Shown in pieces: positions 1-64,000 of a stretch of 64,000 nt of DNA. The first letter of the stretch is position 1. Each line of letters opens with the position of its first letter. Source of the DNA: Tunicatimonas pelagia (GTDB lineage Bacteria > Bacteroidota > Bacteroidia > Cytophagales > Cyclobacteriaceae); the NCBI RefSeq assembly GCF_030506325.1, contig NZ_CP120683.1:682001-746000 (forward strand), read 5' to 3'. A program made the translations under genes and the position numbers. A model generated the notes under the pieces. That model saw only the letters and a list, made by a program, of their open reading frames with translations. It was not told the origin of the DNA and made no database searches.

Positions 1-1062
1 CAGTTGTTTACCAGCGGTAAGTATCCTACCCGCAATGTAGAAGAAAACCTGGCAGACCTCAACGGCGGATTAGCCAGCATCCGCTGGGGCATAGAAGCCT
101 TACAGCAGTTAGCGAAGCAGCACGGATCAGAATCGGCATCGCACTACATGCAGCAGATTGAAGTTCGTACTGCTCATCGCATAAAAAATCAGCTGAATAA
201 GTTAGAACAGATTTCGTATTCGGCTACTGAGTCGCTAGATGATGGTAGCGTACTAAAAGTGCAAATCACGGCTGAGCAAGAAGATCATCTTACGATCGAT
301 TTTACCGGAAGTGCTCCTACCCACCCCCATAATTTTAACGCTACTCCCGCTATTGTGTACAGTGCCGTAATGTACGTGCTTCGTTTGCTGCTAGACGAAG
401 ATGTGCCCTTGAATGAGGGATTGCTCGAGCCTGTCAAGATCGTACTGCCCGAGGACTCCATACTAAATCCAACGTTTACTGACGAACCCTCCCAATGTCC
501 GGCGGTGGTGGGCGGCAATACCGAAACCAGTCAGCGACTGGTAGACACCCTACTGAAGGCATTGGGCCTAGCGGCTAGTAGTCAGGGAACCATGAACAAT
601 GTGCTGTTTGGTAATGAACAATTCGGCTACTACGAAACCATTGGGGGCGGTAGCGGAGCGGGTAACGGATTTGCCGGAGCCAATGCCGTACACCAGCATA
701 TGACCAACACCCGCATCACCGATCCCGAAGTACTGGAATTTCGCTACCCCGTGCGCTTGGATGAATTTTCGGTTCGCCCGCAGTCCGGTGGAGTCGGCAA
801 ATGGTCGGGAGGGAATGGAATCATTCGCAAATTCACATTCTTAGCCCCACTTTCACTCACAGTGCTTACTCAGCACCGTAATACAGCTCCCTACGGTATG
901 GCTGGTGGTCAATCCGGAAAAGTTGGCCGTCAGTGGATTATCCGTAAAGATGGCTCGGAAGAAATACTGATGAATGTGGATGAAGCCGAAATGCAAGCGG
1001 GCGATCAGTTTATTATTCACACTCCGGGCGGAGGTGGCTATGGTATGGCTACTGATGATTAG
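1..1062 (+). CDS. Hydantoinase B / 5-oxoprolinase C-terminal part (partial)
   Basis: The reading frame is open from base 1, so the gene starts outside the window and only its last 353 codons are seen. The protein ends in the Gly-rich tail typical of the HyuB family (TPGGGGYG near the end), and it carries the family segments GGNTETSQR, GSGAG and RYPVRLDEFSVRPQSGG. Family members are the B subunit of ATP-dependent N-methylhydantoinase or the C-terminal half of the fused ATP-dependent 5-oxoprolinase, which opens 5-oxoproline to glutamate in the cytoplasm. Whether this copy is a stand-alone subunit or the end of a fused protein of about 1200 residues cannot be decided here. No following gene is on the same strand. 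Confidence 0.9.
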   Translation, partial: QLFTSGKYPTRNVEENLADLNGGLASIRWGIEALQQLAKQHGSESASHYMQQIEVRTAHRIKNQLNKLEQISYSATESLDDGSVLKVQITAEQEDHLTIDFTGSAPTHPHNFNATPAIVYSAVMYVLRLLLDEDVPLNEGLLEPVKIVLPEDSILNPTFTDEPSQCPAVVGGNTETSQRLVDTLLKALGLAASSQGTMNNVLFGNEQFGYYETIGGGSGAGNGFAGANAVHQHMTNTRITDPEVLEFRYPVRLDEFSVRPQSGGVGKWSGGNGIIRKFTFLAPLSLTVLTQHRNTAPYGMAGGQSGKVGRQWIIRKDGSEEILMNVDEAEMQAGDQFIIHTPGGGGYGMATDD

Positions 1063-1172
1063 TATTTTCAATCTGAAACGAAGATCATGAGTTACGCAAA
1101 GTGCAAAAAACGATAATCAGCAACTTAACATATTGTCAACTATCAATTACCTATTATCCATTGTCAATTAGT

Positions 1173-1616
1173 CTAAATATGAGAAATCTCAGATAGTTGC
1201 TGGGTGTAGAGTTGAAGGGCTTGCTTCATATCTACTTGCCGTAGCTCCAGCATGGTCTCGAGCCCTTCCAGCTTAGCATCACATAGTTGCGTTTTAGAAA
1301 TCTTAGCGGCCAACCCGTTTGATTTTAGCATACCGTTGGCAATTACGGCTATCACCGACAGTACGGACGCTGCCAGACAAAGTGCCTGCCAGACCGGAAC
1401 TCCAAAGGACACCACATCTTTGGCCGAGCTAATAAATCCTTCACCTCCAACCCCTGGCCCGGCGGTTATTGCTGCCGCTAACGCTCCGGCAATAATAGAA
1501 GAGTTGATCAACTTGGTGTTTTGTGGTTCGGTTTTACGAAGATAGTTCGCCAGCTCCTGTCGTTTGGTTTTGATCTTAGCTAGCAGCACATCTTCGTCGG
1601 TTGCATTCTCCGGCAT
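1173..1616 (-). CDS. Small two-helix membrane protein, unknown function
   Basis: A 147-residue protein of no family I can name with confidence. A charged N-terminal helix (about residues 8-32, rich in Lys, Arg and Glu) is followed by a hydrophobic Ala/Gly-rich segment at about 38-58 and a second one at about 72-96. A C-terminal helix of about 45 residues is likely to form a coiled coil (LEGLETMLELRQVDMKQALQ). The layout of two membrane segments flanked by helices recalls SLATT-type small membrane proteins, but that is only a resemblance. It stands alone, converging on the upstream hydantoinase gene. It lies about 180 bp beyond the stop codon of the MFS gene on the same strand. Confidence 0.6.
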   Translation of the reverse strand: MPENATDEDVLLAKIKTKRQELANYLRKTEPQNTKLINSSIIAGALAAAITAGPGVGGEGFISSAKDVVSFGVPVWQALCLAASVLSVIAVIANGMLKSNGLAAKISKTQLCDAKLEGLETMLELRQVDMKQALQLYTQQLSEISHI

Positions 1617-1799
1617 AGGTCAGTTTTTTGGTGAAATATAAAGCTTATTCCAATGGAGTGGAAGTTAGCAATCCGAAGATCGGAGACTAATCATGCTCAA
1701 ATTTAGGGCTCCGATCGCTATTTTCAATTTCTAGCTAGATTTCTAATTCGCTCGCTAACCGACATCCATCTTCCAACTCCGGTCTTCCACCCTAACAAA

Positions 1800-3143
1800 T
1801 CAAACCTCGGTAGCTTCGTCATCAATATCATCCACAAAAGTTACCAACAAACCGGCTAAGATCATAGCCACCCCGCCCAACATCAGCACATAGATTGCCT
1901 GATTATCAAAGAAAGTCCGGGAAATAAACCCTAACGTACCCGAAGCAATAATCTGCGGAATTACGATGAAGAAATTAAAAATGCCCATATAAATTCCCAT
2001 TTTAGACGGGGGCAATGATCCGGCTAAAATAGCGTAGGGCATGGTTAAGATGCTGGCCCAGGCAAAGCCGACCCCCAGCATAGCAACCAGCAGTATATTG
2101 GGGTCTTGAATAAAGTAGATAGAGATTAGACTCAACCCACCAATGCATAAACCAATCAGATGCACTCGCTTTCGGCCTAAGCTCTTCGCCATGCGGGGAA
2201 GAAGAAAGGCCAGTACCGCCGAAAAGCCATTGTATACCGCGAAGCAAACTCCTACCCAGTTGGCCCCTTCGTTGTAGAGCTCCGAGGTGGCATCAGTAGT
2301 ACCGTACACGTGGCTAGTCACTGCCGACGTTGTGTAGAGCCACATGCAAAACAAAGCAAACCACGTGAAGAACTGGACCACTGCTAACTGCACCATCGTT
2401 TTGGGCATCTTAACAAAATCGGTAAAAATCTGCTTGATCCCTTCATCCACCAGCTCAGTGCCTTCTTCTCCGTTGTAGCGACGGAACTCTTCCGGTGGAT
2501 ACTCTCGGGTGCGTAGTACTGACCAGAAGACCGCCGTGAAGAAAGCAAATCCGCCCAGATAGAACGACCACTTCACCGAGTCGGGAATTTGCCCTTCGGG
2601 AGCAGTGTTGGCCACGTCGAACCAATTAGCCAGCATATACGGCAAGGCCGAAGCCACCACCGCACCTACTCCAATAAAAAATGTCTGTACGGCAAAGCCC
2701 ATTGTCCGCTGAGCCGAAGGCAGCATATCGGCTACCAAAGCCCGGAAAGGTTCCATTGAGATGTTAATGGATGCATCCATAATCCACAGGGTTCCGGCGG
2801 CAATCCACAGCACCGGTGAGTTGGGCATAATCACTAGCGCAATACTGGCGAGTATGGCACCTACTAAAAAAAATGGTCGTCTTCGCCCCAGCGTAGGATG
2901 CCAGGTACGATCGCTGAAGTACCCCACAATAGGTTGCACTAGTAGGCCGGTGGTAGGAGCGGCAATCCATAAAATCGGAATATCATCTACACTGGCTCCT
3001 AGTGTCTCGAAAATACGGCTGGTATTGGCATTTTGTAACGCAAAGCCAAACTGAATACCCAGAAAACCAAAGTTCATATTCCAGATATGCCAAAAGCTCA
3101 AGCGAGGTTTTTCTACAGGAGCAGTGGTAGTACTTGGAGTCAT
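1800..3143 (-). CDS. MFS transporter, SLC45/GPH-like sugar carrier
   Basis: A 447-residue protein with about 12 hydrophobic helices. The segment DRTWHPTLGRRRPFFLVG (about residues 78-95) is the cytoplasmic loop motif between helices 2 and 3 seen in the SLC45-like/sucrose-transporter branch of the major facilitator superfamily. The sequence QPIVGYFSDRT just before it fits the same branch. Bacteroidota members of this branch are often annotated as maltose or sucrose:proton symporters. No sugar-metabolism gene flanks it here, so the substrate is inferred only from the family. The ATG start is preceded by an A/T-rich leader without a clear Shine-Dalgarno sequence. Confidence 0.85.
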   Translation of the reverse strand: MTPSTTTAPVEKPRLSFWHIWNMNFGFLGIQFGFALQNANTSRIFETLGASVDDIPILWIAAPTTGLLVQPIVGYFSDRTWHPTLGRRRPFFLVGAILASIALVIMPNSPVLWIAAGTLWIMDASINISMEPFRALVADMLPSAQRTMGFAVQTFFIGVGAVVASALPYMLANWFDVANTAPEGQIPDSVKWSFYLGGFAFFTAVFWSVLRTREYPPEEFRRYNGEEGTELVDEGIKQIFTDFVKMPKTMVQLAVVQFFTWFALFCMWLYTTSAVTSHVYGTTDATSELYNEGANWVGVCFAVYNGFSAVLAFLLPRMAKSLGRKRVHLIGLCIGGLSLISIYFIQDPNILLVAMLGVGFAWASILTMPYAILAGSLPPSKMGIYMGIFNFFIVIPQIIASGTLGFISRTFFDNQAIYVLMLGGVAMILAGLLVTFVDDIDDEATEV

Positions 3144-3673
3144 TATTACAGAAATTATAGGTTAGAATGCTTACTCGCACTAATGAAGTAAATTTGGCAA
3201 AAACAACTCAACTTCTCTAATGTAAATACTATTTTTATAACCCGATTCTCTGAACTACTACTTTTTCCTAAAATCCCCCGCTACCTCGCTAGGTAGTTCC
3301 TCACAGAAAAATTACGTGATTTTGATAACTGACAACCATCCTATTAAGTAAGTTGCTTATCTACCCAGTATCCTTTCTTTTCGCTGTTGAGGTATGATTA
3401 ATTGATAAAATCAGTAGACGATCGCGTTTTCATTTACAACTTTGAGAAAATTTCTGATTATAAATAAAAAAACTGTATAAATTGATTATAGCGTTTGCGC
3501 TTACCGAAATTCCTTCATTACCTTTGTCAGACAATTGCATTTCCACTGCCCCGCCAAACAATTCGCCTGAATTTCAATTAGATATATTAGAAGCTCGTAC
3601 TAATTTTCTGTATTTCCAATTCCCTTTTATAAACCAAATTTTTCATTCACTCTGTAACTAAAACTATTAAGTT
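3144..3673. other. Intergenic region between divergent genes
   Basis: About 530 bases between the divergent MFS gene and the histone-like gene, mostly A/T-rich. The only feature I can support is the promoter listed separately at 3494-3526, reading rightward. I saw no tRNA-like clover-leaf, no conserved reading frame and no clear terminator. Confidence 0.5.
3494..3526 (+). promoter_or_regulatory. Bacteroidota-type promoter for the histone-like gene
   Basis: TTTG at 3494-3497 and TACCTTTG at 3519-3526 are separated by 21 bases. This matches the known Bacteroidota housekeeping consensus (-33 TTTG, spacer about 17-23, -7 TAnnTTTG). It would start transcription near 3533 and give a leader of about 140 bases before the start codon at 3674. 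This is a sequence match only. Confidence 0.5.
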
Positions 3674-4108
3674 ATGGCAAAATCAACGAAAACCACTAAA
3701 GCAACAGCCGCTAAGACCACCAAACCGGCTGCCGCGAAGACAACAGCAGCCAAAGCTGCTCCTAAAGCTAAAGCTGCTCCTAAGGCTAAAGCGGCACCCA
3801 AGTCAGCTCCCAAAACAAATGGCAAGGCTACCGCTAAGGTTTCGGCAACAAATGCTGCTGAGAAATTAGCGAAAAGCTGCCAGGAAGCGTCGACTAAATT
3901 TGAAAAAATGGATGGCGCTAAGTACACTGAGATTAAAGAAAAGTTAGACTGGTGCGTAGGTAGCTACGGCTACGACAAGAATCCTGCAGGATTAAAAGAG
4001 TACGGTGCTAAAGCGGCTGACTTACTTAAAGAAGTAAAGAAAGACAAGCCCCGTCAGGTATCACAAAAGCTGATTGACGACATAGAAAAGTCAATAGCTA
4101 GCTTGTAG
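3674..4108 (+). CDS. Histone-H1-like Lys/Ala/Pro-rich DNA-binding protein
   Basis: A 144-residue protein in two parts. Residues 1 to about 58 are almost only Lys, Ala, Thr and Pro, with repeated AAPKAK units, like the tails of histone H1 and bacterial Hc1/HupN-type proteins. Residues about 62-144 form a compact helical domain containing the segments KLDWCVGSYGYDKNP and LLKEVKKDKPRQVSQKL. I believe this domain occurs alone or with a basic tail in other Bacteroidota proteins, but I cannot name it. The inferred role is nucleoid binding or compaction. The gene is monocistronic: its own promoter lies 150 bases upstream and a strong terminator follows directly. High expression is suggested but not shown. 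Confidence 0.8.
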   Translation: MAKSTKTTKATAAKTTKPAAAKTTAAKAAPKAKAAPKAKAAPKSAPKTNGKATAKVSATNAAEKLAKSCQEASTKFEKMDGAKYTEIKEKLDWCVGSYGYDKNPAGLKEYGAKAADLLKEVKKDKPRQVSQKLIDDIEKSIASL

Positions 4109-4130
4109 TCTAACCTTTAGATATTTCATT

Positions 4131-4165
4131 AAAAGCCATCTCTTCAACTTGAGATGGCTTTTTTT
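4131..4165 (+). terminator. Rho-independent terminator after the histone-like gene
   Basis: AAGCCATCTC (4133-4142) and GAGATGGCTT (4151-4160) pair perfectly over 10 bases around an 8-base loop, followed by a run of T to 4165. It lies 22 bases after the stop codon. Confidence 0.9.
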
Positions 4166-4264
4166 ATCTATAGCACTACAATATTATGTGTTGGGTTTTG
4201 TAATTTTAGCATCGGACGGCAATCACCCGCCATTCCTATGACAGCCTAAACACCTGACCACCTA

Positions 4265-5878
4265 ATGAAGCGACTCTTTTCTTTCATCGCCCTCTGTCTT
4301 GCCTATACTCCGTTTCTAATTTACGCCCAAGACGATCCGATTCCTCGCGCCCCTGAGCGGAATGAAGGGGAAGGGCCGTTTCCTCAGCTCATTATTCGTG
4401 GAGCCACGCTCATTAACGGAGCTGGTTCACCCCCCATCGGCCCGGTAGATGTGGTTGTGGAAAATAATCGCATTACTGCCATTAAAACCGTGGGCTATCC
4501 GGGAGTGCCTATTAAGACGGAAAGACGTCCGACATTAGAAGAGGAAGGAAGAGAAATTGATGCCGCCGGAATGTACCTGCTGCCGGGGCTAGTAGATATG
4601 CACGGGCATATTGGCGGAAGAGGGCAAGGCACCCCCGCCGAATACGTCTTTAAACTTTGGATGTCCCACGGCATTACTACTGTGCGTGACCCCGGTAGTG
4701 GTAACGGACTGGAATGGACCCTTGACCAGCGAGACAAAAGCGCAAAAAACACCATTACGGCTCCGCGTATTCAAGCATATACCTTCTTCGGACAAGGATT
4801 GGAAAACGGAGTGAACAGCCCGGAAGAGGCCCGCGCTTGGGTGAAAAGCATTGCCGAAGAAGGGGCGGATGGCATCAAATTTTTCGGGGCCCGGCCTGAT
4901 ATTATGGAAGCTGCCTTAGATGAGGCTAAGAAATACGGCTTACGCTCGGCTTGCCATCACGCCCAGCTCAATGTTGCTTGGCTCAATGTGCTAAATACCG
5001 CCCGAATGGGCCTCACCAGCATGGAGCACTGGTACGGCTTGCCCGAAGCCCTGTTTACTGAGCGGACTATCCAGGACTATCCGCTGAACTACAACTACCA
5101 GAACGAGCAGCACCGCTTTGGCGAGGCCGGACGACTCTGGCATCAGGCGGCTGAACCAGGCTCTGACCGTTGGAACGAGGTGATGGACGAACTGATTGAG
5201 TTAGACTTTACCATTGACCCGACGTTTAATATTTACGAAGCCAACCGCGATCTGATGCGAGCCCGCACAGCTGAGTGGCACGCAGACTACACCCTTCCGT
5301 CTCTCTGGAAATTCTACGAACCCAGCCGGGTTTCTCACGGTTCTCACTGGCATAGTTGGGGCACTGAAGAAGAGATAAACTGGCGGCAGAATTACCTCCG
5401 CTGGATGCAGTTTGTAAACGAATACAAGAACAAGGGCGGACGAGTAACTACTGGCTCTGATTCAGGCTTTATTTACCAACTTTACGGCTTCGCCTACATT
5501 CGTGAACTGGAACTGCTCCGAGAAGCGGGGTTCCATCCGCTAGAAGTAATCCGGGCAGCGACACTTAAGGGAGCAGAGGCACTCGGAATGAACCAGGAGA
5601 TTGGTTCAGTTGAAGTAGGCAAACTGGCCGATATGATTTTGGTAGAAGAAAACCCGCTAGCCAATCTAAAAGTGCTCTACGGCACCGGTGCTATTAAGCT
5701 AAACGAAGATAACGAAGTGACCCGCGTGGGTGGCGTAAAGTATACTATCAAAGACGGAATTATCTATGATGCTAAGGCCCTACTGGCTGATGTGAAAGCG
5801 ATGGTCGATCAAGCTAAAAAGGAAGCTGGTATTGAAGAATTGGCTCAACCAGGAACCGTTCAATCTACGGAAAAATGA
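4265..5878 (+). CDS. Exported amidohydrolase-family metal-dependent hydrolase
   Basis: A 537-residue protein with a signal peptide (residues 1 to about 21, cut after YAQ). It has the TIM-barrel amidohydrolase layout: GLVDMHGH with metal ligands H113 and H115, a likely carboxylated lysine K205 in DGIKFFGA, HH at 231-232, H255 in SMEHW and catalytic D399 in TGSDSG. The C-terminal segment GKLADMILVEENPLANL is the usual closing strand of the family. Bacteroidota carry many such periplasmic enzymes annotated as imidazolonepropionase- or prolidase-like, and the substrate is unknown. The TPR gene 90 bases downstream is on the same strand and may be co-transcribed. Confidence 0.88.
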   Translation: MKRLFSFIALCLAYTPFLIYAQDDPIPRAPERNEGEGPFPQLIIRGATLINGAGSPPIGPVDVVVENNRITAIKTVGYPGVPIKTERRPTLEEEGREIDAAGMYLLPGLVDMHGHIGGRGQGTPAEYVFKLWMSHGITTVRDPGSGNGLEWTLDQRDKSAKNTITAPRIQAYTFFGQGLENGVNSPEEARAWVKSIAEEGADGIKFFGARPDIMEAALDEAKKYGLRSACHHAQLNVAWLNVLNTARMGLTSMEHWYGLPEALFTERTIQDYPLNYNYQNEQHRFGEAGRLWHQAAEPGSDRWNEVMDELIELDFTIDPTFNIYEANRDLMRARTAEWHADYTLPSLWKFYEPSRVSHGSHWHSWGTEEEINWRQNYLRWMQFVNEYKNKGGRVTTGSDSGFIYQLYGFAYIRELELLREAGFHPLEVIRAATLKGAEALGMNQEIGSVEVGKLADMILVEENPLANLKVLYGTGAIKLNEDNEVTRVGGVKYTIKDGIIYDAKALLADVKAMVDQAKKEAGIEELAQPGTVQSTEK

Positions 5879-5968
5879 TAGATTTGTTGGTTGTGAAAAA
5901 ATCCTTTTTATGCTCGTGTTTTCATGCGTCACTTTTTCAGCCTATCGCGTGGATCTAATTTACATGTT

Positions 5969-6622
5969 ATGCACTACTTTTTAAGCCTATTAATTACTCT
6001 TCTAACCAGTCTGGCAGTCTACGCACAGCAAAACGAAGAGGAAGAAGTAATTATAAATAACGAAGCCAATGGCATTAACAACCAAGGCTACGAAGCAATG
6101 GAACAGGGCGACTACGAGCGGGCGAAAGAACTATTTCGCCAAGCCATTGCCATCGATTCTTCGGCAGTGATCTACTACGAGAACCTAGCGTTAGCCTGCC
6201 AGCAATCGGAAGATCAGGCCGGAGTCATTCAGTGCTACCAACTGGCGAAGCAAAACCTTCCCAACAACCCAACTATGTTTTACTACAGTGGCGATGCACT
6301 GCAAAACGCTGAACGCTACGAGGAAGCTATCCGCGACTACGACCAAGCGATTGCACTTAGCAACTTGGAGCCTACTGACCTATTACACTTCTTTTACTTT
6401 AACCGAGGCAATGCCTACCTTAAACTGAAAGACTTTCAGACGGCGGTGGACAATTATGGTCAAGCTCTGGAAGTATTTCCTCAACATGCTGCTTCTTACG
6501 CCAACCGGGGCATGGCCCGCTACAATCTAAAAGATAAAAAAGGCGCCTGCACCGACTGGCAGCAAGCCTACGATAATGGCTACGAACCTGCGGCTAGCTA
6601 TCAGCAGAAGTATTGCGAGTGA
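5969..6622 (+). CDS. Exported tetratricopeptide-repeat protein
   Basis: The start at 5969 is chosen because MHYFLSLLITLLTSLAVYAQ then forms a clean signal peptide. An in-frame ATG at 5924 would add 15 polar residues in front of it. The mature part consists of about four to five TPR units: GYEAMEQGDYERAKELFRQA, then units around CYQLAKQNLP, AERYEEAIRDYDQAI, KLKDFQTAVDNYGQAL and DKKGACTDWQQAYDNGYE. The Cys in the last repeat (KGACTDWQQA) is typical of Bacteroidota TPR proteins. It is probably a periplasmic protein-protein scaffold with unknown partner. Confidence 0.8.
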   Translation: MHYFLSLLITLLTSLAVYAQQNEEEEVIINNEANGINNQGYEAMEQGDYERAKELFRQAIAIDSSAVIYYENLALACQQSEDQAGVIQCYQLAKQNLPNNPTMFYYSGDALQNAERYEEAIRDYDQAIALSNLEPTDLLHFFYFNRGNAYLKLKDFQTAVDNYGQALEVFPQHAASYANRGMARYNLKDKKGACTDWQQAYDNGYEPAASYQQKYCE

Positions 6623-6696
6623 GACTTTGAGATTAACAATAAATAGCATCCACCAGCTCTTCTGGTTACGTGTAACACGTTTGACTAGGACATATT

Positions 6697-7035
6697 CTAC
6701 CGAGCGTAGTTGCCAATGAGTCGGCGATAATTACCAATATTAACGATACCAATCAATAGGATTATAAATAACAATAACGAGCTTATTATTTTCGTATATA
6801 CTCCTAATTCCTGACCGACTAGTATGAATAATGCTGAAAAAACTGCCGTGAGTAACGCCCCCAAGAAGAGTTTCAATGAGATTTTCAGTTGATCTTTTAC
6901 CGTTTTCTTGTAAGCTATTTCAGCTTGAACCATGTGCATCACCTGATTCTCAAAATGCTGATTGGGCAGCGTTCTTGCTCCAGCCTTCATCATAGCGCTG
7001 AGCGTTTCATCATTAAACTCTTCTGATTCTTTCAT
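6697..7035 (-). CDS. Two-helix membrane protein, probable anti-sigma partner
   Basis: A 112-residue protein. The soluble N-terminal segment (residues 1 to about 45, including LPNQHFENQVMHMVQ) has the look of the cytoplasmic arm of small Bacteroidota anti-sigma proteins. Two hydrophobic helices follow at about 53-72 and 82-100, and the tail is basic. It is the last gene of a four-gene leftward operon and starts 12 bases after the stop codon of the ECF sigma gene, the normal place for an anti-sigma factor. The anti-sigma role is inferred from position and shape; I see no zinc-binding HxxxCxxC motif. Confidence 0.6.
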   Translation of the reverse strand: MKESEEFNDETLSAMMKAGARTLPNQHFENQVMHMVQAEIAYKKTVKDQLKISLKLFLGALLTAVFSALFILVGQELGVYTKIISSLLLFIILLIGIVNIGNYRRLIGNYAR

Positions 7036-7047
7036 CGATCTCCTTTT

Positions 7048-7569
7048 TTAATCTATTCCGAGATGAGTACGTATGCTTTTTCTGGCTCTATGCAGGATAA
7101 CCTTCGTATTTGCCATAGACCAACCGGTAATTTCCACGATTTCTTTCAGGCTATTTTCTTGTTGATAGAATAGCGTAAGGGCTAAACTTTCGTTCGCAGG
7201 GAGTGCTTGAATCGCATGAAGTACTAACGCTATTTTCTCAGATTGTCCTTCCTGGGTAGAATCAACTACAGAATCCTTAACTTCGGCTACTGGCTGGATG
7301 AATCTATTCTTCTTTAGTTTTCTCAGCCGCTGAAAAGATTCATTTACAATAATGCGGTAAAACCAGTTTTTAAACGAAGTTGTTCTCTTGAATGATTTCA
7401 ATCCGGAGAATGCTTGCATGAAAGCATCTTGCACAATTTCTTCGGCATAATGATCGTCCTTAACGATAGATACAGCAATATTGAAAGCCATGTCTTTGTA
7501 GTTTGTTAAGAAGTGGCGGTAGGCTTTCGTATCTCCTGCCAATACCCGATCCATATACTCATCATCCAT
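7048..7569 (-). CDS. ECF RNA polymerase sigma factor
   Basis: A 173-residue sigma-70 family protein of the extracytoplasmic-function class. Region 2 lies at about residues 10-80 (EEIVQDAFMQAFSGLKSF, then SFKNWFYRIIVNESF). Region 4 lies at about 115-170 (LPANESLALTLFYQQENSL, then a helix-turn-helix around ITGWSMANTKVILHRARK). Regions 1.1 and 3 are absent, as expected. It overlaps the upstream DUF6249 gene by 8 bases, implying translational coupling, and is followed after 12 bases by a small membrane protein that is its likely anti-sigma factor. Confidence 0.92.
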   Translation of the reverse strand: MDDEYMDRVLAGDTKAYRHFLTNYKDMAFNIAVSIVKDDHYAEEIVQDAFMQAFSGLKSFKRTTSFKNWFYRIIVNESFQRLRKLKKNRFIQPVAEVKDSVVDSTQEGQSEKIALVLHAIQALPANESLALTLFYQQENSLKEIVEITGWSMANTKVILHRARKSIRTHLGID

Positions 7570-7936
7570 TCTTTTTTTCTAGCTTCTTTCGGATGAAGTG
7601 GTTAATTACAAAGGATACACTTACACAAGCTCCGAGAATGAAGGTGATAAGCAAGCCTTTGAGTAGCTCCAGGTCCTGCTCAAAATGATATACGAATAGC
7701 GCAATCAGCAAAAAAGCCAGGCTTAAGCCAAAACCAACTACTCCGGTAGTTAGCCAGGGAAAAACGAACTTAAAGTTGTTCCTTTTCTGAATGGCGATGA
7801 TGTTTTCTAGTGTTTCGCCTTTCTCCAAGAGGTACATCCGTTCACTGTTTCTAGCCTTCTGGTAAAATAACCATGCTAGTAGCAGAGCAATAACAACAGA
7901 TACAACGATAATACAAAAGATAATATAGCCCACCAT
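7562..7936 (-). CDS. DUF6249-type membrane protein
   Basis: A 124-residue protein with three hydrophobic helices (about residues 3-24, 55-80 and 90-108). A short conserved juxtamembrane segment, NSERMYLLEKGE, is typical of DUF6249 proteins found next to ECF sigma genes in Bacteroidota. The last codons overlap the start of the sigma gene. It sits between an exported NTF2-like protein and the sigma factor, so it may help relay an envelope signal to the sigma/anti-sigma pair; this is inference from position. Confidence 0.75.
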   Translation of the reverse strand: MVGYIIFCIIVVSVVIALLLAWLFYQKARNSERMYLLEKGETLENIIAIQKRNNFKFVFPWLTTGVVGFGLSLAFLLIALFVYHFEQDLELLKGLLITFILGACVSVSFVINHFIRKKLEKKNG

Positions 7937-7971
7937 AATCGTGTATTAATCAACCAGTTTAGTTATGAAAT

Positions 7972-8748
7972 TCAGTTAGCTTTAGGCGCAATCATTTCGC
8001 CATTAGAGCCGCTCATTTTTAGCCCCGTAACGGTGCCTTCATTTGATACCATAAAATAAAGTTGCATCTGTTGGCTTTCATCTATGAACTGATGATTCCC
8101 AATAGGTTTGATGGCAACTTTTTGTCCTTGAGCATCACCGTACAGCGTATCACCTTCTAAAATGATTGACAGAACAAAATCTGGCGCAAACGGATAATTG
8201 CCCAAGTAAGAAGATAAGCTATCGGAAGATAACGCAGTGCTGGTAGCGTCTGTGGTGATGATAGGTTTAGTGGGTTGATGATCGTAGCTTATAATTCTTG
8301 AAACCACCCAATCGTCATTCTCAAGTAGCCAAAGGTGTGTAAACCTAGCGGTAGTATTACCAAAAGTATGTATGCCGGATTGTAGAGCACCATAGAGGTG
8401 CCCCTGATCGTAGAGCGGAAACACCGCGAGACTTGTATCTACTAAGACCCGTAGGGCACGGTTCTTTTCTGCATGACAAAGGCCTTCTTTTAATGATGCT
8501 ACCAAGGAAGAGATGGAACTAGTGATTCCTTCTTGGTCATGATAAAACTCAAGATCCTGAGCCAGCAATGATTCAACCTGTGCCAAATTGCATTGGTTGA
8601 ACCCTACTGCGAACAGTAGGCTATCTTTCTCTTTTAAAGCTTCAAATAGTTCTGAACTCGATGGGACTTGCGCCTTAGTAGCTTGTAAGCTAAGTGCATT
8701 TATAATGACTACAATTATCATAATCATGGGGAACGATCGCTTTACCAT
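7972..8748 (-). CDS. Exported DUF4440/NTF2-like protein
   Basis: A 258-residue protein with a signal peptide (residues 1 to about 26, ending TKAQ). Residues about 33-155 look like a DUF4440/SnoaL (NTF2-like) fold: alternating helices and strands, ending in a strand around THLWLLENDDWVVSRIISYD. Residues about 175-255 resemble the small DUF3471-type beta domain (SYLGNYPFAP, then LYFMVSNEGTV). It is the first gene of the four-gene ECF-sigma operon. Its role there is unknown; it could bind a periplasmic ligand. Confidence 0.7.
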   Translation of the reverse strand: MVKRSFPMIMIIVVIINALSLQATKAQVPSSSELFEALKEKDSLLFAVGFNQCNLAQVESLLAQDLEFYHDQEGITSSISSLVASLKEGLCHAEKNRALRVLVDTSLAVFPLYDQGHLYGALQSGIHTFGNTTARFTHLWLLENDDWVVSRIISYDHQPTKPIITTDATSTALSSDSLSSYLGNYPFAPDFVLSIILEGDTLYGDAQGQKVAIKPIGNHQFIDESQQMQLYFMVSNEGTVTGLKMSGSNGEMIAPKAN

Positions 8749-8790
8749 AGCTTTTTTTTTAAAATTTGGGATTTAATGAATTTTCCCCAA

Positions 8791-8820
8791 TAGGATGGTA
8801 GGATAGCGAGGAAGGTTACA
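8791..8820 (-). promoter_or_regulatory. Possible ECF-type promoter of the sigma operon
   Basis: On the minus strand TGTAACC (8820 to 8814) is followed about 16 bases later by CATCCTA (near 8797 to 8791). The AAC-centred -35 and the pyrimidine-rich -10 with this spacing resemble ECF promoters, which would fit autoregulation by the sigma factor in the operon. The leader would be roughly 35 bases. The match is by eye and weak. Confidence 0.35.
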
Positions 8821-8990
8821 AAACCAAAAAAAAAGTTTTGCGGTAATAATTTTAGAGGCTGGATTTAGAACCAGAAAAACAGGTACTCTAGTACTCTCAG
8901 ATCGCTACGGCTCAGAAATCACAGTGCAAAATTTAGTTACACTGGTTGTAAATAGTATTGTGCTACGAAGGGTTGATTCGCGTAATCATA

Positions 8991-10061
8991 TCACTCAACC
9001 TTCCGCACCCCCAACCCCGGCTGATCCGTGAGGCTCATCACACCGTCATGTAATTCAAAGCCGCCGGTTACTAGGTCGCGGGCGAGGTCGAGGCTGCCGT
9101 CGAGGTCGAGGTACTTGGTGTTGCTGGAGGCGAGGGCAACGTGTAGGGCAGCAGCAATGCTGATGCGGCTTTCGTCGTTGCAGCCCCACATCAGATTAAT
9201 TTTGGCGTTCTTGGCAATGTTGGCAATCTCGCGGGCGTGACCAATGCCACCGCACTTCATCAGTTTAATATTAAAGATTCCCGCTGCCTGGGGTGCGTTG
9301 GTTAGTTGATAAGCATTTGCGGGAGTCACTAACGTTTCGTCCAAGGCTACCATTTTCTTAATCTCCGTAGGCAACTTTCGGTATTCCGCAATAGCATTGG
9401 CTGGGAGGGGCTGCTCAATTAGTTCGGGGTTGGGCCCGAAGGTAGCGTAGTAAAAATCTTCTAGTTGTAGCATAGTGTAGCCCTGGTTGGCATCCACCCG
9501 AATAACTATCTCCTTTCCTACTTGCTCGCGTAACTTTTTCAAGCGCTCAATATCTTCTTCTTTCGATTGCCCCAGCTTTACTTTCAAAATTTTGAAACCG
9601 CGCCCTATATATTCTTCGGCTTCTTCTATGGTCTCTCCGATATTTTTTATGCCAATGGTGATGGATGTAGGTAAAGATTTATGCTTCTGCCCCAGAAACT
9701 TTACCAGAGGAAGACCCAACTGTTGGGCAAACAAATCGTGCAAAGCAATATCAAGGGCAGCACAAGCTCCGGGTTGTTTGGCAAACTTCTTTTGCACTTC
9801 GTAGACGAGTTGCTGCATTTCCCGCACATCCTTCCCTATCAGCCATTCGGTATTTTCTTCACTCAGTGCGGCCACTGTGTCATCTACATCAACTCCCACC
9901 ACGTACTTGCTGGGGTTCGCCGATCCGAAGCCAACATTTCCGGAATCAGTTTCCATTTCTACTACGCAATTACTGACGGCCGTCACCGTTTTGTAAGCGA
10001 TGGAATAGGGGCGAGTTAAGTCTAAATCTTCTTTGCGAACGTGGATAGCACTAATTTTCAT
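8991..10061 (-). CDS. dgcA: Enolase-superfamily epimerase: N-acetyl-D-Glu racemase (DgcA) or L-Ala-D/L-Glu epimerase
   Basis: A 356-residue muconate-lactonizing-enzyme-subgroup protein. Visible active-site elements are the KxK motif in LKVKLGQS (about residue 160), the metal ligands in RVDANQGY, LIEQPLP and ALDET, and the second-half lysine in FNIKLMKCGG. A DLD segment lies near residue 328 (TKYLDLDGSLD); in Ala-Glu dipeptide epimerases a DxD motif here binds the substrate ammonium group. The start codon overlaps the stop of the upstream DUF1611 gene by 4 bases. That pairing is the DgcN-DgcA arrangement reported for D-glutamate catabolism in marine bacteria. The genomic context favours DgcA and the DxD motif favours a dipeptide epimerase; I cannot settle this. 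Confidence 0.8.
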   Translation of the reverse strand: MKISAIHVRKEDLDLTRPYSIAYKTVTAVSNCVVEMETDSGNVGFGSANPSKYVVGVDVDDTVAALSEENTEWLIGKDVREMQQLVYEVQKKFAKQPGACAALDIALHDLFAQQLGLPLVKFLGQKHKSLPTSITIGIKNIGETIEEAEEYIGRGFKILKVKLGQSKEEDIERLKKLREQVGKEIVIRVDANQGYTMLQLEDFYYATFGPNPELIEQPLPANAIAEYRKLPTEIKKMVALDETLVTPANAYQLTNAPQAAGIFNIKLMKCGGIGHAREIANIAKNAKINLMWGCNDESRISIAAALHVALASSNTKYLDLDGSLDLARDLVTGGFELHDGVMSLTDQPGLGVRKVE

Positions 10062-11110
10062 AACAGGGGGAGTATAGCGTTAATTAACTCAGTAAAGTCA
10101 TCGTGCAAGGGCAGCAGTGTGGTGATACCTAACGTTTGTTGGTAGCGTTGCTGATGCTGCCGCGCTTCTTCCAGGCTAAGGTTTTCCGTATTCAGCGTAA
10201 GCCCAATCACTTCCGAGCCGTACATCCGGATCAGCTCTATCTCACTTTCTAATGAAGGAATCTCAGCGTTTAGATGCTCGTAACCACTGAAATATTTCCG
10301 AGCCGGAGCATGTTGTAGAACTACCTGCTTCGCCTGCCCGGAAACCAAAAACTCCGAACCACCCGGCCCGCCCGGGTTTCGCAGTGAGCTTTGTCCTTCC
10401 AACAAAATTACCTGAGGCGAAGCTTCCCGGTAGCACTGCTCAATGGTCGCTTCAATTTCGCCTGAGATAAAATCATTCAACGTAGAATCAAAGATAAACC
10501 CGAAACGATTGTCCTGCATCCAGCCTGTTTGCCCGGTGTAAATCATTTCAGCATTAATATCGGCTTTACGCAGAGCGTGCAGCAGCAAGCGCGTAGTGGT
10601 TCGCTTTCCCAAATTGCAATCCGTACCCAGCACAGCAATTTTGAGAGCAGGAATATCATAAATACTTCCCTCCCAAAAGTGCAACTGATTCTTAGGTTTA
10701 GCCTTACGAATATCCGTAATGGTTACTCCATTTTCTTCCGCCAACGCTGCTATCTCCGGCATGTCACTCAAGTACTCATGCAGCCCGTTAATAACGTGCA
10801 TCTTATTGTTTAGTACCTCTTTCACCGTAGCCAGCATTCCGTCCGGAATCTTACCTCCGTGCCCGGCTACTCCTACCAAGCAGTAATTTATCGGCTCCGC
10901 TAGATCATCCTGGCAATCAGCTAGCGAAGCGTAGATAGGAATAGGACGAGGAGCTTGAGAGACAATCTGCCGCACATCACGCCCCGCCGAAACAGCATCG
11001 ATAATGCCCAGCACGTGGTACTGAGAAGTATCCCGCACTAAGCCGTGAGCCGTTTTGGCCTGATTGGTATTCAGTAATCCATGGGTGATAATAATGGCAT
11101 TCTTATTCAT
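10058..11110 (-). CDS. dgcN: DUF1611 protein, DgcN-like D-glutamate N-acetyltransferase
   Basis: A 350-residue DUF1611 protein. The N-terminal half (about 1-140) has a Rossmann-like pattern. The C-terminal half starts with a P-loop-like segment GTDCNLGKRTTTRLL (about residues 163-177) and carries the conserved LEGQSSLRNPGGPG. DUF1611 proteins next to an epimerase of the dipeptide-epimerase family have been described as DgcN, which acetylates D-Glu before racemisation by DgcA and leads to N-acetyl-L-Glu. The gene is first in a two-gene operon with a 4-base overlap (ATGA type), so the two products are probably made together. Confidence 0.75.
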   Translation of the reverse strand: MNKNAIIITHGLLNTNQAKTAHGLVRDTSQYHVLGIIDAVSAGRDVRQIVSQAPRPIPIYASLADCQDDLAEPINYCLVGVAGHGGKIPDGMLATVKEVLNNKMHVINGLHEYLSDMPEIAALAEENGVTITDIRKAKPKNQLHFWEGSIYDIPALKIAVLGTDCNLGKRTTTRLLLHALRKADINAEMIYTGQTGWMQDNRFGFIFDSTLNDFISGEIEATIEQCYREASPQVILLEGQSSLRNPGGPGGSEFLVSGQAKQVVLQHAPARKYFSGYEHLNAEIPSLESEIELIRMYGSEVIGLTLNTENLSLEEARQHQQRYQQTLGITTLLPLHDDFTELINAILPLL

Positions 11111-11271
11111 AAGGTTGGTAGTAATGAGTAGCGTAATTACTAAAAAATGATAGAAATGAGCAAGGACTGATTATAAGAATAAGTCAATCTTAACAGATTT
11201 TTCCAAATCAGATCGGGATTTACTAAATGAGTTATTATATTAAGCTTCCGTATAAACTAACCTGTAGCTAC

Positions 11272-12102
11272 ATGAGTAAGAAAGTAATTCTCGTTCTGGT
11301 TGCCTTTGCTATCTGGTCAGTAGTTAGTTGGCAATGGTACACCTGTGGGGTAAAAGGCTTTTGCGGTGGCGATGCCGTAGCTGCTCCTGCCAATAATAGC
11401 ATGACCAGCCCCGCAGCAGAAGCACAGAATCCGTTGCTATTTTCTTGGTCGAATAGTGAACCAATCACCAGCTCCCGCTTTAGTGCGCTACGCGACTCAC
11501 TGAGTAACGTTGTGGGAGCTAACGAAGCCCTAACCATTACTGGCTACTACACGGAGGCCGAAGAAAATACTAGTGATTTTGCTAACCTTGGACTCGCTCG
11601 CGCTCAGCAGGTAAAAGAGTTGCTAGCCAACCAGATGGATACCAGCCAAATTACAACCACATCCGAAGTGCTAGCCTCTGATGTAAGTATGCAGAACGCT
11701 CCGTTTGAAGGAGTAGAATTTTCGGTAAACCCAGTAATTCCCGAGGGTGCTGAAATTGTAGAGCTAGATGACCGAACTATTATCTATTTTCCCTTTGGTT
11801 CGTCTAACCCTGAACTGTCTGAAACTATTAATCAGTATCTAACCCAGTTGGCCGAACGCTTAGAAGGTTCCGATCAGACGGTAGTTATTACTGGGCACAC
11901 CGATGATGTTGGCGATGAGCAACCCAATCAGGAGTTGGGGCTAAAACGGGCTAACATTGTAAAGGACATTCTGGCCAAGCGAGGTATCTCAGCCGAACGT
12001 ATTACGGCCAACTCGGCGGGAGAAACGCAGCCCATTGCTACTAACGATACTGAAGTTGGTAGAAAGAAAAACCGCCGGATTGAGCTTATGGTCAATAACT
12101 AG
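11272..12102 (+). CDS. OmpA-family peptidoglycan-binding envelope protein
   Basis: The start at 11272 (MSKKVILVLVAF) is preferred over the in-frame ATG at 11227 because it puts the hydrophobic helix at the N-terminus. The protein has one membrane anchor, then about 65 low-complexity residues. A first, degenerate OmpA-like half spans roughly residues 60-140. A complete OmpA domain follows (PFGSSNPELSE, ITGHTDDVGDEQPNQELGLK, then NDTEVGRKKNRRIEL at the end) with the Asp/Arg residues that hold diaminopimelate. It is followed by a helix-hairpin-helix membrane protein and a second OmpA protein on the same strand. Confidence 0.88.
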   Translation: MSKKVILVLVAFAIWSVVSWQWYTCGVKGFCGGDAVAAPANNSMTSPAAEAQNPLLFSWSNSEPITSSRFSALRDSLSNVVGANEALTITGYYTEAEENTSDFANLGLARAQQVKELLANQMDTSQITTTSEVLASDVSMQNAPFEGVEFSVNPVIPEGAEIVELDDRTIIYFPFGSSNPELSETINQYLTQLAERLEGSDQTVVITGHTDDVGDEQPNQELGLKRANIVKDILAKRGISAERITANSAGETQPIATNDTEVGRKKNRRIELMVNN

Positions 12103-12178
12103 CCAACTTCTTTAGCCTCTCCATTGGCTGATTAACGGAGTATTAACAAACTACTATAATTCCTAAATCCTAATTACC

Positions 12179-12901
12179 ATGTTTCAAAACAGTGTACTCG
12201 AGAGTTACGATGGCAGCGATGCTACTTGGGAAATTATTATTATGCTGCTGGTAGCATTTATTCTGGGCTATATCTTACGCCAAGTCCTTGGCAGTTCTAA
12301 AATGCGCCGATTGCGAGAACTAGAGTTTGATAACCGCCACTTAGCTGGTAGAGTAAAAGAGCTGGAACAGTCAGTATCTAATGAAAAGCGAGGTGTCATT
12401 CGCCTGACCGAAGACCTGGACAAGTGCCGTAAAGAAAGTGTATCTGCTGCACAGGTGACCGAACTAGAGAACGCACTAGCCGAACTACGACAACAAAATA
12501 GCCAACTACAGTCGGAGCTTAGCCTTTGTTTGGCCAGTAAAAAAGCTCCCGAACCGGCTGATTCGGAATTAAATACCGACATTAACCCACTGATGGCTAC
12601 CACGGATAATACTGCAATAGCTGTGGAAGCACCACCCGTTCCCGATAACCTAAAGGTGGTAGAAGGCATTGGCCCTAAAATTGAGCGGATGCTCAACGCC
12701 GATGGCATTTATACCTTTGTCCAATTGGCTTCGGCCGATAATGACCGACTGCGAAACATTATGGCGATGGAAGGCCCTAAGTTTTTGGCAGTACACAATC
12801 CAGCCACCTGGCCTAAGCAAGCCAAACTGGCCGCTGATGAAAACTGGGAAGACCTGGAAGACTACAAAGGGCGACTTAAAGGTGGTAGGGAAGTAAGCTA
12901 A
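12179..12901 (+). CDS. Membrane-anchored coiled-coil protein with a helix-hairpin-helix domain
   Basis: A 240-residue protein. One N-terminal membrane helix (about 18-36, IIIMLLVAFILGYIL) is followed by a coiled coil at about 45-120 (heptads with Leu and Glu, for example RELEFDNRHLAGRVKELEQS). After an acidic linker comes a helix-hairpin-helix fold at about 158-205 (LKVVEGIGPKIERMLNADGI, then YTFVQLASA). The same HhH motif is often appended to ribosomal-L21-like or envelope proteins in Bacteroidota. The gene lies between two OmpA-domain genes on one strand, with gaps of about 75 and 70 bases, so a joint envelope role is likely. Confidence 0.75.
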   Translation: MFQNSVLESYDGSDATWEIIIMLLVAFILGYILRQVLGSSKMRRLRELEFDNRHLAGRVKELEQSVSNEKRGVIRLTEDLDKCRKESVSAAQVTELENALAELRQQNSQLQSELSLCLASKKAPEPADSELNTDINPLMATTDNTAIAVEAPPVPDNLKVVEGIGPKIERMLNADGIYTFVQLASADNDRLRNIMAMEGPKFLAVHNPATWPKQAKLAADENWEDLEDYKGRLKGGREVS

Positions 12902-12970
12902 TTATTTTATATGCTTGCTTGGTCTTACTGGCTGAAGGAATAAACTGATTAGTCTCTGCGTTTAAATGAT

Positions 12971-14092
12971 ATGGCTGCTTGGAAAGTCATCGGATTAATT
13001 AGTTGTTTTCCCGGTTGGTTACTGGCTCAGGTGCAGGTTGACACCTCCTTTACCGAAGATGTACTGGTAAAAGAATATTTGCTTCAGTCTCAGCTTAAGG
13101 TAAATGATATTTCTTACCGAGGCACCTATCAAGCCTTAGGGCTATTCAGTAGTGAGTCGCTGAATCTACCCATTTCTCGTGGCATTATTCTGTCAACCGG
13201 AAAAGCAACCAACGCTATCGGACCTAATCAGTCTCAAGGCCGATCTACCTTTTTTCATCGCGATGGAGATGAGAAGCTATCCAAGTTGAGTGGCGGACAC
13301 AATACGCATGATGCAGCAGTATTAGAATTCACCTTTTTCCCTACGCACAACACCATTGCTTTTGATTATTTGTTTGCCTCCGAAGAGTATCCCGAATACG
13401 TAAATAAAGGCTTTAACGATGTATTTGCGTTCGTACTTACCGATTTACACACTAAGAAATCGCAAAATCTGGCAGTAGTACCCGGAACACAACTACCCGT
13501 GCATATTGACCATATCAATGCTACCACTAACCCAGAATGGTTTATTGCCAATGATCGGCGGCAAAAGACTTACTACTCAGCCTTAGAATACGATGGGTTA
13601 ACCAAAATGCTATCCGCCCAGGCAACAGTTGTTCCCGGTCGACCGTACCGTATCAAGTTGGCTATTTCGGATGTATACGATGGCAAACTAGACTCAGGAG
13701 TGATTTTGCGAAAAAAGTCTTTTCGGAGCTTTCACACACCACCCCAAATCAGTCCGGTAACTGTCTACTTTCCTTTAAATAGTAGCCAACTATCCGCAAC
13801 TGCTCAAAATGGTTTACGCCAATTTGCCCAACAAATAATCACGTCGCCCCCCGAGGCTATTCAAGTAGTTGGTCATACCGATGCCCTAGGTACGGATGGC
13901 TTTAATCAGCAGTTATCTGAACAACGAGTACAATCGGTGGTAGACTTTTTAGCCTCTTTAGGGTTAAAAGGAAAAGTAAAGCTTTACCGCCAAAGCCAAG
14001 GGGAGCATCAACCGGTTGTCTCTAACGATAATGAAGTTGGGCGCGCCCAAAACCGACGGGTAGAAGTAGTGCTAGTCAACCAAAAGCAATAG
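12971..14092 (+). CDS. Choice-of-anchor L domain protein with C-terminal OmpA domain
   Basis: A 373-residue exported protein with a signal peptide at residues 1 to about 19 (GWLLAQ). Residues about 30-235 form a choice-of-anchor L domain, recognisable from SRGIILSTGKATNAIGPN, from FDYLFASEEYPEYVNKGFND and from the closing KLAISDVYDGKLDSGVIL. Residues about 255-370 are an OmpA peptidoglycan-binding domain (VVGHTDALGTDGFNQQLSEQ, then NDNEVGRAQNRRVEVV). The usual C-terminal anchor of choice-of-anchor proteins (a T9SS sorting domain) is here replaced by OmpA, suggesting attachment to the cell wall instead of surface sorting. Confidence 0.85.
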   Translation: MAAWKVIGLISCFPGWLLAQVQVDTSFTEDVLVKEYLLQSQLKVNDISYRGTYQALGLFSSESLNLPISRGIILSTGKATNAIGPNQSQGRSTFFHRDGDEKLSKLSGGHNTHDAAVLEFTFFPTHNTIAFDYLFASEEYPEYVNKGFNDVFAFVLTDLHTKKSQNLAVVPGTQLPVHIDHINATTNPEWFIANDRRQKTYYSALEYDGLTKMLSAQATVVPGRPYRIKLAISDVYDGKLDSGVILRKKSFRSFHTPPQISPVTVYFPLNSSQLSATAQNGLRQFAQQIITSPPEAIQVVGHTDALGTDGFNQQLSEQRVQSVVDFLASLGLKGKVKLYRQSQGEHQPVVSNDNEVGRAQNRRVEVVLVNQKQ

Positions 14093-14292
14093 TTAGAAAA
14101 CCGGATTTATCATAAACACGAACGAACATCACGGTTCATCGGAGTGGCTTCGACCGTCCGACTCGCTGGGCGATTAATTATGTTCTACCAAAGTTATTAC
14201 CCGAATCGTAGTTTTCAGTTTGGTGGGGCTGCTTTATGGCTAGTTATGACGGCGAGCCAATGAGAAAGCCTACCCACGGTATCTTCAGAAGC

Positions 14293-14324
14293 AAAAAAGC
14301 GAATAAGAATTATTCTTACTCGCT
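14293..14324 (-). terminator. Rho-independent terminator of the TraB/GumN gene
   Basis: Read on the minus strand, AGCGAGTAAGAAT pairs with ATTCTTATTCGCT (one G-U pair), followed by six T. It lies about 30 bases after the stop codon of the leftward TraB/GumN gene. On the plus strand no T run follows, so it serves the minus strand only. Confidence 0.75.
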
Positions 14325-14351
14325 TGCTAAAAACTTGTAAATAAACTCAAA

Positions 14352-15224
14352 CTACTGCCCAGCGCTGCTGATTGCTTCTACGGTGTAACCTTGCTCTTTC
14401 AGCAGTGTAATTACTCCCTCTGGGCCGCCCAAGTGAGCAGCTCCTACCGCAAAAAAGGTGGCTTGGTTCTGAGCCATATCTTCAATCTGAGCAATCCATT
14501 TTTTGTTTCGTTTGGTAAGTAATGCTTCCTCAGCTCCCTCCATTTCACTCATAGCCTCGTGGGTAAGATCGTATAGTTTTGCTACCTGTCCTTGTTGGTA
14601 AGCAGTCAGTAGGGCTTCGGTCTCAGCTACCGTTTCATCGTACTTCTGGATGGCTTCCACCAAGTAATCTGCCTGTTCTTCTAACGGAATAAAATCAAAA
14701 GCCTCGGTTTGATCTTCAATCGTTTCTAACCCTAACACTTCTTTCTTATGTTCTTTAGCCTGCTGAACCAGTTGCATCTCGTACGATCCGGGCCGACAAT
14801 TTAATACGTCGAGAAAGGTAAGTGTACTTAGCATGAGTGGCTTCATAGTATTCAGAGCCTGAATCGGAAGTTGAAGCGAGTCTTTCAGATAATTACCTAC
14901 CAACTGGTATTCCTCTTCTGTGAGCAGATCGTTTAGCGTAGTGCCGTCGGTCATCATAGCAACTTTCTGCATATTCATCATCATACCCGGTTCGTCCATA
15001 TCCAATTCAAGTACTAACTGCTCAGAATTCTTTAAAGCATCTTTCATAGGTTGGGTAATCTGAATATCGTCGGGGCACATTAAATGAATAGTGCCAAACA
15101 GATAAGAAGGCTGGGCTAAGTTGTTACCTGATACCTGCCAAAGTAACGCATCCGTATCTTGGGCTTTAGTTGATAATCCCAGCAATAACATAGCGAGGCA
15201 GGTTGCAATTAGTGTCTTTTTCAT
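14352..15224 (-). CDS. TraB/GumN-family protein, exported
   Basis: The start at 15224 is chosen because MKKTLIATCLAMLLLGLSTKAQ is a clean signal peptide; the frame is open further upstream but only with polar residues. The 290-residue product shows the TraB/GumN (Tiki-like) signatures: SYLFGTIHLMC with the GxxH motif near residue 48, LVLELDMDEPG, VLGLETIEDQ, and a closing FFAVGAAHLGGPEGVITLL with the second conserved His. Tiki relatives are metal-dependent proteases, but bacterial GumN members have no agreed substrate. It is divergent from the second ECF sigma gene. Confidence 0.88.
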   Translation of the reverse strand: MKKTLIATCLAMLLLGLSTKAQDTDALLWQVSGNNLAQPSYLFGTIHLMCPDDIQITQPMKDALKNSEQLVLELDMDEPGMMMNMQKVAMMTDGTTLNDLLTEEEYQLVGNYLKDSLQLPIQALNTMKPLMLSTLTFLDVLNCRPGSYEMQLVQQAKEHKKEVLGLETIEDQTEAFDFIPLEEQADYLVEAIQKYDETVAETEALLTAYQQGQVAKLYDLTHEAMSEMEGAEEALLTKRNKKWIAQIEDMAQNQATFFAVGAAHLGGPEGVITLLKEQGYTVEAISSAGQ

Positions 15225-15361
15225 AATTTTGATTTTAATCAGTTTTTCTGAGTTAGTGATAGCTGCTTCAGTTTTATTACAAATATGAGCAAAAAACTTT
15301 TTTTCATTTTTTGTAAGAAATGTGTTCAACTACCAACTAACCCACTGTAACTTGAGATAGT

Positions 15362-15874
15362 ATGCCGCCAACGCAGCAATTTCTAGGCTTTTTGAACGAG
15401 AATACTGCCGTAATCCGAAAAGTATGTCGGCTGTATACCGACAACCACAATGATTTTCGCGATTATTTTCAAGAGGTAGTTCTTCAGCTCTGGAAGTCGT
15501 TTGACTCCTTTCGGGGCGATGCCAAAGCATCTACTTGGGTATACCGGGTTGCTTTGAACGTTTGCCTATCGCAACTCAAGCTCAAAAAACGGCAAGTAGC
15601 TTCAACACCCATCGACGCCGATGCAGCCCAGCACTGGGCCGATGTAACCTACGATACTACTGAAGAAGAGCAGATACAACAGCTCTACGCGGGCATTCGT
15701 CGGCTAAAAGAATTAGATCGTGCTATTATTATGCTCTATCTGGAGGAGCGGAGTTACGACGAAATGGCTGATATTTTGGGGATAAGCCAGAGTAATGTGG
15801 GCGTACGCATTAGCCGAATTAAAAAACAATTAAATCAACTGATTCATGGACGAACTACAGGCACTCTGGCGTAA
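15362..15874 (+). CDS. ECF RNA polymerase sigma factor (second)
   Basis: A 170-residue sigma factor. Region 2 covers about residues 20-75 (DYFQEVVLQLWKSFDSFRGD, then ASTWVYRVALNVCLS) and region 4 about 110-160 (LDRAIIMLYLEERSYDEMAD, then ILGISQSNVGVRISRIKKQL). It overlaps the downstream membrane-protein gene by 29 bases in another frame, a strong sign of translational coupling. It is separate in sequence and partner from the sigma factor at 7.0-7.6 kb. Confidence 0.92.
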   Translation: MPPTQQFLGFLNENTAVIRKVCRLYTDNHNDFRDYFQEVVLQLWKSFDSFRGDAKASTWVYRVALNVCLSQLKLKKRQVASTPIDADAAQHWADVTYDTTEEEQIQQLYAGIRRLKELDRAIIMLYLEERSYDEMADILGISQSNVGVRISRIKKQLNQLIHGRTTGTLA

Positions 15875-16442
15875 GGCTTCTACCCGGGATGAAAAGACTG
15901 TCAGCCCACAGGAAGTAGAGGTTGCTATCAGCCGTCGCTCTTCAGATGAATTAGAAAAATTTCGGAGAGCAATCAAGCATGAACTTCTGGTCACTTGGCC
16001 GGTGTTATTCGCCACCATTGTCGGGGCGTTCTGGCTACCAACTTATTGGATGGGAAGCATGCTGTTGGTGGTTTTTATGGGTTGCTTAATCTACTTTTAT
16101 CGGCAGTCATTGCGACAGTTTGATAAAATTCATTACGAAGATAATTTGAAAACGTATTTACAGGAAGCCTTACATTTTCTAAAATCATATGTGCGTCATT
16201 ACAAAGTTATTTGTGGAGCAAGCGTACTAGTCGGCTTCTGGATTGGAATATACATAGCTTCACAAGATGACTCCGACTCAGCATTAACGATACTCGTCAA
16301 TGCTAATTCAACTGCCTTTATGGTAGGAGCAGCAATTCTTGCTCTCGGCTGCCTCGGGGGAACTCACTTATACATAAAGCATCTGTACCAAGCCCGAATT
16401 AATCGATTGGAGCAACTGCTTAAGGAAATTTCAGAGTATTAA
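15846..16442 (+). CDS. Membrane partner of the ECF sigma factor, probable anti-sigma
   Basis: A 198-residue protein. The N-terminal soluble arm (about residues 1-48, MDELQALWRKASTRD) is followed by four hydrophobic segments at about 50-66, 70-86, 122-140 and 153-172, and the tail is basic. Its start lies inside the sigma gene, 29 bases before that gene ends. Position and shape match the anti-sigma-like proteins that accompany this kind of Bacteroidota ECF factor. I recognise no zinc site and cannot name a family. Confidence 0.65.
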   Translation: MDELQALWRKASTRDEKTVSPQEVEVAISRRSSDELEKFRRAIKHELLVTWPVLFATIVGAFWLPTYWMGSMLLVVFMGCLIYFYRQSLRQFDKIHYEDNLKTYLQEALHFLKSYVRHYKVICGASVLVGFWIGIYIASQDDSDSALTILVNANSTAFMVGAAILALGCLGGTHLYIKHLYQARINRLEQLLKEISEY

Positions 16443-16509
16443 ATTTTATCAGAACCAAGGCAGACAGTGCTTCGTGAGTGGCTATTTAGGCTCTAAGCAG
16501 AGGCTTCCG

Positions 16510-17571
16510 TCATTTGGCGTACAACCTATTACTATCTTCGCTACTAGTAGTGGTTTCTTCTTCAATGGTGTTGATAATCTCCTCTCTTTGTTGGTCATTA
16601 GTGACCGTAAGTGTTTCCGCCATCTTATGAATAACCGTATCTAACTCCTGCGCTGACTTTGCCACTGAGTGAATAAATTTCTGGCGCTCCCCTTCATTTT
16701 TGGCATACTCCAGCGCGTAAGAAGAACCTAATACCCGAGCCAGTGGACCACGTATTTTATGGGCGTTCAAAAAGGCATACTTCGCTAGTTGGTTGTTCCG
16801 CTGGTGGAGGAGGTTGGTTCGTTCTTCTACAATTTGCTCTAGATTCTCGTTGATTACGGTTATCTCCTCGTTAGCTAGTTGAAGTTCTTCGCCGCGCTGT
16901 TGTAGTTCTTGTTTGATAGTCTCTAGTTCTAGCTCCCGTTGCTTCATGGGGGTGATATCAGCAATTCTGATAAGTTGGTAAGTATGTTCATGCATAGAAA
17001 AGGTATATAGTGATACTTGCCCCCAAATTATTTGCCCCTTAGCAGTGGTTAGTACTTCTTCCGTAGAAAAAGTATCTCCTTCTGATGTGAGTTGCGTCAA
17101 GATAGAGAGCGACCCATTTAGCGAAGCGAAAAACCGGGGCGCGTAGGTATCCCAATCACCTTTTGAATCAATACCGCATAGCCGCAAAGCCATGCTATTG
17201 TACTGCTCAATCTGAAAGTCGCTGATACGAACCAAAAAAATGGCATCAGGATTATGGCGCAGCACCTGGTAAAGCTTTTTCTCACTACCGACCAGATGCT
17301 TTCGGGCAGTCTGTTCCTGAGATCGGATCAATCGGCCAATTACATAAGCAGTAGCCGATAGGACGAAGGGGGCGGAGTCTACTACAAAGTGAATGGGGTT
17401 GATCTGATGAACATGTACAACTGAAGCAACAGTTAGCGGAAGGCTATGCAGTAAGATATCGGCAATAATAGCCCCAACCGGAAAGAGTAAACCAAAGCCA
17501 AATCCGCCTAACACAAATTTTTGCAAAGAGAATTTTTCGTTAGGAAGAAGAAGATGGTAACTCTCTGGCAT
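16510..17571 (-). CDS. PAS and HisKA-type signalling protein lacking the ATPase domain
   Basis: A 353-residue protein. Two membrane helices lie at about residues 18-38 and 62-80. A PAS domain follows at about 96-210 (KLYQVLRHNPDAIFLVRISD, then YQLIRIADITPMKQRELELE), a coiled coil at about 212-268, and a histidine-kinase dimerisation segment at about 270-330 with FLNAHKIRGPLARVLGSSYA as the phospho-acceptor box. The protein ends about 25 residues later with an acidic Thr/Glu/Ser tail and has no HATPase_c domain, so by itself it cannot phosphorylate. It could be phosphorylated in trans, act as a sensor or dimerisation module, or be a truncated kinase; no response regulator is adjacent. Confidence 0.75.
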   Translation of the reverse strand: MPESYHLLLPNEKFSLQKFVLGGFGFGLLFPVGAIIADILLHSLPLTVASVVHVHQINPIHFVVDSAPFVLSATAYVIGRLIRSQEQTARKHLVGSEKKLYQVLRHNPDAIFLVRISDFQIEQYNSMALRLCGIDSKGDWDTYAPRFFASLNGSLSILTQLTSEGDTFSTEEVLTTAKGQIIWGQVSLYTFSMHEHTYQLIRIADITPMKQRELELETIKQELQQRGEELQLANEEITVINENLEQIVEERTNLLHQRNNQLAKYAFLNAHKIRGPLARVLGSSYALEYAKNEGERQKFIHSVAKSAQELDTVIHKMAETLTVTNDQQREEIINTIEEETTTSSEDSNRLYAK

Positions 17572-17701
17572 TAGCTACTAATTTTTTGGAGGTTTAAACA
17601 ATAAATTTATAACGAAGGACGCTAATTAACCATTCATAGCTGCTAAGACAGCACGTATGTGCTATTTTCTTTATTTTTATCCCAATTACTAAGGCTATCT
17701 T

Positions 17702-18664
17702 ATGAATCGTATTGACCGCCTCACGGCTATTCTCATCCAGCTACAAAGCCAACGCATTACACGAGCGCAAGACATTGCCAATCGCTTCGCTATTAGTCTG
17801 CGTACGGTATACCGGGATATTCGCGCGCTGGAAGAAGCAGGCGTACCTATCGGTTCCGAAGCAGGAGTAGGCTACTTTTTGGCGGATGGCTATCGCCTTC
17901 CTCCGATACAGTTTACTCCTGAAGAAGCTCGGGCATTGTTAATAGCCGGAAAATTTGCGAGTCAGTTTACGGATGTATCCGTTCAAAAGCAACACGAAAA
18001 TGCGCTCTACAAAATCAAGGCTGTGCTGAAAGAAGAGCACCAAGAAATGCTCGATGATCTGGAAAGCAAGGTCACCGTACTTAACCCACCCAACCGCAAT
18101 ACTGAAACTGAAATGAGCCCAACTGATGTGCATCTGGAGAAAATTCAACAAGCCCTACTCAACCGGGAGGTGGTAGAAATGGATTATTTTTCGCCCGGTA
18201 GCGGTCAGTTTACTCGGCGAGGCATTGAACCAATTGGTATGGTATACTACGGCGATGCTTGGCATATCATTGCTCACTGCCAGCTTCGGCAAGACTATCG
18301 CGATTTTCGCCTCGACCGGATGAGTAAGTTAGACATCACCGGTCAGCGTTATCATTTGCGCGACCGTCTTAGTCTGGAACAATACCTAAACCGACAAAGC
18401 CAAACCACGGATGCCGTGCTGACAAAAATTCACTTTCACTCTTCAGTTCTCCGATTCATTGAGCAAGACCGCTATCGCTACGGATTTATGCAAGAAAAAA
18501 CTACTGACGATGGTGCCGAAAATTGGTTTCTGGTTACGGAAATAGAATATTTTGCTCGCTGGCTACTGATGTACAGCACCGGCGTAACGGTTATCTCCCC
18601 CGATCATCTGCGCTATACAATGCAAAAACTCGCGCAAGAGCTAATTCAGCATTATAGTGGATAA
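17702..18664 (+). CDS. YafY-type transcriptional regulator (HTH plus WYL domain)
   Basis: A 320-residue protein. An N-terminal DeoR-like winged helix (about residues 2-60) contains the recognition helix ISLRTVYRDIRALEEAGVPI. A WYL domain follows (about 145-225, with GIEPIGMVYYGDAWHIIAHC and RDFRLDRMSKL), then a C-terminal WCX extension. WYL domains sense small molecules or nucleic-acid fragments. It is followed about 215 bases later by a VOC-fold gene on the same strand. No known defence genes flank it, so an ordinary metabolic regulator is more likely. Confidence 0.9.
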   Translation: MNRIDRLTAILIQLQSQRITRAQDIANRFAISLRTVYRDIRALEEAGVPIGSEAGVGYFLADGYRLPPIQFTPEEARALLIAGKFASQFTDVSVQKQHENALYKIKAVLKEEHQEMLDDLESKVTVLNPPNRNTETEMSPTDVHLEKIQQALLNREVVEMDYFSPGSGQFTRRGIEPIGMVYYGDAWHIIAHCQLRQDYRDFRLDRMSKLDITGQRYHLRDRLSLEQYLNRQSQTTDAVLTKIHFHSSVLRFIEQDRYRYGFMQEKTTDDGAENWFLVTEIEYFARWLLMYSTGVTVISPDHLRYTMQKLAQELIQHYSG

Positions 18665-18880
18665 ACGGCAGAAGATGGCCGCCGGGCACTAATAATCTGA
18701 AATTAGACTGAGAACCTTTCCGGAGTGGGTATCCAGAGTTGATTTTTCTTTTCCATTTTCCACTATCAATTATCAACTGTAGACCGTCGTCTGTGGACTA
18801 AAAGAAAACTCTGCTGACATAGGGTTGTCACTCCGGGCTATGATCTTAGGGTTATTGTTTCACTAAACCCATATATCACC

Positions 18881-19249
18881 ATGATGTATCCCGGATTTAA
18901 CACCACCAAATTGGCCGAAAGTAAGGAGTTCTACACCCAGCACTTTGGCTTTGAAGTCATCTTTGAAGATGATTGGTTCATCTTACTGAAGAAAGGCGAT
19001 TACGAATTAGGATTTATGCTACCGGAGTTGTCCCAGCAAAACGTATTGTTTCAACCGACTTTTGGGGGTGGTAGCTGGCTGGCTTTTCAAACTGACGATG
19101 CTCACCGGAAATACCAACGGCTCCAGCAGGCGGGGGTGCCTATTGTTGCTGAAATTAAAGATGAAGTTTGGGGCGACCGTCACTTTGCTATTAAAGACCC
19201 TAGCGGTATCGGAGTAGATATTTATCAGCGCATTCAACCCACCAGGTAA
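18881..19249 (+). CDS. VOC-fold glyoxalase/bleomycin-resistance-like protein
   Basis: A 122-residue single-domain protein with the vicinal-oxygen-chelate pattern: an N-terminal strand MMYPGFNTTKLAESKEFYTQ, a middle repeat with GGGSWLAFQTDDAHRKYQRL, and the closing DRHFAIKDPSGIGVDIYQ typical of the family. Such proteins may be dioxygenases, glyoxalase-like enzymes or antibiotic-binding proteins; no substrate can be read here. A terminator follows 12 bases after its stop codon. Confidence 0.85.
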   Translation: MMYPGFNTTKLAESKEFYTQHFGFEVIFEDDWFILLKKGDYELGFMLPELSQQNVLFQPTFGGGSWLAFQTDDAHRKYQRLQQAGVPIVAEIKDEVWGDRHFAIKDPSGIGVDIYQRIQPTR

Positions 19250-19261
19250 AGCGAAGAGAAG

Positions 19262-19293
19262 ACGGGGTGAGACAGCAGCTTTGCCCCGTTTTT
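19262..19293 (+). terminator. Rho-independent terminator after the VOC gene
   Basis: ACGGGG (19262-19267) pairs with CCCCGT (19284-19289), followed by five T. It sits in the 46-base gap between the convergent VOC and GNAT genes. Confidence 0.6.
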
Positions 19294-19295
19294 GA

Positions 19296-19703
19296 TTAAT
19301 GTTCGCTACCTTGGTAGATCCACATGGCACGGGTTTCTCCGGCCGACTCAAAACCACACTGCTCATAAAAGTTAATGGCTTGTCCATCAGCTACCAAAAT
19401 TTGCTGATGAAAGCTAGCGTATCTTTCCCGAAACACTTCCATTATTTTTTTACCAACCCCTCGCCCTTGGTAATTCGGTAGTACTAGCAAGTGTGGATAA
19501 TACACTACCAAATGACCGTCCGTAATAGCATTACCGATGCCAACCAGGATATTTCCGTCCCAGGCCGATACTAAAGTATCCGAATTCATCAGCGCATTGT
19601 AGAGGGCATCCGGCTTCTGAGCCGACGACCACTCATTCGCTTCGTAGAGAGAAAGTATATCCTTCTTCTTTATTCCTTTGGTTTCTTTTATCGTGATATT
19701 CAT
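19296..19703 (-). CDS. GNAT-family N-acetyltransferase
   Basis: A 135-residue protein when started at the ATG at 19703 (MNITIKETKGIKKKD); an upstream in-frame start at 19739 would add 12 residues that do not fit the fold. The acetyl-CoA site is seen in LPNYQGRGVGKKIMEVFRER, and the closing strand NFYEQCGFESAGETRAMWIY is typical. The substrate is unknown. It converges on the VOC gene and stands about 75 bases from the M14 peptidase gene on the same strand. Confidence 0.85.
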   Translation of the reverse strand: MNITIKETKGIKKKDILSLYEANEWSSAQKPDALYNALMNSDTLVSAWDGNILVGIGNAITDGHLVVYYPHLLVLPNYQGRGVGKKIMEVFRERYASFHQQILVADGQAINFYEQCGFESAGETRAMWIYQGSEH

Positions 19704-19777
19704 GCCAACACAGCCGACAGACTGCTTTTTTAGAGTCAAAACTAACGCAATATACGCAAATTTTGGGGTAAAAAACG

Positions 19778-21208
19778 CTAAAGTTCAACCAAAACTCCGT
19801 TTACTACCGCAAATTTTACTCTTTTTCGCTTCTTCAGCACGAAATTAGCTCGTCGGCCCAATAGTATCTCCGGTTCTAATTCTGCTCCTTTTGAAATCAC
19901 GTCTAGCAGTAAAGTAGACCGGAGATGTTCATCGCTTTTCATGTCTTTTACTTGTACCGTGGTATAGCCCCGTTTCAGCAATCGCTCCGCTTTAAGTTCG
20001 GCTACTGCCTGAAAATCTTTCTGAACTTTCGGGTATACTTGACCCGGTACCACGGCCCAACCATCTCCATCCAATTCCTGATATCCGTGGTAAGTAGAAA
20101 GGTCGCCGATATACTGAATACGACTGAGATGATAAAAATCCCGATGACCCGCCCGATCTACCTCAACTCTATTAATTCCTACGTCAATGGTGTATGGCTG
20201 ACCATTCATTTCTCGCTGTACATTTCTGATAATCAGATCGTACAGGTATCGCTCGTTTTCGGGAATCTCAAAATAATTATTCACTGCTGCCTTTGCGTAG
20301 GTTTGTTTAGCAATAGCGTGCAATCCGGTTAGAAGTAACACAAAATTGATCTTCCGAATTTGCTGCTTCTCCGGGTCGTCTGTGTACCCACCTGACTCAA
20401 TCAGTACTGTACTGGTACCCCACTTTTGCATATTATCGCCAAAGGCCCGAGGTTCAAAATCATCATTGTAGCGACCTACTTGCCCAGGAATGAATGCTTG
20501 AATAGCGTCATCTAGCAACACGATAAGCTGTAGTGCCCGGTTCCGTACTTCATTAACTTCTTTTTCGTAATTGTAGGCGGGAGCCAAAAAAGAAATAGTA
20601 GCGGGCTTAGGGCTGGTTCCGGCGGTGTAGTAGATACTTTGATCGTGCAAGTTAAAACCAAAGTCCGCTTGGAGGCTATCGCGCAGCCGTTTCAACATCT
20701 GAGATTCGGGCGACTGTAGTCGGAGGGCATCCCGGTTCAGATCAATGTCCAGGGCATTTTGCCGCTGAAACTGCTCGGCACCATCAGGATTAAGCATCGG
20801 CACAAAATGGATATTCAACTTCGCCAGAATTTGTTCTCGTAGTGGATCAAGCTCATCACTTTGGGCAAAGAAGTTGAATAAATCCAGTCCGGCCATTGTC
20901 GCGGTGGTCTCATCGCCGTGCATCTGCGACCAAAGCAATACTGTTGTTTCTCCAGTTCCGAAAGAAACATCGTAGATCGTTCTCCCCTCAATTGATTTTC
21001 CGAGCGGAGTAACCCTAAATAGCGAGTTACCGCGTAAATTCAGTATTAGTGGTTCCAGATCGCTGTGCTTAAAGCGACGATGGGTAATGCTTGATTCGCG
21101 GTATCGGTCGTGATGCTGATAAGCAGTGGCAGGCACCGGCAAAATCTGAGCGAATAAGTCACTCGATGACATAAAAATAATCAGTGTAAGCAGTAGCCAT
21201 TTTATCAT
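19778..21208 (-). CDS. Exported M14-family zinc carboxypeptidase
   Basis: A 476-residue protein with a signal peptide (residues 1 to about 20, DLFAQ). The catalytic M14 domain follows: zinc ligands H97 and E100 in SQMHGDETTATMAG, substrate Arg region in DIDLNRDALRLQSPE, third zinc His in FGFNLHDQSIYYTAG, and the catalytic Glu in STVLIESGGYTDDP. The last 170 residues form a Bacteroidota-specific C-terminal extension. It probably trims peptides or peptidoglycan stems in the periplasm; the exact substrate is unknown. Confidence 0.88.
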   Translation of the reverse strand: MIKWLLLTLIIFMSSSDLFAQILPVPATAYQHHDRYRESSITHRRFKHSDLEPLILNLRGNSLFRVTPLGKSIEGRTIYDVSFGTGETTVLLWSQMHGDETTATMAGLDLFNFFAQSDELDPLREQILAKLNIHFVPMLNPDGAEQFQRQNALDIDLNRDALRLQSPESQMLKRLRDSLQADFGFNLHDQSIYYTAGTSPKPATISFLAPAYNYEKEVNEVRNRALQLIVLLDDAIQAFIPGQVGRYNDDFEPRAFGDNMQKWGTSTVLIESGGYTDDPEKQQIRKINFVLLLTGLHAIAKQTYAKAAVNNYFEIPENERYLYDLIIRNVQREMNGQPYTIDVGINRVEVDRAGHRDFYHLSRIQYIGDLSTYHGYQELDGDGWAVVPGQVYPKVQKDFQAVAELKAERLLKRGYTTVQVKDMKSDEHLRSTLLLDVISKGAELEPEILLGRRANFVLKKRKRVKFAVVNGVLVEL

Positions 21209-21349
21209 GGGCGAAAAATACCGAATTTGCCGGAATTAGGTCAGTATTAGATTCCTTTTTTAATCCGGAACAAGAACTGCTCGACGCAAACCTTTTCCAG
21301 TAGCTTTAAGCTGCTATAAGCTACCTTGCTGACAAGACTCGGCGAAAGG

Positions 21350-21943
21350 TCAAAGCGCTAAATCTGTTCGTTCGTATCTTACGAACCCGTCTTTTGTGGG
21401 AAGCTGTTTTTTCAGTTGCCAGTATCTTTTGGCATCTTTTAGTGTTTTGCCCGCATTATCATTCAAGAAGTCGCGAGTATACTGGTTGAACATATTGTTA
21501 TCAGCTATTTCTCGGCTGAATTTCGGATCATCCTTTCTGGCTTCTAGTACATACCATTTTTCAACTGCATACTTCAAGGTCTTGCCTTCATTGGCCTTTA
21601 CCCAATCCATAAAATCGCTATGGCAAGAAAACTTGTTTCCGATCTGGCTTTTCATAAACTTTCTAAAATTGGGGCCGAAAGAAATGTTATCGGTAATCAG
21701 CGTTTGAGGGGTAAGCTCGGCCTTGGCCCAATTGAATTTTGATGTTGCCTTCTTTTCCCTGGGTTCTTCTTTAACAGCACCGTTGTTATCCAACGCGTAC
21801 ATTATTCTATCGCGCAAGTCAAACTTCCGACCGTGGGTTGGTAGGTTAGAATGCTTACATATTTCTACCATTTCCCCTTTTAGCCAGTACCAACGGTTAA
21901 ATTCTTCGCCTGTTTTTACATCCTCAAACGCGGGCCGTTTCAT
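21350..21943 (-). CDS. SAP-domain protein with DUF6434-like repeats
   Basis: A 197-residue basic protein. The N-terminal 60 residues resemble a SAP DNA-binding motif (MVEICKHSNLPTHGRKFDLR, then DRIMYALDNN). Residues about 70-130 match the SAP-associated DUF6434-type segment (FNWAKAELTPQTLITDN, FGPNFRKFMKSQIGNKFSC). A second, related half, TRDFLNDNAGKTLKDAKRYW, repeats the pattern DWVKANEGKTLKYAVEKW, so the C-terminal half looks like an internal duplication. It is cytoplasmic and has no adjacent partner gene on the same strand within 50 bases except the Na/Pi symporter gene that starts 1 kb upstream. Confidence 0.7.
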   Translation of the reverse strand: MKRPAFEDVKTGEEFNRWYWLKGEMVEICKHSNLPTHGRKFDLRDRIMYALDNNGAVKEEPREKKATSKFNWAKAELTPQTLITDNISFGPNFRKFMKSQIGNKFSCHSDFMDWVKANEGKTLKYAVEKWYVLEARKDDPKFSREIADNNMFNQYTRDFLNDNAGKTLKDAKRYWQLKKQLPTKDGFVRYERTDLAL

Positions 21944-21996
21944 CTTATCATAATCATATTGTAACTGATTAGCAAGGTACTATCCCGAGTGAATAT

Positions 21997-22977
21997 TTAC
22001 ACCGAAGTTAGCTTCTTTCTCTTATCAGGAACCAACCACTGAAGAACTTTTGCGGCGGTTCCAGCGAGCCCAATAAAGACCACTACTCCACCTACGTTGA
22101 AGATGAGGTGAGCATTGGCTACTTTACGCTCCAAACTAGCCCCGTCCGACATCCACTCAGCGGCCTGAATAATTCCGTCAACCATCAGCACTCCACCAAT
22201 TACAGTAGCCATGTTAAACGCCAGATGAAAGATACCCGTACGAATAGCAGCCCGGTCGCGCCCAATAGTGGCAATCAGGGTGTCGGCACAGGTTCCGATT
22301 TCGGCTCCCAGCATAACAGCTACTCCCGCCGGCAGTGTCATCATGCCCTGACTGGCTAACGTAATGACAATTCCCATAGTAGCCGATGAAGATTGGATAA
22401 GCACCGTAGCTACAGCCCCGACCAACACACCCAACCAAGGATTCTCCAAATCCTTTAGTGTTTCCAGAAAGGGGGGATAGTCCTTCAGAGGGTTCATCGC
22501 TTCTCCCATCAGTCCTAAAGCGAAAAAGATAAGCCCCAGTGTAAAGACAATTCTTCCGATACTCCTCCAGCGAGCCGAACGCCCCAGTGATTGTAGTAGT
22601 AAGCCCACTAGCAACCCGATCGGAGCGTACTCGTCTACGTCAAACGCAATTAACTGGCTAGAAAGAGTAGTGCCAATATTTGAACCCATCACCACTCCTA
22701 GGGATTCTACAAAAGTTAGTAAACCAGCGTTCACCAGTGCAATTACCATAATGATGGTTACCGAAGAAGAACCAACCACCGCAGTCGCTGCTGTTCCGGT
22801 GAGCACTCCGCTGAAACGGTTGGTAGTGAAACGAGCTAACCAAATCCGAATTTTATCATTAGCAATAGTCTTTACCGCATCGGAAAGTTGAGTAACAGCA
22901 AAAATAAAGAGAACCAGGCCAGCAATTAGCCCCATCACCATTGAGAGCCAGTCAAGCGAAGTATCAGCAGATGTCAT
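21997..22977 (-). CDS. Na+/phosphate symporter family protein (PNaS), without PhoU domain
   Basis: The start at 22977 (MTSADTSLDWLSMVM) is preferred to the in-frame ATG at 23034, whose 19 extra residues are polar. The 326-residue protein has the inverted repeat of Na/Pi-II cotransporters: GSSSVTIIMVIALVNAGLL in the first half and LIQSSSATMGIVITLASQGM in the second, each with the substrate-binding SSS motif, and about eight membrane helices. Many bacterial members carry a C-terminal PhoU-like domain; this one ends right after the membrane part. It probably takes up phosphate. Confidence 0.88.
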   Translation of the reverse strand: MTSADTSLDWLSMVMGLIAGLVLFIFAVTQLSDAVKTIANDKIRIWLARFTTNRFSGVLTGTAATAVVGSSSVTIIMVIALVNAGLLTFVESLGVVMGSNIGTTLSSQLIAFDVDEYAPIGLLVGLLLQSLGRSARWRSIGRIVFTLGLIFFALGLMGEAMNPLKDYPPFLETLKDLENPWLGVLVGAVATVLIQSSSATMGIVITLASQGMMTLPAGVAVMLGAEIGTCADTLIATIGRDRAAIRTGIFHLAFNMATVIGGVLMVDGIIQAAEWMSDGASLERKVANAHLIFNVGGVVVFIGLAGTAAKVLQWLVPDKRKKLTSV

Positions 22978-23137
22978 AACAGTATATCTAAGCCTAAAAT
23001 CTACTGAATTTAGCTTACGATCTGCTAAGACCAATGTTAGGAAAATGTTAAGTTTTCTAGAGGGCGTTGAGTGAGAACAGGTAGGCGATAGAAGCCCGAA
23101 GTCAACAAACTATTGACCGTCAATTGACAACTACCAC

Positions 23138-25936
23138 TCAATTCGTCCCTACATCCTCGTACATTACCTGCACCCAACCTTTGTACGTACGCGGGATAGG
23201 TTGTAGCTCTGAAAAGTAAACTTCAGCCCGGTAGAAATAGATTCCAGGTGAAACCCTTCGACCTTCCACGGTTCGCCCGTCCCAGAATTTGCGAAGGCTC
23301 ACCTCGCGGTTTGGTTGCCCACCACTATCGTAAAAGTGCACTTCTTTTCCCCAACGATTAAATACGTACAACTGTACTCGCTGGACGAAGCGGGGACAAA
23401 ACGGCTCTTTCAGTGTCTCAAAGTATTCGTTCACCCCGTCCTCATTAGGCGTGAAGATATTAGGAAGCGCAAAAAATGGACAGTTATCTTGACAGACCGG
23501 CTCTGACCACGCGCTTTCGTTACCCGATTGGTCAACTACTCGTACCCGATAGCACCCAACAGGCATAGGAAGTGGTCCATCTACGTAAAAGGTGTCAGTT
23601 ACCTGAGAGGCAACGAGTTGATACTCTTCTAACCCTAGCGTATCAGTAGAAGCGAAGTATACATTTACGCCCGCAATATCAGCCGCACAACTCTCCCGCT
23701 GCACCTGCCAAGCAATCGTATTGCTCCAGTCGGCATAATTACAGGGTTTACCTGCCAGCTGGGTTGCACAATCTAGTGTATCACCAACCAATTTAAGAGT
23801 GGCTATTGCACAAGGTGGAACCGAGTCAAAGGGGGATACACAAATACGCTGGGAGTAGTTAAGCAATGGGGCATCAATCGGTAAAGAAGCATCGTACCTT
23901 CCTTGAGTTAATACCCGATAGCAGTACGTTATTTTCTCTCCGTCAGACGCTTCCACTGTAGTATCGGTATAAGAGAAGCCATCGGCGGTAACGGACACAC
24001 TATCGAGTAGCACCAAGGCTTCATTATTAGCCGTGCCTCGGAAGATGTAGTGATAGGGATAATCAGGGGTTTGGTTGTTCCACGGAACACTCGCTTGCCA
24101 ATTGATTTCAATCTGCGCGGGCTGAGCAGCCGCCGCCAAGCGTACTGAGGAAGCTACTGCGGAGGTATCAATTATATTTCCTTCGGCATCAAAGCCCACT
24201 ACCTGATAGTAATAGGTATTATTTTCGGTATTCAACCCCTGATCTTCGTAAGTCGTTGCTGTCAACTGTTCGGCTACTACCGCTAAAGGCGAAGAGACAT
24301 CGGTACCTCGCAGCAAGGTGTAGGAGTAGGGAGCTGAAAACAAATCGGCCGCTTCACCCAGTGGTTCGGTCCAGCGCACTGTAATTCGTCCATCGGCTGC
24401 ATCGGTGGCTTCTACACTTACATTGGTAATAAAAGGAGCCTGAGAAGGAGTAGTTACGCAGACTTCCTCGGAAGCAACGCTGACGCTACCATCGGGGAAG
24501 GTGGCTACTACCCGATAGCAGTACGTTACTCCCGGTGATAAATCGCCCGAACGACCATCCTGTACACTAACCAAATCAGGAGCTAACGTCCTTACTAGTG
24601 TATAGCCTGCTTCTTCGGGTAGACCCGTATAACAGGGATCGTCCGGCAGAGGATATGAACCGATACGACGGTATAGCTGAACTGACTCAGCTTGATTGGC
24701 GCAGAAGTAGCGATCCCAGCGAAGTAGCACTTCTTCATCCTGGAGGCGAGCTTGCAGGTTTTCTACGGGTGGGCCTAACACGGTGATGTTCCACTGATCG
24801 TAGGTAACCAACGGAGGTGGTACCGAAGGAACATCCGTAACTTTAATATTAACTTGGTACGGACGCTGACGAACCTGTTGGCACTGGGGTGTCCAGCTAA
24901 ACATTACTTCGGCTGGAGTGGACAGTTCGGTTAGACTAGGTGATAGTACTGCCGGTTGATCTCTTTGGCTAAACGGCTCACCAAATCCTTCAAACACAAG
25001 TTGATTACCATCTGGGTCGCGAGCCGAGACCGGTAGTGAGAGTGATTCTCCCGCCACCACACACAGGTCTTGAGGCACTTGCACCTCGGGCGGAAAGTTG
25101 ACTCCATCCTCTACAATAATTTGCATGTCGCGGGTAACGTAGCCCAGCCGAAACCATTCTCCTTCTATCTTCCGCCATTCTTCTACAACAAAGGCTACAT
25201 TGTATTCACCCAAGTTACCCGGCGCATTCCAGGTTAATAGTCCGGTTAAGGCATCTAATTCCAGAAAAACCGGGGTGCTCCCATCTTGCTGCAATGGGTT
25301 GGGGTTGGTACCTCGTTCCCGATCATAAACATCCGGAAAGGAGTAATTAAATACTTCTTCATCGCGGTCTTGCTGCGGAATCACCATCCGGTACGATAAG
25401 CTATCGCCGTCAGGATCATACGCACTAGGGTTATGGGTAAACGTACGACCAATCACCGCTCCGTCTACGGGTTGACTGTCTAACACTGGGGTGCTATTGC
25501 AGAACAGCGGGTCAATCACAATTTCGGTTTCAATGTAGAAAGCCGTTCCTATTGAATTAGACATATTTAGAATAAGTTCGTTCCGGTTCCGCTCACGATA
25601 ACTAACCACGTAAGTACCTCCCGCTGGGAAGGTATACTCAAAAACATAAGTGCTAATACGGACTTCCTCTTCTCCTACCATAATTATCTGACGGTCAAAC
25701 GCTTCCTTGGAAACTGGTACCGGGTCGCCAAACCCAAAGTATAGCTCACCATTTCCATCGCCCAGTTCTACACCCGATCCAGTGTCTTCGTAACCTGTGA
25801 GGGTAAAGCGATAGGTAAATTGCTGGCAAGAGAGTAGTTGAGCGGTAATTTCTCCCGCCCGGATGTGCGTAGCCAGTAGCGAAGGGGAATAAAGTAGACC
25901 AAGTATTATCAGCCGAAAAATAGGTTGAGCGCGCAT
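23138..25936 (-). CDS. Giant exported protein with fibronectin III repeats and T9SS type B sorting domain
   Basis: The start at 25936 is chosen because MRAQPIFRLIILGLLYSPSL begins a clean signal peptide (cut before THIRAGEIT); the frame is open 66 bases further upstream. The 932-residue product has an N-terminal domain of about 250 residues shared with the next gene (THIRAGEITAQLLSC, IDPLFCNSTPVL, SAYDPDGDSLSYRMVIPQQ). Ig or cadherin-like and fibronectin-III-like repeats follow, and the last 90 residues are a gliding-motility-associated type B sorting domain (LPNIFTPNEDGVNEYFE, VFNRWGKEVHFYD, SPGIYFYRAEVYF). It is exported by the type IX system and is probably an adhesin or surface filament component. 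Confidence 0.85.
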   Translation of the reverse strand: MRAQPIFRLIILGLLYSPSLLATHIRAGEITAQLLSCQQFTYRFTLTGYEDTGSGVELGDGNGELYFGFGDPVPVSKEAFDRQIIMVGEEEVRISTYVFEYTFPAGGTYVVSYRERNRNELILNMSNSIGTAFYIETEIVIDPLFCNSTPVLDSQPVDGAVIGRTFTHNPSAYDPDGDSLSYRMVIPQQDRDEEVFNYSFPDVYDRERGTNPNPLQQDGSTPVFLELDALTGLLTWNAPGNLGEYNVAFVVEEWRKIEGEWFRLGYVTRDMQIIVEDGVNFPPEVQVPQDLCVVAGESLSLPVSARDPDGNQLVFEGFGEPFSQRDQPAVLSPSLTELSTPAEVMFSWTPQCQQVRQRPYQVNIKVTDVPSVPPPLVTYDQWNITVLGPPVENLQARLQDEEVLLRWDRYFCANQAESVQLYRRIGSYPLPDDPCYTGLPEEAGYTLVRTLAPDLVSVQDGRSGDLSPGVTYCYRVVATFPDGSVSVASEEVCVTTPSQAPFITNVSVEATDAADGRITVRWTEPLGEAADLFSAPYSYTLLRGTDVSSPLAVVAEQLTATTYEDQGLNTENNTYYYQVVGFDAEGNIIDTSAVASSVRLAAAAQPAQIEINWQASVPWNNQTPDYPYHYIFRGTANNEALVLLDSVSVTADGFSYTDTTVEASDGEKITYCYRVLTQGRYDASLPIDAPLLNYSQRICVSPFDSVPPCAIATLKLVGDTLDCATQLAGKPCNYADWSNTIAWQVQRESCAADIAGVNVYFASTDTLGLEEYQLVASQVTDTFYVDGPLPMPVGCYRVRVVDQSGNESAWSEPVCQDNCPFFALPNIFTPNEDGVNEYFETLKEPFCPRFVQRVQLYVFNRWGKEVHFYDSGGQPNREVSLRKFWDGRTVEGRRVSPGIYFYRAEVYFSELQPIPRTYKGWVQVMYEDVGTN

Positions 25937-26041
25937 ACGATAACAAGAAAAAAGTCGACACCTCACAGGGCTACCTCTACTTTTTACAAAACGAATTATC
26001 ACCTCAGGCTAGTATGTCACTAGTAAGGTATAGTTGATAAG

Positions 26042-27157
26042 CTAGCGCTTTACAAAACGTAGCACATTTTGCAGTGCCCCTTGCCGAAGTGTAAGAAAGT
26101 AAACTCCCGGCTGACACTCGGGAATACTGTAACTGTTTTCGCCCGGCAGCACGGTACGGCGATTGATTTCCTGCCCGATAATATTATGAAGAGTAGCGGT
26201 AGCCGCTCGCCAAATATCGCCCGTAATTTCCAATGTAAACTCCCCTTCGTTAGGGTTCGGAAACAACCGCACTTCGGGTTTATGTAGTTCTTCTTCAGGG
26301 GTAGATGTGATGATATCTGTAAAGGAAATATTGTTCACCGTGTCTAACACCTGAATTGTCAGATCGCGGGTAACGTAGCCTAGTTGTTGCCATTCTCCGT
26401 TGATCTCGCGCCACTCGTTTACCCGAAGAGCTACTACAAAGTCACCGGGAAGATTGGGAGCATTCCAAACCAGAGCACTGGTATCAAAGGCAAAAGTAGG
26501 CAGACCCGTACCTTCCGCATTGGTGGGGTTATCAGCGTAACGTAAATTAACGTCTAACGGAGCACCCAAGTAAGCGACCGGAACCCCTAATTCTTGCTTA
26601 GGCACAATGAGTTCTAAGGATAGGCTATCGCCATCTGGATCGTAAATACTCAATTCTTGGGCAAAGGCTGAGTTGACGTAAGCCCGATAATTACCAACCC
26701 CTGAGAGTTGCGGAGTGCTATTGCACAAAAACGGGTCAATAACCAGTTTTGCCTCTACGTACAGCGGAGTGTTCACTGAGTTACGAATATTAACTACGTT
26801 CGCATTACGGTTAAATTCAGTAAACGTAATTATATACTCCCCCGAACTAGGAAAAGCTACATCATCTAGCACTAACCTACTAATGCTTAAAGAATCATCA
26901 CCGTAGCTACCCACCTCACGAGAAAAATCAATTTCGTCGTTGATGTCAATAGGATCACCAAAACCTAGTTCTAAAATACCCCCACCGAATCCTGTTTCAG
27001 TACCGAGGTCTTCGTAGCTAGTGATCGTTATCGTATATATATTTGCTTGACAAGACTTGACGGTAGCTGTTATCTGTGCTCCGTACTTATGCGTACCTTC
27101 AGCTAAAAAGGGGAAAAGTAGTGCTGATAAGATCCCAACTATGTAGCGTTTTTTCAT
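26042..27157 (-). CDS. Exported protein with T9SS type A sorting domain, paralogue of the neighbour
   Basis: A 371-residue protein. Its signal peptide (residues 1 to about 20) is followed by a domain of about 250 residues clearly related to the N-terminal domain of the 932-residue neighbour: THKYGAQITATVKSC, VIDPFLCNSTPQLSG, SIYDPDGDSLSLELIVPKQE and WREINGEWQQLGYVTRDL. The C-terminal 80 residues are a type A T9SS sorting domain (VRLFPNPNEGEFTLEITG, then ENSYSIPECQPGVYFLTLRQ, ending in a basic VLRFVKR). It is secreted and anchored or released at the cell surface. It lacks the fibronectin repeats of its neighbour. Confidence 0.85.
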   Translation of the reverse strand: MKKRYIVGILSALLFPFLAEGTHKYGAQITATVKSCQANIYTITITSYEDLGTETGFGGGILELGFGDPIDINDEIDFSREVGSYGDDSLSISRLVLDDVAFPSSGEYIITFTEFNRNANVVNIRNSVNTPLYVEAKLVIDPFLCNSTPQLSGVGNYRAYVNSAFAQELSIYDPDGDSLSLELIVPKQELGVPVAYLGAPLDVNLRYADNPTNAEGTGLPTFAFDTSALVWNAPNLPGDFVVALRVNEWREINGEWQQLGYVTRDLTIQVLDTVNNISFTDIITSTPEEELHKPEVRLFPNPNEGEFTLEITGDIWRAATATLHNIIGQEINRRTVLPGENSYSIPECQPGVYFLTLRQGALQNVLRFVKR

Positions 27158-27260
27158 AGTCTTAGCGTTAAAAAATAGCTTATATTCTACTTAACTCTGA
27201 AATAGTGGGAATATTGCTACAACTCGCCAAGAATGAAACCACGCAAGCCTGCTGATACAA

Positions 27261-27665
27261 TCACCTTTTCACAAAGCGCAGCACCTTTTGCAGACCATCC
27301 TGTTGTAACGTAAGAAAATAGATACCGGGTTGGCATTCAGGGATGCTGTAACTGTTTTCGCCCAGCAGTACCGTACGGCGATCAATCTCCAGCCCAATAA
27401 TATTATGAAGAGTAGCGGTAGCCATCTGCCAACGGTCGTCGGTAATTTCTAGCGTAAACGCTCCCTCGTTGGGGTTAGGATATAACCGCACTACTGGCTT
27501 ATCCGGTTCTTGCTGAGTGCTCGGCACACGGGAAATAGAAAGTGAAGCCGTATAAACACTATTTTGAGGAGATGTAGTTGCTTCTACTCCGTATATTTGA
27601 TTAGCTCTTCCGCAGAAAGGCAGAACAATCATTGTTATTAGTAAGTATAGGTAAATTTTATTCAT
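27261..27665 (-). CDS. Short T9SS type A protein, internal-deletion paralogue
   Basis: A 134-residue protein: a signal peptide (residues 1 to about 21), about 30 residues aligning with the first strand of its 371-residue neighbour (NQIYGVEATTSPQNSVYTAS against THKYGAQITATVKSCQANIY), and then a type A sorting domain nearly identical to the neighbour's (TATLHNIIGLEIDRRTVLLG, NSYSIPECQPGIYFLTLQQD). The domain in between, about 230 residues, is missing. It can still be exported, but what it would carry is unclear. It is either a decayed copy or a minimal cargo. Confidence 0.75.
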   Translation of the reverse strand: MNKIYLYLLITMIVLPFCGRANQIYGVEATTSPQNSVYTASLSISRVPSTQQEPDKPVVRLYPNPNEGAFTLEITDDRWQMATATLHNIIGLEIDRRTVLLGENSYSIPECQPGIYFLTLQQDGLQKVLRFVKR

Positions 27666-27793
27666 AGTTCTTTGCGTAGTTTTCTCACTGATGTTACTTT
27701 CTCTTCATTATCTTAGACCCCAAAACTAACCAGAAGGTTGAAACGCGTTTGTTAAAAATTTATAAAATTTCTATCACAACCCACCTATCTATC

Positions 27794-30262
27794 ATGCATA
27801 AGCTTTTTCTACTGAGCCTAGCCCTGTTATTTTCTGCTGCCTCAGCCTTTGCTCAAGATACTATTTCTGAAAAAACCGAAGGAATGGAAAAGTACGACGG
27901 GTACTTTCCGATCTACTGGGATGCCAACGAAGGTAAAATCTATTTGGAGGTTGACAAACTGGACACTGAGTTTCTGTACTACACTACCTTAGCCTCTGGA
28001 GCAGGCTCCAACGATATTGGTCTCGACCGGGGGCGGTTGGGCCGTCCGCAGGTGGTGGAGTTTCGGCGAATTGGAAGCAAAGTACTGCTGGTAGAACCTA
28101 ACCAACGTTATCGAGCCGTATCCGACGATCAGAACGAACAACGAGCCGTGGCCGAGTCTTTTGCCGAATCGGTGATCTACGGTTTTGAGGTAGCTGCCCA
28201 GGAAGATAAGCGCGTGCTGATTGACCTAACCACGTTTGCGCTAAGCGATATTTACGGCATCAGCCAGATGATTAAACGAACCAAGCAGGGCACTTTTAGT
28301 GTAGATGACTCTCGTTCGGCAATCTATTTACCACGTACCAAAAACTTCCCGAAAAATACTGAGATTGAGAGTACACTAACCTTCACTGGAAAAGATGCGG
28401 GAGCGTACCTCCAATCTATTTCGCCCGATAATGGTGCGGTTACCGTTCGCCAGCACCACTCTTTCGTAGAATTGCCCGACGATAATTATAAACCGCGGAC
28501 TTTCGATCCTCGCTCCGGCTATATGTCAGTACAGTACATGGACTACGCCACTCCGGTAGACCAGCCCATCACGCAACGGCTCATTCGTCGGCACCGCCTG
28601 AAGAAGAAAGATCCAACCGCCGAAGTAAGCGAAGCAGTGGAACCCATTGTGTACTACATGGATCCCGGAGCCCCGGAACCAATCCGCTCAGCACTGATGG
28701 ACGGAATGCGCTGGTGGAACCAGGCTTACGAAGCAGCAGGCTACCGTAATGCCTTTCAGGTAGAACTGCTACCGGAAGATGCTGACCCGATGGACATTCG
28801 CTACAATTTAGTGCAGTGGGTACACCGCTCTACCCGGGGCTGGTCCTACGGCGGTAGTATCTACGACCCGCGTACCGGAGAAATCATTAAAGGAAAGGTG
28901 ACGCTCGGCTCGCTGCGGGTTCGTCAGGACTTTCTGATTGCTTCCGGTCTAGTGGCGGAGTACGAAAAAGACGAACCTGTTTCGGACGAGATGATGAAAA
29001 TGTCGTTGCAACGCCTCCGGCAACTGGCTGCTCACGAAGTGGGGCATACGCTAGGCTTGGTTCATAATTACACCGCTTCAGTCAACGAGCGAGCTTCAGT
29101 GATGGACTACCCGCACCCGAAAGTAGATATTGATAACGGCAAACTAAACTTGTCGGATGCGTACGACGACGGTATTGGCGCGTGGGACAAGGTAGCCATC
29201 ACCTATGGCTATCAAGACTTTCCCGAAGGCACAAACGAGGAAGAATCTCTGAATGAAATACTGCAACAATCCATTGACGACGGACTGCTATTTATCTCTG
29301 ACCGCGATGCTCGGGCAGTGAGCGGAGCCCACCCCTACGCCCACCTGTGGGATAACGGAGCGGATGCGGCAGATGAACTGAAGCGCGTAATAGAAGTACG
29401 TCAGATTGCCCTGAAAAACTTATCTGAAAAGAAAATTCCGTTCGGGCAGCCCCTGGCCACGCTGGAAGAAGTACTGGTACCTATGTATCTGTTTCACCGC
29501 TATCAGATAGAAGCTGCCGCCAAATTGGTGGGTGGATTAAACTATACCTATGCTGTGCGCGGCGACGGGCAGGATCCGCTGGAAGTAGTAGACGGACGGA
29601 AGCAACGCGAGGCCATTGATGCCTTATTAGAAACCGTGTCACCTAAGGCTCTGGCGATTCCTGAGAACGTGCTTAACTTGCTCCCACCCTACCCTTTGGG
29701 TTTTTACGAAAACGAGCGTGAGATATTCAAATCGCGCACTGGAATTACATTTGATCCTATTGCTGCCGCCGAATCTGCTGCCAACTTTACGTTGGGCTTA
29801 CTGCTGAACCACGAACGGGCTACCCGTATGATTGACTTTGCCTCCCGCGAAAGTGGTGTTCCTAGTTTTGCCGATTTAACGGATAAACTCATTCAAAAAA
29901 CCTTCGGGGCATCTTACCGAGCCCGCGGTTACGAAGGTGAGCTGCAACGTTTGGTAGAGCGATTGGTGCTTACCCATCTTATTCAGCTAGCCAGCAACGA
30001 AGCAGCCGCCGAACAAGCCCGGGCGATGGCTACGCTTCGGGTAAACGATGTAAAACAACTACTCACTAACCAAAGAAGCGCAGCCGATACTCCCGAACAG
30101 GCGCATCAGGCTTATCTATTACGGCAGATTACCCAGTTTGAAAATAATCCCGAAGATATGTCGCTACCCGACCCACTTAGTCCCCCAGATGGCTCGCCTA
30201 TTGGGCAGGGTGGGCTAGATTATCTGCATCCGGCAGCTTGGTGCCCTCACGGGCATGAGTGA
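27794..30262 (+). CDS. Exported zinc-dependent metalloprotease (DUF5117/DUF4953 type)
   Basis: The start at 27794 (MHKLFLLSLALLFSAASAFA) gives a clear signal peptide; a TTG 45 bases earlier is less likely. The 822-residue product has the Bacteroidota layout: DUF5117/5118-like N-terminal domains (KYDGYFPIYWDANEGKIYLE, EFLYYTTLASGAGSNDIGLD), then a metzincin-like catalytic site LAAHEVGHTLGLVHNYTAS (HExxHxxxxxH) around residue 420, and a long helical C-terminal part. Members are periplasmic or surface proteases of unknown substrate. It is divergent from the T9SS cargo cluster and convergent with the coiled-coil gene after it. Confidence 0.9.
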   Translation: MHKLFLLSLALLFSAASAFAQDTISEKTEGMEKYDGYFPIYWDANEGKIYLEVDKLDTEFLYYTTLASGAGSNDIGLDRGRLGRPQVVEFRRIGSKVLLVEPNQRYRAVSDDQNEQRAVAESFAESVIYGFEVAAQEDKRVLIDLTTFALSDIYGISQMIKRTKQGTFSVDDSRSAIYLPRTKNFPKNTEIESTLTFTGKDAGAYLQSISPDNGAVTVRQHHSFVELPDDNYKPRTFDPRSGYMSVQYMDYATPVDQPITQRLIRRHRLKKKDPTAEVSEAVEPIVYYMDPGAPEPIRSALMDGMRWWNQAYEAAGYRNAFQVELLPEDADPMDIRYNLVQWVHRSTRGWSYGGSIYDPRTGEIIKGKVTLGSLRVRQDFLIASGLVAEYEKDEPVSDEMMKMSLQRLRQLAAHEVGHTLGLVHNYTASVNERASVMDYPHPKVDIDNGKLNLSDAYDDGIGAWDKVAITYGYQDFPEGTNEEESLNEILQQSIDDGLLFISDRDARAVSGAHPYAHLWDNGADAADELKRVIEVRQIALKNLSEKKIPFGQPLATLEEVLVPMYLFHRYQIEAAAKLVGGLNYTYAVRGDGQDPLEVVDGRKQREAIDALLETVSPKALAIPENVLNLLPPYPLGFYENEREIFKSRTGITFDPIAAAESAANFTLGLLLNHERATRMIDFASRESGVPSFADLTDKLIQKTFGASYRARGYEGELQRLVERLVLTHLIQLASNEAAAEQARAMATLRVNDVKQLLTNQRSAADTPEQAHQAYLLRQITQFENNPEDMSLPDPLSPPDGSPIGQGGLDYLHPAAWCPHGHE

Positions 30263-30272
30263 AGGTATAATT

Positions 30273-30899
30273 CTAAGAAGGCACCACAATATCTAGTGCT
30301 TCTAGCTGCTGCGGATGTTCGCGCAGTGCCACTTTGGCAATGGTAAAGAAGATTTTCATCCAGTCTTTTAGCTCGGCCATAGCGGCCTGACGGGTTTGCG
30401 TAAGCGTTTGTACCTGGGCTTGTGCCTTACGTTGCAGGGCTACCAAATCCTTCACTTGCTGCACCAACGAAGCCGAATCAGTTAGTTCCTGCTGGGAGAC
30501 GTGGTACTTTTCCATGAGAGCTACGGGTATGTTGGCGTAGAATTGTTGGGTTTGAGCCAGCAAATCGGGAACCGTTTTTTGCCGGGCTTGGGTGAGCGAT
30601 AGCGTATCAGTATAGTCTGCTTCGCGCTTATAGGCCAGCCGAGCCGTATCCAAATGCGTTTGAAAGGTATCTATTAGCTGCTGACGAGTGGCTTGCAGGC
30701 TTTGTACTGTCGTTTTGGCTTCCTGATTAGCCAGTTGCTGCTGCTGATTCAGTTGCTCTACATCATTATACAGCTTTAGCCCTTCGCGCAGCTTTTTATC
30801 ATTGTAGCCGTACTCTTTCAACAGAGATAGTAGTTCGGGCGAGCTAGCGGCGTTGGTTAACGCTACATATACTTGTTTTAGAAAGTCGTTCTGCTTCAT
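30273..30899 (-). CDS. Coiled-coil protein of unknown function
   Basis: The ATG at 30899 (MKQNDFLKQVYVALTN) is taken as start; the frame stays open 228 bases upstream, but that stretch reads as non-coding. The 208-residue product is almost entirely helical, Gln-rich and coiled-coil-like (NDVEQLNQQQQLANQEAK; LVALQRKAQAQVQTLTQTRQ). It starts with a short globular segment LLSLLKEYGYNDKKLREGL. There is no signal peptide or membrane segment. I do not recognise the family. It is convergent with the metalloprotease gene, 10 bases away. Confidence 0.6.
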   Translation of the reverse strand: MKQNDFLKQVYVALTNAASSPELLSLLKEYGYNDKKLREGLKLYNDVEQLNQQQQLANQEAKTTVQSLQATRQQLIDTFQTHLDTARLAYKREADYTDTLSLTQARQKTVPDLLAQTQQFYANIPVALMEKYHVSQQELTDSASLVQQVKDLVALQRKAQAQVQTLTQTRQAAMAELKDWMKIFFTIAKVALREHPQQLEALDIVVPS

Positions 30900-31094
30900 A
30901 ATGCTACTAATATTGGTACAGACTATAAAGTTAACTAGGTCAGCCCCACTACCATAGCCAATATAGTAGCAAGCATTACCTAAGTAATACAAAGCTAAAT
31001 TTTCGCCGTAATCTGACCATACTACGGATTTAAGAGCCCCTTTAGCCTTTAAGCGGTTACCGCTGGCAAGTAAGAAGACCCACTGTTTTATCAT

Positions 31095-31258
31095 CTTCCG
31101 TCGGGAGATGACCATATTGACTTTCACACCACCGAATACCAGCGGGAGATGGGCATTCTAACCTTGAGACTACCTAATACCGCCGGGAGATGAGTGTTTT
31201 GATTTTGAAATAGTTAAATACCGTTGGGAGGTGCGTATTTCCGGTTTGATACGTAAGA
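31095..31258. repeat. Four-copy tandem array with exact 41-base period
   Basis: Units start at 31095, 31136, 31177 and 31218. Positions 1 to about 22 of each unit are conserved (consensus ATACCGNCGGGAGATGNGYAT), and the core CGGGAGATG begins at 31102, 31143 and 31184, with TGGGAGGTG at 31225. The remaining 19 bases of each unit differ. The first unit is the most divergent at its left end. The period is not a multiple of three and no reading frame uses it. Confidence 0.8.
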
Positions 31259-31288
31259 GTTCTGCCAGAAAGCGTACTTCCCACCGGA
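31221..31288. repeat. Inverted repeat formed by the last array unit and an inverted copy
   Basis: CCGTTGGGAGGTGCGT (31221-31236) can pair, with two or three wobble pairs and one mismatch, with GCGTACTTCCCACCGG (31272-31287). The loop is about 35 bases. The right arm is thus a fifth, inverted copy of the array consensus. Confidence 0.6.
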
Positions 31289-31581
31289 GGCATCGCTAAA
31301 TATCCAAAGGAGTATAACAAACATCAATAAAACGTTTAATGCTACGGCTATTTTTTATATTCTTAGCGCTAAATAGTATCTTACACCAGTGTTAGTGTGT
31401 TTATTGCCTTTAACTACCTGAACAGAGCGTAACCTGCTTCTAAATGAGTAATTAGCCCGAAAGGTACCTGCACTATTCACATTTTATCCATCAAATACAG
31501 CCGAGAGATATATAGCAAATAAACGCACCAGTGCGTATGTACGGTTGTTGTGCACCATAGAAAACAAACTTTTGTGCCTAA

Positions 31582-32499
31582 ATGAAACATTTCTCAACTT
31601 TAAAGGAATATTGCCACGGAATAAATATCTCGCCACCTAAATGGGCGGAATTTGACATACGCAGTTTTGAGGAAAATATGCAAACTGTAAACCAACAGAT
31701 GCCAAAATTTAAGCACGAATTTTATGTTATTGCGGTTAAAATTAATGGTGGCGGCTTTGCAAGCACGGGCAATTATTCCACAAAAGACTTGAAAGCTACC
31801 GTATTTTTCAATTCGCCCTACCAAATCCTATCTTGGGATATCGTACCAGACTGGAAAGGTTACTACATTATTTTTTCGGATGGTTTTTTTCGAAGGACAC
31901 GAACATCAAAACGTATTACAGAAGCCTATCCTTACTTGTTAATAGACAATACTATTCCAATGAAAGTTTCAGCACAAGAAGCTAAATTCTATGCGAAGCT
32001 ATTCTCGGATATGTATTTTGAGTTTCAGCTCAATGAAAGTGACAGTAAAGATATTATTGCTAACTACCTTGAAATCCTACTGCGAAAAGTTGGCAGACTT
32101 TATAAGCAAACAGCAACAGATTTTCCCATAACGCAAAACGAGAGAAAAAGGGATTTAGAGGTTGTGAGCCGTTTCAAAACCTTATTGGATGTTAGTTTTC
32201 AGCCCAACAAGGAATATAACGAAGAATTATATCCACATCAGGTTCAATTTTATGCAATTAAATTAAACTTGCATCCCAATCATTTTAATGCCATTGTAAA
32301 GAGGATAACAGAAAAATCAGCTTCCGGCCATATTTACTCGCACATCCTTTCTCTTGCCAAATCCCGCTTAAAAAATACGAATGAAAGCATCAAGGAAATA
32401 GCTTTTGGTCTATACTACAATTATCCGAACCATTTTGCCAGTTTCTTCAAAGGACAAACAAAAATGACACCTTCCCAATACAGAAAATCGCTCAAATAG
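31582..32499 (+). CDS. AraC-family transcriptional regulator
   Basis: A 305-residue protein. Residues about 1-190 form a cupin-like ligand domain (FYVIAVKINGGGFASTGNYS, FNSPYQILSWDIVPDWKGYY). Residues about 200-304 carry the AraC DNA-binding domain with two helix-turn-helix units (FYAIKLNLHPNHFNAIVKRI and SIKEIAFGLYYNYPNHFASF, then KGQTKMTPSQYRK). It is followed after 121 bases by the exported hydrolase, which it may regulate. Base composition is visibly AT-richer than the flanking genes, with codons ending in A or T, suggesting import. Confidence 0.9.
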   Translation: MKHFSTLKEYCHGINISPPKWAEFDIRSFEENMQTVNQQMPKFKHEFYVIAVKINGGGFASTGNYSTKDLKATVFFNSPYQILSWDIVPDWKGYYIIFSDGFFRRTRTSKRITEAYPYLLIDNTIPMKVSAQEAKFYAKLFSDMYFEFQLNESDSKDIIANYLEILLRKVGRLYKQTATDFPITQNERKRDLEVVSRFKTLLDVSFQPNKEYNEELYPHQVQFYAIKLNLHPNHFNAIVKRITEKSASGHIYSHILSLAKSRLKNTNESIKEIAFGLYYNYPNHFASFFKGQTKMTPSQYRKSLK

Positions 32500-32585
32500 A
32501 TGTGTTAAGAGTTATTTTTTGAGTATTCTTTCAATTCTTTACTTTCTACTTTGAATTCTGTAGTTCAACAACCTAATTCTCATTC

Positions 32586-32593
32586 TACATTTG
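32586..32593 (+). promoter_or_regulatory. -7 box upstream of the hydrolase gene
   Basis: TACATTTG at 32586-32593 fits the Bacteroidota -7 consensus TAnnTTTG and lies 27 bases before the chosen start codon. No good TTTG -33 box is found at 17-23 bases upstream, so this may need an activator such as the adjacent AraC protein. Confidence 0.4.
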
Positions 32594-32620
32594 TACTATC
32601 AAACAAAAAATCAAATATAT

Positions 32621-34531
32621 ATGAAGCAGATAGCAGTAGCAGTAGCAATAGCTTTAAGCTTGATTGCCTGTAAAAACGAGACAAAAACGAATGACAAAAA
32701 AAATGATTTAGCAGTGGAAACAATAGTAGAAAAAACATCAAAAGAACAAAAAGAGATTCAGCAACTAATCACCTCATTCTTTAACAACGTGGATGAGCGA
32801 AATTGGAACGAAGTAGCTGCAAAAATGAGCGATTCAGTATATACAGATTATACCGCATTGGGTGGCGATGCTGGCTTTAAAACCCCAAATGAGATTTTGA
32901 CAGGATGGAAAGCGATACTTCCCGGATTTGAACGTACGATACACCAAACTCACAATGAAGCAATATGGGTAGCAGGTAACCGTGCTTCGGCAACTTTGGA
33001 TGCCATTGCAACGCATTATCTTAAGGGAGATTTTTGGACCGTATTTGTCGGATATGATACCGAATACATTAAGGAAAACGGTTCTTGGAAACTGGCAAGA
33101 ATTGATTTAAGCCTTTATAATCAGGCAGGAAACAATGAATTATCTTCAAAGGCAATTGAAAACGTCAAAAATGGGAATATCCCACCCCTTGTAAAAGCCA
33201 ATAATACAGAATCCATTGAAACCTTTTTTAGCTCATTGGAAAATAAAAATTTGAAAGGTGTCCTTTCCACATTAGAAGATAATATAATTCAAGAAATGCC
33301 ATTTGCACCTAACAATTTTCCTAAATCTCTAAATGGAATTGAAGCTATGCGAACACAATATACTGGTGTAATGGATTATACCCAAAGTTATGAAAGAGAG
33401 TATTTTGGCACACCTAACCCAAATGTAATTTTAGTGAAGTATAATGGAACAATTACCACAGGCGAAGGGAAACCGTACAACAACTATTATGTAGGCATTT
33501 ATGAACTCTCTAATAATAATAAAATTCAAAAATTTGTCGAGCAGTTCAATCCTAATATTCTCTTAAATGGTTGGCCAGGTTTACAACCTGAAACTTATTC
33601 GGTACATAAGGCTGGAGCAAAAACCAATAGCGGAGTGAAATTAGAAAAAGTGAATTTTAATTCTAATGGGGTAAGTCTTGCTGGTCATTTATTCTTACCG
33701 CCTAATTTTGACAGTACCAAAAAATATCCAACGGCAATAGTAACTGGAAGTTGGACAAGTGTAAAAGAGCAAATGCCTGATGAATATGCAAGTTTAATGG
33801 CAAAAAATGGTTTTATTACCTTAACATTTGATTTTACAGGATTTGGAGAAAGTGAAGGACAGCCTAGACAAGTGGAAGACTACAATTTAAAAATAGCTGA
33901 CATAAAAGCAGCAGTCGACTATCTTTCACACCATCAAAATGTAGACACCGAACAGATTTCAGGATTGGGTGTTTGTGCAAGCTCAGGTTATATGGCGCAC
34001 GCAACTGCACAAGATAAGCGAATTAAAAAATTAATCCTTATTGCGCCTTGGTTACACAATCCAGCAATTGCAAAAAGTATTTACGATATGCGTCCAAATG
34101 GAACTGATGGATTGCTTAATGCTGCAAAAAAAGCTAAAGAAAAATATGCCGAAACTGGCGAAATGGATTACGTACTTGCAGCAAGTGAACTTGACCCTTT
34201 GAGTGCAATGTACGTCCCTGAAAATGCTTTTGACTATTACCTTGACCCTGCCAAAGCAGCTGGAGCAAAGTATGACAATAGATTTGCGGTCAGCAGTTGG
34301 GAGCCTTGGTTGACTTTTAATGGAATTTCAGCAGGAAAAGAAATTTCACAACCTGTCTTTATTGTACACAGCGAAAGTGGTGCTGTTCCACAAGGAACTA
34401 AAGACTTCTATACTTATTTAAAGGGTCAAAAGGACATTGTCTGGCTAAATGAGTATAACCAACAGCAATTATACTTTGAAGCGGATGCGGTAAACGCTGC
34501 GATGAGCCAAGTAGTCTATTATCTAAAATAA
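32621..34531 (+). CDS. Lipoprotein alpha/beta hydrolase with two N-terminal NTF2-like domains
   Basis: The start at 32621 (MKQIAVAVAIALSLIACKN) gives a lipoprotein signal with Cys in SLIAC; a TTG 30 bases earlier is less likely. Residues about 40-165 and 190-310 look like two SnoaL/NTF2-like domains (LITSFFNNVDERNWNEVAA and FSSLENKNLKGVLSTLED). Residues about 330-636 form an alpha/beta hydrolase similar to the YcjY/dienelactone-hydrolase group, with the oxyanion region FDFTGFGESEGQPR and a nucleophile elbow GLGVCASSGYMAH in which Cys takes the usual Ser position. It is cassette cargo; the substrate is unknown. Confidence 0.85.
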   Translation: MKQIAVAVAIALSLIACKNETKTNDKKNDLAVETIVEKTSKEQKEIQQLITSFFNNVDERNWNEVAAKMSDSVYTDYTALGGDAGFKTPNEILTGWKAILPGFERTIHQTHNEAIWVAGNRASATLDAIATHYLKGDFWTVFVGYDTEYIKENGSWKLARIDLSLYNQAGNNELSSKAIENVKNGNIPPLVKANNTESIETFFSSLENKNLKGVLSTLEDNIIQEMPFAPNNFPKSLNGIEAMRTQYTGVMDYTQSYEREYFGTPNPNVILVKYNGTITTGEGKPYNNYYVGIYELSNNNKIQKFVEQFNPNILLNGWPGLQPETYSVHKAGAKTNSGVKLEKVNFNSNGVSLAGHLFLPPNFDSTKKYPTAIVTGSWTSVKEQMPDEYASLMAKNGFITLTFDFTGFGESEGQPRQVEDYNLKIADIKAAVDYLSHHQNVDTEQISGLGVCASSGYMAHATAQDKRIKKLILIAPWLHNPAIAKSIYDMRPNGTDGLLNAAKKAKEKYAETGEMDYVLAASELDPLSAMYVPENAFDYYLDPAKAAGAKYDNRFAVSSWEPWLTFNGISAGKEISQPVFIVHSESGAVPQGTKDFYTYLKGQKDIVWLNEYNQQQLYFEADAVNAAMSQVVYYLK

Positions 34532-34552
34532 AATCAGTCGGAAAACTACGGT

Positions 34553-34683
34553 GCACAACAAGGTGTATAAGCAATAGCGGTTTGAGTGTAAACTCGAACC
34601 GTTTTTCGTTTAAATAGAGTATATTACTATCTGAAATGTAGTTGCTTAAATTCCGCTACTGCTCATACACAATACCGTTGGGC
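34553..34683 (+). other. attC-like recombination site
   Basis: The order is GCACAAC (R'', 34553-34559), TGTATAAGCAATAGCGG (34564-34580), a central loop of about 70 bases with its own small hairpin (GAGT, 34584-34587, with ACTC), CCGCTACTGCTCATACA (34653-34669), and GTTGGGC (R', 34677-34683). The two 17-base arms pair at 15 positions; the two others are A/G differences that become wobble pairs on one strand. Length (about 131), the order R''-L''-L'-R' and the unpaired spacer match integron attC sites. Bacteroidota sequences of this general kind exist, but I cannot confirm an integrase. Confidence 0.6.
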
Positions 34684-34700
34684 ATCATTAAATAAGAACA

Positions 34701-35040
34701 ATGAAAGATGGCCTAATTATTCTAATTGCTCTTTCGTTACTATCGTGTAGTAAACAGCCCCTTTCCAGATAATGAAATCTTGATTGAGATCAATCAAAAC
34801 AATGAAATCAGAATTGAAGGAGAATTGATATTTATAGACAATTTATATAAAGAGTTGGCGAGTCAAATTGAAGAAATGGAAACGGGTGACATACCACGAG
34901 AAAAAATAATTACAAAGTTGATAGTGGGTGAAAATGCAAAAATGGGAGTTGTATCAACCTTGCAACAAACAATGCGGAAACTTAATTTGCGAAAAATAGA
35001 ATACACACCCAGGAAGAATGCCGATACTATTAACTCTTGA
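34701..35040 (+). pseudogene. Frameshifted ExbD-like periplasmic domain with lipoprotein signal
   Basis: ATG at 34701 opens a lipoprotein signal (MKDGLIILIALSLLSCSKQP) that stops at 34772. The frame one base later (open from 34726 to 35040) continues with an ExbD/TolR-type periplasmic domain: ILIEINQNNEIRIEGELI, then ENAKMGVVSTLQQTMRKL and a final IRKIEY-like strand. Removing one C from the CCCC run near 34761 would join the two. So it is either a real +1 frameshift mutation or a sequencing error. The normal ExbD membrane helix is replaced by a lipid anchor. It is the first gene after the attC-like site, as in a second cassette. Confidence 0.6.
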
Positions 35041-35227
35041 CATTTAAAAAGAATACCCCATGCTGGCGCAGCATAATGAGAATATAATAGCAGCGATAAT
35101 ATCTTGCATTGTTGCTAAATTAGCTGACAATTACCAATAACCTTTCAGTAATTCAAGGATTAATCAGTTTGACAGAAAGAGATGATCATATTTATATGCA
35201 TTTGATTGAGAGTGCCCCATTTAACAA
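35041..35227. other. Gap with small hairpin
   Basis: Contains the perfect hairpin ATGCTG-GCG-CAGCAT near 35060. No attC-like arms complementary to GTTGGGC were found, so the end of a second cassette could not be located. Nothing else is recognised. Confidence 0.35.
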
Positions 35228-35440
35228 GTGCTTGAAGAACAAATAACTACGAAGCAAGTACGTGAACTAGAAGACATTGATTTTTACGTTGACCTACGAC
35301 CTTTAACTGTGGAGGAAAAGGACAGAATTAGCGAGTATATAATGAAAGATAAAAAAGAAAGAAATAAGCGCTTAACAAAGATTGAAAGCAAGCGGGTAAA
35401 AAATGTAAAGAAGGAACGTAAAACCCAACAATCAACTTAG
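35228..35440 (+). CDS. Small Lys/Glu-rich protein, unknown
   Basis: A 70-residue reading frame with a GTG start. The first half, QVRELEDIDFYVDLRPLTVE, looks like a folded helical segment; the second half is a charged helix rich in Lys and Glu (KDRISEYIMKDKKERNKRL). No family is recognised. It stands alone in the accessory island, and an imperfect hairpin (ACCTACT-TTTG-AGTAGGT) follows at about 35470. Coding is plausible, not certain. Confidence 0.4.
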   Translation: MLEEQITTKQVRELEDIDFYVDLRPLTVEEKDRISEYIMKDKKERNKRLTKIESKRVKNVKKERKTQQST

Positions 35441-35528
35441 CGAGTAGTGAAAACATATGTCTCTAAATACCCACCTACTTTTGAGTAGGTCGCAGCTCTC
35501 ACTTATAGAACCTTTCAGCTTTATTTTA

Positions 35529-35556
35529 TTGTTCGTTCGGCAAATTTGTATCTTTG
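35529..35556 (+). promoter_or_regulatory. Bacteroidota-type promoter of the Rpn gene
   Basis: TTG (35529-35531) and TATCTTTG (35549-35556) are 17 bases apart, matching -33/-7 TAnnTTTG. The predicted transcript would start at about the ATG (35561), so the mRNA would be leaderless or nearly so. Confidence 0.5.
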
Positions 35557-35560
35557 TTAA

Positions 35561-36079
35561 ATGGAACAGCAAAGAGAGAAATACATTAATCCGTTTACCG
35601 ATTACGGTTTCAAACGCCTATTTGGTGAGGAACCGAACAAGGATTTATTGCTAGCCTTTCTTAATGAATTGCTTAAAAACGAGCAGGGTCGTATTACCGA
35701 ACTGACGTATTTAAAGTCTGATAAACTAGGCAGTAGCGAAGCAGATCGAAAGGCCGTCTTTGATCTATACTGTCAAAACGAGCGAGGCGAGAAGTTTATC
35801 GTTGAGCTTCAAAAGACCAAACAGAAGTTCTTCAAAGACCGGACAGTTTACTACTCTACGTTCCCTATCAGGGAACAGGCACAGCGAGGATCAGACTGGA
35901 CTTTTGAGCTTAAAGCAGTGTATACGATTGCTATCCTAGACTTTGTTTTTGACGAAGACCAACACGAACCTAATAAGTTCAGATACGATGTAAAGCTGAC
36001 AGATATTGATACCTGCCAAATATTTTACGATAAACTAACCTTCATATACCTAGAAATGCCTAAGTACACTGTAAACTAA
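35561..36079 (+). pseudogene. Rpn-family PD-(D/E)XK nuclease, N-terminal part cut by an IS element
   Basis: Codes for about 167 native residues, then 5 residues read into the IS and a stop. It starts with the Rpn signature INPFTDYGFKRLFGEEPNKD and has the nuclease core D68, E82, Q84 and K85 in AVFDLYCQNERGEKFIVELQ. The last native residues are YLEMPK. The missing continuation lies beyond the IS at 37261 onward (native EMPK joins to FSMAAEELETGFDKW). Rpn proteins are recombination-promoting nucleases/putative transposases, some with reported anti-phage roles. The catalytic half remains, the C-terminal half is separated. Confidence 0.9.
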
Positions 36080-36119
36080 GTTTATTTAGGAATTGCTATA
36101 TTGGTGTTTTTGAGTCTAT

Positions 36120-36542
36120 ATGAAAAAAGCACACGTAACACTAGGCGAGCAAGATCGGCAATACCTCGCCAGGTTGCTGCAGAAAGGGAGATTGCAAGCC
36201 AGAACCTACAAACGAGCAGTAGCTTTGCTAGAACTGGACAAAGGCCAAACCTATACGGTCGTGGCATCTATTGTGCAGTTGTCAACAGTTAGTTTAGGCA
36301 AACTGGCCAAAAAGTATCACGGGCAGGGGTTAGACTGTTTGTACGATGCTCCTCGGTCGGGACGTCCCATACGGATCAGCCCTCAACAGGAAAACCAAGT
36401 GATTCTGTTGTCTTGTAGTGAAGCCCCGAAAGGCTATAGCCAGTGGAGTTTGCGCTTACTAGCCGACAAAGTAGTGGAGTTGGGATATTGTGAGCATATA
36501 TCACATACGCAGGTAAACGAGATTTTAAAAAAAGCAGATTAA
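36120..36542 (+). CDS. IS630 transposase, N-terminal helix-turn-helix part
   Basis: A 140-residue protein containing the tandem helix-turn-helix DNA-binding domain of IS630 transposases (LARLLQKGRLQARTYKRAVA, then LGKLAKKYHGQGLDCLYD and the AT-hook-like APRSGRPIRISPQQ). It ends at a stop just before the segment that would read LKPHL in intact relatives. The DDE half continues in the next frame (+1, equal to -2), so expression of a full transposase would need frameshifting in the A7 run at 36527-36533, or the element is damaged by a 2-base loss. Confidence 0.85.
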   Translation: MKKAHVTLGEQDRQYLARLLQKGRLQARTYKRAVALLELDKGQTYTVVASIVQLSTVSLGKLAKKYHGQGLDCLYDAPRSGRPIRISPQQENQVILLSCSEAPKGYSQWSLRLLADKVVELGYCEHISHTQVNEILKKAD

Positions 36543-36549
36543 GCCTCAC

Positions 36550-37239
36550 TTGACTAAAACCTGGTGTATTGGGGTGATTAACGCTGAGTTTTTAGCCAGA
36601 ATGGAAAATATTTTACGGCTGTATGCCCTGCCCTACGATGAACGCTATCCAGTTGTTTGCCTGGATGAACGGCCGCGTTTTCTGATTGGGGATGTAGTGG
36701 AAGGACTTAGTCTAAAGCCAGGTCAAGTGAAACGAGCGCATTATGAATACCAAAAAAATGGTTCCTGCTGTCTGTTTGCTGCCATAGAGCCGCTCACTGG
36801 CAAGCGTATTGCTCAGGTGTTTGATCGCCGAAGGAAAGTAGAGTATGCTGAGTTTATGCAAACCGTAGCCTTACAGTTTCCCAAGGCTGAGAAAGTCAGG
36901 GTGATCCAGGATAATTTGAATACGCATAACACCAGTTCTTTCTATGAGCGTTTTGATGCTCAGACTGCTTATGCATTAAGTCAAAAGTTTGACTTCCACT
37001 ATACACCTAAGAAGGCTTCCTGGTTAAACACGATTGAAACCGAGTTTTCTGCCTTGTCGCGTCTGTGTTTACAACGGCGGATCCCTACCAAAGAGATGCT
37101 GGAACAAGCAGTACTTCAGTTAGTCCAAGAACGCAATGACAAACACATCAAAATCGGCTGGAAGTTCTCCATCACTGATGCCCGAAGCAAACTAAAAAGA
37201 CACTATACGAATGTAAATCCAGTCAATAAAATATTATAA
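36550..37239 (+). CDS. IS630 transposase, DDE catalytic part
   Basis: A 229-residue catalytic half with the DDE triad: D39 in VVCLDERP, D121 in VIQDNLNTHN and E163 in WLNTIETE. The frame is open from 36529, but its first initiation codon is the TTG at 36550, so it may lack a start of its own. Intact Bacteroidota relatives join it to the upstream domain through a segment like LKKNELKPHLKKQWCIPP, and here KPHLTKTWCI is encoded in this frame. Confidence 0.88.
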   Translation: MTKTWCIGVINAEFLARMENILRLYALPYDERYPVVCLDERPRFLIGDVVEGLSLKPGQVKRAHYEYQKNGSCCLFAAIEPLTGKRIAQVFDRRRKVEYAEFMQTVALQFPKAEKVRVIQDNLNTHNTSSFYERFDAQTAYALSQKFDFHYTPKKASWLNTIETEFSALSRLCLQRRIPTKEMLEQAVLQLVQERNDKHIKIGWKFSITDARSKLKRHYTNVNPVNKIL

Positions 37240-37270
37240 ATTACTTAATTTACAATGCACTAAGTTTAGT

Positions 37271-37669
37271 ATGGCTGCTGAAGAGTTAGAAACTGGCTTT
37301 GATAAATGGATGTACGTAATACGTAACCTAAATAAACTTGACAGAGTACCAAAAGAGTTACGAGAGGGAATCTTTGAAAGATTGTTTGAAGTAGCCGAGA
37401 TTGCCCGATTTAGCCCTGAGGAAGTACAAGCCTACGAAGATAGTTTAAAATCATATCGAGATTTAAAGAACTCCTTGGATACGGCTTTTGAAGAAGGCAT
37501 TGAACAGGGTATCGAACAGGGTATTGAGAAAGGCATCGAACAAGGTATAGAGCAAGTAGCACGCAATGGGATCAAGCAGGGAAAAAGCGATGAGCTAATT
37601 ATGGATTTAACCGGATTATCATTAGAGCAGGTAACGTACTTGAAGGAAAAACTGAAAAGCGAAGAGTAG
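37271..37669 (+). pseudogene. Rpn-family nuclease, C-terminal part beyond the IS
   Basis: The 132-residue frame begins in the native gene at FSMAAEELETGFDKWMYVIR, the conserved downstream region of Rpn proteins, and ends in a tail with repeated GIEQ and GIEK units (12-base DNA repeats at about 37496-37555). The ATG at 37271 could still start a separate short protein. For Escherichia coli RpnA an internal start giving a C-terminal protein that counteracts the nuclease has been reported, so this orphan half might still be functional; that is speculation. Confidence 0.85.
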
Positions 37670-37914
37670 AACAGTTTAATAATAATGATTACCCTTCTTT
37701 CTGGTACATTTTCAACATAACTATCCCCACAGACAGGTGTTGTACATAATACCGTTGTCCTTTGGTAGATTTTAGTAAACCAGAAGCACATTCACCTGAT
37801 TGAGCCTTTAGTAACGCACCAAACTGACCGAAGAAAGGTGAAAACCGATATATTTGCCGAGAGCTAAGCCTATCGGCAGTAGTGTTCACCTTCATTACGA
37901 CCAACAGAAACCTA
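37670..37914. other. Gap after the Rpn gene, with attC-like end motif
   Basis: Contains AATACCGTTG (37748-37757), the same ten bases that end the attC-like site at 34671-34680 and that occur in the last array unit (31217-31226). No paired arms were found here. A perfect palindrome-like GCCGAGAGC...GCC(T)ATCGGC lies near 37857. No gene is supported. Confidence 0.4.
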
Positions 37915-38676
37915 ATGATAAAATTCTTCCGGAATATGCGTCGGCGCTCGCTGACTAAAAACAAGTTTTACAAATATCTGCTCTATGCTATTGGCGAAAT
38001 AGTATTGGTCGTGATTGGTATTCTGATTGCCCTGCAAATCAACAACTACAGCGCGTATCAGAAAGAACGGTATAAAGAAACTGTACTTCTTTCTAACCTT
38101 TCTAATGAGATTGAACTGGATATTCAGCAGATAGATAATAGCACGAAACTCTCTACCGAACGGCTCAACCGCTTGGACAGCATAGTACAATCGTTGAAGA
38201 ATACCGATAGTATTGATAAATTGAATTTTATTTTGCAATCCTTTGAGTTGGTCATGGATCAATACTTTTATAGCAATAGTGGTATTTTTGATGAAGCCGT
38301 TTCTTCTGGTAAGATGAGTTACATACAAAATGACTCGTTGCGGCAAACGATTTTTGACTATTACCGCAATGCTGATGAGAGCGACAACGATGGCACAACT
38401 CGTCTGATAACCGACGAATTAATAACCCCGCTGTTTATAGAAACGCTATTTATGAGTGCTGAAGGGTTTTCATCGTTAGGTATGAACGTGCAGGATGTTT
38501 CTGATCTACAAAGTATCGATTTGGAAGCCCTCAAAAGTAATAAGGATTTTTGGAAAATGATACTCCTGAAGTTTGGTAGCAATCAGGAGCAAATACTACG
38601 ATGGCAACAAATTAAAGTGCGAGCCCAAAAGCTAAACCAGCAGATAGAAAAAGAACTGAATAAATTGAAGCAGTAG
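37915..38676 (+). CDS. DUF6090-family membrane protein
   Basis: Start at 37915 (MIKFFRNMRRRSLTKNKF). The 253-residue protein has the DUF6090 signature: a basic N-terminus, KYLLYAIGEIVLVVIGILIA as single membrane helix (about 21-42), and LQINN, followed by a long helical periplasmic or extracytoplasmic domain. DUF6090 is common in Bacteroidota genomes, often in many copies, with unknown function. It stands after the IS-split Rpn gene and may be part of the accessory island. Confidence 0.85.
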   Translation: MIKFFRNMRRRSLTKNKFYKYLLYAIGEIVLVVIGILIALQINNYSAYQKERYKETVLLSNLSNEIELDIQQIDNSTKLSTERLNRLDSIVQSLKNTDSIDKLNFILQSFELVMDQYFYSNSGIFDEAVSSGKMSYIQNDSLRQTIFDYYRNADESDNDGTTRLITDELITPLFIETLFMSAEGFSSLGMNVQDVSDLQSIDLEALKSNKDFWKMILLKFGSNQEQILRWQQIKVRAQKLNQQIEKELNKLKQ

Positions 38677-39013
38677 AGCAGTTACTAAAGCAATAAATAT
38701 CCCTACGGACTCTCTGATTTAGTGGGTCAGTAGAAAACCAACCGCCCCAGTGCAACACTCACTGCTAATACGGAAGCGATGCCAACCCGAGGAAAAGTAA
38801 CAATGGTTTGAAACGATGAGAAAAAACTGAACCCTAGAACAAAGAGCCGAAAGTGCCACTCATCAACAATACGAGTAATACAACATCTACCTAAAAGAAG
38901 CTCTATCCTTCTACAATACTACCCCTCCGGCTTTAAATGATGAAAGTAAGTTTTGCGAAGGTGTCTGATAAAACCTATCTTCCGCAAACTATAATCTACC
39001 CAACAATCAAACT
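38677..39013. other. Gene-free stretch
   Basis: About 340 bases. A minus-strand open stretch from about 38905 down to the TGA at 38727 (55 codons, no start codon, hydrophobic end TFPRVGIASVLAVSVALGRL) could be the decayed tail of a membrane protein. Nothing stronger is seen. Confidence 0.35.
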
Positions 39014-39688
39014 ATGAGTTTGTCGCTAATAGCCAAGACAATTAGTGGTATTTTAGGTGCCACCATTTTCGCATTCGTCGCAGTAGCTCAGGAGCAAGGT
39101 CCAGAACGTTGGGAAAAGACTATTCAAAAGTTTGAGCAGCAAGATGCTCAGAACTCCGTAGAGCCCGGAGCCATACTATTTACGGGTAGCTCATCCATTG
39201 CTATGTGGCAGGACATATCTGATTATTTTCCCAATCAGCGAATTGTCAATCGAGGCTTCGGGGGTTCTCAGTTTTCTGATTTGCTCCACTACGCCGACCG
39301 AGTAATTTCTCCCTACCGGCCGTCCAAGATTTTTATCTACGAAGGCGATAATGACATTTCGGCGGGCGATAGTCCTAAGCAGATTATGCGGGAGGCTAAA
39401 AAGCTGCGTAAGAAAATTAAGAAGGCGCTGGGTGACACTCCCGTAATATTTATCTCCCCCAAACCTAGTGTAGCCCGATGGGAGCTAAAAGAAACCTACG
39501 AAGACCTAAATGCCCGATTAAAAAAGTACGCTGATAAAACCGAAAACACCGAGTTCGCCGATGTATGGAACCCCGCCCTGGACGACAATGGTGAGGTAGT
39601 AGAACATATCTTTTTGGAAGATAATCTGCATATGAACGCGGAAGGATACAAAATCTGGCAGCAAGCGTTAGCACCCTATGTGGAGTAA
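39014..39688 (+). CDS. Exported SGNH/GDSL-family hydrolase
   Basis: A 224-residue protein with a signal peptide (residues 1 to about 24). It has all four SGNH blocks: Ser in ILFTGSSSIAMW, Gly in VNRGFGGSQFSDLL, Asn in YEGDNDISAGDSP and Asp/His in EDNLHMNAEGYKIW. This family of small esterases acts on lipids, acetylated sugars or other esters. No partner gene indicates the substrate; DUF1349 and pseudouridine synthase genes follow on the same strand. Confidence 0.88.
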   Translation: MSLSLIAKTISGILGATIFAFVAVAQEQGPERWEKTIQKFEQQDAQNSVEPGAILFTGSSSIAMWQDISDYFPNQRIVNRGFGGSQFSDLLHYADRVISPYRPSKIFIYEGDNDISAGDSPKQIMREAKKLRKKIKKALGDTPVIFISPKPSVARWELKETYEDLNARLKKYADKTENTEFADVWNPALDDNGEVVEHIFLEDNLHMNAEGYKIWQQALAPYVE

Positions 39689-39716
39689 CCGCTACAATAT
39701 GTAATAACAGTAGCCA

Positions 39717-40310
39717 ATGAGACAGATGCAATGGTTCAATGAACCCGAACAATGGAATGCCAATCACGACCAATCGTTGTCGATGTACGTAACCCCCAAA
39801 ACTGATTTCTGGCGCATCACAAACTACGGCTTCACGGTAGATGATGGTCCTTTCTATTACTGTAACCTAGGTGGGGAGTTTGAAGTGGCCGTTAGGGTAA
39901 CTGGAGAATACAAAGCTCGCTACGACCAGATGGGATTAATGATCAGAATAGATGAGCGTAACTGGATTAAGACCGGAGTAGAATATGTGAATAAGAAAAT
40001 AAACTTGAGCGCAGTAGTAACCCTTGAGCGGAGCGACTGGAGCATAGTAGAATTGGAGCAGGTTCCCTCATCTGTCTGGCTCAAAGTAATTAGAAGACTA
40101 GACTACGTAGAAATACATTATTCACTGAATAACACTACCTTCACCCTGCTACGCTTAGCCTATTTCCCTGCTAATACCCCCGTGATGGTCGGCATGGCCG
40201 CTGCCTCGCCCGACGGTAACGGTTTCCAGGCATTATTTGAAGACTTCCGGATTAAATACCTCCCCGATCTCCAGCGTGAGCAGTGGCTAAAGGAAAACAA
40301 TGCAATCTAA
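39717..40310 (+). CDS. DUF1349 protein, concanavalin-like fold
   Basis: A 197-residue protein of the DUF1349 family: FNEPEQWNANHDQSLSMYVT, then YDQMGLMIRIDERNWIKTGV and DWSIVELEQVPSSVWLKV. The jelly-roll pattern is a concanavalin-A-like fold. A relative in yeast is YlR-type regulation of enolase protein 1. It probably binds a carbohydrate or is an enzyme of unknown kind. It is cytoplasmic (no signal peptide). It ends 40 bases before the pseudouridine synthase start, so the genes may be co-transcribed. Confidence 0.8.
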   Translation: MRQMQWFNEPEQWNANHDQSLSMYVTPKTDFWRITNYGFTVDDGPFYYCNLGGEFEVAVRVTGEYKARYDQMGLMIRIDERNWIKTGVEYVNKKINLSAVVTLERSDWSIVELEQVPSSVWLKVIRRLDYVEIHYSLNNTTFTLLRLAYFPANTPVMVGMAAASPDGNGFQALFEDFRIKYLPDLQREQWLKENNAI

Positions 40311-40350
40311 AAAATTAGACCATGCTTCCAATCTATGTGTAAAGTTGTAT

Positions 40351-40944
40351 ATGAATAAGCACCATCACTTTATTATTCATAAGCCATTCGGGTATCTATC
40401 GCAATTTATCAACAATCAGAACCGCCGGAGAAACAAAAAATTGCTGGGCGAACTGCACGACTTTCCGGCAGGTACGATGGCTATTGGTCGGCTAGATCAA
40501 GATTCGGAAGGTTTGTTATTGCTGACCACCGATGGCAAAGTAAGTATGCAGGTACGCAGTAAGTTGGTAGAGAAAGAATATCACGTGCAGGTAGACGGAA
40601 CAATTACCGACGAGGCTATCGCGCAGTTGAAGAGCGGGGTAGAAATCACTACACAAGGTGAAAAGTACAGAACTCTTCCTGCTAAGGCTACTTGTTTAAT
40701 CCCACCCCCTCACTATCCGCCCCGAGTAAAAAAAATAAGGGATGATCGGCACGGCCCCAGCAGTTGGCTATCTATTACGATTACTGAGGGAAAATTCCGG
40801 CAAGTCCGCAAGATGACGGCTGCCGTGGGGTTTCCTACCCTGCGATTAATCCGAGTGCGAATTGGGCGTATCTACCTTAATGAAATGCCCCCGGGAGAAG
40901 CGATCGAGGTGGGCAAATTCACGCTTACTGATGAAAATACGTGA
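40351..40944 (+). CDS. rluE: RluE-type pseudouridine synthase
   Basis: The start at 40351 (MNKHHHFIIHKPFGYLSQF) is preferred over the ATG at 40300, which overlaps the previous gene. The 197-residue protein is a RsuA/RluB/E/F-family pseudouridine synthase without an S4 domain. The catalytic Asp lies in GRLDQDSEGLLLLTTDG, followed by KEYHVQVDG and FRQVRKMTAAVGFPTLRLIR. E. coli RluE modifies U2457 of 23S rRNA; this short form fits RluE best. Confidence 0.85.
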   Translation: MNKHHHFIIHKPFGYLSQFINNQNRRRNKKLLGELHDFPAGTMAIGRLDQDSEGLLLLTTDGKVSMQVRSKLVEKEYHVQVDGTITDEAIAQLKSGVEITTQGEKYRTLPAKATCLIPPPHYPPRVKKIRDDRHGPSSWLSITITEGKFRQVRKMTAAVGFPTLRLIRVRIGRIYLNEMPPGEAIEVGKFTLTDENT

Positions 40945-41025
40945 CGAACGGGAAGTGTAGTAAACCACAATGATTTTTTACACCTCACGTTGTGTTAGCA
41001 GTCAGCACCGATGATCCTTCCCAAT

Positions 41026-41685
41026 ATGAAAGCTTCGTTCATAATACTCCTTGGTTTCTTCGTACTATCGGCTTGTGCCCCCTACGCCAAAGGCCCGGTA
41101 CTTAGCGTAGAAGAAGCCCAGAATACCTTTCAGCCTATTGTTGAGTTTATGGGCGTAGAACCGGGAATGGCAGTAGCCGATGTAGGAGCGGGTTCCGGAG
41201 CACTTACGGTAATTATGGCTACCCAGCTAGATAGTTGTGAAGTGTATATTCAGGATATTGATCGCAAAATGCTACAGCAAGATAATGTAGATAAAATGAT
41301 TACGCATTATTCTAAACAGCTAGGTCATAATTTAGGAGAGCGAAATCAGTTTCATCTAGTTTACGGCACCCCCAACCAATCCAATCTGCCACACGAGTCA
41401 ATCGATATTGTTTATTCTAATGCGACCATGCATGTCTTCAATGAGCCGGATGCTATGCTGCAAGATCTGCGTAAGAAGCTTAAACCAACTGGAAAAATCT
41501 TCATTCGAGATGGCTTTAAGGGCGAGAATGGCGAAGGTGAGTTTTGCTCATCGAGAAAGTGCGCCAAACGACTGCTTAGCATTGATGAATTTTTGGTCAT
41601 GATGGAACAAAACGGCTATCGCCTCATTAAACAGTCACCCGATATGGATGGCTACCCTCTGTTTGGCTTCGAGCTTAGTAATTAA
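41026..41685 (+). CDS. Putative lipoprotein SAM-dependent methyltransferase
   Basis: Start at 41026 (MKASFIILLGFFVLSACAP), which gives a lipoprotein signal with Cys in SACA; the ATG at 41011 would add 5 residues. The rest is a class I Rossmann methyltransferase: motif I ADVGAGSGALTVIMATQL, acidic end of strand 2 in YIQDIDRKML, and SIDIVYSNATMHVFNEPDA. A SAM-dependent enzyme in the periplasm would be odd since SAM is cytoplasmic; either SAM is reached from the cytoplasm side or this is a non-catalytic relative. Confidence 0.8.
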   Translation: MKASFIILLGFFVLSACAPYAKGPVLSVEEAQNTFQPIVEFMGVEPGMAVADVGAGSGALTVIMATQLDSCEVYIQDIDRKMLQQDNVDKMITHYSKQLGHNLGERNQFHLVYGTPNQSNLPHESIDIVYSNATMHVFNEPDAMLQDLRKKLKPTGKIFIRDGFKGENGEGEFCSSRKCAKRLLSIDEFLVMMEQNGYRLIKQSPDMDGYPLFGFELSN

Positions 41686-41769
41686 GCACTTTGCTAGTTG
41701 CTATTCTCTTGAACTCCCCAAGTTTGTTATACAATCAGATGACCTCTGTGTTGATGGTATATCGTATAC

Positions 41770-44064
41770 CTACTCAGATTTAGATAGAGCACTGGTAGCT
41801 TCGTTATCTACAAACCAGTGAACATCACCGTGGGTAGGCCGGATCAGCTGAGCCGGGTACTGGTTGGGTTCGTAGGGTCCTTCCAATACGTGCTTAAGGG
41901 CTTCCGCTTTTCCTTCACCATAAGCAATGAATGCTACGCTGTGAGCCTGATTGACTAATTGGGGCGTAAGCGTAATCCGGTAACTATCCAACTTAGGCAC
42001 GAAAACCTCTTTCACCCACGTCATTTCCTTCTGAGAAATAGACACCCCCGGAAATACTGAGAGCGTATGGCCATCGCCACCCATACCGAGCCACACCAAG
42101 TCGAAGCGGGGCGACCGCCCTTGAAAGAAACGCTGGAGTACCTCTTCGTACTGTAACGCGGCTACATCTGCCCGCAAGCCGCCCTGAATCGGGAATATCT
42201 GATCTTCAGGAATAGGAACATGGCGCAAAAGGGCATCCATCGCCATTCCGGCATTGCTATCAGCATGGTCTATTGAAACCGCTCGTTCATCGCCCCAAAA
42301 AGCATACACATTCTTCCAGGGTACTTTAGATGCTAACGGTTCTTTCGCCAATAGCTCGTACATCGCCTTGGAGGAACTACCTCCTGATAAGCAAACCGTA
42401 AAGCGACCGTATTTTTCTACCGCTTCTTGCGCTTTAGAAACAAATAACTCAGCCGCACAGTAGCTGAGATCATTCACTTCGTTATAGGTATGTAAGTTGA
42501 TAACCCCAGCCTTAGATTCATTGTGCTTATCCTCAATCACCGTCTCGAGTACATTTCGGGCGGGAGGATTAAACCACCGGTGACCATTCTGGGCGAGTAG
42601 TTTATCCGCAGCTTTCGGTCCCCAGCTTCCGGCATCGTAGCTAGGATAATCGGTGATCGGCTCGTTCTCCCAGGCTTCTAGTATCGGCATTACCGCTTCC
42701 CAAGCAGCTTCTACCTGGTCGGCCCGCATGAACAGCGCGGCATTACCCGCAATAGCATCCAGCAGCAAAGTTTCGTAGGCTTCGGGAGTAGGTGCATCGT
42801 AGGCCTCGTCGTAGTCAAAGATCATCTCTACCGGATTTACGATCTGGCTCACTCCTGGCCGTTTGGCCTGAAACCGGATTTTCATACCCATTTCCGGTTG
42901 GATGTTGATAACGATGCGGTTGGGATCCTGATTAATTTTACCGTTACTAACGAAGGCCCGGTGCGGAGCTGATTTTAGTTGAATGGTAATAGCCGTAGTT
43001 TTATCGGCCATTCGCTTACCGGTACGCACGTAGAAGGGAACATCTTGCCAACGCCAATTATCAATATAAAACTGAGCGGCTGCGTAGGTTTCGGTATTAG
43101 AATCTTCGGCCACCCCTTCGGCATCACGATAGCCAATTACTTCTTCGCCCTTAATCCAGCCGGGACCGTACTGCCCGCGTACCGCGTGATCTTTTACTTC
43201 ATCAGGACTGTATTTTCGCATAGCGCGAATCACTTCAGCTTTCTTATTACGAATTTCATCAGCATTCAGTGAGATCGGGGGCTCCATCGCAATCATCGCG
43301 ACCAGTTGCAGCACGTGGTTCTGGATCATATCGCGCAAAGCGCCGGAACCCTCGTAGTAACCACCCCGGGTTCCTACGCCTACTGTTTCTGATACAGTAA
43401 TTTGGATGTGGTCAATATAGTTTCGGTTCCAGATGGGCTCAAACAGGGCATTGGTAAAGCGGAACGTCAGGATGTTCTGAACAGTTTCCTTCCCCAAATA
43501 ATGATCGATTCGGTAGATTTGCTGCTCGGCAAATATTTTGGTTAACAACCGATTGAGCGAATGAGCGGTCTTGAGATCGTGCCCGAAAGGTTTTTCTACT
43601 ATAATCCGGGTGCGGTTAACATCATTACAGGCTCCGGCTCGCCCTAAGTTGATAGCAATCGGCTCAAACAACGAGGGAGATACTGAGAGGTAAAATAGGC
43701 GATTAGGCTCTTTAGCCCCCCACTCCTGCTCCTTCTTCTCCACTAACCCCACAACCTCTTTGTACGACTCTAGGTCTTTGACGTTGGAAACGTGATAGGA
43801 AATATGTTCGCGAAATTCTTCCCAACTGCCGTTCTCCGCCTTTCGGCGAGAAAAATCATTAACTCCTTCTTCTAATACCTCCCGAAATTCTTCATCAGAG
43901 AACTCGGTTCGCCCTAGTCCGATGATATGAAATTGCTCGGGTAGGTACCGATCAATGTACAAGTTGTATAATGCCGGAATGAGCTTCCGCTTGTTCAGGT
44001 CACCACTACCGCCAAAAATAACAATGGTGGTCGGGTTTATATTTTGGTAGTCAACAGAATTCAT
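41770..44064 (-). CDS. zwf: Fused glucose-6-phosphate dehydrogenase / 6-phosphogluconolactonase
   Basis: A 764-residue protein with two complete enzymes. Residues 1 to about 505 are G6PDH (GGSGDLNKRKLIPALYNLY nucleotide site, RIDHYLGKETVQN active-site Asp/His/Lys, EKPFGHDL). Residues about 530-755 are 6-phosphogluconolactonase (CLSGGSSSKAMYELL; YAFWGDERAVSIDHADSN; LGMGGDGHTLSVFPG). The junction is a short linker ending RNVLETVIEDKHNESK. Thus both oxidative steps of the pentose phosphate path come from one chain. In the cluster 6-phosphogluconate dehydrogenase is the next gene upstream. I know separate genes in most bacteria, so the fusion is the oddity. Confidence 0.95.
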   Translation of the reverse strand: MNSVDYQNINPTTIVIFGGSGDLNKRKLIPALYNLYIDRYLPEQFHIIGLGRTEFSDEEFREVLEEGVNDFSRRKAENGSWEEFREHISYHVSNVKDLESYKEVVGLVEKKEQEWGAKEPNRLFYLSVSPSLFEPIAINLGRAGACNDVNRTRIIVEKPFGHDLKTAHSLNRLLTKIFAEQQIYRIDHYLGKETVQNILTFRFTNALFEPIWNRNYIDHIQITVSETVGVGTRGGYYEGSGALRDMIQNHVLQLVAMIAMEPPISLNADEIRNKKAEVIRAMRKYSPDEVKDHAVRGQYGPGWIKGEEVIGYRDAEGVAEDSNTETYAAAQFYIDNWRWQDVPFYVRTGKRMADKTTAITIQLKSAPHRAFVSNGKINQDPNRIVINIQPEMGMKIRFQAKRPGVSQIVNPVEMIFDYDEAYDAPTPEAYETLLLDAIAGNAALFMRADQVEAAWEAVMPILEAWENEPITDYPSYDAGSWGPKAADKLLAQNGHRWFNPPARNVLETVIEDKHNESKAGVINLHTYNEVNDLSYCAAELFVSKAQEAVEKYGRFTVCLSGGSSSKAMYELLAKEPLASKVPWKNVYAFWGDERAVSIDHADSNAGMAMDALLRHVPIPEDQIFPIQGGLRADVAALQYEEVLQRFFQGRSPRFDLVWLGMGGDGHTLSVFPGVSISQKEMTWVKEVFVPKLDSYRITLTPQLVNQAHSVAFIAYGEGKAEALKHVLEGPYEPNQYPAQLIRPTHGDVHWFVDNEATSALSKSE

Positions 44065-44078
44065 TTCTCTTTGATTAT

Positions 44079-44208
44079 GGAGACCGGAGTCCGAAGACAG
44101 GAAACCGGAAATGGTTTATTAATAAAAATTTGATTTAACGGAAAACTTTATTGCTTTCTGCATAGCTTCATAGAAGGTTCGGACTCTGGTTTCCAGAATC
44201 CGGTCTCC
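44079..44208. repeat. Inverted repeat in the zwf-gnd gap
   Basis: GGAGACCGGA (44079-44088) pairs perfectly with TCCGGTCTCC (44199-44208); both arms carry further matching sequence (GGAAACC against GGTTTCC; AGTCCGAA against TTCGGACT), in a rearranged order. The right arm abuts the gnd stop codon. Confidence 0.65.
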
Positions 44209-44210
44209 GT

Positions 44211-45623
44211 TCAAGATTGATTCCACTCAGTGTGGAAGATGCCGGGCTCGTCGGTGCGCTCGTAGGTATGGGCTCCGAAGTAGTCGCGCTGGGCTTGAGT
44301 TAAGTTAGATGGTAGTCGCTGACTGCGGTACGCATCGAAGTAGGTGAGCGAAGAAGCCATAGCCGGCACCGGAATACCTTGCTCTACGCCTAACTGTACC
44401 ACCTTTCGGGTAGCAGCATGGCGCTCTTTCATGATCTTCGCCAGCGACTCATCCAGAATTAAGTTAGGTAAGTCAGGACGATTGCGGTAGGCTTGCATAA
44501 TGTTTTCTAAAAAAGTAGCTCGAATAATGCAACCGCCTCGCCAGATGCGAGCCACGTCTTCCAAATTAAGGCCGTAATCAAATTCTTCCGAAGCCGCTTC
44601 TAACAATGCTAGTCCTTGGGCGTAGGTAATGGCAATAGCAAAATACAACGCATGTTCCAGCTCTTTTTCCGTATTCAGCCGATCTTCTGCTACATCCAGA
44701 TCGCCCAAATCTAAGTCTTTGCAGGCTTCTACCCGTTCTTCCTTCAAGGCTGACAAAAACCGCATCGTTACCGACACATCAATGGTAGGGATTGGAATAC
44801 CCAAATCCATCGCTACCTGGGAAGTCCACTTGCCCGTACCCTTCTGCTTGGCTTTATCTAAAATTTTATCTACCAGCAATCCGTCGCCTTTATCATCCGG
44901 CTGTTTGAAGATATTCGCCGTAATTTCTATTAAGAAAGATTGTAGCTCACCTTCGTTCCACTCAGCGAATAATCGCTGAATATCGTCGTTGCTTAGCTTC
45001 ATTCCTCGCTTCATAAAATCGTAAACCTCAGCGGTGAGTTGCATAATGCCGTACTCAATGCCGTTATGCACCATTTTCACGAAGTGCCCCGCCGACTTAC
45101 TTCCCAGATAGGTAACACAAGGCTCACCGTTTACTTTAGCCGCGGCGGCTTCCATCATTGGGCGAACAATTTCGTAGGCTTCTTTACTTCCGCCGGGCAT
45201 CAGGCTGGGGCCATGCCGCGCCCCTTCTTCTCCCCCAGATACACCGATACCGATATAGCGCAGGTTTTCTTTTTCTAATTTTTCGGTACGACGATCCGTA
45301 TCTTTAAAGTAGGAGTTACCCCCGTCAATGAGAATATCGCCGGGTTCCAGATGCGGCATTAGTTCATCAATCACTGCATCCACTATTGACCCGGCTGGAA
45401 CCAGCATCATAATTTTGCGGGGTGTCGCCAGTCGGGATAAAAATTCGTCAATGGTAGTGACCCCGTCGATCTTACCTCCGCTAGCATCGTTAAGAGCTTG
45501 GGCTTTTTTAGGGTCTTTATCGTAACCTACCGCCGTAAAGCCGCTATCGGCGACATTCATCAGGAAATTGCTGCCCATCACTCCTAGGCCGACCATTCCA
45601 AATTCACATTGTTCGTGTTCCAT
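44211..45623 (-). CDS. gnd: 6-phosphogluconate dehydrogenase, decarboxylating
   Basis: A 470-residue protein of the long (E. coli-like) form. Visible are the NADP site GLGVMGSNFLMNVADSGFTA, the substrate-binding VSGGEEGARHGPSLMPGG, catalytic Lys/Asn/Glu in FVKMVHNGIEYGIMQL and the conserved GTGKWTSQVAMDLGIPIPT. It converts 6-phosphogluconate to ribulose-5-phosphate, CO2 and NADPH. It is transcribed after rpiB and before zwf-pgl in the leftward pentose-phosphate cluster, separated from rpiB by about 80 bases that contain a perfect hairpin. Confidence 0.97.
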   Translation of the reverse strand: MEHEQCEFGMVGLGVMGSNFLMNVADSGFTAVGYDKDPKKAQALNDASGGKIDGVTTIDEFLSRLATPRKIMMLVPAGSIVDAVIDELMPHLEPGDILIDGGNSYFKDTDRRTEKLEKENLRYIGIGVSGGEEGARHGPSLMPGGSKEAYEIVRPMMEAAAAKVNGEPCVTYLGSKSAGHFVKMVHNGIEYGIMQLTAEVYDFMKRGMKLSNDDIQRLFAEWNEGELQSFLIEITANIFKQPDDKGDGLLVDKILDKAKQKGTGKWTSQVAMDLGIPIPTIDVSVTMRFLSALKEERVEACKDLDLGDLDVAEDRLNTEKELEHALYFAIAITYAQGLALLEAASEEFDYGLNLEDVARIWRGGCIIRATFLENIMQAYRNRPDLPNLILDESLAKIMKERHAATRKVVQLGVEQGIPVPAMASSLTYFDAYRSQRLPSNLTQAQRDYFGAHTYERTDEPGIFHTEWNQS

Positions 45624-45642
45624 AGTTATTTTGATGATTGAC

Positions 45643-45698
45643 GAATAATGATGAATGAATGATGATTAACAAAGGTCATTATTCATTCATCATTATTC
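45643..45698. repeat. Perfect 18-base inverted repeat in the gnd-rpiB gap
   Basis: GAATAATGATGAATGAAT (45643-45660) is the exact reverse complement of ATTCATTCATCATTATTC (45681-45698), with a 20-base loop. Both arms are AT-rich and built from GAAT/ATGA repeats. Confidence 0.85.
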
Positions 45699-45702
45699 AT
45701 TA

Positions 45703-46152
45703 CTAATTATTTTCCAGTGCAAGTACTTTGTTGAGCCGGCGGACGTGTCGTTCTTCGCCGGAGAATTTTGCGTTTAGAAAGGCTTTGGTCATTTCTTTGA
45801 TAAGCTCTTCGCCAAACACTCGAGCTCCGAAGCAAACAATATTCATGTCATCGTGCTCCACTCCCTGCCGGGCGGAGTACGTATCACAGATCAAGGCAGC
45901 TCGTACTCCATCGATCTTATTAGCTGCAATGGAGGCTCCTACTCCGCTACCGCAGAGGGCGATTCCTCGTTCTACTTCGCCACTGGCTACCGCCCGGGCA
46001 ATGCGTTCGGCAAAATCCGGGTAGTCATCCAGTGCATCGTATGCTAAGGCTCCGTAGTCGGTCAGCGAAATTCCGTCCAGCGTTTGAATGAAGTTTTTGA
46101 GCTTTTCTTTGGCGTGAAAACCACCGTGGTCAGCAGCAATACCTAGTTTCAT
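45703..46152 (-). CDS. rpiB: Ribose-5-phosphate isomerase B
   Basis: A 149-residue RpiB/LacAB-family protein. The start is MKLGIAADHGGFHAKEKL, with the substrate-binding Asp and His; the catalytic Cys lies in IALCGSGVGASIAANK, and the anion hole in CDTYSARQGVEHDDMNIV. It interconverts ribose-5-phosphate and ribulose-5-phosphate. It lies between transketolase (136 bases upstream) and gnd in the same direction. Confidence 0.95.
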   Translation of the reverse strand: MKLGIAADHGGFHAKEKLKNFIQTLDGISLTDYGALAYDALDDYPDFAERIARAVASGEVERGIALCGSGVGASIAANKIDGVRAALICDTYSARQGVEHDDMNIVCFGARVFGEELIKEMTKAFLNAKFSGEERHVRRLNKVLALENN

Positions 46153-46160
46153 AGTTTACT

Positions 46161-46283
46161 TTGGTGTTATAGTGTTTTGGTGTTATAGTGCTATCGTGCT
46201 CAGATTATATGGTTCTAACTGCATGGCTTAAAAAATTGACCGCGAGAACCATAACACCTTAACACTTTGTACTATAACACCAA
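46161..46283. repeat. Inverted and direct repeats in the rpiB-tkt gap
   Basis: TTGGTGTTATAGT (46161-46173) pairs perfectly with ACTATAACACCAA (46271-46283). The left arm is repeated directly as TTGGTGTTATAGTG at 46177-46190, and ATAACACC recurs at 46251. Confidence 0.75.
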
Positions 46284-46288
46284 GTAAT

Positions 46289-48304
46289 TTAGACATTCGC
46301 CGTTTCTGCGAGTTGCTTGGCGTGTTTTACTACATTGTCTACGGTAAAGCCGAATTCTTCCATTAGCTTTTTACCGGGGGCTGATTCGCCGTAGGTGTCA
46401 ATACCGATGGCCACGCCTTCGTCGGTAATATACTTGTGCCAGCCTAGTGTTACTCCGGCTTCAATAGATATGCGTTTGCGAATTTCCTTGGGGAATACGC
46501 TCTCTCTGTACGACACATCTTGCTTCTCGAAAAGCTCCCAGCTAGGCATACTTACCACCCGAGCGTGAATACCTTCGCCAGCTAATTTTTCTTGGGCTTG
46601 TAGTGCTAGTTGCACCTCAGAGCCACTGGCGATCAGAATCATTTGCGGAGCATCATCGGCATCTTTCAATATGTAAGCACCTTTTTCCAGACTTTGCGGT
46701 CCTTCGCAGTGCTCGTAGTTGATGACCGGAATACCCTGGCGGGTCAGTACAATGGCTACCGGACCATCTTTGTGCTCAATCGCTACACGCCAAGCGTGGG
46801 CGGTTTCGTTGGCATCACCAGGACGGATGTTGACTAGGTTAGGAATTGCTCGCATAGACATTAGATGCTCTACCGGTTGGTGGGTGGTTCCGTCTTCACC
46901 CAGCCCAATACTATCGTGGGTGTAGATAAAAATAGAACGCAGCTTCATAATACCGGCTAAGCGCAACGTAGGCCGCATGTAATCAGTGAAGATGAAGAAG
47001 GTTGATCCGTAAGCAATGGTTCCTTCGGTTAAAGTTAATCCATTGACAATCGCTCCCATGGCGTGTTCTCGAATTCCGAAGTGAATATTTTGTCCGCCGT
47101 AGTTACCATGCTCAAAGCTTCCTGAGTCTTCCACTTCTGTCTTGGTTGACTCCACTAAGTCAGCCGCTCCGCCGATTAAAAGCGGGAAGTGCTTAGCAAT
47201 AGCGTTCATCACTTTCTTACCAGCGTTTCGGGTAGCAACACTTCCCTCTTCGGGTTTGAATACGGGTAGGTCATCTTGCCAACCGGAAGGGTACTGCTCT
47301 TTGGCGAAATTCAAGTATTCTTCGGCCAGATCAGCGTGTTCACCTTTGTACGACTGGAATAGCTCATTCCACTTATCCTCTTTCTCCTGCCGTTTCTCTA
47401 CTGCTTTTTTGTAGAAATCATACACCTCGTCGGGAACGTAAAAATGTTTTTCAGGATCCCAGCCCAGATTTTTCTTGGTAGCAGCTACTTCATCACCCCC
47501 CAACGGAGCACCGTGTGCGCCTGAAGTATTAATTTTATTGGGGCTTCCGTAGGCGATTATGGTTTTCACCCGAATCAGCGATGGCTGATCTTCTACGGCT
47601 TCCGCAGTACGGATAGCTTGCTCTAGTGCGTCCAGATCATTTACATCTTCCACCGTTTGGGTGTGCCAACCGAAGGAGCGGAAACGAGCTTCTACATCTT
47701 CGGTGAAGGTAATGCTGGTCGTTCCGTCAATAGTGATATTATTATCATCGTAGAGGTAGATTAGGTTACCCAGCTTCAAGTGCCCAGCCAAAGAGCCTGC
47801 TTCGGAAGAGATTCCCTCCATAAGATCACCATCACTACAGATAGCGTAGGTCTTGTAATTGAAAATATCTTTTCCTTCTTGATTGTAACGAGCGGCCAAA
47901 AACTTCTGCCCGATTGCAAAACCTACTCCGTTAGCAAAGCCTTGCCCGAGTGGGCCAGTGGTTACTTCTATTCCGGGGGTTAGGTGGTATTCGGGATGCC
48001 CAGCCGTTTTGCTTTCCCACTGCCGGAAGTCTTTCAGATCATCCATCGACAGATCGTAGCCGGTTAAGTGTAATATGCTGTACTGAAGGATACAGGCGTG
48101 TCCGGCCGAGAGGATAAAGCGGTCGCGGTTAGGCCAGTGGGGATCATCTGGGTTATAATTCATAATGCGCGACCAAAGTACATGGGCGATGGGTGCCAGG
48201 CTCATAGCCGTACCCGGATGACCGGAATTCGCTTTTTGTACCGCATCCATAGAAAGGGTGCGAATAGTATTAATGCATAAGGTTTCTAGCTCGTGTTGGT
48301 TCAT
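46289..48304 (-). CDS. tkt: Transketolase
   Basis: A 671-residue full-length transketolase. Thiamine diphosphate binding is seen in CSDGDLMEGISSEAGSLAGH with the closing DDNNITIDG, substrate-binding His in NSGHPGTAMSLAPIAHVLW, and the pyrimidine-domain IREHAMGAIVNGLTL and HDSIGLGEDGTTHQPVEHL. It makes the non-oxidative C2 transfers of the pentose phosphate pathway. As first gene of a leftward cluster tkt-rpiB-gnd-(zwf-pgl) it suggests co-regulated flow from glucose-6-phosphate to sugar phosphates, with NADPH made on the way. Confidence 0.97.
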   Translation of the reverse strand: MNQHELETLCINTIRTLSMDAVQKANSGHPGTAMSLAPIAHVLWSRIMNYNPDDPHWPNRDRFILSAGHACILQYSILHLTGYDLSMDDLKDFRQWESKTAGHPEYHLTPGIEVTTGPLGQGFANGVGFAIGQKFLAARYNQEGKDIFNYKTYAICSDGDLMEGISSEAGSLAGHLKLGNLIYLYDDNNITIDGTTSITFTEDVEARFRSFGWHTQTVEDVNDLDALEQAIRTAEAVEDQPSLIRVKTIIAYGSPNKINTSGAHGAPLGGDEVAATKKNLGWDPEKHFYVPDEVYDFYKKAVEKRQEKEDKWNELFQSYKGEHADLAEEYLNFAKEQYPSGWQDDLPVFKPEEGSVATRNAGKKVMNAIAKHFPLLIGGAADLVESTKTEVEDSGSFEHGNYGGQNIHFGIREHAMGAIVNGLTLTEGTIAYGSTFFIFTDYMRPTLRLAGIMKLRSIFIYTHDSIGLGEDGTTHQPVEHLMSMRAIPNLVNIRPGDANETAHAWRVAIEHKDGPVAIVLTRQGIPVINYEHCEGPQSLEKGAYILKDADDAPQMILIASGSEVQLALQAQEKLAGEGIHARVVSMPSWELFEKQDVSYRESVFPKEIRKRISIEAGVTLGWHKYITDEGVAIGIDTYGESAPGKKLMEEFGFTVDNVVKHAKQLAETANV

Positions 48305-48504
48305 TTAGCAAAAAGTTTAGCGTAAAAATCAGGTTAAACTTAAAATATTATTTTTCTAAAAAAGGTAAAGGACTCGACCTTTATTCTATTGTTACAGTTT
48401 TTTATACGATAAAAAATAAAAAGCCTCTAAAATTTGCGTTTTCAGATAAATTTAGAAATAAATTTACCACAAGAATAGGCGAATTATCTTGTTCTGGTAT
48501 TGGC

Positions 48505-49179
48505 ATGAAAAAAGATATTGAAAAGTGCTTTCAGCTATGTAACGATCAGATGGGTCAGGTGTTTCCGAAGATTGCGCCTTCCGATTTGCAAACCATAGAT
48601 TTAAGCAGTAAAAACCTAGAATTATCCGTAGAGGTGGTGTCAGATACAGCTCACTTCAATCAAGTGATTGATACTTTGCTAGCGGGCAAAGTTGGTATTG
48701 GCGGATTTTTGGAGCATCGCTCGCTCTATCAGCGTAGCTCAATGTATCAGGGAGAAGAACCGCGCTGCATTCATCTGGGGGTAGATGTGTGGGCGCCCGC
48801 ACGTACGAAGGTGCACGCTCCCTGGCCGGGTAAAGTGCATAGCTTCCAGGATAACCAAGGCTTCGGTAACTACGGCCCTACCATTATTTTAGAACACGCT
48901 ATTGAGGCAATGACTTTTTTTACACTTTACGGACATCTAAGTCGTTCTTCCCTAAAGAATATGCAACTTGGGCAAACTATCGAGAAAAACCAGCTCGTTG
49001 GTGAGCTAGGAGATTTTCCTGAGAACGGGGATTGGCCACCCCACTTACACTTTCAGGCAATGACTGATTTGTTGGGCAACATGGGTGACTTTCCGGGAGT
49101 GGTTACACTTGCTGAACAATATTTTTATCAAACTATTTGTATTGATCCTCAGCTTCTGCTTACATTTAAGGAACGATGA
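48505..49179 (+). CDS. M23-family metallopeptidase without signal peptide
   Basis: A 224-residue protein carrying a complete M23 zinc site: first His/Asp in CIHLGVDVWAPARTKVHAP, second in the closing PPHLHFQAMTDLLGNMGDFP, and YGHLSRSSL between. It lacks a signal peptide, unlike most cell-wall hydrolases. The sequence around GFGNYGPTIILEHAIEAMTF and DLLGNMGDFPGV resembles the M23 domain found in bacterial fusions with class III aminotransferases and aminoglycoside-phosphotransferase-like kinases. It may therefore act on a small substrate in the cytoplasm; this is a hypothesis. Confidence 0.85.
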   Translation: MKKDIEKCFQLCNDQMGQVFPKIAPSDLQTIDLSSKNLELSVEVVSDTAHFNQVIDTLLAGKVGIGGFLEHRSLYQRSSMYQGEEPRCIHLGVDVWAPARTKVHAPWPGKVHSFQDNQGFGNYGPTIILEHAIEAMTFFTLYGHLSRSSLKNMQLGQTIEKNQLVGELGDFPENGDWPPHLHFQAMTDLLGNMGDFPGVVTLAEQYFYQTICIDPQLLLTFKER

Positions 49180-49182
49180 GAT

Positions 49183-49315
49183 AATAAAGTATCTAAGTTA
49201 AACGCCGGGATTTTGGTGCGGGACGAGGAACGGAAACCGAGCATAGCCGAGCTATGAGAGGCTTTTCGTGACGAAGTACCGCGCCGAAAGAACAAGTACA
49301 AATAGGTACTTTATT
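49183..49315. repeat. Long imperfect inverted repeat between M23 and DnaJ genes
   Basis: AATAAAGTATCT (49183-49194) pairs at 11 of 12 positions with AGGTACTTTATT (49304-49315). Further inside, the stretches around 49216 (TTGGTGCGGGACGAGG) and 49274 (CGAAGTACCGCGCCGAAA) also pair in part, giving an extended stem of about 130 bases total. Confidence 0.6.
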
Positions 49316-49385
49316 GTGTTATCGTTCCTAAGTAGCTAAAACAGTTGTCTTATCGATCTTTTTTGACTTGTTAAGCAACCAAATT

Positions 49386-49904
49386 ATGGACGAGTATTAT
49401 TATACCCTAGGACTCATTCCGGGAGCAACTGTTACTGACATTAAAAAAGCATTCCGCGCATTGGCTCTTGAGCACCATCCTGATGTTAACCCGAGTCAGG
49501 AAGCAAATCGTAGATTTCAGGAAATTGTAGCTGCTTACGAGCATCTGTTGACCAATCATAAGCAAGGGTTGGCCCAGGCGTATACCCAGGCTAGCGTTCA
49601 GTACCAGGCTCGCTTTGAACAGGTGTATCAGCAACGCCCAACCTCCCCTCCCGAACCGGTGTTTGAGAGCTATACTGCTCAAAGTGCTCCGATAACGATA
49701 ACTCGCCAAGTAACTTTTCTACTGCTAAACCTGCTCTCCTGCGGAGTTAGCTTATTTTTTGTCGGCTTACCGGTGCTGGTAGCCTATCTAATGATACAAA
49801 AAGGGCTAAGCGGCTGGGAAGGTGCCATGGTAGCTCCCCTCTCACTGGCCGGGATGCTAGTCATCTACCGAACTATTCGTTACCGCAGCCATGCTTTTGA
49901 GTGA
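49386..49904 (+). CDS. J-domain protein with C-terminal membrane segments
   Basis: Start at 49386 (MDEYYYTLGLIPGATVTDIK); an in-frame start 18 bases earlier is less likely. Residues 1 to about 68 are a J-domain with the HPD motif in LEHHPDVNPSQ. A linker follows, then two hydrophobic segments at about 112-135 and 140-160. It probably recruits DnaK (Hsp70) to the membrane. There are no DnaK or GrpE genes near. Confidence 0.85.
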   Translation: MDEYYYTLGLIPGATVTDIKKAFRALALEHHPDVNPSQEANRRFQEIVAAYEHLLTNHKQGLAQAYTQASVQYQARFEQVYQQRPTSPPEPVFESYTAQSAPITITRQVTFLLLNLLSCGVSLFFVGLPVLVAYLMIQKGLSGWEGAMVAPLSLAGMLVIYRTIRYRSHAFE

Positions 49905-50031
49905 GAAACAAACTAGATTGGGCGAAATTACATTATAACCGAAGCCTTACTCTGTAGTGGCTGTACAACGCTGCTAAATACAACATACTAGCCAAGCAAA
50001 AACCTCTCGGCCAACGAACAGTTAGGTTTAC

Positions 50032-50658
50032 ATGATTATTGCCGTATCGGGAAATATTGGGGCGGGAAAAACCACATTAGTCAAGCGTTTGGCCACGCAC
50101 TTCGAAGCAAGGGCTGAACTGGAAGCAGTCCAGGACAACCCCTATCTGAATGATTTTTATGAGGATATGGCACGCTGGGCATTTCCCTTACAAATTTATT
50201 TTCTGAGCCATCGGTTTGAACAGGGAGTGCGCTTGGCTTCTTGTACCGAGCATATTATCTTAGACCGCACCATCTACGAAGACGCTCATATCTTTGCTGC
50301 CAACCTATTCAAGTCCGGCTACCTGAGTGACCGGGATTATCAGAACTACTGCCATCTGTACGAAACCATGATCGGCTTGGTGCCCCCACCTGATTTAATT
50401 ATTTTTCTGAAAGGAAGCATACCCACTCTGCAACAACGTATTCAGCAGCGACATAGTACCCAAGACCATCAGCGAAAAAACGAAGATACTATTCCTACCG
50501 AGTATCTTCAGAACCTGAATAACCATTACGAGCAGTGGATGAACAATTTTTCACGTTGCCCGATTTTTACAATTGATATTGATTTAGTAGATTTAGCTGA
50601 AGAGCCATCGTTTCAGGAACTCTTAGACGAGATTGCCCCTTACTTACCTGTACTATGA
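50032..50658 (+). CDS. Deoxynucleoside kinase
   Basis: A 208-residue member of the deoxyadenosine/deoxyguanosine/deoxycytidine kinase family. The P-loop is IAVSGNIGAGKTTLVKRL; the Asp-Arg pair with base contact lies in IILDRTIYEDAHIFA; the LID region is RIQQRHSTQDHQRKNED. It phosphorylates deoxynucleosides using ATP in the salvage pathway. The following 85-codon gene overlaps it by 4 bases, so the two are translationally coupled. Confidence 0.92.
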   Translation: MIIAVSGNIGAGKTTLVKRLATHFEARAELEAVQDNPYLNDFYEDMARWAFPLQIYFLSHRFEQGVRLASCTEHIILDRTIYEDAHIFAANLFKSGYLSDRDYQNYCHLYETMIGLVPPPDLIIFLKGSIPTLQQRIQQRHSTQDHQRKNEDTIPTEYLQNLNNHYEQWMNNFSRCPIFTIDIDLVDLAEEPSFQELLDEIAPYLPVL

Positions 50659-50912
50659 AACATCTTTACGTAAAGCATACTGTAGATAAAACTGACATCT
50701 ATCGCAAGCTAGTCGCGCTTCCGGTGCCCCACGGAGAATTTACGTACGAAAGCACGGATATTATTGCTGAAGGCGATTTTTGGCAGATGAACCAACATAC
50801 CATTTCGTACCGAGAGCTACTCAGCATGTACGAAGATGGCTACCACACCATCGAGAAAGAGGAATACGACCGAGCCGAAGCTTGGTTGAAACACAGTACC
50901 AACCAAGGATAA
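50655..50912 (+). CDS. Small protein coupled to the deoxynucleoside kinase
   Basis: An 85-residue acidic protein, no signal peptide, with a mixed alpha/beta pattern (LYVKHTVDKTDIYRKLVALP; TISYRELLSMYEDGYHTIEK). Its ATG overlaps the kinase stop by 4 bases (ATGA). I do not recognise the family; the tight coupling suggests a partner or regulator of the kinase. Confidence 0.65.
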   Translation: MKHLYVKHTVDKTDIYRKLVALPVPHGEFTYESTDIIAEGDFWQMNQHTISYRELLSMYEDGYHTIEKEEYDRAEAWLKHSTNQG

Positions 50913-50931
50913 CATTTGTTTTATACCTAAG

Positions 50932-51159
50932 TCAATCAGTCGGGTCACTCCTGACCGGGTCGCGCCTGACCGGGTCATGCGATTGGTGCTCAACTGAGAT
51001 ATGGCTTTGCTCGTAGGAGCTGTCCATGTAGCGCTGGGCAAACTTTTTTAGCTCTTCGGCTCGCTGTCGCAGTTTTTCCGCTTGCTGGTCAGCCAGCTCC
51101 ATATTATGAATAATCGCCCGTTGGGGGTCGGGGTCAGGAGAGGTGGTTGTGTTCGCCAT
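50932..51159 (-). CDS. Small coiled-coil protein with a repeat-coded tail
   Basis: Start at 51159 (MANTTTSPDPDPQRAIIHNM); the in-frame ATG 33 bases upstream is less likely. The 75-residue product has a helix at about 18-45 (MELADQQAEKLRQRAEELKK) and a tail with repeats of DPVRR/DPVRS, coded by two 15-base units (CTGACCGGGTC core) at about 50948-50977. The family is unknown. It is convergent with the kinase-linked gene and divergent from tex. Confidence 0.55.
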   Translation of the reverse strand: MANTTTSPDPDPQRAIIHNMELADQQAEKLRQRAEELKKFAQRYMDSSYEQSHISVEHQSHDPVRRDPVRSDPTD

Positions 51160-51284
51160 GACCGTAAATTTTGGTACTAATAAGGTAACCATTTCTTTTG
51201 AAAAATGCGCTATTCCCGCCCTTGAATTTTCGAAGAGAGTCCCTATTTTTGCCCCTCCTTTTTTGTCTCTAATCCACTTATTGC

Positions 51285-53528
51285 ATGACCGCTCTTATTG
51301 ACCGTATATCCCAAGCCCTACAAATCAGTACTCGACAGGTAAGCCAAGCACTCCAGCTACTCGACGATGGAGCTACCGTACCCTTTATTGCCCGCTACCG
51401 AAAAGAAGTGACTGGGAGCTTAGATGAAGTACAGATCACACAAATTCGCGATCAGGCTAGTCAGTTGCGGGAGCTGGATAAGCGAAAAGAAAGCGTACTT
51501 TCATCAATCAATGAGCAAGGAAAATTATCCAATACTTTGCGAAAGCAAATTGAAGAGGCCCAAACCATGGCGAAAGTAGAAGACCTCTACTTACCCTACA
51601 AACCCAAACGACGCACCAAAGCTACCATCGCCCGCGAACGGGGGTTAGAGCCACTAGCCCAGCAAATTTTTGAGCAAACTAACTCCGACCTAACTCAACT
51701 TGCCAGCTCGTTTGTGAACTCAGAACAAGAAGTAAGTACTACTGATGAAGCACTACAGGGTGCCCGCGATATTATCGCCGAGTGGATTAACGAAGACCAA
51801 GAAGCAAGGGAGACACTACGTCAGTTGTTTCGTAAGGAAGGAGTTATTAAAACCAAGGTACTGAAGGGCAAAGAGGCCGACGGTCATAAATTCCGCGATT
51901 ATTTTGAGTGGGAAGAACCCGTTGCTAAAGTTCCTTCTCACCGATTACTCGCTATGCGAAGAGGCGAAAAAGAAGGCTTTCTTTCGTTAACCATCGCCCC
52001 ACCCGAAGAGCAAGCGTTAGCCCGACTAGAACGTCAGTTTTTGAAGAATAACAATGACTCAACTCATCAGGTGCAGCTAGCGGTAGCCGATGCGTATAAG
52101 CGGTTACTGCGTCCCTCGCTAGAAACTGAGATTCGGCTAGAGACGAAGAAAAAGGCGGATACCGAAGCTATTGAGGTTTTCTCGGAGAACCTACGCCAGC
52201 TTTTATTAGCCGCGCCGCTGGGAGAGAAAAATATTCTGGCCTTAGACCCCGGATTTCGCACCGGCTGTAAATTAGTTTGTTTAGACCGACAGGGTAAACT
52301 GCTGGAACATACTACCATTTATCCCAACCCACCCCAGAAGCAGATTCATGAGTCGGCCAGCACCGTTATGCACCTCTGCGAGAAACACAAAATTGAAGCC
52401 ATCGCCATTGGAAACGGCACCGCCAGTCGGGAAACTGAGCAGTTTGTAGCTTCTCAAGTAAAGTTTTCTTCGCCTATTCCGGTGATTGTGGTAAACGAAA
52501 GTGGCGCGTCTATCTACTCGGCTTCGGAAGTGGCTCGGGAAGAATTTCCGGATAAGGATGTGACCGTACGGGGCGCCGTTTCCATCGGTCGCCGCTTACT
52601 CGACCCACTGGCCGAACTGGTAAAAATCGACCCGAAATCTATTGGAGTTGGTCAGTATCAGCACGACGTAGATCAGAATGCGCTGAAGCAAGGGCTGGAA
52701 GATACGGTGGTAAGCTGCGTAAACAAAGTAGGCGTAGATGTGAATACCGCCAGCCAGCAGTTGCTCAGCTATGTATCCGGCATTGGCCCGGTACTAGCGA
52801 AGAATATGGTAAACTTTCGTAATGAAAATGGTGCGTTTCCGGATCGGAAATCAATCAAAAAAGTAAGTCGGTTGGGAGATAAAGTTTTTGAGCAAGCGGC
52901 GGGCTTTCTCCGAATCAGAGGCGCAAAAAATCCGCTAGATAACAGCGCCGTGCATCCCGAACGCTACAGCTTGGTACAGCAGATGGCTCGCGACCTTAAC
53001 AGTAAAGTTGATGGTTTATTGACGATCCCCGAGGTACGAAAACAGATTGACATTAAGCGATACACCTCCGAAGAAGTTGGTTTACCCACGCTAAAAGATA
53101 TTCTGGAAGAATTGGATAAACCGGGGCGCGACCCCCGCGAACGCTTTGAGCTTTTCCAATTTCAGGAAGGAGTAAATGAGATGAAAGATTTACAAGTAGG
53201 CATGAAGCTACCTGGCATCATCACCAATGTGACCAATTTCGGAGCTTTCGTAGATGTAGGAGTACACCAAGATGGCTTGGTACATATCAGCCACCTAGCC
53301 GATCATTTTGTGAAAGATCCTACCCAGGTAGTAAAAGTGCAGCAGAAAGTTCAAGTAACCGTGCTGGAAGTAGACATCCCCCGCAAACGAATTAGCCTTT
53401 CGATGAAGCAAGACCCATTTGCTGCTCAGCCGTCAAAAGCTAAACCGAAATCCCAGCGAGAACCCCGTAAATCAAACGGTGGTAACATGGCCGATCAGCT
53501 TCAGCAGTTGAAAAATAAGTTTCGGTAG
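51285..53528 (+). CDS. tex: Tex-family S1 RNA-binding transcription accessory protein
   Basis: A 747-residue protein with all Tex domains. A helical N-terminus (to about residue 180, with VPFIARYRKEVTGSLDEVQI) is followed by a YqgF/RNase H-like domain (about 320-450, ILALDPGFRTGCKLVCLD), helix-hairpin-helix repeats (about 490-560, LLSYVSGIGPVLAKNMVNFR) and a C-terminal S1 domain (about 645-715, GIITNVTNFGAFVDVGVHQD, then GLVHISHLA). Tex is a conserved nucleic-acid-binding factor linked to transcription and RNA handling. A single gene, close to the family length (about 770). Confidence 0.96.
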   Translation: MTALIDRISQALQISTRQVSQALQLLDDGATVPFIARYRKEVTGSLDEVQITQIRDQASQLRELDKRKESVLSSINEQGKLSNTLRKQIEEAQTMAKVEDLYLPYKPKRRTKATIARERGLEPLAQQIFEQTNSDLTQLASSFVNSEQEVSTTDEALQGARDIIAEWINEDQEARETLRQLFRKEGVIKTKVLKGKEADGHKFRDYFEWEEPVAKVPSHRLLAMRRGEKEGFLSLTIAPPEEQALARLERQFLKNNNDSTHQVQLAVADAYKRLLRPSLETEIRLETKKKADTEAIEVFSENLRQLLLAAPLGEKNILALDPGFRTGCKLVCLDRQGKLLEHTTIYPNPPQKQIHESASTVMHLCEKHKIEAIAIGNGTASRETEQFVASQVKFSSPIPVIVVNESGASIYSASEVAREEFPDKDVTVRGAVSIGRRLLDPLAELVKIDPKSIGVGQYQHDVDQNALKQGLEDTVVSCVNKVGVDVNTASQQLLSYVSGIGPVLAKNMVNFRNENGAFPDRKSIKKVSRLGDKVFEQAAGFLRIRGAKNPLDNSAVHPERYSLVQQMARDLNSKVDGLLTIPEVRKQIDIKRYTSEEVGLPTLKDILEELDKPGRDPRERFELFQFQEGVNEMKDLQVGMKLPGIITNVTNFGAFVDVGVHQDGLVHISHLADHFVKDPTQVVKVQQKVQVTVLEVDIPRKRISLSMKQDPFAAQPSKAKPKSQREPRKSNGGNMADQLQQLKNKFR

Positions 53529-53564
53529 ATAAAAGTTATAGGTTGGGCAGGTTTCTAAGGTTTA

Positions 53565-53610
53565 GAAAGTTATAGGCTCTAAGTTCGTAGCAGTAAAACC
53601 TGTAACTTTC
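53565..53610. repeat. Inverted repeat between tex and the porP-like gene
   Basis: GAAAGTTATAGG (53565-53576) pairs with CCTGTAACTTTC (53599-53610) at 11 of 12 positions, and AAAGTTATAGG also occurs directly at about 53532. The two genes are convergent, so it may be a weak bidirectional transcription end. Confidence 0.55.
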
Positions 53611-53624
53611 CAAACTTGAAACTT

Positions 53625-54689
53625 CTAGTAAACCAACCGCGAATTCCCTCGCTTATTAAGTCGGATGGCGGTGAAGATTTCGTAAGTCGTTAGTGGATTG
53701 CTGATGGCATTGATGGCCGTGGTATTCATGTCGTAGCTAAAACCCACGTGGAAGTTGGGAAGCTGCACTTCGGCGGTGGCTACGTAGGCATCTTGAAAGC
53801 GGTACCAGCCACCCACCCGCAACATCGTCGGCTCATTTGCCACGCGGTTCATTCGGTAAGTCAGGAAACTCCCCACATTTACTTGATTGGCTTCACCCTG
53901 GAATAGAGCTACGGCACTCCCTGATACAAATAGTTGCTCAGTTACGCCTAACACCACACTTCCGTGGGTTTTAAACATCATCGGTAGCGGATCGCTCCCT
54001 TCGGCGAGCATGGAGGTTTCGGGGGTGTTAAGATGGTAGGCGGCTACCCCTAATGAAGCCCCTTCTAAAGCGGATAAGCGTTTTCCGTAGTGAGATTCCT
54101 TTTCGTAGTATACATTTGTTCTGCGCGGGGTGTACTGCCATAGTACTCCACCACTCACATCGAAGTATGCCTTGTCGTTGAGAATCACTCCTGCCGAAGT
54201 ACCATCAAACTGCCCGGTAGCCGGGTTGTAGGTACTTCCCCACTGGTAGCCCTCGGGCGAAATACTGCGCTGACCAAACCCGGTTTGCAATCCAAATACT
54301 AAGTGCTGGGTACGTTGTACATCTATCGGCAAGTCGTATCCGAACGTGAGGTTACCCCCTACATTTCGGAAGCTCCCATTCGGCCCCGCTTGGTCTTGGT
54401 GAACGGAAACTCCAATGCCGCCAATATGGCCCCGGGGTTGTATCCCTTTATCTATTCGGATGGGCAGTACTCCCGTTACCTGATTAGATAAATAGCTACC
54501 TTCTATCTGGTTCCACTGCGCCCGATGGGTAACGCTAACAATGGCGTTCTCTTCGGTTCCGGCGAAGGCCGGGTTGAGATACAATCGTGCGTTATAGAAT
54601 TGAGAAAAAGATGGATCTTGGGCGTAGGCACTCTGATAAGCGGTTGCGCCTACTAACAAAGCGATATATAAAAGTTTATGTAGTTTCAT
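53625..54689 (-). CDS. PorP/SprF-family T9SS outer-membrane protein
   Basis: A 354-residue protein. Signal peptide at residues 1 to about 23 (YQSAYAQ), then the signature DPSFSQFYNARLYLNPAFAG, followed by a beta-barrel pattern of 12-14 strands. Members of this family partner with type B cargo proteins and connect them to the type IX secretion machinery. The gene starts 8 bases after the stop codon of the giant type B cargo gene upstream, on the same strand, the usual genomic pairing. Confidence 0.92.
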   Translation of the reverse strand: MKLHKLLYIALLVGATAYQSAYAQDPSFSQFYNARLYLNPAFAGTEENAIVSVTHRAQWNQIEGSYLSNQVTGVLPIRIDKGIQPRGHIGGIGVSVHQDQAGPNGSFRNVGGNLTFGYDLPIDVQRTQHLVFGLQTGFGQRSISPEGYQWGSTYNPATGQFDGTSAGVILNDKAYFDVSGGVLWQYTPRRTNVYYEKESHYGKRLSALEGASLGVAAYHLNTPETSMLAEGSDPLPMMFKTHGSVVLGVTEQLFVSGSAVALFQGEANQVNVGSFLTYRMNRVANEPTMLRVGGWYRFQDAYVATAEVQLPNFHVGFSYDMNTTAINAISNPLTTYEIFTAIRLNKRGNSRLVY

Positions 54690-54697
54690 GCTATTCT

Positions 54698-57637
54698 TTA
54701 CTTAATAAGCGTGATCTTTCCTTGCTTCTGAAATGATGAGCCACCATTAAACTGGCCTCGTAAGATGTAGGTGTAAACCCCCGAAGGATGGTTTCCGCCG
54801 TCCCAGCCCTGATTGAGTGCTTCTTCTACATTGGTAGTTTCGTAGGCGATGCCTCCCCAGCGATCAATAACCTGGAAGAGAAAACCAGCTTCGGCAAAGC
54901 ATCTTCCGTATACCTTAGCTACTTGGTCGTCGGGCTGAGTGGCCTGAGGGCTGAGCACATTGGGTACATTTACCAGCGACTCAATTGATGCGATCAATAC
55001 AAGCTCCTCCGTCTCGTAGCGACACTCGCCGAGCTGAGTCACTAGCCGAAGGGTGTACTCGCCGGAAGTTAAGGTGGTAGAAATGCGTTCTTGCTCACTA
55101 ATGAGTTCCTCATTCAGCCACCATTCGTACTGCACCCCTTCCCCTAGGTCTAGAGCACTAGCTGAAAGTGACTGCTCACTACAGTTAACTTCTTCTACTC
55201 CGTAGTCGAAAGCTCCGGCACTGGGTAATGATATGCCCTCTATACTAAGTGTTTGGTTACTGGTGTAGGTACACTCGCCTGAGGTTACCTCCAGCGTAAT
55301 TTCAGATTCACCCGAAGCCAAATCGTAGTTGACAGTGGCACTCTCTCCTACCTCTTCCCCGTTAACTAGCCAACGATAAGTACGTTCGTCACCCTCAGTA
55401 TCGGCCTGTAGCGTGATAGGATTTACATTGCAGCTCGTAGATTCATTCCGTACGTAGCTAAAATTAGCCAAGGTGCTTTGATCAATTTCCGGTACAGATA
55501 GTTGCTGCTGACTAGAATATTGGCAACTTCCGTCGTTAACGATAAGCTGTACGTTATACAACCCACTACTTAGTTGCGTGGTAAAATCAGCTTCATTACC
55601 CACTATTTCATCGTCGAGCCTCCACTGGTACGTGAGCGATGAGCCTACTGAATCGGAACGGAAAGTAAAAGCTTGCCCTTCACAGGTAGGAGCACCCTCT
55701 TCGCCGTATTTGAACCGACCAAGCCCGTTGGTTACTAGAGCTTCTATTGCTACTTCTTGCGTGATGGAATCGGAACAGATACCATTGGCTACTACTAGTG
55801 AAAAATTGGTCGTTCTCCACGAAGATGCGTGATACTGCACTTCCTGGGTATCCCCTATTAAGTTTTGATCTGCGTACCATCGGTACTGAAAATCATCAGA
55901 AGCTGAGTCTGCCTCCAGCAGTAGCGTGGCGGAGCTACAAGTTTGATTTAGCACACTGTACGTAAATGAGGTGAAATTTTGCTCTTCTGACTGAATAGCA
56001 ACCTCACCGGAAGCCTCACCTTCACCGCAGATGTTCTGAACCCAGGCCAACTGGTACGTTCCTAGTTTCTCAACGGTAAGCTCATACGTCTCTGATACAG
56101 TTGCTACCGTATCAACTACTTCACCGTCTAGCAGATAGGCAAACGTAAAAGGGGCAGAGCCACCTAAATTAACCGTAAGCTTTACCTCTTCTGCCGGATC
56201 ACAGATTGATCTACTTTTCTGGAGTAACTGAGCCGTAGCTGGAGTAAATACGGTTACGATACTATCTTCCAGAATCGTACCTTCACATCCGATAGCCCCT
56301 AGCACACTTTTTAACGTATACTGCCCACTTAGCTCTAGCGGTAGCGAAAATGTAGAAGTAGTAATATTAGATTCAGTGTATTCTACCCCTTCTACTTCCC
56401 ACACGAGCTGCCAGGGTGCGACCCCGGTTAACGCCACATTCAGAGAAGCTTTCTCAGAATCGTTGCAGACAATATCAGGATCAATAAAGCGGGCAGTTGG
56501 TTCATCAATTAATACCACCGAATCAATTTTTAATGCCGGATTGGTTACTCCGTTCGTAATTACCGCCCCCATGCCACAAGCATCTTCTACGGACTGTAGT
56601 ACGTAAGTACCAGCTTCATCAAGCACCCAGTTATGCGTATCTTTTCCTACTATATCTTCTTCTTTCACCTCTTCAGTACTGGTTGTAGTAACCCCACCTT
56701 GCGTAAAGGTATATGTAACTGTCCAGGGAGCCCGTCCTCTTATGATTAGTGGTATTACTGTCTGCTCACCTTCGTGGCAAATCTGGTTGTTTTCAAGTTT
56801 GTCGTAGAAAGTTTCCCGAATGTAAACCTCGGCAGGTTCGGCTACCTCCAGCGTATCGCTATTGTTAATTATAGTTGTACAATCGTTGTTATCGGTTACC
56901 CACGATAGCCAGGTTTTTGTACTTAAGCGAAGCGTAATGGCATCGTTAGGGTTAGTGATATTGGCTACAGCCAGTTCGGTGCCATTGCTGTACCCTACCT
57001 GCCAAGGGCCATCTCCGGTGAGGGTTACGGCGGCGGTAGAATTCAAGCAACGCACTCCCGATGGATCGTCAAAAGTTACTGTAGAAGCGGTAGTACTGGT
57101 ACAATTGTCGCACTTACGAAGAGCCGCTACTCGATCAAGATCGTAACCATCTCGGCTGGTAGCCGGGTCACTCACATCGGTAAGCCGAACGTATTTAATC
57201 TTTTGAGGTACTCCAGTCGGTGCTATAATATCAAAGGCCTCACTCTGACGAAGATTTTGTGTTACGGTGAAGTAGTTTATACCGTCAGCCGATACTTCTA
57301 CTTTCACATTCTCCGGTGAGCCAGTGGTATTGCTGTTGCGCTCTTGAACCCATAGATCATCTCCACCCCCTAGCGAAACCGGTGTTTGGAACGCTACAAC
57401 AATCTGACCGCCCAACCCCAAAGAAAAGGAGCTCGCGCCACCCTGAGCATTCCCGGTCACTACGGAATAACTATTATTATTTTCCACAATTCCTCCGTCT
57501 CTCGTGGTGCCCGGATCAAAAGAAACTACGTAGGCTGCAAAACAAGAGTCCGCTGGTGCCTGCGCTTCAACTCGGTTAGCGATTACTATCAGCAGAGCCA
57601 GCAGTACCACTAGTATAGGTGTAATCTTATCTTTCAT
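54698..57637 (-). CDS. Giant Ig/PKD-like surface protein with T9SS type B sorting domain
   Basis: A 979-residue protein with a signal peptide (residues 1 to about 25, NRVEAQ). Residues about 30-175 form a jelly-roll-like cell surface domain (VVSFDPGTTRDGGIVENNNS; GGDDLWVQERNSN; ISPYVRLTDV-like strands). Six or more Ig/PKD-type repeats follow, each with a Cys pair and a pattern such as YRWLVNGEEVGESATVNYDL or YQWRLDDEIVGNEADFTTQL. The last 85 residues are a type B sorting domain (VPNVLSPQATQPDDQVAKVY, IDRWGGIAYETTN, PSGVYTYILRGQF). The paired PorP/SprF protein is encoded just downstream. A gliding or adhesion filament role is likely. Confidence 0.88.
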   Translation of the reverse strand: MKDKITPILVVLLALLIVIANRVEAQAPADSCFAAYVVSFDPGTTRDGGIVENNNSYSVVTGNAQGGASSFSLGLGGQIVVAFQTPVSLGGGDDLWVQERNSNTTGSPENVKVEVSADGINYFTVTQNLRQSEAFDIIAPTGVPQKIKYVRLTDVSDPATSRDGYDLDRVAALRKCDNCTSTTASTVTFDDPSGVRCLNSTAAVTLTGDGPWQVGYSNGTELAVANITNPNDAITLRLSTKTWLSWVTDNNDCTTIINNSDTLEVAEPAEVYIRETFYDKLENNQICHEGEQTVIPLIIRGRAPWTVTYTFTQGGVTTTSTEEVKEEDIVGKDTHNWVLDEAGTYVLQSVEDACGMGAVITNGVTNPALKIDSVVLIDEPTARFIDPDIVCNDSEKASLNVALTGVAPWQLVWEVEGVEYTESNITTSTFSLPLELSGQYTLKSVLGAIGCEGTILEDSIVTVFTPATAQLLQKSRSICDPAEEVKLTVNLGGSAPFTFAYLLDGEVVDTVATVSETYELTVEKLGTYQLAWVQNICGEGEASGEVAIQSEEQNFTSFTYSVLNQTCSSATLLLEADSASDDFQYRWYADQNLIGDTQEVQYHASSWRTTNFSLVVANGICSDSITQEVAIEALVTNGLGRFKYGEEGAPTCEGQAFTFRSDSVGSSLTYQWRLDDEIVGNEADFTTQLSSGLYNVQLIVNDGSCQYSSQQQLSVPEIDQSTLANFSYVRNESTSCNVNPITLQADTEGDERTYRWLVNGEEVGESATVNYDLASGESEITLEVTSGECTYTSNQTLSIEGISLPSAGAFDYGVEEVNCSEQSLSASALDLGEGVQYEWWLNEELISEQERISTTLTSGEYTLRLVTQLGECRYETEELVLIASIESLVNVPNVLSPQATQPDDQVAKVYGRCFAEAGFLFQVIDRWGGIAYETTNVEEALNQGWDGGNHPSGVYTYILRGQFNGGSSFQKQGKITLIK

Positions 57638-57963
57638 TTTAATAATAGTAGAAAAAAATGATACTTATATTACTTGAGTATTATTTGTATCAAAATTAAT
57701 CAAATTATTATTAAATATAAAAATTATAATAAATAATTACACTTTACAAATAAAATTAGTCTTGTAATAGAGTGCATAGAATCATATAATCTACTGATAT
57801 TCAGTATTATGCGATTTATACTAGTTGCAAAAAAGAAAAAAGTTAAACAAAGTAAAAAAGACCGATTATTCGTAGTTTTTACCTTAGTATAGCTAAAAAA
57901 TGACTACTTTTTACTAAAAATGGTACACGAATTTATACCAATAATCGCCCAACAATCTGGAAA
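57638..57963. other. AT-rich intergenic region
   Basis: About 325 bases, extremely A/T-rich (57660-57760 especially), upstream of the giant cargo gene on the minus strand and downstream of the glucosidase. The minus-strand TAATTTTG at 57698-57691 matches TAnnTTTG but lacks a well placed -33 box. No gene is seen. Confidence 0.4.
57915..57940 (-). terminator. Possible terminator after the glucosidase gene
   Basis: On the minus strand TGGTA (57940-57936) pairs with TACCA (57925-57921) followed by five T. The stem has only five pairs, so this is weak. It lies about 25 bases beyond the stop codon. Confidence 0.35.
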
Positions 57964-60600
57964 TTACTGATGAGATAGTTGAATAAGTTCGCTAACTAGG
58001 CCAGTCCATCCGGTTTGATGAGATGCCCCCAACCCCCTACCCGACTCCCCGTGGAAGTACTCGTAAAAAAGTAAATTATTGTGGAAGTGAGTATTCTGAA
58101 ATGTAGGGTTATCACCCGTAAATGCCCGCTTACCATCCGCCTGCTCGGTAAATATGGAGGTTAACCGTTCGGATATTTTTTGGGCAATATGATCTAAGGT
58201 GAAAAACTTACCTGAGCCAGTAGGGAACTCTACCTTAAGAGCATTGCCGTAGTACTGGTGAAATTTCTGAAGCGATTCAATAATCATGAAATTAATAGGA
58301 AACCAAATTGGGCCCCGCCAGTTGGAGTTCCCTCCGAACATACCCGAATCAGATTCACCTGGTAAGTAAGAAACAGAATAGGTATGGTCGCCCGCTTGGT
58401 ATTCGTACGGATTATTTTCGTGGTACTTAGACATAGCGCGGATACCGTAGTCCGATAGAAATTCTTGTTCCGATAGCATACGCCGTAGAATACACTTGAG
58501 GCGATGTACCCGCACTAATGATAGCATCCGGGTTTCGCCCCGGCCCGGTTCGTACCAGCGCGAAATTAACGCTCCCTGTTCCGGTCGGTTTTTGAGTACC
58601 CACTGCAATCGTCGGGTGAAATCTGGTAGATTCTTGTACAGCTCAGGGTTGAGCACTTCTACCGCAAATAGTGGAATGATCCCTACGATAGAGCGAACCT
58701 TCAGTAAGTGCCCCGGCTGTTCCGGAGGGTGCACTACATCGTAGTAAAACTCATCAACATCATCCCACAGGTCCACGTTTTCTTTACCGATATTGAACAT
58801 TGAGGAGGCTATAGCCAAAAAATGCTCAAAGAACTTGGAGGCCATCTCCTGATAATAAGGGCGGGTCTGAGCAATCTCCAGCGCCATCCGTAGCATATTT
58901 AGTGAGTACATGGCCATCCAGGCAGTAGCATCCGCTTGTTCCAGGTACCCCCCGTTAGGCACATTATGGCTCCGATCAAACACTCCGATGTTATCTAACC
59001 CCAAAAAACCACCTTCAAACAAGTTATTTCCCCCCGAATCTTTCTGGTTAACCCACCAAGTGAAGTTCATCAGTAGCTTATGAAATACTTTGGCCAGAAA
59101 TTCAACGTCCCCTTCGCCCCGCGTTTCTTTATCGATAGTGTATACCTGCCAAGCCCCCCAGGCATGTACTGGCGGATTTACATCACTAAAATTCCACTCG
59201 TAGGCCGGAATTTGACCGTTGGGATGCATGTAGTACTCCCGTAGCATTAGCAGAAGTTGTCGCTTGGCAAACTCAGGGTCAAGCCGAGCTAAGGGCACAC
59301 AGTGAAACGCCAGATCCCAGGCAGCGTACCAGGGGTACTCCCATTTATCAGGCATAGAAATAATATTCTGGTTCACTAAGTGCCGCCAGGAGGCATTACG
59401 TCCGCTCTTACGCTCGGCTGGCAGCTCAGGCGCATTGGGATCACCCTTTATCCATTTGTCTACATCGTAGTAGTAAAACTGCTTACTCCAGAGCATTCCG
59501 GCGTAACCTTGCCGCTGGATACGCCGCTGATCCTCATCTTGAATGTTTTGCTGCAAATACTCGTAAAATAAATCGGCTTCTTGCTGACGCTGCTCTACTA
59601 CCTTATCCCAGTTTTTGGCTCGAGAGGGTCGGGAAGAAAAACGGATTTTTACCGACCAGCTTTCTCCGGCAGGAATTTCTTGCTGATAATGAAGTGCTGC
59701 CTTCGTTCCGGTCTGTTCAGGGTTTACGGCTGAGTTTTCACCATTCACTACGTAACGATGAATAGCATCTTTGGGAAAGGGTGTGATGGCTTCTTGAGAG
59801 AAACGCGAGCCGTTGGTTTCGTTTTCACAAAACAACAATTCTGGTTCACCTTCGTAGCGAATAAAATAATCCGGCTGCTTACGGAAAGTTACCTTTATTG
59901 AATCTTCGGTGCTCTTCTGAAGGTTTGGTTTGTAATCATCGTATCCCCAACTCCAGGTATTCCGAAACCAGCAAGTGGGCAAGATATGAATAGGTGCTGC
60001 CTGCTTACTGCGGTTCCATACTGTCACTTTCATGATGATATCATTCTCCTTCGCTTTAGCGTACTCCACATATACATCAAAGTATTCGTCATTATTGAAC
60101 ACGCCAGTGTCAATCAATTCATATTCTAGTTGTTGTTTATTTCGCTTTCGGTTTTCACTAACTATTTTCTGATAGGGAAATTCTTGCTGTGGATACTTAT
60201 AAAGCATCTTCATGTAGGAGTGAGAAGGAGTACCATCTAGGTAGTAATAAAGCTCCTTCACATCTTCGCCGTGGTTTCCTTCGGGATTACTTAGCCCAAA
60301 TAACCGTTCTTTCAGAATGGGATCTTTTTCGTTCCAGAGAGCCAGCCCTAGGCAAATCATTTGCTTATTATCCGAAAAACCGGCAATTCCGTCTTCCCCC
60401 CAACGGTAGGCGTAGCTACGCGACATATCGTGCGAAATATGCCCCCAGGCATTACCATGATCGCTATAATCTTCCCGAACCGTGCCCCACTGCCGTTCCG
60501 AAAGATACGGCCCAAAGCGTTTCCAGCCTTCGTTTCGTTCGGTGAGCTGCTTTACTCGCTCTAATTCGGGATTACTGCTATTTTGTTGCGTGCTAGCCAT
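57964..60600 (-). CDS. GH63-like glucosidase (MGH1-type)
   Basis: An 878-residue cytoplasmic protein (no signal peptide). The MGH1-type (alpha/alpha)6 barrel of glycoside hydrolase family 63 and relatives is seen in the segments WEYPWYAAWDLAFHCVPLAR, YILPNGQIPAYEWNFSDVNP-like PNGQIPAYEWNFSDVNPP, GLDNIGVFDRSHNVPNGG and NWRGPIWFPINFMIIESL, with acidic candidates Asp in AWDLAF and Glu in AYEWNF. GH63 includes processing alpha-glucosidase I and bacterial mannosylglycerate or glucosylglycerate hydrolases; the substrate here is unknown. It is separated from the Hsp20 gene by a terminator. Confidence 0.88.
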   Translation of the reverse strand: MASTQQNSSNPELERVKQLTERNEGWKRFGPYLSERQWGTVREDYSDHGNAWGHISHDMSRSYAYRWGEDGIAGFSDNKQMICLGLALWNEKDPILKERLFGLSNPEGNHGEDVKELYYYLDGTPSHSYMKMLYKYPQQEFPYQKIVSENRKRNKQQLEYELIDTGVFNNDEYFDVYVEYAKAKENDIIMKVTVWNRSKQAAPIHILPTCWFRNTWSWGYDDYKPNLQKSTEDSIKVTFRKQPDYFIRYEGEPELLFCENETNGSRFSQEAITPFPKDAIHRYVVNGENSAVNPEQTGTKAALHYQQEIPAGESWSVKIRFSSRPSRAKNWDKVVEQRQQEADLFYEYLQQNIQDEDQRRIQRQGYAGMLWSKQFYYYDVDKWIKGDPNAPELPAERKSGRNASWRHLVNQNIISMPDKWEYPWYAAWDLAFHCVPLARLDPEFAKRQLLLMLREYYMHPNGQIPAYEWNFSDVNPPVHAWGAWQVYTIDKETRGEGDVEFLAKVFHKLLMNFTWWVNQKDSGGNNLFEGGFLGLDNIGVFDRSHNVPNGGYLEQADATAWMAMYSLNMLRMALEIAQTRPYYQEMASKFFEHFLAIASSMFNIGKENVDLWDDVDEFYYDVVHPPEQPGHLLKVRSIVGIIPLFAVEVLNPELYKNLPDFTRRLQWVLKNRPEQGALISRWYEPGRGETRMLSLVRVHRLKCILRRMLSEQEFLSDYGIRAMSKYHENNPYEYQAGDHTYSVSYLPGESDSGMFGGNSNWRGPIWFPINFMIIESLQKFHQYYGNALKVEFPTGSGKFFTLDHIAQKISERLTSIFTEQADGKRAFTGDNPTFQNTHFHNNLLFYEYFHGESGRGLGASHQTGWTGLVSELIQLSHQ

Positions 60601-60624
60601 AAAAATCTTTTTGAAACGTTGCTA

Positions 60625-60659
60625 AATAAAAAAGCATACGGGAAAAACCCGCATGCTTT
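60625..60659 (-). terminator. Rho-independent terminator of the Hsp20 gene
   Basis: On the minus strand AAAGCATGCGGG (60659-60648) pairs with CCCGTATGCTTT (60642-60631), 11 Watson-Crick pairs plus one G-U, and is followed by a T run. The loop is five T. It lies about 27 bases after the Hsp20 stop codon. Confidence 0.85.
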
Positions 60660-60685
60660 ATCAAAAATTTTGCAGATAATGCTAT

Positions 60686-61120
60686 TTATGAAATATTGAT
60701 TGTTCGGGGAGGACGCTGCTTCATCTCTTCCCGCTTAGGAATGCTGATATGCAAAATCCCTTCGTTGTACTTAGCCTCAATCTTTTCGGCATCGGCTGCA
60801 TCGGGCAGGGTAAATGATCGGCGGAACGACTGATAGCTAAACTCCCGTCGGGTATAGTTCCCTTGCGCATCTTTTTCATCGTTATGGTGCTCAGTTTCCG
60901 AAGAAATAGAAAGCACGTTGTGATCTAGATGCAGGTTAAAACTATCTTTCTTCAAACCTGGGGCGGCTACTTCTATCGCGTACTTATCTTCTGACTCACG
61001 AATGTTAACCGCGGGCATACTACCCCGCTCCATCAAGGAACCCATATCCATATCACGACCAAAAAAGTTGTCTAATAGACTGGGAAAATTCGGAAAATCA
61101 GTTCTTCTAATTAGTGACAT
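60686..61120 (-). CDS. Hsp20/alpha-crystallin small heat-shock protein
   Basis: Start at 61120 (MSLIRRTDFPNFPSLLDNFF); the ATG 24 bases upstream is less likely. The 144-residue protein has the N-terminal SLLDNFFGRD segment typical of Bacteroidota Hsp20 proteins and an alpha-crystallin domain from about 40 to 130 (AVNIRESEDKYAIEVAAPGL, RREFSYQSFRRSFTLP, AKYNEGILHISIPKRE). It ends in a short tail TINIS with the I-x-I anchor. It holds unfolded proteins for Hsp70. Confidence 0.95.
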   Translation of the reverse strand: MSLIRRTDFPNFPSLLDNFFGRDMDMGSLMERGSMPAVNIRESEDKYAIEVAAPGLKKDSFNLHLDHNVLSISSETEHHNDEKDAQGNYTRREFSYQSFRRSFTLPDAADAEKIEAKYNEGILHISIPKREEMKQRPPRTINIS

Positions 61121-61349
61121 AGTAAAAAAATTTAGGTTGAACATTGTACATATTTAACGAAATTCAAGGTGAACGTGTTGACTTTGGAAATGATAAAATC
61201 AACGATCATACGAAATTTCTCAGACGAGTTATATTCTGTCCAACATTGGTATAATGCCAAATAGTGGGTTTTGTATTTTAACAAAATTCTGTAATTAGCA
61301 ACCTAAAGTATTTCGGATTGAAAAAGCTATACCTAATCGACTTACCATA

Positions 61350-62372
61350 ATGAATAAACTACTTTTATCTCTTTTTACGCCCATCACCACTCTTTTTCTA
61401 GTTACACACATTATTCTTACTGGCTGTAAAACCGAAACCACTTCCGAAACTGCGGAAGAGATGAGCGATAGCACGACCGTAAAACCCGTACCCTATCAGG
61501 CTATTTCTCTATTGGGTGATACGTTGTACGCAATGGAACTTTCGCCCGAACGGCAGGCCCAGTATGATTCGGTGTTGCAAGCGTCGCGTGAGTACTACCA
61601 GCAGCAACCCGATAGTGTGGATCGACTGGTTTGGGTAGGTCGCCGATTAGGCTATTTATCTCGCTATCAAGAATCTATTGACACCTTCACCGAAGGAATT
61701 CAGCAGTTTCCGGATTCTCCCGAACTGTACCGCCACCGGGGGCACCGCTATATTACAACCCGACAGTTTGATAAAGCCATTGCTGATTTAGAGAAGAGTG
61801 CCAAACTACTGGAAGGCCAGCCGATCATTATTGAGCCGGATGGTATTCCGATACCCGTACCCGCTGAACAGGAACCTACTTCGTTACAGTTTAATGTATA
61901 TTACCATTTAGGACTAGCCCACTACTTGAAAGGTGACTACGGGAAAGCAGCCGAAGCCTATCAGCAGTGTTTGGAATACTGTGACGATTCTGACGAAGTG
62001 GTGGCTACGGTAGATTGGCTCTACATGACCTACCGACGGTTGGGTGAGGATGAGGTGGCCGAGCGTTTGCTAGCAGAAGTAGAACAGGAGATGGATATTG
62101 TAGCCAACGAAGGCTACTTTGAACGGTTACTGATGTACAAGGGCATGATGGCACCAGACTCTTTGCTGCAAATACCTAAAACTGCTTCGCCGGATGATCG
62201 GGCACTACAACTCGCTACTAAAGGCTACGGAGTGGCTAATTACTACTTAAATCAGGGCGATAGCAGCGCAGGAACCGAAATGATGAAAGATATTGTGGAT
62301 GGTCGCTACTGGGCGGCCTTTGGCTATATTGCCGCTGAGGCTGACCTGGCTCGATTAGAAGAGGCTGAATAA
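61350..62372 (+). CDS. TPR lipoprotein
   Basis: A 340-residue protein with a lipoprotein signal (Cys in ILTGCKTE at residue 26). The mature part has four or five TPR-like units: LVWVGRRLGYLSRYQESIDT, RHRGHRYITTRQFDKAIADL, YYHLGLAHYLKGDYGKAAEA and a final YGVANYYLNQGDSSAGTEMM. It is probably a periplasmic or outer-membrane scaffold. Its last 18 bases overlap the end of the RHS fragment on the other strand. Confidence 0.85.
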   Translation: MNKLLLSLFTPITTLFLVTHIILTGCKTETTSETAEEMSDSTTVKPVPYQAISLLGDTLYAMELSPERQAQYDSVLQASREYYQQQPDSVDRLVWVGRRLGYLSRYQESIDTFTEGIQQFPDSPELYRHRGHRYITTRQFDKAIADLEKSAKLLEGQPIIIEPDGIPIPVPAEQEPTSLQFNVYYHLGLAHYLKGDYGKAAEAYQQCLEYCDDSDEVVATVDWLYMTYRRLGEDEVAERLLAEVEQEMDIVANEGYFERLLMYKGMMAPDSLLQIPKTASPDDRALQLATKGYGVANYYLNQGDSSAGTEMMKDIVDGRYWAAFGYIAAEADLARLEEAE

Positions 62373-63146
62373 ATTTTTATCACTCAGCACCTTCAGTGCA
62401 ATAACCCTGTAGCATCTCGTCCCTTCAAAACTGAGTTCTAGCTTTTCGTGCGAAGGGGTAATCCCATCAGTCTCGGCACTGGCACTCACTTGCTGAAAGC
62501 CTTGCTCGCTACTCACAAAATCATCGCTGACGAAGATGTAGTTTAAAAACGCTTTGGGCAACTGATCGTCAAACCCACCCTGGTCTTCGTACAAGGGGCC
62601 ACTAGCTAACATGTCACTGATGGCATCCATACTGCCGGGTGCATCAATGGCCCCCGGGGTTTGCATCAGGGCATTCACAATGGCTGCTGCCGCCGCTGCC
62701 CCTCCGGCCCCACTGGTGGGCGTAGGTTCGCCGTAGGTCGCCCACACTTCCATATTCACCTTGTCCCCCTTACGGATGCGTAGGCTTTTGGCCAACCCCG
62801 TCACTTCCCCCGAGGCCCCACTGAGCCGTAGGCTGTACTCGGGACTGCCGGTGTTGGTGTGATCAAACACATCATTCGGAATAAACGTTACCTGATCATA
62901 GTTGGCAAATAACTGGCTTTCTTCCCCTGAGACAGGTTCATCGATTTCCATCGTCGCTAGGTACTCATCCGTTACGGTCTCGGAACTAAAGGTCACTCGG
63001 GTATTGCCTAAATGATCCCGAATGTCGTAGTGATAGGCATAACCTGAGCCATCCGACCCCGTTCCGGGATTGGGCACTACTCGTCCTTTTTCATGCTGAA
63101 TGAGTTCTAGCAGCCGAGGTTCACTATCTACCTGGGTAAACTGCAT
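62355..63146 (-). CDS. Orphan RHS-repeat core fragment
   Basis: A 263-residue protein whose middle carries the RHS core YAYHYDIRDHLGNTRVTFSS (about residues 36-55) and the region that follows the core in Bacteroidota RHS proteins (EIDEPVSGEESQLFANYD, RLSGASGEVTGLAKSLRIRK). It has no long repeat part, no signal peptide and starts shortly after an in-frame stop, so it is a 5'-truncated fragment. Its last 25 residues (FEGTRCYRVIALKVLSDKN) do not match the family tail. Located after a YwqK-like lipoprotein gene, it looks like a displaced RHS tip. Confidence 0.7.
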   Translation of the reverse strand: MQFTQVDSEPRLLELIQHEKGRVVPNPGTGSDGSGYAYHYDIRDHLGNTRVTFSSETVTDEYLATMEIDEPVSGEESQLFANYDQVTFIPNDVFDHTNTGSPEYSLRLSGASGEVTGLAKSLRIRKGDKVNMEVWATYGEPTPTSGAGGAAAAAAIVNALMQTPGAIDAPGSMDAISDMLASGPLYEDQGGFDDQLPKAFLNYIFVSDDFVSSEQGFQQVSASAETDGITPSHEKLELSFEGTRCYRVIALKVLSDKNLFSLF

Positions 63147-63174
63147 CCCCCCGATATAGACTGATAAGATTTAC

Positions 63175-63918
63175 CTAACTTGCATTTTCTAATGGCTTCA
63201 CATAAAATTCATACTCAAAAGGATATAGAGAAATAGATTTAGGCTCGTCAAATACTTCTATTGCAACGCCTCTTACAAAGTTTTTACCAGGTTCGATAGG
63301 TTTTTTCTCAATCTTCACAGTGAAATTATCTATCTTCTTTAAACGAGGTTTCCTGGCATATAGTAAGCTGTCTTCATGATAGTTACCTAATACAGCCTCG
63401 ACAGCTTGACCTTGGCGATTTCCTATACGTAAGTAAGCAGTAAAAGTCTCTGATAAGCTAATAGTATCAGACTCGGAAACAATCATTACCATCCGAGTGC
63501 TTTCAGCAGTATCTTGAACATTGTCTCTGGTAAACTTTTTATAGTCGAAAACTCGTTCTAAGCTATCATAATATTGTATTTCTTGAAGAGAGCCGTCTTC
63601 TCGGTATAGTACAGCAGAATCGGCTCTTTTTCCCATGTCATAGATCAATTTTTGCCTAACTTTACCATTCTTATGCAGTAATTCAGCATAGCCATTCTGT
63701 TTGCCATAATACCATGTAGAAAAACCTTCTTCTGCTCCATCAGGAAAGTAGTATTGCATCTTGCCATGATAAAGATTGTCTTTAACTGGTACAATAAATT
63801 TTACACTCCCATCTTCGTACTCCTCTTTGTAGTATTTTTGCCTTTCACACCCAAGCAAGAGAATACAGTTAATCACGGAAATGAATATAATGATCCTTTT
63901 AAAGTTCATACTTCTCAT
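63175..63918 (-). CDS. Lipoprotein with MORN/YwqK-like repeats, possible immunity protein
   Basis: A 247-residue protein with a lipoprotein signal (Cys in LLLGCERQ). Residues about 35-120 carry YwqK/MORN-type repeats (YEDGSVKFIVPVKDNLYHG, YFPDGAEEGFSTWYYGKQNG, KNGKVRQKLIYDMGK), the fold called YwqK-family antitoxin in RHS and polymorphic toxin loci. The C-terminal half is a separate beta domain. The ATG at 63918 lies 2 bases after the stop codon of the upstream gene (63921), so they share an operon; the ATG at 63909 is an alternative start. Confidence 0.65.
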   Translation of the reverse strand: MRSMNFKRIIIFISVINCILLLGCERQKYYKEEYEDGSVKFIVPVKDNLYHGKMQYYFPDGAEEGFSTWYYGKQNGYAELLHKNGKVRQKLIYDMGKRADSAVLYREDGSLQEIQYYDSLERVFDYKKFTRDNVQDTAESTRMVMIVSESDTISLSETFTAYLRIGNRQGQAVEAVLGNYHEDSLLYARKPRLKKIDNFTVKIEKKPIEPGKNFVRGVAIEVFDEPKSISLYPFEYEFYVKPLENAS

Positions 63919-63920
63919 TG

Positions 63921-64000
63921 TTATTCTTCTTCAATTTCGTAATTAGGCTTTTCACCAGTTATCTTTGAACGATCCCATAAATTAAGCGTATCAATTATTT
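63921..64000 (-). CDS. C-terminal end of an upstream gene (partial)
   Basis: The last 26 codons (ending LWDRSKITGEKPNYEIEEE) of a gene entering from the right edge. Two bases separate its stop from the YwqK-like lipoprotein start. With only this part visible no family can be assigned; in a polymorphic toxin locus it could be the end of a toxin or RHS protein. Confidence 0.5.
   Translation of the reverse strand, partial: IIDTLNLWDRSKITGEKPNYEIEEE

Follow-up and report, generated by a model that had tools for sequence, protein, structure and literature searches.

Results

The locus lies in the window, by which we mean the whole 64-kb stretch of DNA that was analysed, and it consists of an attI-like site, a gene cassette with two cargo genes that ends in an attC site, and what may be the remains of a second cassette (Table 1). 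The two open reading frames (31582-32499 and 32591-34531) occupy the whole cassette, and in the one predicted to encode a lipoprotein the ATG at 32621 is the likelier start. The initial annotation had described the cargo as AT-rich, and its G+C content is indeed 36.3%, against 47.3% in the left flank. It had also described a left core that is the exact reverse complement of GCACAAC and extends to 10 bases, with the unit ending at GTTGGGC. Both observations hold: GTTGTGCACC (31547-31556) is the reverse complement of GGTGCACAAC (34550-34559) at 10 of 10 positions, GCACAAC is found at 34553, and GTTGGGC is present at 34677-34683. Since GGTGCACAAC is the R'' stretch of the cassette, its R'' is complementary to the cassette's own left end, and a 10-base complement of this kind is expected by chance with a probability of 0.008 in the distance scanned. 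No second copy of the cassette was found, because homologues of the cargo hydrolase elsewhere are distant and partial only (the best at 45% over 278 of 646 residues).

Table 1. Features of the cassette locus (positions in the window)
Feature	Position	Strand	Basis and remarks
attI-like site	31506..31553	+	Aligns with the site right after the L036 recombinase remnant and with five more copies in the genus
Gene cassette 1	31548..34677	+	3130 bp, two genes; left end and R'' own-complementary; content differs in G735
AraC-family transcription regulator (cargo)	31582..32499	+	PF12833, 8.8e-16
Predicted lipoprotein with SnoaL-like and alpha/beta-hydrolase domains (cargo)	32591..34531	+	PF13577, PF12146
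attC site	34553..34683	+	R'' 34553-34559, R' 34677-34683; covariance model R1, 98.8 bits (site within the training set); folds; covariation
L'' arm of the attC stem, with the invariant A opposite C	34565..34580	+	39-site stem comparison
L' arm of the attC stem	34653..34668	+	39-site stem comparison
Decayed second cassette (low confidence)	34678..35498	+	Frameshifted open reading frame; begins GTTGGGC; degenerate attC 35370-35498

While the unit itself had been delimited exactly by the initial annotation, the attI-like palindrome, the decayed second cassette and a remote recombinase remnant had been overlooked. The degenerate attC of the second cassette scores 19.9 bits with covariance model R1, which corresponds to an E-value of 0.012 in one scan and of 0.73 genome-wide. 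Farther right, a PDDEXK_2-family transposase gene (window 35561-37669) is interrupted by an IS630-like unit (HTH_32, 36120-36542; DDE_3, 36550-37239).

Structure of the attC site

Covariance model R1 was built from 39 sites of the source and related genomes, eight of them from the source genome, and the score of the window attC is not independent because this site is among the 39 training sequences. The initial stem scanner, which used a strict gap penalty, overlooked most sites; a loose regular-expression scan returned noise only, and no Rfam family was found anywhere in the window. The hairpin at 34553-34683 is the sole attC-type hairpin of such score in the window, with none in six Markov-shuffled windows, and only 2 of 200 shuffles fold as well or better (z about -2.5). 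The attC-like fold that had been proposed for this segment is borne out by covariation across the 39 sites, for which the stem covariation score was 0.71 compared with 0.154 (sd 0.019) on shuffling. Two-sided stem changes numbered 152 against 46, and 90% of the stem cells were paired, as opposed to 31-41% when the partner strand was slid by 1-3 columns.

Of the 39 sites, 37 share an A.C mismatch, which reads G.T on the bottom strand and whose neighbours covary, and the bottom arms are predicted to be more stable in 33 of 39 (p 8e-7). The features of classical attC sites were all found, namely R'' and R' of the GTTRRRY type, L'' and L' arms, and a structure that is better conserved than the sequence. 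We thereby demonstrate, from alignment of the sites, an attC stem that is conserved in structure, variable in sequence and marked by an invariant A.C mismatch. In classical attC sites, extrahelical bases select the bottom strand (PMC4792948); the invariant mismatch recalls them and, by analogy, may have a similar role here.

Cassette arrays in the source genome and its relatives

The 131-base window site has dispersed homologues. Similar sites surround other genes, as the initial annotation would have it: about 17 attC sites were found in the source genome with covariance model R1 (E < 0.02), and of the 148 genomes and 84 genera of the source family, 130 and 77, respectively, had attC sites (E<=0.001 per genome). 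At L036 (C1:222-231 kb, minus strand) a six-cassette array comes after a tyrosine recombinase remnant, about 0.48 Mb from the window. A genome search for IntI or another tyrosine recombinase near an array, which had been put forward at the outset, thus gave a decayed tyrosine recombinase beside one array and no IntI over the cut-off. One cassette gene of this array (L036:8625-9098) belongs to the Pfam family Cass2 (PF14526), an 'integron-associated effector binding protein'.

Where the recombinase is intact, the downstream arrays reach 20 attC sites in 17 kb, and at 44 named loci the density of same-strand attC sites was 0.353 per kb downstream of the recombinase versus 0.012 per kb upstream. 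The complementarity between a cassette's own 5' end and its R'', which is characteristic of classical integrons, is found in these arrays. When the start of each cassette was compared with the reverse complement of that cassette's R'', 68 adjacent pairs agreed at 5.34 of 7 positions and shuffled pairs at 2.42 (sd 0.17), and the same comparison in named relatives gave 4.40 of 6 against 2.11 (sd 0.16) for 72 pairs. Moreover, the R'' of the first attC can be predicted from the attI core, 29 pairs matching at 4.38 of 6 positions where shuffling gave 2.07 (sd 0.25). Tandem GTTRnnn cassettes that end in an attC site whose R'' is complementary to their own start are, on this comparative evidence, demonstrated.

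At L065 (G028:C1:866000-885000; 20 attC in 17 kb) one 570-base cassette, starting with GTTGTAGCC, occurs several times, suggesting a recent cassette duplication. A plasmid-borne version, with a recombinase and at least five attC sites, is found at L243 (Chryseobacterium sp. SNU WT5 plasmid, NZ_CP041688.1), where near-identical hairpin units (GTTGGGAAAAAT..) are also repeated within the array. A convincing attC array was not found downstream of the Phocaeicola plasmid recombinase (L242), and therefore not every plasmid-borne relative is an integron.

The attI-like sites

The left flank of the window cassette is taken to be an attI-like site because its sequence corresponds to that of the site following the recombinase remnant at L036: AAATAAACGCACCAGTGCATTTATACAGTTGTTGTGCG lies directly after the remnant, and AAATAAACGCACCAGTGCGTATGTACGGTTGTTGTGCA immediately left of the window cassette. 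In the window this site comprises the palindrome ACGCAC-CA-GTGCGT at 31523-31536, with imperfect arms at 31519-31540, and then the core GGTTGTTGTGC, within which crossover would take place at G31547^T31548. Homologous sites come after intact recombinases in named relatives, the palindrome lying about 10-45 bases past the recombinase stop codon and being followed by a core such as ATTGTTRnnn.

Six more copies of the attI occur across three genomes of the genus, the source genome included. Downstream of five of the seven copies, among them that of the window, comes a cassette with an own-complement of 9-10 bp, and at the remaining two (L222 and L223) an own-complement downstream was not clear. 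An attI beside the integrase gene, as in classical integrons, is found in the relatives and at L036; the window attI is solitary, and no recombinase remnant was found upstream of it or of L219-L223. The recombinase-free copies (window, L219, L220 and L221) are not accounted for by a classical cis platform. Another solitary attI of the source genome (L220:7759-10941, C1:791.7-794.9 kb) is followed by a BsuBI/PstI-type restriction-modification cassette and then by a hydrolase cassette.

The exactness of the boundary could be examined in G735, a genome of the same genus that is syntenic with the window on both sides: its left gene shares 72% identity and its right GDSL gene 83%, and the attI region (window 31332-31550) is likewise in place. 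After the attI, G735 carries other open reading frames, beginning at GTTGGCTGTA with the own-complement TACAGCCAAC, and the sequences of the two loci separate at the GTTG core because other cassettes come next in G735. The boundary proposed in the initial annotation is thus reproduced in a relative, with the attI common to both loci and divergence at the core. PDDEXK_2 genes lie farther right in both. From these loci and their relatives we demonstrate, by comparison, a palindromic attI directly after a tyrosine recombinase of 370-380 aa, and an attI at which a sister genome carries other cassettes.

The recombinase

The remnant in the source genome is without about the first 211 residues (N-terminal), whereas full-length relatives in the source family have about 370-380 aa. 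When the GTDB genome collection was searched with the N-terminal part, at least 554 relatives were returned; the best 80 of these, which include proteins of Marivirga, Aquimarina, Winogradskyella, Arenibacter, Reichenbachiella, Polaribacter and Psychroflexus, are almost all from Bacteroidota, with one record labelled as a Rickettsiales MAG. Matches at E<=1e-25 were present in 110 of 148 genomes, a figure that cannot be counted as integrons because it includes shorter XerA-like proteins.

The family matches PF00589 (2.1e-41), and the catalytic R-K-H-R-H-Y residues are kept in 65-66 of 66 sequences. The closest solved relatives are XerA and IntI4, the best PDB sequence match being XerA (5HXY, 4A8E; 6e-38) and IntI4 aligning as two pieces that flank a gap. 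The cut-off of NCBIfam NF040815 is passed, and the score with TIGR02249 (integron integrase) is 187 bits, below the cut-off of 265. The additional domain of IntI (patch III / I2 helix) is absent in the alignment, and the spacing between the catalytic Arg and HxxR has a median of 91 aa compared with 133 in IntI. In the tree, IntI forms a clade (100/99) without any member of the new family, which itself is grouped at 91/81; the tree fixes neither the root nor the place of this family relative to IntI. No true IntI over the cut-off was found in the source genome, where the best TIGR02249 score is 84 bits against 265.

AlphaFold gives a confident N-terminal alpha/beta domain (pLDDT about 94 for residues 11-70). 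The structures that match it best as a group are XPB damage-recognition domains, with Z 6.1-6.5 and an rmsd of 1.9-2.5 over 54-57 residues, and HARP comes next (Z 4.0). Both scores are below the level that settles homology, and a Foldseek search with this domain gave no match under E 0.001 (lowest E 0.17).

Traces of the system beside tet(X3)

In Acinetobacter plasmids (L241:6043-8213, NZ_CP104336.1, and L240) the 'xerD' that precedes tet(X3) is a recombinase gene of the new family in truncated form, with 51.5% identity over 230 residues. It is followed by the palindrome TATACGCCATTTGGCGTATA and the core GTTATGTGCC, which are attI-like, and then by tet(X3); the palindrome scores 9 compared with a shuffled mean of 5.7 and maximum of 10, and is not by itself beyond chance. 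The left half of an attC after tet(X3) has an alignment score of 60 against a shuffled maximum of 37, this site being broken off ahead of the res-ISCR2 segment. The xerD-tet(X3)-res-ISCR2 module has been described as ISCR2-mobilised (PMC8635130) and not as a cassette, whereas we find pieces of the new system inside it. As judged from these sequences, tet(X3) may have originated from an integron of this kind, suggesting capture as a cassette, and it may not have been the first cassette, because the R'' behind tet(X3) does not match the core of the attI.

Discussion

In this study, we show that the window very probably (roughly 90%) carries part of an integron-like gene-capture system of the Bacteroidota, namely a solitary attI followed by an intact cassette and a decayed one. 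The initial annotation had suggested integron-cassette-like logic, and here the attC fold, the own-complementarity, the arrays and the comparative boundaries all agree; it had left the choice between a new family of cassettes and another recombination system that follows the integron site logic, and both suggestions apply, the latter in the form of a different recombinase. An integron-type mechanism is strongly supported by anatomy and comparison, and the system works like an integron, yet it is not a classical one by the usual integrase definition.

It seems that the recombinase would recombine attI with attC to insert circular cassettes between the G and the TT of attI, and would excise them by attC x attC recombination. 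The recombinase is assigned to the attC sites on the basis of their co-location. The attC would act folded and single-stranded, probably as the bottom strand, a preference that the predicted folding energies suggest. Because the recombinase has no IntI additional domain, the folded attC must be recognised otherwise than in IntI, and the N-terminal alpha/beta domain is a candidate reader; given that its structural scores are below the level that settles homology, we offer this as a hypothesis. The window cassette is probably immobile now, barring another recombinase in trans, because the recombinase of the source genome has decayed.

The system resembles classical integrons in its same-strand tandem cassettes with a TTRnnn start and a terminal attC bearing R''/R' and L''/L', in an R'' that complements the cassette's own start, in an array located at attI, in CALIN-like arrays without an integrase, and in Cass2-type cargo. 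It differs in that the recombinase lacks the I2 additional domain and has an extra N-terminal domain, in that the palindromic attI lies downstream of the recombinase gene and is oriented as the cassettes are, in its solitary scattered attI sites (an attI served in trans being outside the classical picture), in the invariant A.C (G.T) mismatch of the attC stem, and in being widespread in a class where true IntI is almost absent. With XerA (NF040815) the recombinase shares the SAM-like and catalytic core without I2, and its N-terminal domain of 90-100 aa falls outside the XerA match. XerA is not known to have cassette arrays.

That a true IntI, in the source genome or a donor, built the array of a classical integron, with the XerA-like recombinase beside attI a bystander, is very unlikely. 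The attC logic is identical to the classical one, and 84 of the 296 genomes sampled across the phylum have a true IntI that passes the TIGR02249 cut-off, IntI being common in the other classes. Among the matches listed, however, those over the cut-off are outside the source class save for one same-class genome (G184), and the source genome itself falls far below it. Moreover, dozens of genera have attI and arrays immediately after the other recombinase, and its Arg-HxxR spacing and the separate IntI clade set it apart. True IntI and the new system are distributed as if replacing each other by class.

Even less probable is that host XerCD moves these units at dif-like double-stranded sites, the folds merely mimicking dif. 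The recombinase is XerA/Xer-like, and IMEX elements such as CTXphi integrate as hairpins (PMC4792948, PMC7790495). Yet every array has a dedicated conserved recombinase next to a dedicated palindromic attI, and what is conserved is a stem structure with an invariant mismatch, not a fixed double-stranded sequence. The arrays here also reach 20 cassettes, and IMEX are not known to form such arrays. A chance hairpin, or a terminator or REP-like repeat, with coincidental 10-base complementarity is scarcely credible, for although the z-score by itself is modest, the genome-wide, array, covariation and synteny tests refute it.

For the integron-like system, a bolder version is doubtful as a whole: that cassette capture arose in the Bacteroidota without descent from IntI, when a XerA-like recombinase gained an XPB/HARP-like N-terminal domain, and not the I2 helix, with which it would read the folded attC and its mismatch, and that it serves scattered chromosomal attI sites in trans and is the source of the tet(X) genes of Acinetobacter plasmids.

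Bacteroidetes have been reported as nearly integron-free (PMC9024848, PMC2426708), the records being limited to In0 elements and a single complete integron, that of Salinibacter (PMC9024848). Integron surveys required the additional domain (PMC2426708), and the present system was invisible to them because integron integrases were picked by that domain. We found no description of it in open-access papers, preprints and closed journals being outside the search. It is the accepted view that gain of the I2 helix created single-strand cassette recombination (PMC7790495), and a cassette system without I2 makes this view directly testable. With this system a large reservoir of mobile genes comes to light in Bacteroidota of the sea, of soil and of hosts, a restriction-modification cassette included, and the system provides a possible origin for tet(X3) as a captured cassette.
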